Translations under genes and position numbers: made by a program
Origin: Clostridia bacterium
GTDB lineage: Bacteria; Bacillota; Dehalobacteriia; Dehalobacteriales; Dehalobacteriaceae
Assembly: GCA_012838175.1 (NCBI GenBank)
Contig: DUPU01000071.1
Coordinates: 1 to 39,902, forward strand
DNA length: 39,902 nucleotides
Reading direction: 5' to 3'
Notes under the pieces: generated by a model
Seen by the model: the letters and a program-made list of their open reading frames with translations, nothing else
Told to the model about the DNA's origin: nothing
The model's database searches: none
Shown: positions 1-39,902 of the stretch, piece by piece
Layout: the number at the start of each line of letters is the position of its first letter
How positions within the stretch are numbered: position 1 is the stretch's first letter

Positions 1-121
1 ATAACGTGCAAATATGAAAAATTTCTGTTAGGTCATCTAAAGCAATTTGAAACTTTTTCACTTTGCCCCGGTTACTATGCCAATTTATTTTGCAAAAAAT
101 ATGCTGGTTTAATTTGCAAAA

Positions 122-640
122 TCACACTTGTCCGTAATCCGGTAGAACTTCTTTTAAAGCATAAATGTGTGCCCTGTTCTGTCTAATTGGATTTCTAAAG
201 CTGCTCTTATTTTTATAAATTGACTGTGTCCAATATTCCGAGTTTTCGCTTCCGTGAATCCAGCCATTATAATTTTTAGTCTCTATTACGAAGATACCAA
301 AAATAGAAATTACTACATGGTCAATCTGGGTACTGCCTTTATCTGTTTTTATCATTATATTATTAAGTACCTTGTATTCTTCCGGTGGCAATTTGCTTAA
401 TTGCCTAATTACTCTCTTTTCACCTATAGCACCCTTTATTTTAGGCTCATTATGACGGTATAAAATAATTAGAACAATCAATACAACAAATATAACTGAA
501 CTCAAAATTCTCCCTCTCTTTTCAATAACATCTTTCACGAAAATTTCATATAACGTTTTGAGGATTCCGCAGCGTCCCAACCGCATTAATAATCCATTAT
601 TCTCTTCACAGCTTTCTCTTTTACACCTTTGGTAATACAT
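122..640 (-). CDS. NERD-domain membrane-anchored protein, C-terminally truncated
   Basis: A 172-residue ORF. A single hydrophobic segment (about residues 46-62, SSVIFVVLIVLIILY) is followed by a NERD (nuclease-related) domain from about residue 70. The domain shows GAIGEKRV, the core TQIDHVVIS and FGIFVIETKNYNGWIHG, then NPIRQNRAHIYALK. NERD domains are distant relatives of restriction-type nucleases of unsettled function. The domain is cut short: it stops with TGA just after LPDYGQV, where family members run on into another beta strand. The same frame stays open for the remaining 40 codons to the window edge and reads SNRGKVKK, a little like the expected continuation. A nonsense mutation is therefore possible. 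The start is uncertain; a second ATG lies at codon 19. The region is visibly AT-richer than the genes downstream. Confidence 0.7.
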   Translation of the reverse strand: MYYQRCKRESCEENNGLLMRLGRCGILKTLYEIFVKDVIEKRGRILSSVIFVVLIVLIILYRHNEPKIKGAIGEKRVIRQLSKLPPEEYKVLNNIMIKTDKGSTQIDHVVISIFGIFVIETKNYNGWIHGSENSEYWTQSIYKNKSSFRNPIRQNRAHIYALKEVLPDYGQV

Positions 641-713
641 GGGAATAATCTTATATACTTTAATTCTCCAGTTTTCGCCAATTTCCTGCTAAAATTTCTC
701 AGCATAAAAAAGA

Positions 714-777
714 ATGTCATCCTGAGCGGGCTGAAGAATTTTAATATCCTTCAGCCTTTCACCCCTCGGGATGACAT
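714..777. repeat. REP-like imperfect hairpin (TGTCATCC...GGATGACA)
   Basis: Left arm ATGTCATCCTGAGCGGGCTGAAG pairs imperfectly with a right arm containing CTTCAGCC and CTCGGGATGACAT across a short AT-rich loop. No T-run follows either side, so it is not a typical intrinsic terminator. The arms resemble the dispersed TGTCATCCTGAGCG-type hairpins that I recall from many bacterial genomes. It lies in the gene-poor stretch 641-940, where I see nothing else. Confidence 0.6.
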
Positions 778-940
778 CTAATAATTTTAATTATGACATT
801 TGTTCTAAAGAAAATGCTTCTAACAAAAACGCCTCTAAAGCAAGCTTATACTGCATTTATAAAGTGCAAAATAAAATCAATTGTTAAAATCGCCGGGACT
901 AGGTATCAAGGGTAGACCACCCTAAGTAATCATATATAAG

Positions 941-1117
941 TCAGTAACCAATCATTCCTTCCAAAACAGTCGCCCCGCCAATCCCATGTAAGATAGCATG
1001 TTTTACAGATGATTTGCCCAAAAGTGCCGGGACTAAAACCATTGCGGATCCTAAAGCGATGCGGATAATCTTATCGACCTGTCCAACATTTTTCCTAAAA
1101 TAGAGTCTATTGGTCAT
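941..1117 (-). CDS. DUF2892 family small membrane protein
   Basis: A 58-residue ORF absent from the supplied track. It starts at ATG behind AGGAAGG with about 9 nt spacing and ends in TGA. The N-terminus (KNVGQVDKIIRIALGSAMV) is the hallmark of the DUF2892/YgaP-like inner-membrane domain, which usually begins with a short positively charged helix and then two transmembrane helices. Here the first hydrophobic segment is clear (ALGSAMVLVPALLG). The second (AILHGIGGATVLEGMIGY) is weaker and lacks the usual CPLY-type ending, so this is a short variant. In other proteins the domain can follow a rhodanese domain; none is attached here. Function unknown. Confidence 0.75.
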   Translation of the reverse strand: MTNRLYFRKNVGQVDKIIRIALGSAMVLVPALLGKSSVKHAILHGIGGATVLEGMIGY

Positions 1118-1239
1118 ATTTAAAGGCCTTCCTTTATAATATTTTTGTTATTATTATTATCATTTCCCCATAGGAAACCTGGTATTCCTTCACGTAATTA
1201 TCCAGTATATTAATATCAAGCCTGAGCCCAAGAACTCTG

Positions 1240-1268
1240 TTTATCGGTATACCATAATGTGCTATAAT
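1240..1268 (+). promoter_or_regulatory. Possible sigma-A promoter of cls
   Basis: A perfect TATAAT at 1263-1268 lies about 56 nt before the preferred cls start. The -35 candidate TTTATC, 17 nt upstream, is weak (three of six). Confidence 0.4.
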
Positions 1269-1324
1269 CTTGAATATATGGTTACACCAATCCGGTGATG
1301 GTTTTAAACAAAGGGGTAAATGAA

Positions 1325-2791
1325 ATGAACCCGATTTATTTTATTTGGCAAAACTTGACCCTTTTTATTACCTTAATGATTGTTACCAACCTGATCCTGG
1401 CGGTAGCAATGGTTCTCTTTGAGCGCCGAAACCCGGTTACTACCATGATCTGGTCAATGGTGATTTTCTTTTTCCCCATTATTGGTTTTATTCTGTATTT
1501 ATTCCTGGGACAAGACCTGAGAAAACGCAAAATTTTTACTTTGAAAAGCCATGAAGAGGACAAATTAATCCGCACCATCCGCTATCAAAGGACCTTATTA
1601 AACGGCAACCAATACCGTTTTAAAGATCCTAAGATTCAAAAGTATACGGATATGATTACTATGCATCTCTCCAGCAGTGATGCCCCTTTAAGCGAGGACA
1701 ATGCAGTTAAAATATATACCACCGGGGAAGCTAAATTTGCCGACCTGTTTCAATCTATCCGCAATGCCAAAAAGTTTATTCATATGGAATACTACATTAT
1801 CAGAAACGATGCCTTAGGAAAAGAAGTGGTTGAACTCCTGGCGGAAAAAGCCCGGGAAGGAGTAGAGGTAAAGTTTCTCTACGACGGAATGGGCGGCATT
1901 AGGCTCCCGAAAAATTTCTTTGATCCTTTAATTAAAGCCGGAGGTAAAGTCGCAGTATTTTTACCGCCCTTTATCCCAAAATTCAACTTGCGTGTCAATT
2001 ACCGCAACCACCGTAAAATCTGTGTTTTTGACGGAGTGACCGGTTTCGTGGGCGGATTCAATATCGGTGTGGAATATTTAGGCAAATCGAAGAAGTTTAA
2101 TTACTGGCGGGATATGCATATAAAAATTGAAGGGTCGGCCGTAAAAGATTTGGAACTACGTTTCCTCCTAGACTGGCGTTTTGCTTCCGGGGAAGAAATT
2201 TCCTTTGATGACAGCCACTATCCCCAAACGGAAACAGTTGGCAATACAGCCATTCAAATTGTCTCCAGCGGCCCCGATTCCAAGTGGATGTCTGTCAGGA
2301 ACGGCTATTTGAAGATTATTAACAGTGCCCGAAACCATGTCTATATTGAAACTCCCTATTTCGTCCCGGATGAAGAAATTCTGAGCGCCCTAAAAATGGC
2401 AGCCTTATCCGGGGTTGATATTCGAGTGATTATTCCCAAGAAACCGGACCATCCCTTTGTGCACTGGGCTGCCATGTCCTATATCGGTGAATTACTGGAA
2501 GCGGGGGTTCGTTTTTTTGCCTATCATAAAGGCTTTATTCACAGCAAAATGTTAACTTCCGACGGTTTTGTCAGTTCCATCGGCACGGCTAACCTGGATA
2601 TCAGAAGCTTTCGGGTGAATTTTGAAGTGAATGCTTTTATATATAACAGCGCTACCGCTCAAGAGCTGGACGAAATATTTATAAAAGACATGTATGACTC
2701 TACGGAAATTACCTTGGAAAAATTCAACCAGCGGCCTTTAAAGGATAAAACAAAAGATGCCATATGCCGGCTGCTCTCTCCCCTGTTATAG
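1325..2791 (+). CDS. cls: Cardiolipin synthase (phospholipase D family)
   Basis: Makes cardiolipin from phosphatidylglycerol at the cytoplasmic membrane. Two N-terminal transmembrane helices (about residues 5-27 and 37-57, PLDc_N type) precede two phospholipase D domains. Each domain has an HKD motif: HRKICVFDG near residue 229 and HSKMLTSDG near residue 406. At 488 residues it has the usual bacterial Cls length. The ORF track starts 10 codons earlier at 1295. I prefer ATG 1325 because AAGGGG sits 8 nt before it and the sequence from MNPIYFIWQN matches a normal Cls N-terminus. It appears monocistronic, and no clear terminator is visible in the 129 nt that follow. The family is certain; it could also be one of several Cls paralogues in the genome. 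Confidence 0.95.
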   Translation: MNPIYFIWQNLTLFITLMIVTNLILAVAMVLFERRNPVTTMIWSMVIFFFPIIGFILYLFLGQDLRKRKIFTLKSHEEDKLIRTIRYQRTLLNGNQYRFKDPKIQKYTDMITMHLSSSDAPLSEDNAVKIYTTGEAKFADLFQSIRNAKKFIHMEYYIIRNDALGKEVVELLAEKAREGVEVKFLYDGMGGIRLPKNFFDPLIKAGGKVAVFLPPFIPKFNLRVNYRNHRKICVFDGVTGFVGGFNIGVEYLGKSKKFNYWRDMHIKIEGSAVKDLELRFLLDWRFASGEEISFDDSHYPQTETVGNTAIQIVSSGPDSKWMSVRNGYLKIINSARNHVYIETPYFVPDEEILSALKMAALSGVDIRVIIPKKPDHPFVHWAAMSYIGELLEAGVRFFAYHKGFIHSKMLTSDGFVSSIGTANLDIRSFRVNFEVNAFIYNSATAQELDEIFIKDMYDSTEITLEKFNQRPLKDKTKDAICRLLSPLL

Positions 2792-2895
2792 TTTTTCTTA
2801 GAGAGTTATATCAGCCTCTAGTTGTGTTTTCTTAATAGGATTAAATTTACAGGGATCATTTTCTTCTCATAGGTTAAATTGAGGCAGGAAAATTA

Positions 2896-2937
2896 ATGTT
2901 TTCCGCGAAGTTTTTCTTTTATGTTTGGTTATATTAG
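2896..2937 (+). CDS. Possible 13-codon leader ORF before the DUF5685 gene
   Basis: ATG 2896 has a GAGGCAGGA stretch about 6 nt upstream and reads [13 protein letters not shown] before TAG at 2935-2937. It ends just inside the next gene, whose own ATG (2921) has a pyrimidine-rich upstream region and no Shine-Dalgarno. Translational coupling is an inference only. Confidence 0.3.
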   Translation: MFSAKFFFYVWLY

Positions 2938-3856
2938 ATTACTTAAAGAAGAACTGAAAATCCGGGAATTTTATCATTTTCGGGCCTATTACTGCGGTCT
3001 GTGCCGGGAGTTGAATCAAAAATACGGCCGGTGCAGTACCCTACTGCTTAATTATGATGTGACATTTTTGGGACTTTTTCTCTCTTCATTAACAGGGAGC
3101 CGGGAGAAATTATCTCAAGAAAGGTGTTTTCTCCACCCCCTGAAAAAGCGGAGTTTTTTGATAGACAACAGGTGGTTGTCTTATGCCGCGGATGTCAATC
3201 TCCTTTTGGCCTATCACAATTTAAGGGACAATTGGACAGATGACCGGTCCAAAGCTGCTTGGGCCGGGTTAAAATTGTTAAAAAAGAACTACCTGAAAGC
3301 AGCTCGCCTCCATCCGGCCTTGGATGAATTAATCCAGGATAAAATCCAAGCCTTGTCCCGACTGGAAAAAGAAAAATGCCCCCGCATTGATGAGGCAGCA
3401 GATACCTTTGCCAAAATTTTGGAAAATATTTGCCCTGGGGGGGAGTTATCTCCGGCCTCAATCAAAGGTATCAAATGGTTATTTTATAATTTAGGCAAAT
3501 GGATTTACCTAGTGGATGCCTTGGATGACCTGGAAAAGGACATAAAAAAAGCCCGGTATAATCCCTATCTCTATGCCTTCCGTTACCGGGATCCGGATGA
3601 GAATTTCATCGAATTTCATAATCGGATCCGGCCCCAAGCCGAGTTTTTATTAAATTACACCTTAAGCCAGGTGGCAGCAGCTTATGAACTATTGGATATC
3701 CGCATGAACCGGGGCATTTTGGACAACATTATCTATTTGGGCATGAACAAACAAACTGAGCAGGTGCTGAACCGAAGGAGTTGTGAGAAAGGTGAAAAAA
3801 AATTATTACGAAATACTTGGTGTCAGGGAGAATGCTTCCAAGGAAGAAATCCGTAA
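2921..3856 (+). CDS. DUF5685 family protein
   Basis: A 311-residue protein with the family's typical opening [20 protein letters not shown], then [14 protein letters not shown] and [15 protein letters not shown]. Conserved cysteines appear at CGLC, in GRCST and at RCFLHP, which suggests a metal or redox site, but the family has no assigned activity. The rest is mostly helical, with [18 protein letters not shown] near residue 205. The start is fixed by the conserved MFGY beginning although no ribosome-binding site precedes it. The last ~22 codons overlap the start of the downstream J-domain gene in another frame, so the two are almost certainly co-translated. It forms a three-gene cassette with that gene and a small membrane protein. 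Confidence 0.8.
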
Positions 3857-4400
3857 TGCTTACCGGGAACTGGTGAAAAAATATCACCCGGATAAATATA
3901 GGGATAACCCCCTGGCAGACTTAGCGGAGGAAAAGCTGAAAGAGATTAACGAAGCCTATGATTATCTCATGAACAACGCCTCCAGCGAATATCAGGAACC
4001 CTCATACCGCGGCTACGACAATTATCATACAGGAAACCCAGGCTTTCAGCAGGTGCGGAATTACATTCGCATGGGCAATTATGATGCTGCCTACAGTCTC
4101 CTGCAAAACATGGAACCAAATCATGCAGAATGGTTCTTTTTAAGCGGGTTGGTTTCCCTGAACAAAGGATGGTACCAGCAGGCCTTTGAACAAATTCAAA
4201 CCGCTCTGAGGATGAGTCCGGGAAATCCGGAATATATGGCTGTATGGAACAACATGCACCGTACTACCTACCATTATCAAGGAGCAGCCCGGCAAAGAGG
4301 CTACCAGCAGAACACTGATCTCTGTCAGCTTTGCACCTGCCTCTATTGTTCCGATTGCTGCTGCGAATGTTTCGGAAGTGATTTGATTGAGTGCTGCTGA
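3792..4400 (+). CDS. J-domain protein with cysteine-rich C-terminus
   Basis: The N-terminal ~60 residues are a J domain ([26 protein letters not shown] with the HPD tripeptide, [13 protein letters not shown]), which stimulates DnaK ATPase. The middle contains a TPR-like pair ([36 protein letters not shown]). The tail is packed with cysteines ([18 protein letters not shown], then ECC) and differs from the CxxCxGxG zinc repeats of true DnaJ, so this is not the housekeeping DnaJ. The start is a choice: GTG 3783 is only 2 nt after AAGGAG, while GTG 3792 lies 11 nt after it, and I prefer 3792. It overlaps the DUF5685 gene upstream and a TTG-initiated membrane-protein gene downstream. Confidence 0.85.
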
Positions 4401-4911
4401 GCAAAGACCGGCCAAGAGAATCGCGGTGAGCGGGATTCTAGCCGCCTTCTGTCTATTAACCTTGTATTTGGCCACCCTGCTTCCTACCAATAGAATATTT
4501 TTTTACGGCCTAAGCTCAGTTTTCGGTGCTGTTATCATTATTGAACACAACGTACGGGGAGGGGTTCTGTTTTATATTGCCACTTCTCTTTTGGCCTTAA
4601 TCCTTATTCCCCACAAACTGCGCCTTATTCCCTATATATTTATCTTAGGCCACTATCCGATCTGGAAAACTTACATCGAAAGACTCAATCATCCCGGGAA
4701 AGAACTTCTTTTAAAACTATTGGTTTTAGATCTGGGTACTTTTGCGGCCTATTATGTTTTTACCAAACTTTTTTTCATGAACATAACCCTACCCATTGAC
4801 TTGCGCCTTGCTTTCCTGGTGCTGCAGCCGGTTTTCCTCATTTATGACTATGTTTTTACCCTTTTTATCAATTTTTATCTTCAAAACATTAGACCTCATC
4901 TAAATGATTAA
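4387..4911 (+). CDS. Small multi-pass membrane protein, unknown function
   Basis: A 174-residue hydrophobic protein with about five transmembrane segments, among them [35 protein letters not shown] and [21 protein letters not shown] do not recognise a named family. The TTG start at 4387 has GGAAG 9 nt upstream and overlaps the stop of the J-domain gene by 14 nt. It is therefore the last gene of the DUF5685/J-domain cassette and may be the membrane partner of that chaperone. A GTG at 4426 is an alternative start. A hairpin follows immediately. Confidence 0.6.
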
Positions 4912-4912
4912 C

Positions 4913-4943
4913 TTATAGGGAAGTCGGCAAGCCTTCCCTATAA
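4913..4943. terminator. Bidirectional hairpin between convergent genes
   Basis: A perfect 11-bp stem TTATAGGGAAG / CTTCCCTATAA with a 9-nt loop. It also contains the stop codon of the AEC gene on the minus strand. The T-runs are poor on both sides, so termination efficiency is uncertain. Confidence 0.6.
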
Positions 4944-5882
4944 ATTAAGAAGAATCCAGACCACCCCGGGAATGGTAAATATACACAAAAACGTACTGAC
5001 TAAAACCAATTGAGAAGCAACCTTATAATCATTACCGTACTTGGCGGCCAAGATTGAAGTTAAAGCAGCAACGGGCATGGACGCATAAAGAACCGGAATC
5101 TTTAACAAATAACCTCCAAAATCTAAAGTTTTTAGAATAATCAGCACCGTCAAAGGCAGGAGAATTAATCTTTGCACACAAAATAATATAGCCCTCACAT
5201 CCTGGAAAACAAGTCTTACATCCATATCCCCCAAAATCGACCCAATAAAAATCATGGCCAGGGGAGTAGTAAGGCTTCCCAACAAATGCAAAATATCATT
5301 AATCATCATAGGTAATTCCAATGATGTTCCCAACAGCAAAAAACCAATCGCCACTGCCACGATACAGGGGTTAACCATTTGCTTAATCCTGGAATAAATA
5401 GGAATAATGTCCTGTTCCTGCCTGGACTTATTCCGACACATGACAAATACTCCAAAAGTCCACATAAAAATTGGTGAATTCACATCACATACCGCCATAA
5501 AAAACAATCCCTCTTCCCCAAAAACCGCATTGGCAACAGGGTACCCCATAAAAGTGGTATTGCCAAAGACCATACTGAATTGGAAGATGTCTTTCTTGGA
5601 CCCCTCTAGTCGGAAAATTTTAGCGAATAAATAGGAAATCACAACTAAAAACACATAAAAGAAAAAAGAAATCCCGAACAGTATTAAACTTTCCAGGAGC
5701 AGTTTTTGGGAGAAGGTTAAACTGTTTAAGGATACAATAATCAAGGACGGTACAGTAATATTTACCAAAAGACTGCTCACATCTTTATTCATGTTATTGC
5801 TGATAAGCTGAGTTTTTTTGCATATAAAACCAACGGCTATTAGAGCAAAAAGTATCATCACCTGGGTAAGTACATTTAGCAT
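4938..5882 (-). CDS. AEC family transporter (auxin efflux carrier-like permease)
   Basis: A 314-residue integral membrane protein with about ten hydrophobic segments in the two-halves arrangement of the AEC/Mem_trans family. The opening (MILFALIAVGFICKKTQLIS) and LVNITVPSLIIVSLN are typical, as is the conserved FGNTTFMGYPVANAVFGEEG. Bacterial members export or exchange small carboxylates such as malate or malonate; the substrate here cannot be read from the sequence. It is transcribed alone, convergent with the J-domain cassette, and ends inside the shared hairpin. About 235 nt separate it from the divergent hydrogenase-like gene, and I found no convincing promoter there. Confidence 0.85.
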   Translation of the reverse strand: MLNVLTQVMILFALIAVGFICKKTQLISNNMNKDVSSLLVNITVPSLIIVSLNSLTFSQKLLLESLILFGISFFFYVFLVVISYLFAKIFRLEGSKKDIFQFSMVFGNTTFMGYPVANAVFGEEGLFFMAVCDVNSPIFMWTFGVFVMCRNKSRQEQDIIPIYSRIKQMVNPCIVAVAIGFLLLGTSLELPMMINDILHLLGSLTTPLAMIFIGSILGDMDVRLVFQDVRAILFCVQRLILLPLTVLIILKTLDFGGYLLKIPVLYASMPVAALTSILAAKYGNDYKVASQLVLVSTFLCIFTIPGVVWILLNL

Positions 5883-6117
5883 GACAAATTACTCTTTCTG
5901 TTTGTTTATTCTGCTATGATTAATTATTCTCCAATCATCCTCTCTTTCCTTCCTCTAAATAAGAAAGTCCCCCCTCTCCAAATAACCCGGCAGGGCGGCG
6001 CATTCACAACTGATAAGGATTAAACTTCACCTAATTGATAATCTTCCTGATGCATAAAAAAATTCTTCGGGTAAACATTAATAAATATGATGTCTTTATA
6101 ACCTGCGGGGTGAAATC

Positions 6118-7470
6118 ATGAATCCTCAAGAAGTATACCATCGTATCCTGGTTAACCTAGCCCGGCAAATCCGGGAAGGTAACATCAAGAATAAGGAAAA
6201 ATTAATCCGGAGCATTATTTCCGAATGCCTACCGGAGAAACAACAAGACCCTAAGATTTATCAAAAGGTAGAAAAACAATTAGATTACCTATTAAGGGAA
6301 AACAATGAAAATCCTCCCCTGATTGAGTTTATCGAAGAAATGTGCCAAGAGTGCCAAACCTCCGATCATCATCCCTGTACCGATGTTTGTCCTACCGGGG
6401 CTATATCCTGCTTTGACGGGACACATTATATCGACCGCAATCTATGTGTGGAATGTGGGCGATGCGTTAACACCTGCATTTCCGGGGCCATTCTCGCCCG
6501 CTCAGAATTAGCCCAGGTTGCCACCATGCTTAAAGACAGCAGTATTAACCCGGTTTACGCCATTATTGCCCCTTCCTTTGTGGGACAATTTGGCCGGGAC
6601 GTAACTCCCGGTATTTTAAAATCAGCCCTGCGGGCCATGGGTTTTACCGAAGTATATGAAGTAGCCCTGGCCGCAGACATTACCACCTTGTTTGAAGCAG
6701 AAGAATTCCGCCAGAGAATGGAGCAAGGTAAAAAGTTTATGATTACTTCATGCTGCTGCCCGGCATTTATCAAATTCATTGAAAAAATCCGACCCAAAGT
6801 GGCGAATCTTGTTTCCCCAACGGTTTCTCCCATGATTGCCATGGGTAAAATGCTGAAAGAAAGAGAAAAAGAAGCCCGGGTAGTTTTTATCGGGCCGTGC
6901 ATTGCCAAAAAAAATGAGGCGAAAAGACCTGACCTGGCCCCTGCTGTGGACTGTGTTTTAACCTATAAAGAAACCAAAGCCCTGCTGGAAGCAGCGGAAA
7001 TTCGGTTGGACGGTTCTTTAGGACATATGGAAATGGAAGATGCCTCCCATGACGGGAGGATTTACGCCCATACCGGAGGAGTTACCGAAGCTATTGTCCG
7101 GGCTGTGAAAAGTCTGAATCCCCATCTTAAGATTGAACCGGTTAAAGGAAACGGTTTGAAACAATGTGGAGAACTGTTAGAGGAAATTGAAAAAGGCAAG
7201 GTTAAAGCCAACTTTATGGAAGGCATGGGATGTCCCGGCGGGTGTGTGGGCGGACCGGGAACCATCATCAAAGTTGCAGAAGCTGCTCCTTATGTCAAAA
7301 AATTTGCCCGGCGTTCAAAGTGTTTTGCTGCCGGGGACAACCCTACGGCCCACGGGTGGATGGAGGATTATTACAAAATGACGGATCACCTATCGGAAAA
7401 AATGGCCATGAGTGGCAGAAAGGTTCCGGAGCACCCGGAAGTCGCCACAGAATACATCCCTCCATCTTAA
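6118..7470 (+). CDS. [Fe] hydrogenase large-subunit domain protein, ferredoxin-type N-terminus
   Basis: A 450-residue protein. Residues ~75-130 carry two iron-sulfur motifs (CQECQTSDHHPCTDVCPTGAI and CVECGRCVNTCISGAI). The catalytic domain follows, with all three H-cluster signatures in variant form: ITSCCCPAF in place of TSCCPxW, FIGPCIAKKNE, and FMEGMGCPGGCVGGPG. The cysteines that bind the H-cluster are therefore present. There is no PAS, kinase or phosphatase domain, no NADH-binding subunit and no second subunit nearby, so it resembles a short monomeric, non-classical group rather than a bifurcating enzyme. The ATG follows GGGGTG closely. The neighbour adhE suggests a role in fermentative electron disposal. 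A sensory or non-hydrogenase role cannot be excluded, and the maturases HydEFG are not in the window. Confidence 0.88.
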   Translation: MNPQEVYHRILVNLARQIREGNIKNKEKLIRSIISECLPEKQQDPKIYQKVEKQLDYLLRENNENPPLIEFIEEMCQECQTSDHHPCTDVCPTGAISCFDGTHYIDRNLCVECGRCVNTCISGAILARSELAQVATMLKDSSINPVYAIIAPSFVGQFGRDVTPGILKSALRAMGFTEVYEVALAADITTLFEAEEFRQRMEQGKKFMITSCCCPAFIKFIEKIRPKVANLVSPTVSPMIAMGKMLKEREKEARVVFIGPCIAKKNEAKRPDLAPAVDCVLTYKETKALLEAAEIRLDGSLGHMEMEDASHDGRIYAHTGGVTEAIVRAVKSLNPHLKIEPVKGNGLKQCGELLEEIEKGKVKANFMEGMGCPGGCVGGPGTIIKVAEAAPYVKKFARRSKCFAAGDNPTAHGWMEDYYKMTDHLSEKMAMSGRKVPEHPEVATEYIPPS

Positions 7471-7497
7471 TCCTTATTCCCCTACTTGGATTCTATA

Positions 7498-7512
7498 TTA
7501 AACCTGGTTTAA
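7498..7512. promoter_or_regulatory. Palindrome upstream of adhE, possible operator
   Basis: A 15-nt odd-centred perfect palindrome TTAAACC-T-GGTTTAA, about 64 nt before the adhE start. It overlaps the spacer and -10 of a weak promoter candidate (TTGGAT at 7486). It does not match the usual Rex box. A small hairpin (TCCCC/GGGGA) follows at 7518-7535. The regulator is unknown. Confidence 0.35.
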
Positions 7513-7575
7513 GAATATCCCCTGTATTCCGGGGAAATACTTTTATTAAAGGTATCAGCATAGGAAGGTGTTATT

Positions 7576-10257
7576 ATGGATCAAAAAATCCCCACAAACC
7601 TGCAAAGGATAGATGATTTAGTTCAGGCAGCCTTAAAAGCCAGGGAAGAATTCCTGGACTTAAGTCAAACACAAGTAGACGAAATTATCCGGGCTATGGC
7701 TCTGGCCGGCCTGGACCATCATATGGAACTGGCAAAAATGGCAGTGGAAGAAACGAAACGAGGAGTTTTTGAAGATAAAATCACGAAAAATATTTTTGCT
7801 ACAGAATATATTTACCATAGCATCAAATACCATAAAACAGTGGGCATCATTAAGGAAGATGAAGAAGCAGGATACCTGGAATTTGCTGAGCCCATTGGCG
7901 TCATTGCCGGGGTAACGCCGGTGACTAACCCCACCTCTACCACCATGTTTAAATCCCTTATCTGCATGAAAACCAGGAATCCCATAATCTTCAGCTTTCA
8001 TCCCGGAGCCCAAAAATGCAGTGCCGCTGCAGCCCAAATTATGTTGGAAGCGGCTGTTGCCGCCGGGGCACCGGAAAACTGCATTAGCTGGATAAAAGAA
8101 CCCTCTATCGAAGCCACCCAAGCTTTAATGAATCATCCCCGGGTAGCATTGGTGTTGGCAACGGGCGGGGGCGGAATGGTCCGGGCTGCTTATAGTACAG
8201 GAAAGCCGGCCTTGGGTGTGGGCCCGGGAAATGTACCCTGTTACATTGAAAAATCAGCCCAAATAAAACGAGGGATAAACGACTTAATTTTAAGCAAGAC
8301 CTTTGATCACGGGATGATCTGCGCCTCGGAGCAAGGATTGATTGTGGATAAGGAAATCTCTTCCCAAGTGAAAAAGGAATTAACGGATAACAAATGCTAT
8401 TTTTTGAGTTCCCAGGAAATCTCTCAACTGGAAAAACTGGTTACCAAAGACGGTACCTGTTCCTTAAATCCGGACATTGTAGGACAGCCTGCCGCAAAAA
8501 TTGCCCAAGAGGCGGGTATCAGCGTACCACAGGACACCAAAATCTTAATTGCCCCCTTAACAGGAATAGGCAAGGATTATCCTTTATCCCGGGAAAAGCT
8601 AAGCCCCATCCTGGCTTACTATGAGGCAGAAAGCTTGGAAGACGCCTTTCGCCTCTGCCATGATATGATTGTCTTTGGAGGAATGGGCCACACCGCGGTA
8701 ATCCATTCGGAAAATCAGGAAGTCATCAACCGTTTTTCCAAAAGAATGATGGTGGGAAGAATTGTGGTGAACTCCCCCGCTACCCACGGAGCTATTGGTG
8801 ATATATACAATACCAATATGCCTTCCCTGACCCTGGGCTGCGGTTCCATGGGTCATAACTCCACTACCTCCAATGTAAGCGATATTAATCTTATCAATAT
8901 TAAAAGGGTAGCCCACCGGCGGGTAAATATGCAGTGGTTTAAAATACCGGAAAGGATTTATTTTGAATCCGGGGCGGTACAATATCTTCCAAAAATGCCC
9001 GGCATTAACAAAGCCGTCATTGTTACGGACAAAGTGATGGTGGACTTGGGCTATGCGGACAAAGTCATCTACCATCTGGAACGCCGGGCAAATAAGGTAG
9101 CCGTTGATATTTTCAGCGATGTAGAACCTGACCCTTCTCTGGACACGGTGAGAAAAGGAGTGGATCTGTTAAATAAATTCCGTCCGGATACAATAATTGC
9201 TTTGGGGGGAGGCTCGGCTATAGATGCGGCGAAAGGCATGTGGCTTTTCTATGAGCATCCGGAGGTGGAATTTGAGTTTTTAAAGTTGAAGTTTATGGAT
9301 ATTAGAAAGCGCACATATAAATATCCGAAACTAGGCCGGAAAGCAAAATTAGTGGCCATCCCCACCACCAGCGGCAGCGGTTCCGAGGTCACCGCCTTTA
9401 CGGTGATAACGGACAAAGGGGCGGAAATCAAATACCCTCTGGCGGATTATGAATTAACACCCGATGTGGCCATTATAGACCCGGACTTTACCCATTCCAT
9501 TCCTCCCGACTTGACGGCGGATACGGGGATTGACGTCCTTACCCACGCCATCGAGGCCTATGTTTCTGTGATGGCTTCTGATTATACCGATGCTTTAGCT
9601 TTAAAAGCCATTGACTTGGTATTTAAATACCTGCCAAAAGCTTATCATAACGGACAAGACAAGACCGCCCGGGAGAAAATGCACAACGCTTCCTGTATTG
9701 CCGGCATGGCCTTTACCAACGCATTTTTAGGGATAACCCATAGTTTGGCCCATAAGGTGGGCGGCGAATTCCATATCCCCCACGGCCGAGCCAATGGGAT
9801 TTTTCTGCCCCATGTAATTGCTTATAATGCCCAGAAACCAACTAAGTTTGTTTCTTTCCCTAAATATGAATACTATATCGCTCCGGAAAAATACCGGCAA
9901 ATTGCCCAGTTTTTAGGGCTTCCTGCGGGAAGTACGGAAGAAGGAGTCAGCAGCCTTATTAACCGTATTAAAGAACTAATGCAGGAAGTCAATATCCCCT
10001 TCACCCTGGCGGAATTAGGCATTGACCCGAAAGAATATGCTGAAAAAATACCCTTGCTGGCGGAGAAGGCTTTTGAGGACCAGGTAACCATTACCAATCC
10101 TCGCCTGCCCCTGGTATCAGAATTGGAAGAATTATTCCGGGCCGCTTATGGGCCGAAACTGCCTGATTTTCCTCACAGAGATATAAAGGAAAAAGGGATT
10201 CCTATTGAATTTCATGGAGATCATGCCGGTCCGGAAGAAACCGGGTATGTTCATTAA
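7576..10257 (+). CDS. adhE: Bifunctional acetaldehyde-CoA/alcohol dehydrogenase
   Basis: Reduces acetyl-CoA to acetaldehyde and then ethanol with two NADH, the terminal step of ethanol fermentation. At 893 residues it matches full-length AdhE. The N-terminal aldehyde dehydrogenase half includes PIGVIAGVTPVTNPTSTT and the catalytic cysteine in GMICASEQ (residue 249). The C-terminal iron alcohol dehydrogenase half includes GGGSAIDAAKGMW, PTTSGSGSEVT, DVLTHAIEAYVS and HSLAHKVGGEFHIPHGRAN, which supply the Asp/His metal ligands. The ATG is preceded by AGGAAGG. It lies 105 nt after the hydrogenase-like gene in the same orientation, with a palindrome between them, so it may be co-regulated with that gene or have its own promoter. 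It ends at a strong shared terminator. Nothing in it looks damaged. Confidence 0.97.
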   Translation: MDQKIPTNLQRIDDLVQAALKAREEFLDLSQTQVDEIIRAMALAGLDHHMELAKMAVEETKRGVFEDKITKNIFATEYIYHSIKYHKTVGIIKEDEEAGYLEFAEPIGVIAGVTPVTNPTSTTMFKSLICMKTRNPIIFSFHPGAQKCSAAAAQIMLEAAVAAGAPENCISWIKEPSIEATQALMNHPRVALVLATGGGGMVRAAYSTGKPALGVGPGNVPCYIEKSAQIKRGINDLILSKTFDHGMICASEQGLIVDKEISSQVKKELTDNKCYFLSSQEISQLEKLVTKDGTCSLNPDIVGQPAAKIAQEAGISVPQDTKILIAPLTGIGKDYPLSREKLSPILAYYEAESLEDAFRLCHDMIVFGGMGHTAVIHSENQEVINRFSKRMMVGRIVVNSPATHGAIGDIYNTNMPSLTLGCGSMGHNSTTSNVSDINLINIKRVAHRRVNMQWFKIPERIYFESGAVQYLPKMPGINKAVIVTDKVMVDLGYADKVIYHLERRANKVAVDIFSDVEPDPSLDTVRKGVDLLNKFRPDTIIALGGGSAIDAAKGMWLFYEHPEVEFEFLKLKFMDIRKRTYKYPKLGRKAKLVAIPTTSGSGSEVTAFTVITDKGAEIKYPLADYELTPDVAIIDPDFTHSIPPDLTADTGIDVLTHAIEAYVSVMASDYTDALALKAIDLVFKYLPKAYHNGQDKTAREKMHNASCIAGMAFTNAFLGITHSLAHKVGGEFHIPHGRANGIFLPHVIAYNAQKPTKFVSFPKYEYYIAPEKYRQIAQFLGLPAGSTEEGVSSLINRIKELMQEVNIPFTLAELGIDPKEYAEKIPLLAEKAFEDQVTITNPRLPLVSELEELFRAAYGPKLPDFPHRDIKEKGIPIEFHGDHAGPEETGYVH

Positions 10258-10294
10258 AAACAAATATGGAGATAAACACATAGGTAAGTACATA

Positions 10295-10330
10295 AAAAGA
10301 AGCATCCGACGTTTTGAGGATGCTTCTTTT
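10295..10330. terminator. Bidirectional Rho-independent terminator
   Basis: A perfect 13-bp stem AAAAGAAGCATCC / GGATGCTTCTTTT with a 10-nt loop. T-rich on both exits, it serves adhE (+) and the ABC transporter gene (-). Confidence 0.9.
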
Positions 10331-12131
10331 AATAAGCCGCTTTTCTTGGGCTACTTTCCTGTCCTGACATAGATGTCCCCTCAACCTGGGCCACTTTTCC
10401 CCGGTCCAAAACAATAATTTGGTGTGCATTTTTTATGGAAGACAAACGATGGGTAATGAACAAAACGGTTAATGATTTTCCTGCCAAACTTTCCAGTGTA
10501 TTTAGAATCCGCCTTTCGTTCTCCGGATCCAAGGAACCGGTAGCTTCATCCAGTATTAAGAGAGTAGGGTTTCTTAATAAAGCCCGGGCCAGCACAATCC
10601 GCTGCCTTTCCCCGCCGGAAAGACCCGTCCCCCGGTCCCCCACTTCCGTATATAACCCTTGAGGCAAGGAAGCCACGAAGTTATCCACCGACGCCATCCT
10701 CAAGGCCGACCAAATCTCCTCCCTGGTGGCATTGGGATTGGCCCAAAGCAAATTATCCAGAATAGATCCATGAAACAAAAAGGGTTCCTGGGGTACATAA
10801 CCTATGCTTTTTCGCCATAAGCGGAGATTAAGTTTTTCCAGAGGCACCCCATCGATTAACACTTCTCCTTCCCGGGGCATGATTAGTCCGGTTATTAAAT
10901 CCGCTACAGTGCTTTTTCCGGATCCGGATACTCCTACCAAAACGGTAATGCCGCCGGCCGGAATAAAGAAGCTGACATCTCTAACTGCGTCAACTGTACC
11001 GTGGGAATGATAACTATAAGAAACGTTTCTCAACTGAATACCTTGCTTAATTTTTATCTTTATTCCGTAATCCCGGACCGTTTTTAAATCCCCAGGCATA
11101 CCCCAACTGCCGTCCCCCTCCGGCTCTTTTTCCCTCAGGCATTTTTCTTCAAAATCAAGAAGGTTATGAAAAGCGGGCAGCATCATCATTACCTGCTGCA
11201 ATCCCCCTTGAAAAGAAGTAATCCGAGGCCACAACCGGGCAAAGATTACAATCAGCAGTATAAGCTCCCGGGGTTGGACCAAGAAAATACTAACCCCGCT
11301 ATAAAAAAAGATGCTGACCATAATCGCTGCCCCTATCTTATACAGCATCCGGGTACTGCTTAGCACTTGACTGAAACGGATAAAGTTTTGCGCAATGCTG
11401 TTTCTGATACTTTTAAAGCGGGCAATATGCAACTCTTCCATGGCACAGCTCTTTACTTCCTTCATCCCGTTTAAGTATTCCGTGAGAGTAAAGAATAAAT
11501 TTCTATTATGCCGGGAAAGAGCAATACCCATTTCCTTTGCCCGCCGCACATATGTCTGCATCAGGGTGAAAAATACCAACCCCCCGGCAATTACCACCAA
11601 AGTCAGAAAAGGAGATAAATAAAAGGCAACCCCAACCTGGATCAATGAAATGACAGCCGAAGCCGTCAATTGAAGAAAATACTGGGTGCCACCGGTGACC
11701 CGGGCTAATTCAGAAGTAATCATATGGGTAACGTCGGATTTTTTCCCGGCCGCTAAACAGGACCACTGGGCATAGGCTATCCTTTGAAACAATCTTAAAC
11801 TCAAATAACTGTGGAAGTATTGCTGGATTTGCACGTTCAGATTGGTTTGAAACCGGTGCAAACCGCTGTGCACCACTATGATCCCCACATAAATCAAAAG
11901 AACGGTAGGTAAACTAAGCCCCGAGCCAATCCCTTTTAAAAAACCGCCAGGATTACTAGCCGAAGTAAGTTCCGCTGCCGGTACGATTCCGGAAAAATGG
12001 AGGAGGGGTACCAGCATCAATATCCCGATCCCCTCCACCGTGCCCAAAAGGACCATCAAGATCAGATTGATGCTGATCTTCCCGGGACACAAAGAGAATA
12101 ATTCCTGTACATATTTTCTAAATATCTCCAC
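10329..12131 (-). CDS. ABC transporter, fused permease and ATPase (exporter type)
   Basis: A 600-residue half-transporter. An N-terminal six-helix ABC_membrane region (about residues 1-320) precedes an ATPase domain with Walker A GVSGSGKST, Q-loop YVPQEPF, signature LSGGERQR, Walker B LLILDEAT and switch histidine ITHR. This is the layout of homodimeric exporters of lipids, peptides or drugs. The start is GTG, 9 nt after AAAGGAG. It lies 89 nt downstream of the flavodoxin and B2-protease genes on the same strand, so a role in exporting a processed peptide is plausible. No C39 peptidase domain is present, which fits a separate protease. A GGTCGGC/GCCGACC hairpin in the gap ahead of it could tune expression. 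The substrate is unknown. Confidence 0.92.
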   Translation of the reverse strand: MEIFRKYVQELFSLCPGKISINLILMVLLGTVEGIGILMLVPLLHFSGIVPAAELTSASNPGGFLKGIGSGLSLPTVLLIYVGIIVVHSGLHRFQTNLNVQIQQYFHSYLSLRLFQRIAYAQWSCLAAGKKSDVTHMITSELARVTGGTQYFLQLTASAVISLIQVGVAFYLSPFLTLVVIAGGLVFFTLMQTYVRRAKEMGIALSRHNRNLFFTLTEYLNGMKEVKSCAMEELHIARFKSIRNSIAQNFIRFSQVLSSTRMLYKIGAAIMVSIFFYSGVSIFLVQPRELILLIVIFARLWPRITSFQGGLQQVMMMLPAFHNLLDFEEKCLREKEPEGDGSWGMPGDLKTVRDYGIKIKIKQGIQLRNVSYSYHSHGTVDAVRDVSFFIPAGGITVLVGVSGSGKSTVADLITGLIMPREGEVLIDGVPLEKLNLRLWRKSIGYVPQEPFLFHGSILDNLLWANPNATREEIWSALRMASVDNFVASLPQGLYTEVGDRGTGLSGGERQRIVLARALLRNPTLLILDEATGSLDPENERRILNTLESLAGKSLTVLFITHRLSSIKNAHQIIVLDRGKVAQVEGTSMSGQESSPRKAAY

Positions 12132-12220
12132 CGATATTTTCTCCTTTAAAGGGTCGGCTTTTTGGCTTAATGATTATTCCGGCCGACCAATCACATATCC
12201 GAAATGGTTATAAATGCTCT

Positions 12221-12724
12221 TTAAGCCTGATTCATGATTCGGGCCAGTTTTAATATCTTTTCTTCGGAAATGGCAGACAGGTCTTTGCTCATATCTATAG
12301 AAGGCAGGTTTTTGTCTCCCTTGGTGACCATCTTTACCATTAATCGTTCCACAAAATTCATCCGTTTAAATCGAAACTCCCCTCCTAAAAACTCATGGAC
12401 CAGAGCATGCTTTATTAACTCCGGCCCAAAGGCATGCTCTAATTCCTCCTCTGCTTTATCCTGAAGCATGCCGCAGATGAATAGACCTAAGTTTTTCTTC
12501 AGAAGTTCTTCCCCATGGTCCAGACAAAACCGGGTCACCTCTTTTTGAACCTTGCCCGCATAAATTGAACCACCGATAATAATTTTTCCATAGGGGGCGA
12601 GATCAATATCCTTGGTTTCTTTTAAATTACATAAATCTACTGCACCGGAAAGCTTTTCCGCGAGAATTTTCCCGCATTTTTCCGCACACCCGTATTTGGT
12701 AGCATAAACAATTAAAGTTTTCAT
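12221..12724 (-). CDS. Flavodoxin-domain protein (HemG-like Flavodoxin_5)
   Basis: A 167-residue flavodoxin fold. The FMN phosphate loop is YATKYGCAEKCG near the N-terminus, and the second flavin loop region is IIIGGSIYAGKVQ. The arrangement, including the late motif FLGGEFRFKRMNFVERLMVKM, is that of the Flavodoxin_5 family. That family includes HemG-type menaquinone-dependent protoporphyrinogen oxidase, but many members outside Proteobacteria serve other redox roles, so I do not assign hemG. Its ATG overlaps the stop of the B2-like gene (ATGA), so the two are translationally coupled. The coupling suggests a redox step or electron supply in the same pathway as the protease. Confidence 0.85.
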   Translation of the reverse strand: MKTLIVYATKYGCAEKCGKILAEKLSGAVDLCNLKETKDIDLAPYGKIIIGGSIYAGKVQKEVTRFCLDHGEELLKKNLGLFICGMLQDKAEEELEHAFGPELIKHALVHEFLGGEFRFKRMNFVERLMVKMVTKGDKNLPSIDMSKDLSAISEEKILKLARIMNQA

Positions 12725-13179
12725 TTATTTACGCCCTTTCTTTCACCAAAGCATGATATCCGGGTATAACCCTCTTCCCCTTGGGCACCGGTAACAATTA
12801 TTTCTCCCGCTCTTAGCCAGGCATGGGCTGTCATCTTGCCTTGTTCCGATTTTTTTACCCCTAAATATAAAGTGCTGTCAATCTTCGCCCTCCTCAGCAA
12901 AAGCTTGCCGGTTACTGCTTGAACCAGACACTTACTTTCCCAGGGAGTATACCTACTTACTTTTTGAATGGCCCGACCAATCCGAAAAGCCTTTTCTCTT
13001 TCTCCCACTTTTAACTTATCCGGGGACTCTGTCCCTTCCTCCCCCAAAAATAAAGCTATCCACCAAAAAGGGAAAAATAAAACTGCACACCGGATTAATC
13101 CTGTCCCCCAAAAAGCTTGGAAAAACAAGCACCTGTCTCGGCCGGACAATTGCCGCCATTTTTGTATCATAATTACCAT
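12721..13179 (-). CDS. Lasso-peptide B2-like protein (transglutaminase-fold protease)
   Basis: A 152-residue protein. The N-terminus is hydrophobic (TGLIRCAVLFFPFWWIALFLG), then RIGRAIQKVSRYTPWESKCLVQA supplies the presumed catalytic cysteine and KMTAHAWLRAGEIIV the histidine. This pattern is that of the B2/McjB C-terminal family (Transglut_core3), which cleaves leader peptides in lasso-peptide biosynthesis. The third catalytic residue is not obvious. The start chosen is ATG 13179, 8 nt after GGTGGG; the track begins one codon earlier at a TTG. It overlaps the flavodoxin gene by 4 nt. No lasso cyclase, PqqD-like recognition protein or precursor ORF is visible nearby, so the substrate is unknown. 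Confidence 0.7.
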   Translation of the reverse strand: MVIMIQKWRQLSGRDRCLFFQAFWGTGLIRCAVLFFPFWWIALFLGEEGTESPDKLKVGEREKAFRIGRAIQKVSRYTPWESKCLVQAVTGKLLLRRAKIDSTLYLGVKKSEQGKMTAHAWLRAGEIIVTGAQGEEGYTRISCFGERKGVNK

Positions 13180-13232
13180 CAATTTTTCCCACCCGGATTA
13201 AACACTAATTCTCTATTTCTAAGATGTTTAAT

Positions 13233-16016
13233 CTAATTGCTATACTTCCCCATAAGTTTTACCCTAATTTGTGTCCCGGAAACATTTTTCTCCTGCCAAG
13301 CAATGTAAAGCTTCCCAAAATATTCCCCAAAGTACAGACCGGAAGATGCATCCGGAAGGAAATAATTTATTTCTTCGTTCTCCACGGGAACCCAAGTACC
13401 GGCATCAAGATCCTTGGCTTTCATTCTAATAATCCCGTTTTCCGTCCACGCAACATAAAGGACCCCTTGGTATTCTGTACCTGTCAACATAAAAGCACCC
13501 TGGTCAGGGTCAAAATTTAAACTGCCCGCATCAAATTCTTCCCAAAGAGTACCATTATATCTTTTTACCCGCACCTGGAATTTTCTTTTCTCATCCTGTT
13601 CCCCATAAATAAGGTACAGACATTTATTACCCGGCACTAAAACCGGCATATCCGCTATTTTGGTCCGGTCATGATTTAAACCGCCCCTGTCTGTTTCGTC
13701 CCAATTAGTGCCGTTAAATGATTTCACTCGAATGACGCCTTGTTCACTCCAGGATGCGTAAACTTTCCCCTGATACTCTGCGCAAGAAGGTAGGGACGCC
13801 CAATGGGCTTGATGATAATTCAGTGTGCCTCCATCCACAGGTACCCAGTTTGCACCGTCATATAATTTGGCCCGTACCTGGTTTTTCGTGCCGTTACTCT
13901 CTATCCAAAGGGCTAACAATCCATAATCAGTTGCCGCCAGTTTGATATTAAAAGCTTTATTTCCGCTAAAGCTGAGATTTTTCCCCTCTACCCAAGTCCG
14001 GGCAGAGTCATCATATTTTTTCAGGTAAACCTGAAAAACATTTTCATCTCCCGTTTCCTCATACCAGGCCAGATAAAGACCTCCTTGATACTCGGCTAAA
14101 ACCGGATTATAGGCATTTTTGTTTATATCCATATTAATTGGTGCTGCCTGGGCATCTTCCCACAAGATACCGTTATATTTTTTCACTCTGATCTGGGTGC
14201 TTCCGTTTATAGACTCTACCCAGGCAATATACAATTCCTGATTAAACTCCTTCATCCAAGGAGTTATGGCCAGATCTGTATTTCCGGGGCAGAATCCTCC
14301 CCCATCAAAGGGATAGGTGTTCAGACGCTGAATCATGTGATTTAAGGTATCTGCCACATAAACATTGCCCAATTTATCTATGCCAATCCCTTGGGGACTG
14401 TTGAACCGTCCTTCCCATCCCTTCTCACTTCGGTCCCAAAAAGCAATAACCTTCCCTTCAGGACTTATTTTTTGCACCTGGTGTTTTGAAGCATGTACAC
14501 TGTAAATAAATCCTGCCGGGTCAACCCCAATACCTGAAAGGGAAGAAAATGTCCATGATCGGATAAAATTCCCTTGGCAATCAAACTTTTGGATTCCGTT
14601 ATTATCCGTAACATATATATATCTTCCGTCTCCCACAGCGACAGCGCTAGCATCAATAAATTCACCGTCTCCGCTGCCCTCCCGGCCCCAAGAGGCAATG
14701 AATTCTCCCTCTCCGTCAAACTTCTGCACCCGCTCTAGAGTACTGTCGGCAACATAAACATAACCATTATCATCTACGGCAATTCCCCGGGGGGCATAAA
14801 ACTGGCCGCTCGCCCCTCCTGTTTTTCCCCACTTGGTCAGAAAAACCCCCTGGTTGTTAAACTTTTGAATTCGATTATTGCCTGCATCGGAAACATAAAT
14901 ATTTCCCATCCTGTCGACAGCTATTCCTACGGGAACTTTTTCTTTAAAATTAAACTGGCCGTCATCAGCGCCAAAGCTTCCCCAGGCACAGATAAAATTG
15001 CCTGCTGCATCATACTTTTGAATCCGGTAGTTCTTTTTATCCACCGCAAAAATATTGCCTTCCCCGTCGATGGTTACCGCCCAAGGCTCGTTTAATCTTC
15101 CGTCCCCTGCCCCTTTATTCTCCCAGGCGGCTGTAGGTTCACCCTGGCTGTTTAACTTAATCACACGATTATTATCCGTATCGGTAATAAAAATATCTCC
15201 GGTACTGCTTACGGCAACGTCAAAGGGATTTCTCAATCCCCCATAAGATTCTACCGCCCAGGAAGTCAGAAAAGAACCGTCTCTGTCAAACTTTTGAATC
15301 CGGTTATTGCCGCTATCAGCCACATAAACATTTCCTTCTTCATCAGTGCAAATTCCCAAAGGGTTTTGAAATTGACCGGTATCACCCTGTAAAAGTAAAT
15401 TGCCATCGGAATCATATTTGAGGATCCGATAAGGATTATTAACTACCACCCAGATTTGATCATTACCGTCAACGGCCAAGCCGGCAGGATAATAGTCCAC
15501 ATGCCATTTTCCCAAATAGGAACCGTCCGAACTAAATTTTTGAATTCGCCGGTTATAGCTGTCGCTGACATAAATATTGCCTTCGCTGTCCACCCCGATA
15601 CCAAAAGGATTATTAAACTGACCGTTATAACTCCCCTTTCCTCCCCATTTGTGAACAAAGTTTCCCTCAGGTTCAAATTTCTGCACACAATTATTCGAGA
15701 TATCTGTGACATAGATATAACCCCGATCATCAACAGTTACAGCCTTAGGACTCTGAAACTCACCCGGACCGGCGCCCCTTTTCCCAAATTCCGTCAATTT
15801 ATTACCGTCTCCGTCAAACTTGATTATCCTGTAATTTAGGGTATCCACCACGTATACATTACCGCTTTTATCTGTCGTGACCCCGGAAGGAGAAAAAAAA
15901 GAAGGTAAGAAAGCATTAGGAGCCACCTGGGAAAACTCTACCGCCTCAACCGCCGCAGGCATCACAATCCAGGCCAAAATTAAAAAAAGGGAAATCATAC
16001 TTTTTTTAATAAACAC
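13233..16016 (-). CDS. Secreted NHL-repeat beta-propeller protein
   Basis: A 927-residue protein with a signal peptide (KKSMISLFLILAWIVMPAAVEA). About twelve NHL-type blades follow (units such as NPFGIGVDSEGNIYVSDSYN and APRGIAVDDNGYVYVADS), enough for two six-bladed propellers, up to about residue 580. The C-terminal third has a different repeat, seven copies built on LYxAWxE...QIRVKxYNGxxW, which probably makes another propeller. No LPXTG, SLH or transmembrane anchor is visible, so it is likely released or loosely wall-bound. The start is GTG behind GAGGTG. It is the first gene of the minus-strand group with the B2-like protease (53 nt downstream), flavodoxin and exporter. NHL propellers bind proteins or ligands; the partner is unknown. 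Confidence 0.88.
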   Translation of the reverse strand: MFIKKSMISLFLILAWIVMPAAVEAVEFSQVAPNAFLPSFFSPSGVTTDKSGNVYVVDTLNYRIIKFDGDGNKLTEFGKRGAGPGEFQSPKAVTVDDRGYIYVTDISNNCVQKFEPEGNFVHKWGGKGSYNGQFNNPFGIGVDSEGNIYVSDSYNRRIQKFSSDGSYLGKWHVDYYPAGLAVDGNDQIWVVVNNPYRILKYDSDGNLLLQGDTGQFQNPLGICTDEEGNVYVADSGNNRIQKFDRDGSFLTSWAVESYGGLRNPFDVAVSSTGDIFITDTDNNRVIKLNSQGEPTAAWENKGAGDGRLNEPWAVTIDGEGNIFAVDKKNYRIQKYDAAGNFICAWGSFGADDGQFNFKEKVPVGIAVDRMGNIYVSDAGNNRIQKFNNQGVFLTKWGKTGGASGQFYAPRGIAVDDNGYVYVADSTLERVQKFDGEGEFIASWGREGSGDGEFIDASAVAVGDGRYIYVTDNNGIQKFDCQGNFIRSWTFSSLSGIGVDPAGFIYSVHASKHQVQKISPEGKVIAFWDRSEKGWEGRFNSPQGIGIDKLGNVYVADTLNHMIQRLNTYPFDGGGFCPGNTDLAITPWMKEFNQELYIAWVESINGSTQIRVKKYNGILWEDAQAAPINMDINKNAYNPVLAEYQGGLYLAWYEETGDENVFQVYLKKYDDSARTWVEGKNLSFSGNKAFNIKLAATDYGLLALWIESNGTKNQVRAKLYDGANWVPVDGGTLNYHQAHWASLPSCAEYQGKVYASWSEQGVIRVKSFNGTNWDETDRGGLNHDRTKIADMPVLVPGNKCLYLIYGEQDEKRKFQVRVKRYNGTLWEEFDAGSLNFDPDQGAFMLTGTEYQGVLYVAWTENGIIRMKAKDLDAGTWVPVENEEINYFLPDASSGLYFGEYFGKLYIAWQEKNVSGTQIRVKLMGKYSN

Positions 16017-16064
16017 AGATTATTCACCTCAAGGGCCGCCAGATTTTTATCGGTTTTTATTTGT

Positions 16065-16095
16065 ATTTTAGCATACTTTCTTACATTAGGTACAA
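16065..16095 (-). promoter_or_regulatory. Probable promoter of the NHL-protein gene
   Basis: On the minus strand an extended -10 TGCTAAAAT is preceded at 19 nt by TTGTAC. It lies about 50 nt upstream of the GTG start. Confidence 0.45.
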
Positions 16096-16153
16096 ATATT
16101 TCCTGATTTTCACTTAATTTTTACATTCTTCTTTTTTCCCCTATTCCTCCGAA

Positions 16154-16198
16154 AAATATAAAAAAAGACTGCCCAACAGGATTTCGTTGGACAGTCTT
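16154..16198 (-). terminator. Rho-independent terminator after rubrerythrin
   Basis: On the minus strand the stem AAGACTGTCCAAC pairs with GTTGGGCAGTCTT (one mismatch) and is followed by TTTTTTTATATTTTT. It ends the hrb-rbr operon. Confidence 0.9.
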
Positions 16199-16259
16199 AA
16201 GAAACAAAGGAATTCCTTTATTTCCCGCACTTCTCTTTGGCTAAGCAATGGCCGGCTTA

Positions 16260-16796
16260 TTAATAATTCCGGCACAAAACTTCAAAATGAGCTTGGGGAT
16301 GATCGCATACAGGGCAAACTTCCGGTGCGGCATCCCCTTCGTGAATATGGCCGCAGTTTCGGCATTTCCAAACAACTTTCTCGTCTTTCTTAAAGACCTC
16401 GCCTGACTGTAAATTTTTCAAGAGCTTCAGATAACGCTCTTCATGTTCTTTTTCGATCTTCGCCACTCCCTCAAAAAGCCGAGCAATATCATCAAATCCT
16501 TCTTCCCTGGCTTCTTCTGCCATACGCTTATACATATCAGTCCATTCGAAGTTTTCTCCGAATGCAGCATCCTTTAAATTTTCTTTCGTGTTGCCGATTC
16601 CCTGCAGCAATTTGAACCAGATTTTCGCATGTTCCTTTTCATTATCGGCGGTTTCTTGGAAAAAAGCCGCTATTTGTTCATAGCCTTCCTTTTTTGCGGC
16701 AGAAGCATAGTAAGTGTATTTGTTTCTGGCCTGGGATTCACCGGCAAAAGCCTCCCATAAATTTTTTTCTGTTTTTGTTCCTTTTAAATCCTTCAT
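16260..16796 (-). CDS. rbr: Rubrerythrin
   Basis: A 178-residue peroxide-scavenging non-haem iron protein of the anaerobe cytoplasm. The N-terminal ferritin-like four-helix domain has the di-iron glutamates and histidine in [20 protein letters not shown] and EKEHEERY. The C-terminal rubredoxin-like domain has [10 protein letters not shown] and [13 protein letters not shown]. The track starts 17 codons upstream, but ATG 16796 has GGAGGG 7 nt before it and gives the normal N-terminus [13 protein letters not shown]. It lies 60 nt downstream of the flavo-rubredoxin hrb and ends at a strong terminator, so the two form an operon in which Hrb or its rubredoxin can reduce rubrerythrin. It probably shares the PerR/Fur-like control upstream of hrb. 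Confidence 0.96.
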
Positions 16797-16856
16797 TTTC
16801 CATCCCTCCGTAAAATATTCTTTCTTATTTCGGCAATCAAAATTCATATATTTTCC

Positions 16857-17018
16857 TTACTCTTCTTCTGTAAACTGATCCTTGCTCACACCACAAACAG
16901 GACATACCCAATCTTCCGGAATATCCTCAAAGGCTGTGCCCGGTGCAATGCCGGAATCAGGATCGCCTTCTGCCGGGTCATAAACATACCCACAAACATC
17001 ACAAACATACTTTTTCAT
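16857..17018 (-). CDS. Possible internally initiated free rubredoxin (53 aa)
   Basis: In-frame ATG 17018 within hrb has AAGGAGGG exactly 7 nt upstream, the same site strength as the hrb start itself. Translation from it would give [15 protein letters not shown]... of 53 residues, the normal length of stand-alone rubredoxin with both CxxC pairs. The signal is in the sequence; whether it is used is inference. Confidence 0.45.
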
Positions 17019-17570
17019 CTTATTTCCCTCCTTTTTTTCCTTGGGTGTAGCTGCATCTTTTCCCTCTTCTTTTTTGGGTGAAACCTCGGCAGATGGTACG
17101 GAACCCCTCTTTAATTGGTGATAATAAGCATAAGTCATAGGTTCCTCCTGGCTTAGTACCTCCCCGGCCGTCACCCTGCCTATGAAAACCGTATGTGTTT
17201 CCACATCTATACTTTGAATTACTTCCGCCTCCAAATATCCTGCTGTATTCTCCAGCAGTACCGGGGCCCCTGTAACACCCTTTTTATATGACAGGGTTTG
17301 ATATTTATTAATCTCCCTTCCTGACTTAAAGCCAAAGTGCCCGATAAAACTTAACGGTACGGATTTGGGCAGGACAGATACGGAGAAAACCCTGCTTTCT
17401 TTAATAAAATCATGGGTTAAATTCTTTTTGTTAATGCCAATGGCAATGGTAGCAGGCTCAGCGGAAATCTGAAAAACCGTATTGGCAATCTGCCCGTTAT
17501 AAACCCCATCTTTGACGGCACCAATTACATAAAGACCATAGCTAATCTTATGAAATATCTTTCCGTCCAC
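16857..17570 (-). CDS. hrb: High-molecular-weight rubredoxin (flavin reductase-rubredoxin fusion)
   Basis: A 237-residue fusion. Residues 1-155 form a flavin-reductase-like FMN-binding domain ([25 protein letters not shown]). A lysine/glutamate-rich linker follows, then a complete rubredoxin (residues ~185-237) with [19 protein letters not shown] and DWVCPVCG. In Moorella-type acetogens Hrb passes electrons from NADH to the diiron flavoprotein FprA for O2/NO reduction. No fprA is present here, and rubrerythrin is the likely partner. GTG start behind AAGGAGGG. Inside the linker a second AAGGAGGG precedes an in-frame ATG, so free rubredoxin may also be made. The promoter region contains overlapping PerR/Fur-like palindromes. 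Confidence 0.92.
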
Positions 17571-17619
17571 TGTTTTCCCTCCTTAATATTAAAATTTGGT
17601 TATATATCTTCCCCGGAAA

Positions 17620-17647
17620 TTTGTAAAACCCTGCATGATTTTGTCAA
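17620..17647 (-). promoter_or_regulatory. Probable promoter of hrb-rbr
   Basis: On the minus strand a perfect -35 TTGACA (17647-17642), a 16-nt spacer and TACAAA (four of six to TATAAT). The hrb GTG lies about 50 nt downstream. Confidence 0.55.
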
Positions 17648-17652
17648 TATGT

Positions 17653-17682
17653 TTATAAAATTTTATAATGATAATCATTACT
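17653..17682. promoter_or_regulatory. Overlapping PerR/Fur-like operator palindromes
   Basis: TTATAAAATTTTATAA (perfect 16-nt palindrome, 17653-17668) overlaps TTATAATGATAATCATTA. The latter matches the Fur box at 16 of 19 positions and the PerR box at 13 of 15. They sit just upstream of the hrb -35. The oxidative-stress products downstream favour PerR-type control. The rest of 17683-17833 shows only a second partial AATGATAAT half site. Confidence 0.6.
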
Positions 17683-17833
17683 AATAATATTATTTTTATG
17701 AAATATATTTTAAACCGGATCATACCGTTAATGGGTTATAAAAATGTAAAACAGCTCAATTATCATGGATTTAATTCTGTATTTAAAGCAGCTTTAATGA
17801 TAATGGAGTGAACAATATGTTAATATACAAACA

Positions 17834-17867
17834 AAGGGACAACCCTAAAAATTTAAGACTGTCCCTT
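17834..17867 (-). terminator. Hairpin downstream of fakA
   Basis: An 8-bp stem AAGGGACA / TGTCCCTT with an 18-nt loop. On the minus strand it is followed by a moderately T-rich tail (TTTGTTTGTATATT). It is a probable weak terminator of asp23-fakA. Confidence 0.55.
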
Positions 17868-17921
17868 GTTGATTTGGGTTCAAAATTAAAATTGTTTTGT
17901 TCTTATAAACATCCAATAATC

Positions 17922-19580
17922 TTATTCCACTGATATTAGATAATAGTATAAAGGCTGTCCTCCGAAATGAACTTCCACTTCCATGTCCGAAAATCTTTGG
18001 GCTACTTTTTCCTGCATTATGTTCGCCTGGTCTTCTGTAAGATTATGGCCGTAAAACATGGTTATTAATTCATGTTCCGGTTCCACCATTTTATCCAGCA
18101 AGTCCAGCACCACCTGATGCAAATCCTGGCCGATCGCCTCAATGGAACCGTCTGCTAAACCCATAATATCATTTTGTTTAATGGTAAATCCATTAAAAGA
18201 AGAGTCTCTTACGGCGAAAGTTACTTCTCCCGTTTTCACGTGAGCAAAAGCTTTCGTCATCTCTTCCCGGTTATTTTCCGCCCCTTCCTCCTGGTCAAAG
18301 GCCAACATGGCTGCTAAGCCCTGGGCAAAAGACTTTGTTTTCACCACTGTTACCGGCTTTTCCGATAAAGATTTCGCCTGTTCGGCGGTAAGAATGATAT
18401 TTCTATTATTTGGGAGTATCACAATTTCTTTGGCAGGAACCTTATTAATGGCCGTAAGCAGATCTTCCGCGCTGGGGTTCATGGTCTGGCCCCCATTAAT
18501 AATGTTTGTGACGCCCAGGCTTTTAAAAATCTGCACCAATCCTTCTCCTGCCACCACCGCCACAACTCCGCATTGATTCTCTTCTCCTGTATTGTTATTA
18601 ACAGCATTATGGGAAATATCGGTATCTGTATTATTGTCAGTATTAACGGATTCGGTAAATTGCAAATTCTCCCGATGCTGTTCTTTCATGTTATCGATTT
18701 TTATGTCATGAAGACTTCCTTTGCTTACAGCATACTCCAGAACCTTCCCCGGATGATTGGTATGTATGTGGACTTTAACCAAATTCTCCGTGCCGACCAC
18801 CAATAGGGAATCCCCTTTATCCTGTAATTCACCCCTGATTTCTTCAATAGATAGGCCTGCCCCTTTAAGTATAAATTCAGTACAATACTGGAACAGAATT
18901 TCTGCTGTTTCTATCTCAGCGGTTTTAACTGCCGGCTTATCCGGTGCAGCCTCAGGTACCTTAATCGGTTCTCCTTGCACTGCTTTTAAACCGCCTTCGA
19001 TAATTAACAAAAAGCCTTTGCCACCGGCATCAACCACCCCTGCCTGCTTCAAAACAGGCAGTAAATTGGGGGTATTGTTTAAAGCAATCTGACCCTGCTC
19101 CAAAGCATGGGTAAGGATTTCCACAACATCATCGGTCTGTTTTGACTTTTTCAAGGCTGCTCCTGCTACCGCCTTGCTCACGGTGAGAATTGTTCCTTCC
19201 ACCGGCTTCATCACCGATTTATAAGCTAACTCCACTCCCTTATACAAGGCATAGGCGAAGTCGGCACCCTTCAGGGTCTTCCTTTCCCCTACTCCCTGGG
19301 CAAAACCGCGAAACAATTGAGATAAAATTACCCCGGAATTACCTCTGGCCCCCATCAAAGCACCTTTAGAAACCTCTTGGGCAACTTTGGCGGGAGAATC
19401 AAGGTCCTTTAAGCCTTTTACCGCAGAATTCATCGTGAGGGACATGTTTGTCCCGGTATCTCCGTCCGGAACCGGGAAAACATTTAACGCATCCACGATT
19501 TCCTTATTCAGTGCTAAAAAACCGCATCCCCCAATAAAAAACTGCTCTAAGGAAGCTGCAGTTATTTCTGTCAACTTCAA
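17922..19580 (-). CDS. fakA: Fatty acid kinase catalytic subunit (DAK2/DegV-associated, YloV-like)
   Basis: A 552-residue protein. The N-terminal DhaL-type ATP-binding domain (about 1-200) shows NVFPVPDGDTGTNMSLTM and KGALMGARGNSGVILSQLF, then GVVDAGGKGFLLIIEG. The middle and C-terminal domains have VKVHIHTNHPGKVLEYA and HNLTEDQANIMQ. FakA phosphorylates fatty acids presented by the binding protein FakB for phospholipid synthesis; no fakB (DegV family) is in the window. The start is TTG, 9 nt after AAGGAGG; an ATG in the gap is out of frame and hits a stop. It lies 14 nt after asp23, in the order rpmB/asp23/fakA found in Bacillus (yloU-yloV). Confidence 0.93.
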   Translation of the reverse strand: MKLTEITAASLEQFFIGGCGFLALNKEIVDALNVFPVPDGDTGTNMSLTMNSAVKGLKDLDSPAKVAQEVSKGALMGARGNSGVILSQLFRGFAQGVGERKTLKGADFAYALYKGVELAYKSVMKPVEGTILTVSKAVAGAALKKSKQTDDVVEILTHALEQGQIALNNTPNLLPVLKQAGVVDAGGKGFLLIIEGGLKAVQGEPIKVPEAAPDKPAVKTAEIETAEILFQYCTEFILKGAGLSIEEIRGELQDKGDSLLVVGTENLVKVHIHTNHPGKVLEYAVSKGSLHDIKIDNMKEQHRENLQFTESVNTDNNTDTDISHNAVNNNTGEENQCGVVAVVAGEGLVQIFKSLGVTNIINGGQTMNPSAEDLLTAINKVPAKEIVILPNNRNIILTAEQAKSLSEKPVTVVKTKSFAQGLAAMLAFDQEEGAENNREEMTKAFAHVKTGEVTFAVRDSSFNGFTIKQNDIMGLADGSIEAIGQDLHQVVLDLLDKMVEPEHELITMFYGHNLTEDQANIMQEKVAQRFSDMEVEVHFGGQPLYYYLISVE

Positions 19581-19594
19581 TTCATTGTACCTCC

Positions 19595-19951
19595 TTAGTC
19601 AACCACTCGCACGCCTTGTACATGAATCTGGACATGATCTACAGTCATTCCTGTATGTTGTTGGACTGTATACCTGACTTTTTCCATGACATTGTTAGCG
19701 ATTTCAGATATTTTGGTGCCATATCCGACAATAATATAAATACTGATATTAATTTCTTCGTTTTTTATGGCTACTTCGACGCCTTTACTCAGAGCTTCCA
19801 TGCCGATTAATTCGGCAATTCCGTCTTTGATTTTTTGGGAGGCCATACCAACTATTCCATAACACTCCATGGCAGCTATCCCCGCCAGCGTGGCAATAAC
19901 TTCCTTTGAAATAATAATTTTTCCCGTATCGTTGGTTATCACCTTGCCCAT
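19595..19951 (-). CDS. Asp23/Gls24 family envelope-stress protein (YloU-like)
   Basis: A 118-residue single-domain Asp23 protein: GKIIISKEVIATLAGIAAMECYGIVGM, then NEEINISIYIIVGYGTKISEIANNVMEKV and VDHVQIHVQGVRVV. Members are cytoplasmic and associate with the membrane during cell-wall stress; the yloU paralogue travels with fakA. ATG start behind GGGAGGTG. It is the first gene of the asp23-fakA operon, divergent from rpmB, with a recognisable promoter in the 176-nt gap. Confidence 0.9.
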   Translation of the reverse strand: MGKVITNDTGKIIISKEVIATLAGIAAMECYGIVGMASQKIKDGIAELIGMEALSKGVEVAIKNEEINISIYIIVGYGTKISEIANNVMEKVRYTVQQHTGMTVDHVQIHVQGVRVVD

Positions 19952-20007
19952 GCTTTACACCTCCCTATTACGTAAATTAGTAATTTATCCATAATACCTC
20001 ATAATAT

Positions 20008-20035
20008 ATTTTACCATTTTTCGCGGAATAATCAA
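20008..20035 (-). promoter_or_regulatory. Promoter of asp23-fakA
   Basis: Minus strand TTGATT, 16-nt spacer, TAAAAT. About 55 nt upstream of the asp23 ATG. Confidence 0.5.
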
Positions 20036-20042
20036 TTTTTCC

Positions 20043-20071
20043 TTGCGAGTATTAAGAAATTTTGTTAGAAT
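20043..20071 (+). promoter_or_regulatory. Promoter of rpmB
   Basis: TTGCGA, 17-nt spacer, TAGAAT (five of six), about 55 nt before the rpmB ATG. It lies divergent from and adjacent to the asp23 promoter. Confidence 0.6.
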
Positions 20072-20127
20072 ACTATATGGTGTTTAATTCTTTTCTCAGC
20101 CATGTCATCTGAAGGAGGTGGAACCCT

Positions 20128-20316
20128 ATGGCAGTATGTTCAATTTGCGGAAAAGGCGTTAAATCCGGCATGCAAATCAGCCATTCTCATATTAGGACAA
20201 AAAGAACCTGGAAACCAAATCTTCAGACCGTAAGAGCAATAGTGAACGGTTCACCTAAAAGAATCAGCGTATGTACCCGGTGCCTGCGTTCAGGCAAAGT
20301 ACAAAGGGCTATCTAA
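20128..20316 (+). CDS. rpmB: Large ribosomal subunit protein bL28
   Basis: A 62-residue ribosomal protein with the zinc-binding pairs CSICGKG and CTRCLRSG and the basic middle SHSHIRTKRTWKPNLQ typical of L28. ATG start behind GGAGGTGG. Monocistronic between its own promoter and a strong terminator, divergent from asp23-fakA as in Bacillus. In Bacillus spoVM lies next to it; I found no SpoVM-like reading frame here. Confidence 0.97.
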   Translation: MAVCSICGKGVKSGMQISHSHIRTKRTWKPNLQTVRAIVNGSPKRISVCTRCLRSGKVQRAI

Positions 20317-20330
20317 GATATTGACATAGA

Positions 20331-20359
20331 AAAGCATTATTCAAAATAATGCTTTTTTT
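20331..20359 (+). terminator. Rho-independent terminator of rpmB
   Basis: An 11-bp stem AAAGCATTATT / AATAATGCTTT with a 3-nt loop, running into TTTTTTT. Confidence 0.9.
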
Positions 20360-20430
20360 ATTACTCGGGTTTTTCACACATTTCACCTCCTAAAAATATT
20401 AATATATAAAGACCTTCGGAGGTGAGCTAT

Positions 20431-20649
20431 TTGAGAACGCAGGAAGAAATCATGCAAAAAGTCAATTATTATAAGAAAAAGCTAGCCGATGCCATGGAAG
20501 AAAAAGAAGAATTCGCCGGTACCAGTTATCCGGAATTGGACTTAATAATTTTTTCTTTAGTAGATAAACTTGAAGCCCTATTGTGGGTTTTAGAGATTGA
20601 TTTGCCGGAGGGAGATATCTTGGACCGAATTGTGGGCATAAATCACTAA
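20431..20649 (+). CDS. Small helical protein of unknown function
   Basis: A 72-residue acidic protein (RTQEEIMQKVNYYKKKLADA, then LDLIIFSLVDKLEALLWVLE). It is predicted largely helical with a possible coiled-coil N-terminus. I do not recognise a family. The track starts at GTG 20422, but that codon lies within the Shine-Dalgarno. TTG 20431, 8 nt after GGAGG, is the better start. It sits alone between the rpmB terminator and the convergent thiN gene, in the spot where spoVM is found in Bacillus. Confidence 0.65.
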   Translation: MRTQEEIMQKVNYYKKKLADAMEEKEEFAGTSYPELDLIIFSLVDKLEALLWVLEIDLPEGDILDRIVGINH

Positions 20650-20739
20650 ACTATTACTTACAAGTTTTATTTTAATCAAACCCTGTCAGGTTCTTTTGCT
20701 ATATAACACTTTCCTGATAAAAACCTTTTTCCCCAAAAA

Positions 20740-21378
20740 CTAATCCCAAGCCCGAATGACCAGGGCCAATCCTTCCTTTATTTCGATCGTGGCTTCATAA
20801 CCGACCATCTCATTGGAAATACTACGGGAAGAACCTAAGTAAAGTGTTTCATTTCTGAGCATGTATTTTAATCCCCCTGTGGTAACACCGGTTAGTTCCC
20901 GGGATATCGGAATAATAGAAACTATATCTCCGGGTTCTCCCTGGAGGTATAGTTTTTCTTTCAGCAGCATTATTTCATTTTGTTCGTTAATTATTTTTAC
21001 TCTGATTCCAGAGGGAATTTCCGCTAATAAAAGAATATTGGCTAAACTATGATCATATCTGGTACCTAAAACACCCATGAAGATGATTTCTTCCGGATCC
21101 TTTTCCAAACAATAAGACAAGGCCAATTCCGTATCGGTCATATCCTTTTCTTCCGGGTACTCGTAAAATTGGCATCGGGTTTCAGATAATGCGGATTTGA
21201 CTTCCGGCAAAAGGGAGTCAAAATCCCCCATCACCACATGAGGAATAATCCCCATCCCCAGAGCATGTCTAATGCCCCCGTCAGCACACACTATAAAATC
21301 TGTTTCCTCAATCATGGAACTATGCTGTTTATAGTCATTAATATCACCATTGGCAATAATAATACATCGTTTGGACAA
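20740..21378 (-). CDS. thiN: Thiamine pyrophosphokinase
   Basis: A 212-residue enzyme that transfers pyrophosphate from ATP to thiamine, giving thiamine diphosphate. Motifs: IANGDINDY, DFIVCADGGIRHAL, VVMGDFDSLLPEV, EEKDMTDTELAL and GVLGTRYDHSLANI, in the order of the TPK catalytic and vitamin-binding domains. TTG start with a GGGGAG site upstream. It is the last gene of the long minus-strand operon, 25 nt after rpe, exactly as in the Bacillus rsgA-rpe-yloS order. Confidence 0.93.
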   Translation of the reverse strand: MSKRCIIIANGDINDYKQHSSMIEETDFIVCADGGIRHALGMGIIPHVVMGDFDSLLPEVKSALSETRCQFYEYPEEKDMTDTELALSYCLEKDPEEIIFMGVLGTRYDHSLANILLLAEIPSGIRVKIINEQNEIMLLKEKLYLQGEPGDIVSIIPISRELTGVTTGGLKYMLRNETLYLGSSRSISNEMVGYEATIEIKEGLALVIRAWD

Positions 21379-21403
21379 AAGAGCACTCCCCCCTGAATGA
21401 ACT

Positions 21404-22108
21404 TTAGGGCATCCGGTTTTTTCTTAGTTCCTCCTGCCAGTAGGCCAGATATGTTTTTTCCGCTTTCTCTTTTAGATCCGCCGCCGCTTTTTTAATATCC
21501 GACGCGCCGAAAACCGCTGAACCGGCCACCAAAACATTTGCCCCCGCCTGTACCACATCAGATATGTTATCTAAACAAATACCCCCATCCACCTGGATAT
21601 CTATATCTAATTCCTGTTCCCGAATCATTTGACGCAAACGCTTAATTTTCTTTAAAACGGAGGAAATAAAATCCTGTCCCCCAAAACCGGGATTAACACT
21701 CATTAAAAGCACCATATCCAGCTCCGGAAGAATTTCTTCGATGGTGGATAAGGGAGTCGCCGGATTTAAGGAAACAGCCGCCTTCACCCCCAGTTCTTTG
21801 ATATTTTGGATGGTCCGATGCAGATGAGGACAGGTTTCCTGATGGACGCAGAGCAAATCCGCTCCGGCCACCACAAATTCTTCCGCATATTGATCGGGAT
21901 GGTCGATCATGAGATGAACGTCAAAAAACAAATTGGTATGAGGCCGTAAATTTTTCACCAACCCCGGGCCAAAGGTAATATTGGGAACAAAATGACCGTC
22001 CATTACATCCAAGTGCAGGTAATCCGCTCCTGCTTCCTCAACTGTTTTCACCTGTTCTCTTAAACAGCTGAAATCCGCCGCCAAAAGAGACGGGGCCAGT
22101 TTAATCAT
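21404..22108 (-). CDS. rpe: Ribulose-phosphate 3-epimerase
   Basis: A 234-residue TIM-barrel enzyme interconverting ribulose-5-phosphate and xylulose-5-phosphate in the pentose phosphate pathway. Recognisable elements: [26 protein letters not shown] with metal and catalytic residues, [19 protein letters not shown] and IQVDGGI, then [10 protein letters not shown] for phosphate binding. The ATG lies 1 nt after the rsgA stop, and the last rsgA codons (AGGAGA) act as its ribosome-binding site, so the two are translationally coupled. Confidence 0.97.
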
Positions 22109-22109
22109 A

Positions 22110-22985
22110 CTAATATCTCCTCTCGTTTTCTATTACTTCTTTTAAAAAAATCAAATATCTTTGATGTCGGCCCGGGTCAATAAGGCCTTGTTTTACTGCT
22201 TCCTTTACGGCACAGTCCGGTTCCCGGTCATGAAGGCAGGAACTGAACCGGCACTGGAAGGCATACTCCTCCATTTCCGGGAAAAAAGAATCCAGCTCTT
22301 CTCGAGGCACAGGAGGCATCTCCAGGACAGAAAAGCCGGGGGTGTCCGCAACCAGTCCCCCAAAATCCAGTTCCAGCAGTTCCACATGACGGGTGGTATG
22401 CCTGCCCCGACCGATTTTTTGGCTGACTTCTCCCGTTTTTAAGCTTAGGCCCTGCTGGATGGCATTGAGAATACTGGATTTTCCCGCCCCGGAAGGTCCG
22501 GTAAACACAGATATCTTATCCTTTAAAATGAACCGAACCCGGTCTAAGCCAAGGCCGGTCTTCACGCTGCATGGTATCACCGGATATCCCGCTTTTTCAT
22601 AAATATTGACAATGTCGGAAACCGTCTCTTCCCCGGCCAAATCCGCTTTATTAAAGAATATCACCGCCGGCAAATCTTTTTGCCGGGCCATTAAAAGCAT
22701 CCGGTCCAGTAAAAGAAAATCCGGATCCGGATTTTTCAGGGCAAAGGTAATCAACACCTGTTCCACATTAGCAATGGCAGGCCTGTTTAATTCATTGGTA
22801 CGAGGAAGAATTTCCTCAATTACACCCTTATTTTCATCTAAAACCCGCACTAAGACCCGATCCCCAATGATAATACTTTGTTTTAGACGGCGAAACTTTC
22901 CCCTGAGAGAGCATTCCCATAATTTTTTTCCTATTTTAACATAGTAGAATCCACCGTAACCCTTAATAAGTATCCCTTCCTGCAT
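22110..22985 (-). CDS. rsgA: Small-subunit ribosome assembly GTPase RsgA
   Basis: A 291-residue circularly permuted GTPase that checks late 30S maturation. An N-terminal OB fold (~1-65) precedes the permuted G motifs: G4 FFNKADL, G1 [13 protein letters not shown] and G3 DTPGF. The C-terminal zinc domain supplies C, C, H, C in [14 protein letters not shown]. It lies between prkC (18 nt upstream) and rpe (1 nt downstream), the conserved prpC-prkC-rsgA order; in Bacillus RsgA is a PrkC substrate, so linked control is plausible. Confidence 0.96.
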
Positions 22986-23003
22986 TTATCCTCCCCTTAA
23001 TCC

Positions 23004-24881
23004 TTATGGTACATTCTGGCTGAAAACCAATTCCGCATCCAAATAAATACCAATCTTACCATTCCCGTAGAAGGGAATGTCCTGTACTATGATATCTCCC
23101 GGTTGATGAATTTGGTCATATTCATAATGTTCCCCTTTTATATCGGATACTAAAATCCGCAACCGGTGTTCCTGGCCGTCATGGGGAATTTCATAGGTAA
23201 CCCGGGCAATTTGGGCCATGGGGCCCGGTCCGGAACTATACACCAGGTTAACGGTTTCTCCCTCCGGTATGAGTGTTTCCGGGACAATATCCTGACTAAT
23301 GACCTGCCAGGCAAAATACTCATCGCTTTCCTGTTCTTTGGCCGTACCTAATTTCAGACCATTCTCCGCCAAGGTTTTCTTGGCTTCTTCCAAAGTAGAT
23401 CCCACCAAATTAGGCATGGAAATGTATTTAGGCTCCCGACCCAGACTGACTACCACCGTCACTACAGAATTTTCAGGAATTTCTTTTCTTGCATCCGGGT
23501 TCTGGGAAATGACTATTCCCACCGGCACATTATCACTGTATTCCTCTACAATATCAATCTCTAAATTACTGTTATTAATCTCCACCTCAGCTTCCCGCCT
23601 GGTTTTTCCTACCAAATTAGGTACTCGGGTATTTTTTGGTCCCTCACTTACTAAAAGACCAACCACCCGGTTTTTTTTCACCAGCTGATTAGGAGCCACG
23701 GTTTGGGAAATTACATGGTCCTTCTTTACAGTACTACTAAAATTGTATTCTACGGTATATTTTAGTCCCGCCTCTTCCAATTCCGCCTTGGCTTCAATTA
23801 AGGGCTTTCCTTCCACATCAGGTACGGTTGTTTTTCCCACATTAAGGTAGCCGGCGAGCAGGGCATAACCGCCCCAGAGAATTAAGATAAAAAGCAGTAT
23901 TCCCGCTCCCAGCAATGCCCATTGAAAACCCGGTTTTAATCTTTTCTTCCGCCGGGGAGGAGCATCCTCATACCGGGATTCCCCCATTGACCGAAGGGTC
24001 GGTATTTCCACCGTATCCTCATTGGTTCCCCGGTCATTTGTAATCATGTTGATTTCATGGGCTTTGCCCTGATAAATCTTCTCCAGATCATAACGCATTT
24101 CCCGAGCCGAAGAGTAACGGGCCTCCGGGCTTTTCTCCATGGCCCGGAGGATGATATGGGAAAGCTCTTTTGGAATCTTCTGCACCAATTCGTTTGGAGG
24201 AACAGGTTCATTCTGAATATGCTGTAAAGCTATGGCGATAGGACTGTCTCCGGTAAAAGGCAGCTGTCCGGTAACCATTTCATATAAAACGGCGCCGGCG
24301 GAATACAAATCGGATTTAGAACCGATGGTAATTCCTTTGGCCTGTTCCGGAGAAATATAATGAACAGAACCAACGATGGTCCCGGTATAGGTCAAAGTTG
24401 TTTCGCTGGCCGCCCGGGCAATACCGAAATCAGTAACCTTAACCCGGCCTTGTTTGGTCAGCAGGATATTATGAGGTTTTATATCTCTATGCACAACGCC
24501 GTGCTCATGTGCATGTTCCAGGGCATCCAGAATCTGTATGGCGATGGGAACGGCTTCCTGTACCGGCAATTTGCCTTTATCCCTGATATACTCTTTAAGA
24601 TTCTGTCCTTCCACAAACTCCATTACTAAATAATGTAAACCTTCCTCAATACCCACGTCAAAAATACTGACAATATTAATATGAGAAAGACTGGCCACCG
24701 ATTGAGCTTCCCGGTGAAAACGTCGTACAAAATCTTCATCATGGGCATACTGGTCTCTTAAAACCTTAATGGTCACCAAACGATTCAAGAGAGTGTCCAG
24801 TCCTTTATAAACAACGGACATACCGCCGGAGCCCAGAATTTCTTGAATCTCATACCGGTTGTCGAATTTTTTACCGATCAC
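23004..24881 (-). CDS. prkC: PASTA-domain serine/threonine protein kinase
   Basis: A 625-residue membrane kinase sensing peptidoglycan fragments. The cytoplasmic Hanks-type domain (~1-270) has the glycine loop LGSGGMSVVY, catalytic lysine IKVL, HRDIKPHN, DFGIA and SPEQA. One transmembrane helix (~325-345) follows, then three PASTA repeats (starting VPDVEGK, VPNLVGK, MPNLVGS) and a distinctive ~75-residue C-terminal extension. The track begins at GTG 24890, which falls inside the Shine-Dalgarno region. GTG 24881, 8 nt after GGAGG, gives the usual start (M)IGKKFDNRYEI. It lies downstream of its antagonist phosphatase prpC. Confidence 0.95.
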   Translation of the reverse strand: MIGKKFDNRYEIQEILGSGGMSVVYKGLDTLLNRLVTIKVLRDQYAHDEDFVRRFHREAQSVASLSHINIVSIFDVGIEEGLHYLVMEFVEGQNLKEYIRDKGKLPVQEAVPIAIQILDALEHAHEHGVVHRDIKPHNILLTKQGRVKVTDFGIARAASETTLTYTGTIVGSVHYISPEQAKGITIGSKSDLYSAGAVLYEMVTGQLPFTGDSPIAIALQHIQNEPVPPNELVQKIPKELSHIILRAMEKSPEARYSSAREMRYDLEKIYQGKAHEINMITNDRGTNEDTVEIPTLRSMGESRYEDAPPRRKKRLKPGFQWALLGAGILLFILILWGGYALLAGYLNVGKTTVPDVEGKPLIEAKAELEEAGLKYTVEYNFSSTVKKDHVISQTVAPNQLVKKNRVVGLLVSEGPKNTRVPNLVGKTRREAEVEINNSNLEIDIVEEYSDNVPVGIVISQNPDARKEIPENSVVTVVVSLGREPKYISMPNLVGSTLEEAKKTLAENGLKLGTAKEQESDEYFAWQVISQDIVPETLIPEGETVNLVYSSGPGPMAQIARVTYEIPHDGQEHRLRILVSDIKGEHYEYDQIHQPGDIIVQDIPFYGNGKIGIYLDAELVFSQNVP

Positions 24882-24912
24882 CCTGTTCACCTCCCATATC
24901 AGACAGGAGAAA

Positions 24913-25623
24913 TTATTCGTTACTTACCAGAATCACCGTGATATTGTCGAACCCTCCCCGGGCCAAAGCCCGATTTACCAACTCCTGCACCGCCTTTTTC
25001 GTATCCTTTTCCCCGGTGACTACCGCAGCCATTTCTTCCCCACTGACCAGGTTAGACAAACCATCGGTACACAATAGAAAAGTATCTCCGGGCAAAACAT
25101 CATAATCAGCTATGTCAACTTCCACCAAGGCACTGCATCCCAAAGCCCTGGTCAATAGGTTTCTCTGGGGATGGTTCCTGGCCTGCTCTTCCGTTAGTCC
25201 TCCCTCCCGCACCAGTTCACCCACTAAGGAATGGTCCATGGTCAGGCTGGAAATCTTTCCTTCCCGAATTAAATAAACACGGCTGTCCCCCACATGGGAA
25301 ACATAAGCTTTATTCCCCACAATCCAAAGGGCGGTAAGAGTGGTGCCCATCCCGGAATACTCAGGCCGCTCCAAGGCTTCCTGATAAATCCGGTTGTTGG
25401 CTTGGTAAAAGGCATGACGCAGTGTATCAGACGGGGAATCATGGGAATCTGACGCCAATGCCTGCTTTAGCGTTTCTATGGCCAGGACACTGGCTACCTC
25501 TCCTGCCACGTAGCCCCCCATACCGTCGGCAACAACAAAAATTTGTTTATTAATATCGCTCCATGCAGCATCTTCATTGTTTTTTCGCACTAATCCCACA
25601 TGGGTGATTACCTCCGCGTGCAT
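24913..25623 (-). CDS. prpC: PP2C-family protein phosphatase
   Basis: A 236-residue metal-dependent Ser/Thr phosphatase reversing PrkC phosphorylation. Motifs in order: RKNNEDA, FVVADGMGGYVAGE, GMGTTLTAL, HVGDSRVYLI, LLCTDGLSNLV and GGFDNITVILV, with all metal-binding aspartates present. ATG start with GAGGTGAAAGC upstream. The gene keeps its normal place between rlmN and prkC, although the rlmN copy upstream is broken. Confidence 0.95.
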   Translation of the reverse strand: MHAEVITHVGLVRKNNEDAAWSDINKQIFVVADGMGGYVAGEVASVLAIETLKQALASDSHDSPSDTLRHAFYQANNRIYQEALERPEYSGMGTTLTALWIVGNKAYVSHVGDSRVYLIREGKISSLTMDHSLVGELVREGGLTEEQARNHPQRNLLTRALGCSALVEVDIADYDVLPGDTFLLCTDGLSNLVSGEEMAAVVTGEKDTKKAVQELVNRALARGGFDNITVILVSNE

Positions 25624-25709
25624 GCTTTCACCTCTTTATATTCACAAAATTGCCTGTTAAAGTTTATAAAAAAATAATAAAAATCCAATACATGAAATTT
25701 AAAAGTATA

Positions 25710-26161
25710 TTATTCGCCGGAGAGATTATTTTTTCCTCTAATTTTTCTTCTAAGTTGACCGCAGGCAGCATCAATTTCTCCCCCTTTTTCTTCCCGTACC
25801 AACCCATATTGCACCCGGCTTGGGTACTGACACAAACGGTATTTCGATTCCTGCTTTCTTCCCTCTCATAAGTCATGAGAACCGTTTCCACCATCTCCCC
25901 GTCCGGAAATTTAAGAAGAAATTTTACTGTATCTCCACCCTTTGACAGGGATTTGGCCACAAGTTCCGGCGCGGTAATAAAGCTATGCTCCCTTAGTATA
26001 TCTCGGATATTCCGGGGAATATTACCCATTTCATCAAAAGAAACAACCCCTTTGCCATGGACCCAATGGAAAATTTGCTTTGCCCGAAACCGGGGCAGGT
26101 TAAGTTTGTCTATCAAGTCCTCCATATCATTTAAATCAGCACCTAACAAATCCAGAAGCAT
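25710..26161 (-). pseudogene. rlmN: rlmN remnant: N- and C-terminal ends joined out of frame
   Basis: RlmN is a radical-SAM enzyme of ~345 residues that methylates 23S rRNA A2503 and tRNA. Here the first 120 residues are normal (LPRFRAKQIFHWVHGKG, then NTVCVSTQAGCNMG). At the radical-SAM cysteine motif, where C-x3-C-x2-C is expected, the frame continues as WYGKKKGEK and ends at 25664 without meaning. In the adjacent frame the same DNA reads VREEKGGEIDAACGQLRRKI up to TAA at 25710-25712. That is the true RlmN C-terminus, with its catalytic cysteine. About 200 codons in between, including two of three cluster cysteines, are missing. The gene cannot make an active enzyme. Either a genuine deletion or an assembly fault would explain it. 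Confidence 0.9.
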
Positions 26162-26167
26162 GATAAC

Positions 26168-27535
26168 TTATCCCTTCCTTCTCATCCGGGCCATAAATAA
26201 ACCGTCTGTGCCATGGATATGGGGCAAGAGCTGGATCATCCCGGATTGCATTGTTTCTTTATCCAAAGACAGTTCTGATATATCGGGAATCACATCCAAG
26301 GCAAAATCACCGTGACTTTCCAAAAACCACTTTACTACAGACTGGTTTTCTTCCCGGGTCAAGGTACAGGTGGAATAAACCAAAACGCCTCCCGGGCGGA
26401 GAGTTTTGGCGGCGGAACTTAAGATTTTCTTTTGGATGTCGGCTAAAACGTCAATATCCTGGGCTTCTTTTTTCCATCTGGCATCCGGCCTTCTTCTTAA
26501 AACCCCCAATCCGGAACAAGGAGCATCCACCAAACAAAAATCCGCCCATTGGTTTAAGGAGTCTGGAAGGTTGGCGGCATCTTCTTTTCTTGTTTCCACA
26601 ATGTTAATCCCTAAACGGGCACAGCTTTCTTCAATCAAAGCCAGTTTATGGGGATGAATGTCAAAAGCCTTAATCTCCCCTTCATTTTTCATCAACTGGG
26701 CAGCATGGGTAGTCTTCCCCCCCGGAGCGGCACAAGCATCCACCACCCTACTCCCCGGCCGGGGAGATAAAACATGGGTCACAATCATGGACCCTTCATC
26801 CTGCACCTGGAACAGTCCTTCCTGATATGCCGCCAAAGAGTCCAAGGAAACAATGCCTTCCAAAATAATACTTTCCGGTACATAACGGCCGGGAAAACAC
26901 CTTATTCCTTCTTTTTCCAGACGAAAAATCAATTCTTCCCGGGAAATTTTTAAGGTGTTGGTCCGAAGCGTCACCTGGGGCGAGGTGTTGTTCCAGGCAC
27001 AAAGGCGCAGGGTTTCTTCCCGGCCAAACTGATGCAGCCATCTTTCCACCAGCCAACGGGGATGAGAATAGAAAGAAGAAATATGTTCCAATGGATCCTG
27101 ATCCAGCAAAGGGTAGGTCAGACCTTCTTTTCCCCGGGCGACATTTCTCAAAACTCCGTTTACCAGCTTTACCGTACCCGCATGTCCATATTTTTTCGCC
27201 AGGTTGACAGACTCATTTACTGCCGCCCGGTCCGGTACCTTGTCCAAAAAAACAATCTGGTAAACCCCCATCCGGAGAATAAGGTGAATCCACACAGGCA
27301 AACTTTTTAACGGCTTTTTTATGTATAAACTTAAAATATAATCCAGAGCACCCTGCATGCGAATTGTGCCATAAACCAATTCCGTGATGAAGGACCGGTC
27401 CAAGGGGTTGAAGTCCTCCCTGTTTAAAACCTTGTTTAATTCCAAATTAGCATATGCATCTTTTTCAGAAACCCGGTACATAATGTTGAGGGCTGTCTCC
27501 CGGGGAGACTGCCCTTTTTTCACATTTCTATTCAT
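26168..27535 (-). CDS. rsmB: 16S rRNA m5C967 methyltransferase
   Basis: A 455-residue protein. The N-terminal NusB-like RNA-binding domain (~10-140) includes LDRSFITELVYGTIRMQGALDYIL. The SAM methyltransferase domain shows VVDACAAPGGKTTHAAQLM, the first cysteine motif VDAPCSGLGVLRRRPDARW and the catalytic motif LVYSTCTLTREEN. The track starts at TTG 27547, but ATG 27535 (MNRNVKKGQSP) follows GGGAGAAG at the right distance. It overlaps the stop of the zinc peptidase gene by 8 nt. The downstream rlmN remnant begins only 6 nt after it, so transcription probably continues into prpC-prkC. Confidence 0.95.
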   Translation of the reverse strand: MNRNVKKGQSPRETALNIMYRVSEKDAYANLELNKVLNREDFNPLDRSFITELVYGTIRMQGALDYILSLYIKKPLKSLPVWIHLILRMGVYQIVFLDKVPDRAAVNESVNLAKKYGHAGTVKLVNGVLRNVARGKEGLTYPLLDQDPLEHISSFYSHPRWLVERWLHQFGREETLRLCAWNNTSPQVTLRTNTLKISREELIFRLEKEGIRCFPGRYVPESIILEGIVSLDSLAAYQEGLFQVQDEGSMIVTHVLSPRPGSRVVDACAAPGGKTTHAAQLMKNEGEIKAFDIHPHKLALIEESCARLGINIVETRKEDAANLPDSLNQWADFCLVDAPCSGLGVLRRRPDARWKKEAQDIDVLADIQKKILSSAAKTLRPGGVLVYSTCTLTREENQSVVKWFLESHGDFALDVIPDISELSLDKETMQSGMIQLLPHIHGTDGLFMARMRRKG

Positions 27536-28217
27536 CACTTCTCCCAATTCCGGATATAATAATAAGACGTATTAGTTGAAGAATTCCCATTAATGCCGCT
27601 GCCACATAAGTAAGGGCTGCCGCATCCAATACCTTTTTTGTCTGGGGAATTTCCTCCCGGGTTAAATACCCGCCGCCTTCCAGTAAAGCCAGGGCTCGTC
27701 CGGAAGCATTGTATTCCACCGGCAAAGTCACCAACTGAAATAAAACCACAGCGGCAAAAGCGTAAACGCCGATACGAGCCAGACCCGGCAATCCCATAAT
27801 CAAACCTATAAGCAGCAGGATCCAAGCCGCATTGCTGCCAAACTGGGCCACCGGAACCAGGCTGGATCTAATGGCCAAGGGTGCATAGCCTTCATCATGC
27901 TGAATGGCATGACCGGCCTCGTGGGCAGCAACACCGATGGCAGCCAAAGAGCTGCTGTGATAAACATGTTGTGACAGTCGCAAAGCTTTAGCCCGGGGAT
28001 CATAATGGTCCGATAATTTCCCGGGAATTACCTCTACCCTGATATGATCCAAACCTTGTTGATTTAAGATGCGCCGGGCAGCTTGAGCGGCCGTCATCCC
28101 GCTTAAAGCCCCTACCCGGTTATATTTATCAAAGGTGGCCGTCACCTTATGCTGAGCCCAAGCTGCAATAATAATGCCCGGAATCAGTAAGATAAATGTC
28201 GGATCCCAAAAAAACAT
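27528..28217 (-). CDS. Membrane zinc metallopeptidase (YugP/Zn_peptidase_2)
   Basis: A 229-residue membrane protease. An N-terminal helix (LLIPGIIIAAWAQHKV) is followed by NRVGALSGMTAAQAARRIL, the soluble catalytic site GVAAHEAGHAIQHDEGYAP containing HEAGH, and two or three further transmembrane segments. This matches the YugP-like family, whose physiological substrate is not established. ATG start with GGGAGG upstream. Its 3' end overlaps rsmB by 8 nt, so it belongs to the fmt-DUF116-peptidase-rsmB run common in clostridia. Confidence 0.92.
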   Translation of the reverse strand: MFFWDPTFILLIPGIIIAAWAQHKVTATFDKYNRVGALSGMTAAQAARRILNQQGLDHIRVEVIPGKLSDHYDPRAKALRLSQHVYHSSSLAAIGVAAHEAGHAIQHDEGYAPLAIRSSLVPVAQFGSNAAWILLLIGLIMGLPGLARIGVYAFAAVVLFQLVTLPVEYNASGRALALLEGGGYLTREEIPQTKKVLDAAALTYVAAALMGILQLIRLIIISGIGRSDE

Positions 28218-28258
28218 ACTTAATAAAACCTCCCTTAAAAAATGTAAATTTCCTTTCT

Positions 28259-29062
28259 TTACTTAGCAGCTTTCACATCCGCCAAGCCACACTTTTCTTC
28301 TCCATAATTTTTTAGGAAAAACCTGATCCCATCTTCCACCTGTTCCAAAGACACAGTGGTATTCAGGCAAGGTCCTTCCGGCCGCAAATTCAAGACACCT
28401 AATACCGGCAAAGGATTCACATCAATAATGCCGCTGGTTAAATCCCGTTCACAGGCAATGGCCACAATAGCCCGGGGATGATATTTTTCAATAAATTTTC
28501 GTGCTAAAGTACCTCCTGTAGCTACTACCAGGGAAACCCCATACTGATCGGCCAAATCCAACAGAGTATTCACACAGCACTCCCCGCACCGCCGGCAATT
28601 CCTTACATCAATGGTAATCTTATGAGGACAAGTGCTTTTCTGCAAACAATGGGGAGCCAAGATCATCACCTGGGACGGTGTTAAATTCAACCGATGGGTA
28701 TGAACCATCTGGTTGTTAACTTCAATAAAAGAACTTTTAATTTTGTTTTTATCTAAGCCTAATAAATGGCCAATACCCAAAGCCACCGGAAATAACAGGT
28801 TGGTGGCTATGCGCATGAAACCCTCCATAGAGGGAAATGACTTGGATTGATAAAGAGTTAGTAGCATTCCCGCAATTCCAAGTCCGATCATCACTACCAA
28901 ACCTAAAAGAAAACTTCCAAAGACCACCAGAAGAATGCGATAAAAAAACACCTCCCGGTTTACGGCCAAAAACCAAATCAAAACTACTAACCCAATAACA
29001 ATAAAGAGGCTGAGCAACAGCAGGCCGATAAAAAGCCGTTTTTTTATTCCTGTGCCCGTCAT
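28259..29062 (-). CDS. DUF116 domain membrane protein
   Basis: A 267-residue protein. Two N-terminal transmembrane helices (LFIGLLLLSLFIVIGLVVLI and ILLVVFGSFLLGLVVMIGLG) are followed by a DUF116 cytosolic domain with many conserved cysteines: HCLQKSTCPHKI, NCRRCGECC, AIACERDL and RPEGPCLN. The pattern suggests a metal or iron-sulfur site; function is unknown. The track's first 37 codons merely re-read the fmt gene. The real start is ATG 29062, which overlaps the fmt stop (ATGA). It is a standard clostridial companion of fmt and rsmB. Confidence 0.88.
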   Translation of the reverse strand: MTGTGIKKRLFIGLLLLSLFIVIGLVVLIWFLAVNREVFFYRILLVVFGSFLLGLVVMIGLGIAGMLLTLYQSKSFPSMEGFMRIATNLLFPVALGIGHLLGLDKNKIKSSFIEVNNQMVHTHRLNLTPSQVMILAPHCLQKSTCPHKITIDVRNCRRCGECCVNTLLDLADQYGVSLVVATGGTLARKFIEKYHPRAIVAIACERDLTSGIIDVNPLPVLGVLNLRPEGPCLNTTVSLEQVEDGIRFFLKNYGEEKCGLADVKAAK

Positions 29063-30000
29063 TCTAAAGCGCTGCCTTTCTGAAGCCTGGCGCCCCGGGC
29101 CCAAGCATCTCCGGCCATAGCTTGTTTGCCTTGAGGCTGGAGAACAGTTATCCATAAACTCCCCTGGCCGCATTTAACCTTAATCCCTTTACCGTGAACA
29201 GCTTCCAAAACCGTTCCCGGCCGCTCCTTCCTGCCCTCACTCTCTTCTGCAATTATTTTAGTTTCCCATATTTTCACTATTTTATTTTCAAATGTAGTAT
29301 ATGCCCCTGGCCAAGGATTCATACCACGGACTAAATTGTATACTTCTCGGCAATTTTTTGTCCAATCAATCCGCTCATGCTCCCGGGTTAAAAGAGGCGC
29401 ATAGGTAGCAAGGCGATGATCCTGTGCTTTTCGAGGGGCTTGGTGATGTTGAAGCAAATCCAGGGTTTCCCTAAGCAATTTTCCTCCCGTATCTGCTAAC
29501 CTGTCATGAATCATCCCGGTGGTATCCTCTGCCCCTATCGGGATGGTCTTTTTTAATATCATATCCCCGGTATCCATCCCCTCATCCATAAACATAGTGG
29601 TAACACCGGTTTCTGTTTCCCCATTGATAATAGCCCAATGAATGGGGGCAGCCCCCCGGTATTTTGGAAGAAGAGAAGCATGAACATTAATGCAGCCTAA
29701 AGGAGGCAAGGCTAACAATTCCTTTTTCAAAATCTGTCCAAAGGCCACTACCACCAGCACATCCGGCGCCAATGACCTAAGTTTTTCCACAGAATCCGGA
29801 TGATTAACATTCTCCGGCTGAAAAACCGGGATACCCTTACTTAGCGCCCGTTCCTTTACCGGCGTAAACTGAAGCTTTTTTCCTCTTCCTTTAGGCCTGT
29901 CCGGCTGGGTGACAACTCCCACCACCTCATAAGGGGATTGGAGCAGCTGCTCTAAACAAGGTAAAGCGAAATCCGGACTTCCCATAAATACTACCCGCAT
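29059..30000 (-). CDS. fmt: Methionyl-tRNA formyltransferase
   Basis: A 313-residue enzyme formylating initiator Met-tRNA with 10-formyl-tetrahydrofolate. Evidence: MRVVFMGSPDFALPCLEQLL, VVTQPDRPKGRG and the catalytic stretch INVHASLLPKYRGAAPIHWA, then TTMFMDEGMDTGDM, with a C-terminal OB domain beginning near VRGMNPWPGAYT. It lies downstream of def, so initiator formylation and its removal are encoded together. About 176 nt separate it from def, occupied at the def end by a repeat-like hairpin. It overlaps the DUF116 gene by 4 nt. Confidence 0.97.
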   Translation of the reverse strand: MRVVFMGSPDFALPCLEQLLQSPYEVVGVVTQPDRPKGRGKKLQFTPVKERALSKGIPVFQPENVNHPDSVEKLRSLAPDVLVVVAFGQILKKELLALPPLGCINVHASLLPKYRGAAPIHWAIINGETETGVTTMFMDEGMDTGDMILKKTIPIGAEDTTGMIHDRLADTGGKLLRETLDLLQHHQAPRKAQDHRLATYAPLLTREHERIDWTKNCREVYNLVRGMNPWPGAYTTFENKIVKIWETKIIAEESEGRKERPGTVLEAVHGKGIKVKCGQGSLWITVLQPQGKQAMAGDAWARGARLQKGSALE

Positions 30001-30152
30001 ATGACACCACTTTCTTTCTAATATGTGAAACTGTCTGTTTTATTCTACGTATTGCTATAGCTTGTCCTTTTAATTCACCCTCGGGAACGGCCCCTTGGTA
30101 ATGTCTGTTAAAATTTTGAGACAGTTTTTCTGATTCCCAGCAATATTTTTCC

Positions 30153-30183
30153 AGCGTGACAGGGGACGGTTCTCTGTCACGCT
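30153..30183. repeat. Hairpin overlapping the def stop codon
   Basis: A perfect 10-bp stem AGCGTGACAG / CTGTCACGCT with loop GGGACGGTTCT. There is no T-run after it on the minus strand, so it is a poor terminator. The def TGA lies inside the right arm. Loops of the GGGACGGTTCT type with variable self-complementary arms are, to my recollection, dispersed in clostridial genomes. Confidence 0.65.
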
Positions 30184-30620
30184 TGGAGCATCTTATCTAC
30201 AAAAAGAATTCCCGATAAATGGTCAATTTCATGCTGCAAAGCCCGGGCTAAAAGGCCGGTTCCGGTAATGGTAATAGTTTTTCCGTTACGGTCCCACGCC
30301 CTTACCTGGACTTTGGCCGCTCTTTTTACATCCCCTTGTACGCCGGGGATGCTTAAGCAACCCTCTGCATCAATTTCTTCTCCTTCTTGGGCGATAATTT
30401 CCGGGTTAATTAATTCTATTAAACCTTCTCCTACGTCAATCACCACAACACATTTAGAAATCCCGATCTGCGGCGCGGCCAATCCTACCCCTTCCGCATC
30501 ACGCATGGTATCGGCCATATTGTCCAATAGTTTTAAGATATTCGGCGTAATCTTCGGTACCTTTTTTGCTTTTTCCCGTAATACAGGGTCGCCGATTTTT
30601 ACAATTTGATAAACCGCCAT
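30177..30620 (-). CDS. def: Peptide deformylase
   Basis: A 147-residue metalloprotease removing the N-formyl group from nascent proteins. All three motifs are present: [22 protein letters not shown] (cysteine ligand) and [15 protein letters not shown] (HExxH ligands). Three ATGs in a row occur at the start. The third (30620) lies 9 nt after GGGG and gives [12 protein letters not shown], the normal N-terminus, while the first is only 3 nt away from that site. It closely follows priA, whose stop is 15 nt upstream. Its stop codon lies inside a repeat-like hairpin, so the last residues (DKMLQA) may have been altered by that element. Confidence 0.96.
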
Positions 30621-30634
30621 CATCATGCACCCCT

Positions 30635-32866
30635 TTACATCATATTTAGTGGTTCCACATCTATAGCCATAAGAATACTTTTTTGAGGAAACCCGTCTTG
30701 GGCGGCCAATTCTAAGGCCCGCACCAGGCTTTTTCTTGTTTTCTTTAAATCTTTCGTTTTAATAATCATCTGCACTCGAAATCGATCCTTAATTTTTTCA
30801 ATAGGGGCTGGGGCCGGTCCTAAAATTTCATCATTTTCCGGCACTTCCGCCCGCACATAGCGGGAGACTATTACCCCGTGTTTTTCCAAAATGCCGGCAT
30901 CCTCTCCGGTAAACAATATCCGGATCAGGTGGGCGAAGGGGGGATAGCCGGAAATTTCCCTTCCGGTAATTTCACTCCGGTAAAAAGAAACATAATCCTG
31001 CTTCCCTGCCGCCGATAAAACAGGGTCCTCCGGACGATAGGTTTGAAGCACCACTTCTCCGGGCAGCACATCCCGTCCCGCCCGGCCGGAAACTTGGGTA
31101 ATCAATTGAAAGGCTCTTTCCCCAGCTCTCAGCTCCGGCAAGTTGAGGGCCAAATCAGCGGATATTACTCCCACCAAAGTAACCAAAGGAAAGTCCAATC
31201 CTTTAGCAATCATCTGGGTACCGACCAGGACATCTACCTTCCCTTTGAGTACGTCAAAATATATTTTATCATAAGAACCTTTGCGGGAAGTAGTATCAGC
31301 ATCTGCCCGGGCAATCCGGGCTCCGGGAAGAAGCTTTTTTACTTCTTCCTCCACCCGTTCCGTACCGGTACCGAAGTGCCTGATGGCACGCGACCCGCAT
31401 TGGGGACAAATCTTAGGTACATTAGTACTGTAACCACAATAATGACAATTTAACCTGCGGTTTCCTTCATGGGTGGTAAGGGAAATATTACAATGGGTGC
31501 ATTTCAGCACCAAACCGCAGTTGCGGCAGGAAACAAAGGTATGATAACCCCTCCGGTTTAAAAAAAGCAATGTCTGTTCTTTCCGGTGAAAACGTTCTAT
31601 CAATTTTTCCTGAAGGAGACGGCTGAATATGGATTTATTGCCTGCTTTCAGTTCCTGCCGCATATCCACCGTCAGTACCTTGGGCATAGGTCTTTGATAT
31701 ATCCTATTTTTCAGAGTAACCAAACGATACTCACCGGTTGATGCTCGATAATAGCTTTCCAAACTGGGAGTGGCACTGCCCATAATAAAAAGGGCATTTT
31801 GCCTGGCGGCCCTCTCTTTAGCCACCTCTCGAGCATGAAAACGAGGGATGCTGTCCTGCTTATAGCTTTGCTCATGTTCCTCATCTATAATAATTAGCCC
31901 CAAATTAAAACAGGGGGCAAATACGGCGGATCGGGCTCCAACCACCACCTGAATATGACCTTGGGCAATGTGAAACCAGGCATCTCTCCGTTCCCCTTGA
32001 CTTAAACCGCTGTGCAAGACAGCTACCCTTTCCCCCAGACGGGACTTAAAAATAGCTACCATTTGCGGGGTAAGGGCAATTTCAGGGACCAGCACAATGG
32101 CTTGTTTCCCCTGGTGGAGAGTTTTCTCAATCAGCCTCAAGTAAACCTCCGTCTTGCCGCTTCCGGTCACTCCGAAAAGCAGCACCGGTCTTCTTTTTGA
32201 CTCATATTCTTCGGTGATGGCTAATAAGGCTGCTTGTTGTTCCCCAGTCAGTTGTTCCGGAGGGGCAAGGGTAAAATTTCTTCCCCGATACGGATCTCGA
32301 TAAATCTCCCGGTCGGAAGTTTCAATCAAACCTTTGGCAATCAATGATTTCAGGGAAGACCGGGCTGCACCGGTATACGTCAACACCTCCGCCACGGAAC
32401 AACCGTTATGCTCCCGAAGATAAGACAAAACTTCTTTTTGTTTTGGTCCCAGTTTTTCTTGATGGGTACCGCTGTTTCTATCAGTTAAAAAAACACACTT
32501 TACGGTTTTTGCGGCCACACCTTTCCCGGACAACTTTAATCCGGCCGGCAGCATGGCCTGGAGGGCGGAAATCTTTGGGCAAAGATAATAATCCGCTACC
32601 CAAAAAGCCAAATCAATAAGGTCCTTGTTTAAAAGTCGGCAAGGAGAAATAAGGGAGATTATATCCTTAATATCTTTCACTTCAGGTTCCGGCACAAATC
32701 CCACCACAATACCGGCCGTCTTTTGCCTCCCAAAAGGTACAAAAACGATGGAACCCACCTCTACCTGGGATTTTAATCTCTCCGGCACCCGATAATGAAA
32801 AGTCCGGTCAACCGCCTTTACTGCCTTATTCACAATAACTTCTGCATATTGGCCTTGAACCGGCAA
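30635..32866 (-). CDS. priA: Primosomal replication-restart helicase PriA
   Basis: A 743-residue 3'-5' DNA helicase that reloads replisomes at stalled forks. An N-terminal 3'-DNA-binding domain ([21 protein letters not shown]) precedes a helicase core with Walker [16 protein letters not shown] and DEEH box [14 protein letters not shown]. The zinc domain contains [13 protein letters not shown] and [19 protein letters not shown]. The track starts at ATG 32902, but the promoter upstream would begin transcription right at that ATG. TTG 32866, 6 nt after GGAGGG, gives the usual PriA opening and is preferred. It heads the priA-def pair. Confidence 0.96.
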
Positions 32867-32910
32867 AATCTTCCCTCCCTCACAATCGGATAATCTTCCC
32901 ATATAAAGTT

Positions 32911-32938
32911 ATTATAACAGAAAACCTTTAGGTACAAA
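32911..32938 (-). promoter_or_regulatory. Promoter of priA
   Basis: Minus strand TTTGTA, 16-nt spacer, perfect TATAAT (32916-32911). The predicted start of transcription is near 32904, about 38 nt before the preferred TTG. Confidence 0.55.
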
Positions 32939-32951
32939 AGAAACGGAAATG

Positions 32952-32979
32952 AAAAAAATAAAGCGGCACCCCGCTTTAT
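32952..32979 (-). terminator. Terminator after the 46-residue ORF
   Basis: On the minus strand ATAAAGCGG / CCGCTTTAT with a 4-nt loop is followed by TTTTTTT. A clear intrinsic terminator ahead of the priA promoter. Confidence 0.9.
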
Positions 32980-32985
32980 CCAAAT

Positions 32986-33126
32986 CTAACCTTCCGCTTC
33001 ATCCCAGGAAAGCATGGTAACTCTGGTGGTTTCCCCCACCTTTTTTTCCCTTCTTGTGGCTTGCCGCATTAACTCATATTCCATACCCGGAGTAATGGTA
33101 GGTTCTTTTTCTTTCTTAGGGGGCAT
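32986..33126 (-). CDS. Small hydrophilic protein, 46 aa, unknown
   Basis: An ORF not in the track. ATG 33126 follows a near-perfect AGGAGGTG at 6 nt, and the stop is TAG directly before a strong terminator. The product is rich in charged residues (MPPKKEKEPTITPGMEYELM, then RRMEK-free tail VTMLSWDEAEG) and has no membrane segment. I do not recognise a family. A perfect -35 TTGACA lies upstream. The complete set of promoter, ribosome site and terminator makes this a convincing stand-alone small gene. Confidence 0.7.
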   Translation of the reverse strand: MPPKKEKEPTITPGMEYELMRQATRREKKVGETTRVTMLSWDEAEG

Positions 33127-33167
33127 TATCTTCACCTCCTAAGCATAGGATTCCCGAAAAAAGGAAC

Positions 33168-33196
33168 GGTATCCCTACCATAATTCATGCTGTCAA
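33168..33196 (-). promoter_or_regulatory. Possible promoter of the 46-residue ORF
   Basis: Perfect -35 TTGACA (33196-33191) with a 17-nt spacer to a weak GATACC. Confidence 0.4.
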
Positions 33197-33276
33197 GATT
33201 ATGTTTCCTACTTCATTTACCTCCAAAACTCGGTAAAAGGAGATTATTTCATAAAAATAAAAAAACCATAGTGATT

Positions 33277-33717
33277 CTATTGCAAACCCTTTAGCTTTTC
33301 AATGGATATCCTATCCTTTTGCAGAATTTCACCTGTAAGATCTCTTGATCTTTCGTTCAGTTTTCCCCTCAATACTTTTTCAGCCATATTAACGCCTTGG
33401 GTTTCTCCTTTTATAGCTTTTTCTATAATTTCATCTGTATCGGCATCCGAACCTAATTCCATGTTAATTTTTATATCTCCCATTTTTCCCTTCATGCCAA
33501 GATTTTCTTTCGGCCGTCCACCTATATTTTGAATATAGCTTGCTAGTTTATCAATATTTTCTCTATGTTGTTTCTGAATTTCTTGAAAAGTTTGCTTCAC
33601 ATTTTCATCTTCTAACTTAGAGATAAAGCTATTGAAACTTTCAACCGCCATATATTCTCCCTGTAAAAGCTGATTTAGAGATTGTATTGTTACTTTATTA
33701 TCTGCATTATCTGCCAC
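33277..33717 (-). CDS. DUF2383 ferritin-like four-helix protein
   Basis: A 146-residue helical protein. The opening (TIQSLNQLLQGEYMAVESFNSFI) and the second helix (QTFQEIQKQHRENIDKLASYIQNIGG) match the DUF2383/PA2169-type four-helix bundle related to ferritin-like proteins. A glutamate and a histidine stand at positions where metal ligands would be, but metal binding is not proven. GTG start behind AGGAGG. The gene and the 275 nt upstream are AT-rich compared with the housekeeping genes around it, suggesting a later insertion between tRNA-Thr and priA. A weak hairpin with seven T's follows its stop. Confidence 0.75.
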   Translation of the reverse strand: MADNADNKVTIQSLNQLLQGEYMAVESFNSFISKLEDENVKQTFQEIQKQHRENIDKLASYIQNIGGRPKENLGMKGKMGDIKINMELGSDADTDEIIEKAIKGETQGVNMAEKVLRGKLNERSRDLTGEILQKDRISIEKLKGLQ

Positions 33718-33995
33718 CCTTTAGCCTCCTACATGATGGGTTATTTTTTTAGTAATCTTATTTTTCCACACATCCAGGGAAAAATACCTTCTTATCATCA
33801 GCGGTCATTAATTGCCTTTTTCCTCTGTGGTGTCTTGCAATATTTTAACAACACCTTTGTAGACTTTTAATAAATAATCTTTGACTTTTGCCATATTTTT
33901 TTTTGAAGCCGAAATCAGCCGGCATGATAAATTTATTCCGGAAAGAATTAATTAACAAATTTATAATAATTTGGGCTGTCAGCGAGTTGTTAAAC

Positions 33996-34026
33996 AAAAA
34001 ATCCGGGCTCGTCACACGAGCCCGGA
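33996..34026 (-). terminator. Terminator of tRNA-Thr
   Basis: A perfect 11-bp GC-rich stem TCCGGGCTCGT / ACGAGCCCGGA with a 3-nt loop, followed on the minus strand by TTTTTTGTTT. Confidence 0.93.
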
Positions 34027-34041
34027 AACCCTTAATTTCAT

Positions 34042-34116
34042 TGGAGCTGATGGTGGGATTTGAACCCACGACCTGCGCATTACGAGTGCGCTGCTCTACC
34101 CCTGAGCCACATCAGC
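34042..34116 (-). tRNA. tRNA-Thr (anticodon CGU)
   Basis: A 75-nt cloverleaf with encoded CCA. The acceptor stem is GCTGATG/CATCAGC, the anticodon stem GCGCA/TGCGC has loop CTCGTAA (anticodon CGT in DNA, reads ACG), and the T-arm is GTGGGTTCAAATCCCAC. A strong terminator follows 15 nt downstream. Confidence 0.96.
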
Positions 34117-34254
34117 ATGAACCTTACACAGTGAATATTTTAACCTTTAAACATTATTTCGTCAAGGAAATATTGCGGCTAAGGGCTCATACCTGCCGAT
34201 GGGGCCGGGATAGTTTAATTTAATTAGTTTAGGTTCTGATACAAAAGTATCATG

Positions 34255-34428
34255 TTACTCTGAATTCTGTTTCATGGTAACTTCATCTTCGTCATCCTTT
34301 ACCTTGACTGCTTCTTTAGCTTCGGATACCCCGTCTAAATTGACCCTGTTGGCAGAACCTAATAAATTGCCAACCAAATGCATCCTTTCCGTAAATCTTT
34401 TCTTTTCTCTTCTTCCTTTATTCAGCAT
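34255..34428 (-). CDS. Small charged protein, 57 aa, unknown
   Basis: An ORF not in the track, starting ATG 34428 with GAGGAG about 8-10 nt upstream. The N-terminal half is basic (MLNKGRREKKRFTERMHLVG) and the C-terminal half acidic (KVKDDEDEVTMKQNSE). There is no transmembrane segment and no family that I recognise. It lies between the metK terminator and tRNA-Thr on the same strand. The basic/acidic split could suit a nucleic-acid or ribosome partner, but that is a guess. Confidence 0.5.
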   Translation of the reverse strand: MLNKGRREKKRFTERMHLVGNLLGSANRVNLDGVSEAKEAVKVKDDEDEVTMKQNSE

Positions 34429-34530
34429 TTACTTCTCTCCTCTTGGTAGAAAATATTCAAAATACTTTGCTACTCATATTCTTTCCCCACAGAGTTTAAT
34501 ATTATTATTAGTAAAGCTTTTACAAAATCA

Positions 34531-34570
34531 GCAAAATTAAAAAATAAATACCTCCCTTTTGGAAGGTATT
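34531..34570 (-). terminator. Terminator of metK
   Basis: On the minus strand AATACCTTCC pairs imperfectly with GGGAGGTATT across AAAA and is followed by TATTTTTTAATTTTG. Confidence 0.8.
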
Positions 34571-34586
34571 GTTAAATCTTATTTTA

Positions 34587-35777
34587 TTATAAGTTCTTAG
34601 CACTTTCTTTAAGTAATTCTACCTTATCCAAGCGCTCCCAAGGCAGATCCAGATCTGTGCGGCCAAAATGCCCATAAGCCGCCGTTTGCTTATAAATGGG
34701 ACGTCTCAGGTCCATTTCCTTGATAATACCGGCAGGTCTTAGATCAAAATGTTTTTGGATTAACTCAACCATCTTAGCTTCATCTATCTTTCCCGTGCCA
34801 AAGGTATCTACCGTAATGGAAACGGGCCGGGCTACTCCAATGGCATAAGCCAGCTGAATTTCGCACCTGTCCGCCAAACCGGCCGCCACCAGATTCTTGG
34901 CTACATGCCGGGCGGCATAAGCTGCAGAGCGATCCACTTTGGTGGGATCTTTTCCGGAAAAAGCTCCGCCACCGTGCCTGGCATAGCCCCCATATGTATC
35001 CACAATGATCTTTCTTCCGGTAAGACCGGCATCTCCTTGTGGGCCCCCGATAACAAACCTTCCGGTAGGATTGATAAAATAACGGGTTTTGGCATCCAGG
35101 AATTCTTCCGGAATCACCGTTTTAATAACCTTTTCCAAAATATCTTCCCGAATCGTTTCCAGGGAAACATCAGGATCATGTTGGGTGGAAATAACCACCG
35201 TGTCCACCCGTACCGGACGATCATCTTCATATTCCACAGTCACTTGGGATTTTCCGTCCGGACGAAGATAAGCCAGTAGGCCGGATTTCCGTACCTCTGC
35301 CAGCTTTCTGGTTAATTTATGGGCCAAACTGATGGGCATCGGCATATATTCAGGTGTTTCATTAGTGGCATAACCGAACATCATCCCCTGGTCCCCTGCC
35401 CCCAGGGCTTCCATGCCTTCTTCCGAAAGTTCTCCTGTCTTTGCCTCCAAAGCCTTGTTTACACCCAGGGCGATATCCGGAGACTGTTCATCTATAGATG
35501 TCAAAACAGCGCAGGTATCACAATCAAATCCAAATTTAGCTCTGGTATAGCCAATATCGCGAATGGTTTCCCGCACTATTTTGGGAATGTCCACGTAACA
35601 ATTGGTGGTTATTTCTCCGGCGACCAAAACCAAACCGGTAGTTACAGCGGTTTCACATGCCACCCGGCCAAAAGGATCTATCGCCAAAATAGCATCTAAA
35701 ACTCCGTCGGAAATTTGATCGCAAATTTTATCAGGATGACCTTCTGTGACCGATTCTGAAGTAAATAGTTTTTTCAA
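34587..35777 (-). CDS. metK: S-adenosylmethionine synthetase
   Basis: A 396-residue cytosolic enzyme making S-adenosylmethionine from methionine and ATP. Signatures: [40 protein letters not shown] and the P-loop-like [22 protein letters not shown] start 9 nt after AAAGGAG. The leader between coaBC and metK does not look like an S-box/SAM riboswitch; it holds a different structured element instead. Its place between coaBC and priA matches the actinobacterial rather than the Bacillus arrangement. It ends at a good terminator. Confidence 0.98.
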
Positions 35778-35798
35778 TTACATCAACTCCTTTATAGG

Positions 35799-35915
35799 TT
35801 AGGGGACACAACTCCACTTAAGAAATTACTCTGATGCCGAGGATATTCCCCCCTCATTCAGAGGACATACCTCTCTATTAGGCATTATTCTCTTGATGCT
35901 GAGAAATGTCCCTAA
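35799..35915. repeat. MITE-like or structured element between coaBC and metK
   Basis: A 117-nt stretch bounded by imperfect inverted repeats TTAGGGGACA and TGTCCCTAA. Inside, CTCTGA/TCAGAG and GAGG/CCTC form a hairpin (35829-35863). Two degenerate direct copies of a GATGC-GAG-AT-TCCC unit are also visible. The coaBC stop codon lies in the right terminal repeat. Confidence 0.45.
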
Positions 35916-37129
35916 TTTATTCCAGCCTGTATCCTGATTTGGTCCAGAATAGCATGAGCTGCTTCCAATTTTGTTAATCGGGGAAGTTTGATGGTTTCCC
36001 CCCCCTTGGTAATAATGGTAACAATATTGGTAGTACCGCCGAATCCGGCTCCCTCTTCTTTTACGTTATTGGCTACAATCAAATCCAGATTTTTTGCTTC
36101 TAACTTCTCCCGGGCATACTGTTCTAGATTTTCCGTTTCTGCAGCAAATCCTACCAAGATTTGACGCTTATTTTTAATTTGGCCTAACTCCCATAAAATA
36201 TCCGGGTTCCTTTCCAGAACCAAGGTTAAAGGCTTGTCTTTTTTCTTAATTTTATAATCGGCGGCATCTCGCGGACGATAATCCGCCACTGCCGCCGCCT
36301 TTATCACTATGTCAACATGGGGAAAAATTCTCATTACCGCTTGGTGCATTTCCCTTGCTGATTCCACCCTGGTAATTTCCACACCCGGGGGCTGGACAAG
36401 ACTGGTGGGCCCGGATACCAGATACACCTTTGCCCCGCGTCTATGAGCCGCCTGAGCTATGGCATAACCCATGGTGCCGGTGCTTCGGTTGGAAAGAAAG
36501 CGAATAGGATCCAAAGCCTCCCTGGTAGGTCCGGCCGTAACTAAGATTTTCTTATCCAGAAAATCATTTAAATCCTTTTTCCCTTCTAACAACGAGATTA
36601 TCTTGTCTACTATTTCATCCGCTTCCACCATCCGGCCTTTGCCTTGGGTGCCGCAAGCCAAATGACCTTCCGTCGGGCCAATAAAAAAATAACCTAAATC
36701 AGTCAGTTTTTTAATATTCTCCTGAAGAACAGGATTTCTATACATATTAACATTCATGGCAGGGGCAAAAAGCACCGGACATCCGGGTTTTGCCGCCATG
36801 ATAGTGGTTGAAAGCATATCATCAGCTAAGCCATGGGAAACCTTTCCCAAAATATTCGCTGTCGCGGGAGCAATAACCATGATGTCCGCTTTTTCTGCCA
36901 AAGACACATGTTGCACATTCCATTCTCCCGGTTCGGAAAACATATCGGTAATAACAGGATGCCCGGAAAGGGTGCGAAAAGTCAAGGGATTTACAAAATG
37001 CTCCGCTGACTTGGTCATAATCACATGGACCTTATATCCTTTTTTAACTAAGCGACTGACCAGGTCACAAGCTTTGTAGGCAGCAATCCCCCCGGTTACC
37101 CCCAGAACTATAGTTTTGCCGTCAGACAC
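35912..37129 (-). CDS. coaBC: Bifunctional phosphopantothenoylcysteine decarboxylase/ligase
   Basis: A 405-residue fusion carrying two steps of coenzyme A synthesis. The N-terminal flavoprotein decarboxylase (CoaC, ~1-185) has GVTGGIAAYKACDLVSRLVK, APATANILGKVSHGLADD and the substrate-binding FAPAMNVNMY. The C-terminal synthetase (CoaB) has ILVTAGPTREALDPIRFLSN, STGTMGYAIA and IKAAAVADYRP. GTG start behind GGAGGTGG, which also follows the rpoZ stop closely, so rpoZ and coaBC are co-transcribed. The gene ends inside the inverted repeat of a possible mobile or structured element. Confidence 0.97.
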   Translation of the reverse strand: MSDGKTIVLGVTGGIAAYKACDLVSRLVKKGYKVHVIMTKSAEHFVNPLTFRTLSGHPVITDMFSEPGEWNVQHVSLAEKADIMVIAPATANILGKVSHGLADDMLSTTIMAAKPGCPVLFAPAMNVNMYRNPVLQENIKKLTDLGYFFIGPTEGHLACGTQGKGRMVEADEIVDKIISLLEGKKDLNDFLDKKILVTAGPTREALDPIRFLSNRSTGTMGYAIAQAAHRRGAKVYLVSGPTSLVQPPGVEITRVESAREMHQAVMRIFPHVDIVIKAAAVADYRPRDAADYKIKKKDKPLTLVLERNPDILWELGQIKNKRQILVGFAAETENLEQYAREKLEAKNLDLIVANNVKEEGAGFGGTTNIVTIITKGGETIKLPRLTKLEAAHAILDQIRIQAGIN

Positions 37130-37142
37130 TGGGCCACCTCCG

Positions 37143-37349
37143 TTACTTTATCCCTATTTTTGTCCGTTCCCAGCTTACCTGTCCTTTGGCAATTTCATGG
37201 AGAGCTAAGGATACCGGGTTAGTCCTGGGTTTGGTTTCCTCCGGCTGTTCATTTTCCGTAAACTTACGGGCAATTTTTGCGCAAACTACTACCAAAGTAT
37301 ACTTGGAGTCTACTTTGGGCATCAATTCATCTAAAGGTGGCTTAATCAA
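37143..37349 (-). CDS. rpoZ: RNA polymerase omega subunit
   Basis: A 68-residue omega subunit that stabilises the beta' subunit during polymerase assembly. Core: PPLDELMPKVDSKYTLVVVCAKIARKF and NPVSLALHEIAKGQV. The track starts 14 codons upstream, which merely re-reads the gmk end. TTG 37349, 8 nt after GGAGG, gives the standard opening (M)IKPPLDEL. It overlaps the gmk stop by 8 nt. Confidence 0.94.
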   Translation of the reverse strand: MIKPPLDELMPKVDSKYTLVVVCAKIARKFTENEQPEETKPRTNPVSLALHEIAKGQVSWERTKIGIK

Positions 37350-37986
37350 AAATATTTCCTCCTTTCTGATTAAGACATGCCATACGATCAACCCGGCATT
37401 TTTCCGCCGAGATTATGGCTCTGATTTGTTCTGCTGCAGTATCTACTTCTCCATTTACTACCACATATTGATAATTAATGATACAGGCTAATTCCCGATC
37501 CACGCAAGAAAGCCGGTGTTTAATGGTCTCCGGTGTGTCCGCAGCCCTCCCTTTAATGCGCTTTTCTAATTCCTCTTTAGAAGGCGGCAAAAGAAAGATA
37601 AATATTCCCTCCGGAAAAACTTCCTTTACTTTCATGGCACCTTGAATATCAATTTCTAGAATTACATCCTTGCCCTGTTCTAAATTTTTTTCCACAGCTT
37701 TGCGGGGTGTCCCGTAGAAATTTCCGTAAACCTCCGCCCATTCCAGGAATTCACCTTTTTCTCTCATTTCTATAAAATCTTCCCGGGACATAAAATAATA
37801 ATTTACCCCTTCCACCTCCCCGGGACGTTTCTCCCTGGTGGTGGCGGATACAGAGTATATTAAATCCGGATGTTTATGTTTTAAATAAGAGCATACTGTT
37901 CCCTTGCCCACACCTGACGGTCCGGACAAGACAACGAGCAGTCCCCGTGTTTGTAAGGGAAGCAATTTAATCCCCCGATTCTTCAT
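37342..37986 (-). CDS. gmk: Guanylate kinase
   Basis: Phosphorylates GMP to GDP using ATP. P-loop [15 protein letters not shown], the GMP-binding stretch [21 protein letters not shown], then [13 protein letters not shown] and [16 protein letters not shown]. The start is uncertain. ATG 37986 (214 aa) lies inside remA without a clear ribosome-binding site. TTG 37965 (207 aa) follows GGGGG at 6 nt, directly after the remA stop, and would give an N-terminus closer to other GMKs. It overlaps rpoZ downstream. Confidence 0.96.
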
Positions 37987-38248
37987 TCTGATGATTTAAT
38001 ATTCCGTCTTTTACCGTTAAACGGTTGGCAACTGTTTCCGGCTGAACTGCCGAAAGAATGACATGATCACTGTCAGTAATAATAACCGCCCTTGTTCTTC
38101 TTCCATATGTAGCATCAATTAAAGCCCCTTTGTCTCTGGCTTCCTGGATGATCCTCTTAATCGGAGCGGATTCCGGACTGACAATAGCAACGATCCGATT
38201 GGCAGAAACAATATTGCCAAACCCAATGTTTATGAGTTTAATATCCAA
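37967..38248 (-). CDS. remA: DUF370 DNA-binding regulator (RemA/YlzA family)
   Basis: A 93-residue member of the DUF370 family: [27 protein letters not shown], then [29 protein letters not shown], which covers nearly the whole conserved domain. In Bacillus RemA activates matrix and osmoprotection genes by wrapping DNA. TTG start 7-8 nt after AGGAGGG. It sits between mihF and gmk, adjacent to gmk as in Bacillus. Confidence 0.95.
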
Positions 38249-38266
38249 GTTTCAGCCCTCCTAGAT

Positions 38267-38575
38267 TTAAGCCAGTTTATCCAGCAAACTTTTCTTTTGC
38301 CGGGGACCTAAACCCTGTATTCTGCGGGATTCATCAATCCCAATTTCCTCCATAATCTTTTTTGCCGTAATCTTGCCGATTTGGGGCAAAGATTCCAGAA
38401 GATATTTTACTCTCATCCGGGCTATCACTTCATTTTCCATATCCTCGAAAATATCTTCCAGTTTAATTTGACCAGATTTTAACTTTTTCCTCAGTTCCAT
38501 TCTTTTGCTTCTCATTTCCTGAGCTTTGGCCAGAGCATTGTTCCTGTCATCCTCGGTTAATTGTGGTACTGTCAT
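38267..38575 (-). CDS. mihF: Integration host factor, actinobacterial type (MihF-like)
   Basis: A 102-residue nucleoid protein. Helical N-terminus (MTVPQLTEDDRNNALAKAQE), LKSGQIKLEDIFED, then the helix-two-turn-helix DNA-binding region (LLESLPQIGKITAKKIMEEI) and GIDESRRIQGLGPRQ. The pattern is that of mycobacterial mIHF rather than the HU-like IHF of Proteobacteria. The track's first five codons precede ATG 38575, which follows GGGGGTG at 6 nt and is the likely start. In Actinobacteria mihF also stands before gmk-rpoZ-coaBC-metK, and the same order is seen here with remA in between. Confidence 0.93.
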   Translation of the reverse strand: MTVPQLTEDDRNNALAKAQEMRSKRMELRKKLKSGQIKLEDIFEDMENEVIARMRVKYLLESLPQIGKITAKKIMEEIGIDESRRIQGLGPRQKKSLLDKLA

Positions 38576-38602
38576 GAAATTCACCCCCAATGATAAATTA
38601 TC

Positions 38603-39481
38603 TTATTCCAGGTTTTGAACTTGTTCCCGGACCTTTTCCAATTCACTTTTTACTTCAACCACATAGCGGGCAATTATCAGTTCGTTCGCCTTCGACCCAA
38701 TGGTGTTAATCTCCCGATTCATTTCCTGAACCAAAAAATCCAGTTTCCGGCCGACGGCTTCATCTCCTGATAACATATCACTCATCTGGTCCAAATGACT
38801 GTTCAATCTCACCAATTCTTCACTAATGGAAGCTCTGTCAGCAAAAAAAGCCACCTCATTAGCCAGTTTACTCTCATCCAGCTCAATTTCACCCAATAAT
38901 TCTTTTACCCTTTGGGTCAACTTTTCTTGATACTCCTGAACTACAAAAGGGCTCCGTTCCTTGATCAGCACCACATAGCCGGAGATTATGTCTTTCCGTT
39001 TTTTAAGATCATCGGCCAGTTTTTCACCTTCTGCCGTGCGCATGGTGACTAAATCTTGAATTGCTTTTTCTACCCCTTCTTGCACCAGCGGCCAAACGGC
39101 TTCCAAGTCTTCTTCCTCATCTTCAATATTTAAGACACCCGGTAATTGAGACAAATACTCTAAGTCAAATTTCTCCGGGATATGACAGGTCTCCGCAAGT
39201 TCCCTTAAAGCATTATAATACGCCAGGCTCAGCTCTTTGTCAACCTTTACCAGGCGTTTTTTACTCTCTGTTTCTTCCAGCGTTAAAAAAATATCCACCC
39301 GGCCTCGGGCAATTTTAGCCTGGACCACTTTCTTCAAACGATCCTCTAAGGGAAGTAGTTGTTTGGGCATGCGCACCACAATTTCCAAAAACCTGTGGTT
39401 TACTGATTTTGCTTCCACAGTAACTTTTTTATCTGAAGAAAAAGATTCCCCCCGGCCGTAACCGGTCATACTTTTTACCAT
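38603..39481 (-). CDS. yicC: YicC/YloC family endoribonuclease
   Basis: A 292-residue protein. Conserved opening SMTGYGRGE, VEAKSVNHRFLEIVVRMP and LEDRLKKVVQAKIARGRVDIFL in the N-terminal domain. The C-terminal DUF1732 region has ELVRLNSHLDQM and GRKLDFLVQEMNREINTIGSKAN. Family members cleave RNA and affect small-RNA turnover. The track begins at ATG 39490, right on the AAAGG site. ATG 39481, 9 nt after it, is the better start. It is the first gene of the minus-strand housekeeping block and is divergent from rqcH. Confidence 0.94.
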   Translation of the reverse strand: MVKSMTGYGRGESFSSDKKVTVEAKSVNHRFLEIVVRMPKQLLPLEDRLKKVVQAKIARGRVDIFLTLEETESKKRLVKVDKELSLAYYNALRELAETCHIPEKFDLEYLSQLPGVLNIEDEEEDLEAVWPLVQEGVEKAIQDLVTMRTAEGEKLADDLKKRKDIISGYVVLIKERSPFVVQEYQEKLTQRVKELLGEIELDESKLANEVAFFADRASISEELVRLNSHLDQMSDMLSGDEAVGRKLDFLVQEMNREINTIGSKANELIIARYVVEVKSELEKVREQVQNLE

Positions 39482-39690
39482 TAAAGCCATCCTTTCACCG
39501 GGAAGACTTCCCGCTTAAATACTTTTTATACAATAAAAAAATGGATATCCTCCCAATAGTATTTACATAATGTTGATAATTCTACTCCTGATAATAAAAT
39601 CCTTTTCTTTTTCTATAATTTCTCTGCTTTTGCAAGTTTTTCTCCGTTTTGTGCTCAGACTCGAGGACATATGAACCGGATGCTTGCACA

Positions 39691-39719
39691 TAGACGTAAA
39701 AAAATGACTGTGCTATACT
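39691..39719 (+). promoter_or_regulatory. Promoter of rqcH
   Basis: TAGACG (four of six), 17-nt spacer, TATACT (five of six). It lies 65 nt before the rqcH ATG. The rest of the 39482-39783 gap shows only a small CGGGA/TCCCG hairpin near yicC. Confidence 0.5.
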
Positions 39720-39783
39720 GGAAGCAAATTTTATTACAAAACACCGACACTTGGATTTATGAAATGAAAGGAAGATAGATACT

Positions 39784-39902
39784 ATGCCTTTTGACGGTTT
39801 TGTCATGTATGCCGTGGGCCGGGAACTAAATGATAAAATTATTTTAGGCAAAATCATGAAAATATATCAACCGGAACGGTATACCATTATCCTTAAAATT
39901 AA
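39784..39902 (+). CDS. rqcH: RqcH/NFACT family ribosome quality-control protein (5' end only)
   Basis: A partial gene running off the right edge, missing from the track. ATG 39784 has AAAGGAAG upstream. The 39 readable codons (MPFDGFVMYAVGRELNDKII, then GKIMKIYQPERYTIILKI) match the highly conserved N-terminus of the NFACT/fibronectin-binding-A-like family. RqcH adds alanine tails to stalled nascent chains on the 50S subunit. In Bacillus the homologue yloA lies close to yloC (yicC), which supports the assignment; here it is divergent. Confidence 0.9.
   Translation, partial: MPFDGFVMYAVGRELNDKIILGKIMKIYQPERYTIILKI

Follow-up and report, generated by a model that had tools for sequence, protein, structure and literature searches.

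The rlmN gene of the window, by which we mean the whole 39,902-nucleotide stretch of DNA that was analysed, has lost its middle 625 bases, so that no working enzyme can be made from it. The orthologous place is occupied by intact homologues in relatives, and the copy in the window carries a disrupting mutation. It is very probable that the locus is a recently formed rlmN pseudogene, created by a single internal deletion of ~625 bp and encoding a product that is unable to work.

The rlmN remnants and their junction

On the minus strand of the window the gene order is rsmB, a 165-codon open reading frame (ORF), a PP2C phosphatase, a PASTA kinase and rsgA (Table 1). As an earlier note on this DNA had maintained, the neighbouring operon genes are intact: none of rsmB, PP2C, pknB and rsgA is truncated, and they are collinear with their counterparts in same-family relatives. 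The alignment with relatives' rlmN that the note had recommended was carried out on three same-family genomes (G001, G002 and G003), and all three have the same gene order, with an intact RlmN of ~350-360 aa at the place of the ORF.

Table 1. Features of the rlmN region of the window.
Feature	Position	Strand	Basis
rsmB, upstream neighbour, intact	26168..27547	-	ORF list and comparison with relatives
Fused open frame, 165 codons (120 RlmN and 45 out of frame)	25664..26161	-	
RlmN 5' remnant, codons 1-120 and 2 bases: RlmN_N, VCVS cysteine, first CX3CX2C cysteine	25800..26161	-	
Deletion junction ATGGGTTG^GTACGGG; 625 bp missing relative to three relatives	25799..25800	-	
RlmN 3' remnant of 29 codons in another frame (VREEKGGEIDAACGQLRRKIRGKNNLSGE), with the former stop	25710..25799	-	
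PP2C-type phosphatase, downstream neighbour, intact	24913..25623	-	
pknB-type (PASTA) Ser/Thr kinase, intact	23004..24890	-	
rsgA, intact	22110..22985	-	

Residues 1-120 of the ORF (ending ..VCVSTQAGCNMG) share 58-69% identity with RlmN of G001, G002 and G003. Directly after residue 120, but in another frame, come the final residues of RlmN, VREEKGGEIDAACGQLRRK. The translation VREEKGGEIDAACGQLRRKIRGKNNLSGE, read one frame over at 25799-25713 and closed by a stop at 25712-25710, is the RlmN C-terminus and is 74-76% identical to that of same-family relatives over 19-21 residues. Compared with each of the three relatives the deletion amounts to 625 bp, that is, 208 codons and one base, and since 625 = 1 mod 3, the two ends of rlmN are joined out of frame. 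The earlier note had described an intact stretch of residues 1-120, a C-terminus in the neighbouring frame before a stop at 25710 and an out-of-frame join, all of which are borne out here; its 'some 200 codons' referred to a real deletion, and the size has to be corrected to 208 codons and one base, with 29 C-terminal codons retained. We place the junction at 25800/25799, an exact point that may shift by a few bases.

The domain content of the ORF is in keeping with the removal of the radical-SAM core that the note had proposed. RlmN_N is the only Pfam family matched, compared with RlmN_N and Radical_SAM in the relatives: the N-terminal accessory domain is present (PF21016, 55 bits versus a cut-off of 24), and the Pfam search of the ORF gave no match to PF04055 (Radical_SAM). 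With the RlmN model TIGR00048 the ORF scores 82.9 bits, below the curated cut-off of 290, and aligns to model positions 8-118 only. The CX3CX2C [4Fe-4S] motif reads CNMGWYG, with its first cysteine kept and the second and third gone; the deletion thereby takes two of the three FeS cysteines together with the whole radical-SAM / SAM-binding barrel. The C-terminal cysteine (DAACGQLR) is still encoded in the DNA, but in a frame that differs from that of the N-terminal part; with the VCVS cysteine it forms what we take to be the catalytic pair, as in E. coli RlmN. On sequence grounds, the 165-codon fused frame is predicted to be non-functional. Any product would keep the N-terminal accessory domain only, and would neither hold a [4Fe-4S] cluster nor bind SAM.

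Elsewhere in the window, positions 29059-29173 are shared by a listed DUF116-like ORF (28259-29173) and the end of fmt (29059-30000). The real start of the DUF116-like ORF is probably MTGTGIKKRL, further down, and with that start the overlap would mostly disappear.

Origin and age of the deletion

The event would have been a single deletion of ~625 bp whose ends had little or no homology to each other; starting at codon 121, it would have taken out ~208 codons and left the two flanks fused out of frame. The N-terminal homology reaches the junction and the C-terminal homology begins immediately past it; we found no direct repeat at the junction, and in the relatives the two corresponding points differ in sequence. 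Collapse of a direct repeat by the assembler was rejected, as no repeat is shared at the junction. With no repeat common to both ends, a simple assembly collapse is unlikely; a strain mixture or a chimeric read is possible. The population would then have an intact rlmN, and the assembled version would stem from a chimeric read or from a rare strain with the deletion. Such an artefact or minority variant is in line with the fragmented assembly (2.41 Mb of draft sequence in 232 contigs, with a completeness of 96.2%) and with remnants that have not decayed, but we consider it unlikely, given that homology is continuous on both sides of the junction, that relatives have no repeat there, that the locus lies well within the 39.9-kb contig, and that the missing rlmN middle was found on no other contig, either by the family search or by a search with RlmN from one relative as the query (E up to 10). 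We infer that the deletion is present in living cells and is not a rare chimeric read.

The search for a second rlmN or cfr elsewhere, also proposed in the earlier note, yielded no such gene in the assembly (family profile search, 232 contigs), and tblastn with the whole RlmN of a relative matched only the two remnants. Besides the remnant, the family search of the assembly returned one weak match (C192), lying in an open frame of 467 aa that encodes a radical-SAM protein, probably MiaB-like, the name being presumptive. Similar weak matches, in frames of ~440-515 aa, occur in most relatives, and this one was rejected as a second rlmN or cfr because it is weak and has these counterparts. A second rlmN could lie in an assembly gap of the 96% complete draft.

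The 120 and 29 remaining rlmN codons contain zero stops. Under simulated neutral substitution, the probability of finding no stop was 0.48, 0.25 and 0.09 for 0.05, 0.1 and 0.2 substitutions per site, respectively. Identities between the N-terminal remnant and the relatives (58-69%) and among the relatives themselves (56-64%) are alike, and the neighbouring genes give similar values; relaxed selection on the remnant was thus not seen, its divergence being no faster than that of intact orthologues. Taken together, the lack of stops and the unaccelerated N-terminal divergence make the deletion look recent, and young relative to the family. When named genomes were scanned for close relatives, only distant ones turned up (RsmB at most 46% identical), and no relative closer than ~60-70% protein identity was found for dating the deletion.

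It is scarcely credible that the 165-codon product has been retained to do something else, such as binding RNA through its RlmN_N domain: RlmN_N is intact and the frame is open, but a young deletion would leave an open frame anyway, the 45 codons read out of frame gave no Pfam match, and no other genome searched has an rlmN match ending at the window's junction point.

rlmN in other genomes of the phylum

In the window's own genome and 60 relatives, rlmN was detected above the curated cut-off in 52 of the 61 genomes, and part of the absences are assembly gaps. In G016 and G020, which belong to one genus of the same class, PP2C begins within ~110 bp after rsmB, with no rlmN or remnant between. 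The same operon place is cleanly empty in these two genomes, and the loss of rlmN is therefore tolerated there. The short rsmB-PP2C gaps (G016:C11:17975-18083, L046; G020:C19:47366-47460, L045) share a similar stretch, GGTAAACTTGACAAC..GCTGTTACTATTAT, which looks like a promoter (TTGACA / TATTAT-like). Three further genomes (G008, G019 and G037) have no rlmN, but also no full rsmB or close PP2C match, and are uninformative; their operon probably falls in assembly gaps.

A phylum sample, consisting of the window's own genome and 99 others that are each at least 97% complete, contained rlmN above the cut-off in 94 of 100 genomes. At E 1e-15 five of the 100 lacked a match, among them the single-contig genome G102. 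Both G102 and its family mate G066 (family f31, same phylum) have rsmB, and neither rlmN (E 1e-15) nor a PP2C gene was found in them; this lineage seems to have lost both. G090 and G129 are uninformative, with rsmB and PP2C on separate contigs. Other partial rlmN matches occur in G021, G031 and G042 (61-genome search) and in G070 and G103 (phylum sample), and their extents differ from that in the window. Two full-length rlmN-like genes each are present in G045, G063, G099 and G130 of the phylum sample and in G026 of the 61-genome search.

Overall, up to a few per cent of the genomes sampled lack rlmN, and loss of the gene recurs in this phylum. The further idea that loss is both recurrent and selected in the group, the window representing a fresh deletion and the same-class lineage a clean excision, appears quite improbable to us.

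Significance and comparison with known systems

RlmN makes m2A at 23S A2503 and tRNA A37 (PMC10336011). If the window's rlmN is a pseudogene, as we favour, the cell would be without m2A at 23S rRNA position 2503 and tRNA position 37, and the organism has presumably lost this methylation. An rlmN knock-out of Enterococcus faecalis has been made, and its proteome was changed (PMC10336011). In Mycobacterium tuberculosis lineage 4.10 an rlmN frameshift is nearly fixed and has been linked to a small rise in the linezolid MIC (PMC13158455); a natural rlmN null is thus already published and not new. The earlier note had singled out a natural null in a conserved operon as worth confirming. The deletion and the loss of the core stand, but the importance was overstated: rlmN is dispensable, nulls have been published, and the gene is absent elsewhere in the phylum. 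We read the locus as a plain loss-of-function pseudogene that opens no new mechanism. It adds one more natural rlmN null, an apparently young example in a lineage keeping the neighbouring genes, fits the known fact that RlmN is dispensable, and cautions against assuming m2A2503 and m2A37 in all members of the group.

Compared with canonical RlmN (TIGR00048), the window keeps the N-terminal 120 and the last 29 residues as well as the order rsmB-rlmN-PP2C-pknB-rsgA, but it is without ~208 middle codons, its frame is broken, and it reaches 82.9 bits versus the cut-off of 290. With M. tuberculosis lineage 4.10 it has in common a natural, lineage-borne predicted rlmN null (PMC13158455); the lesion there is a frameshift at codon 176, in contrast to a 625-bp deletion from codon 121 in the window, and the organisms are unrelated. 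Further parallels are genomes of the same class (G016 and G020) and of the same phylum (G102 and G066) that have no rlmN, in G016 and G020 at the same operon place. Whereas nothing of the gene is left between rsmB and PP2C in G016 and G020, the window retains its remnants.
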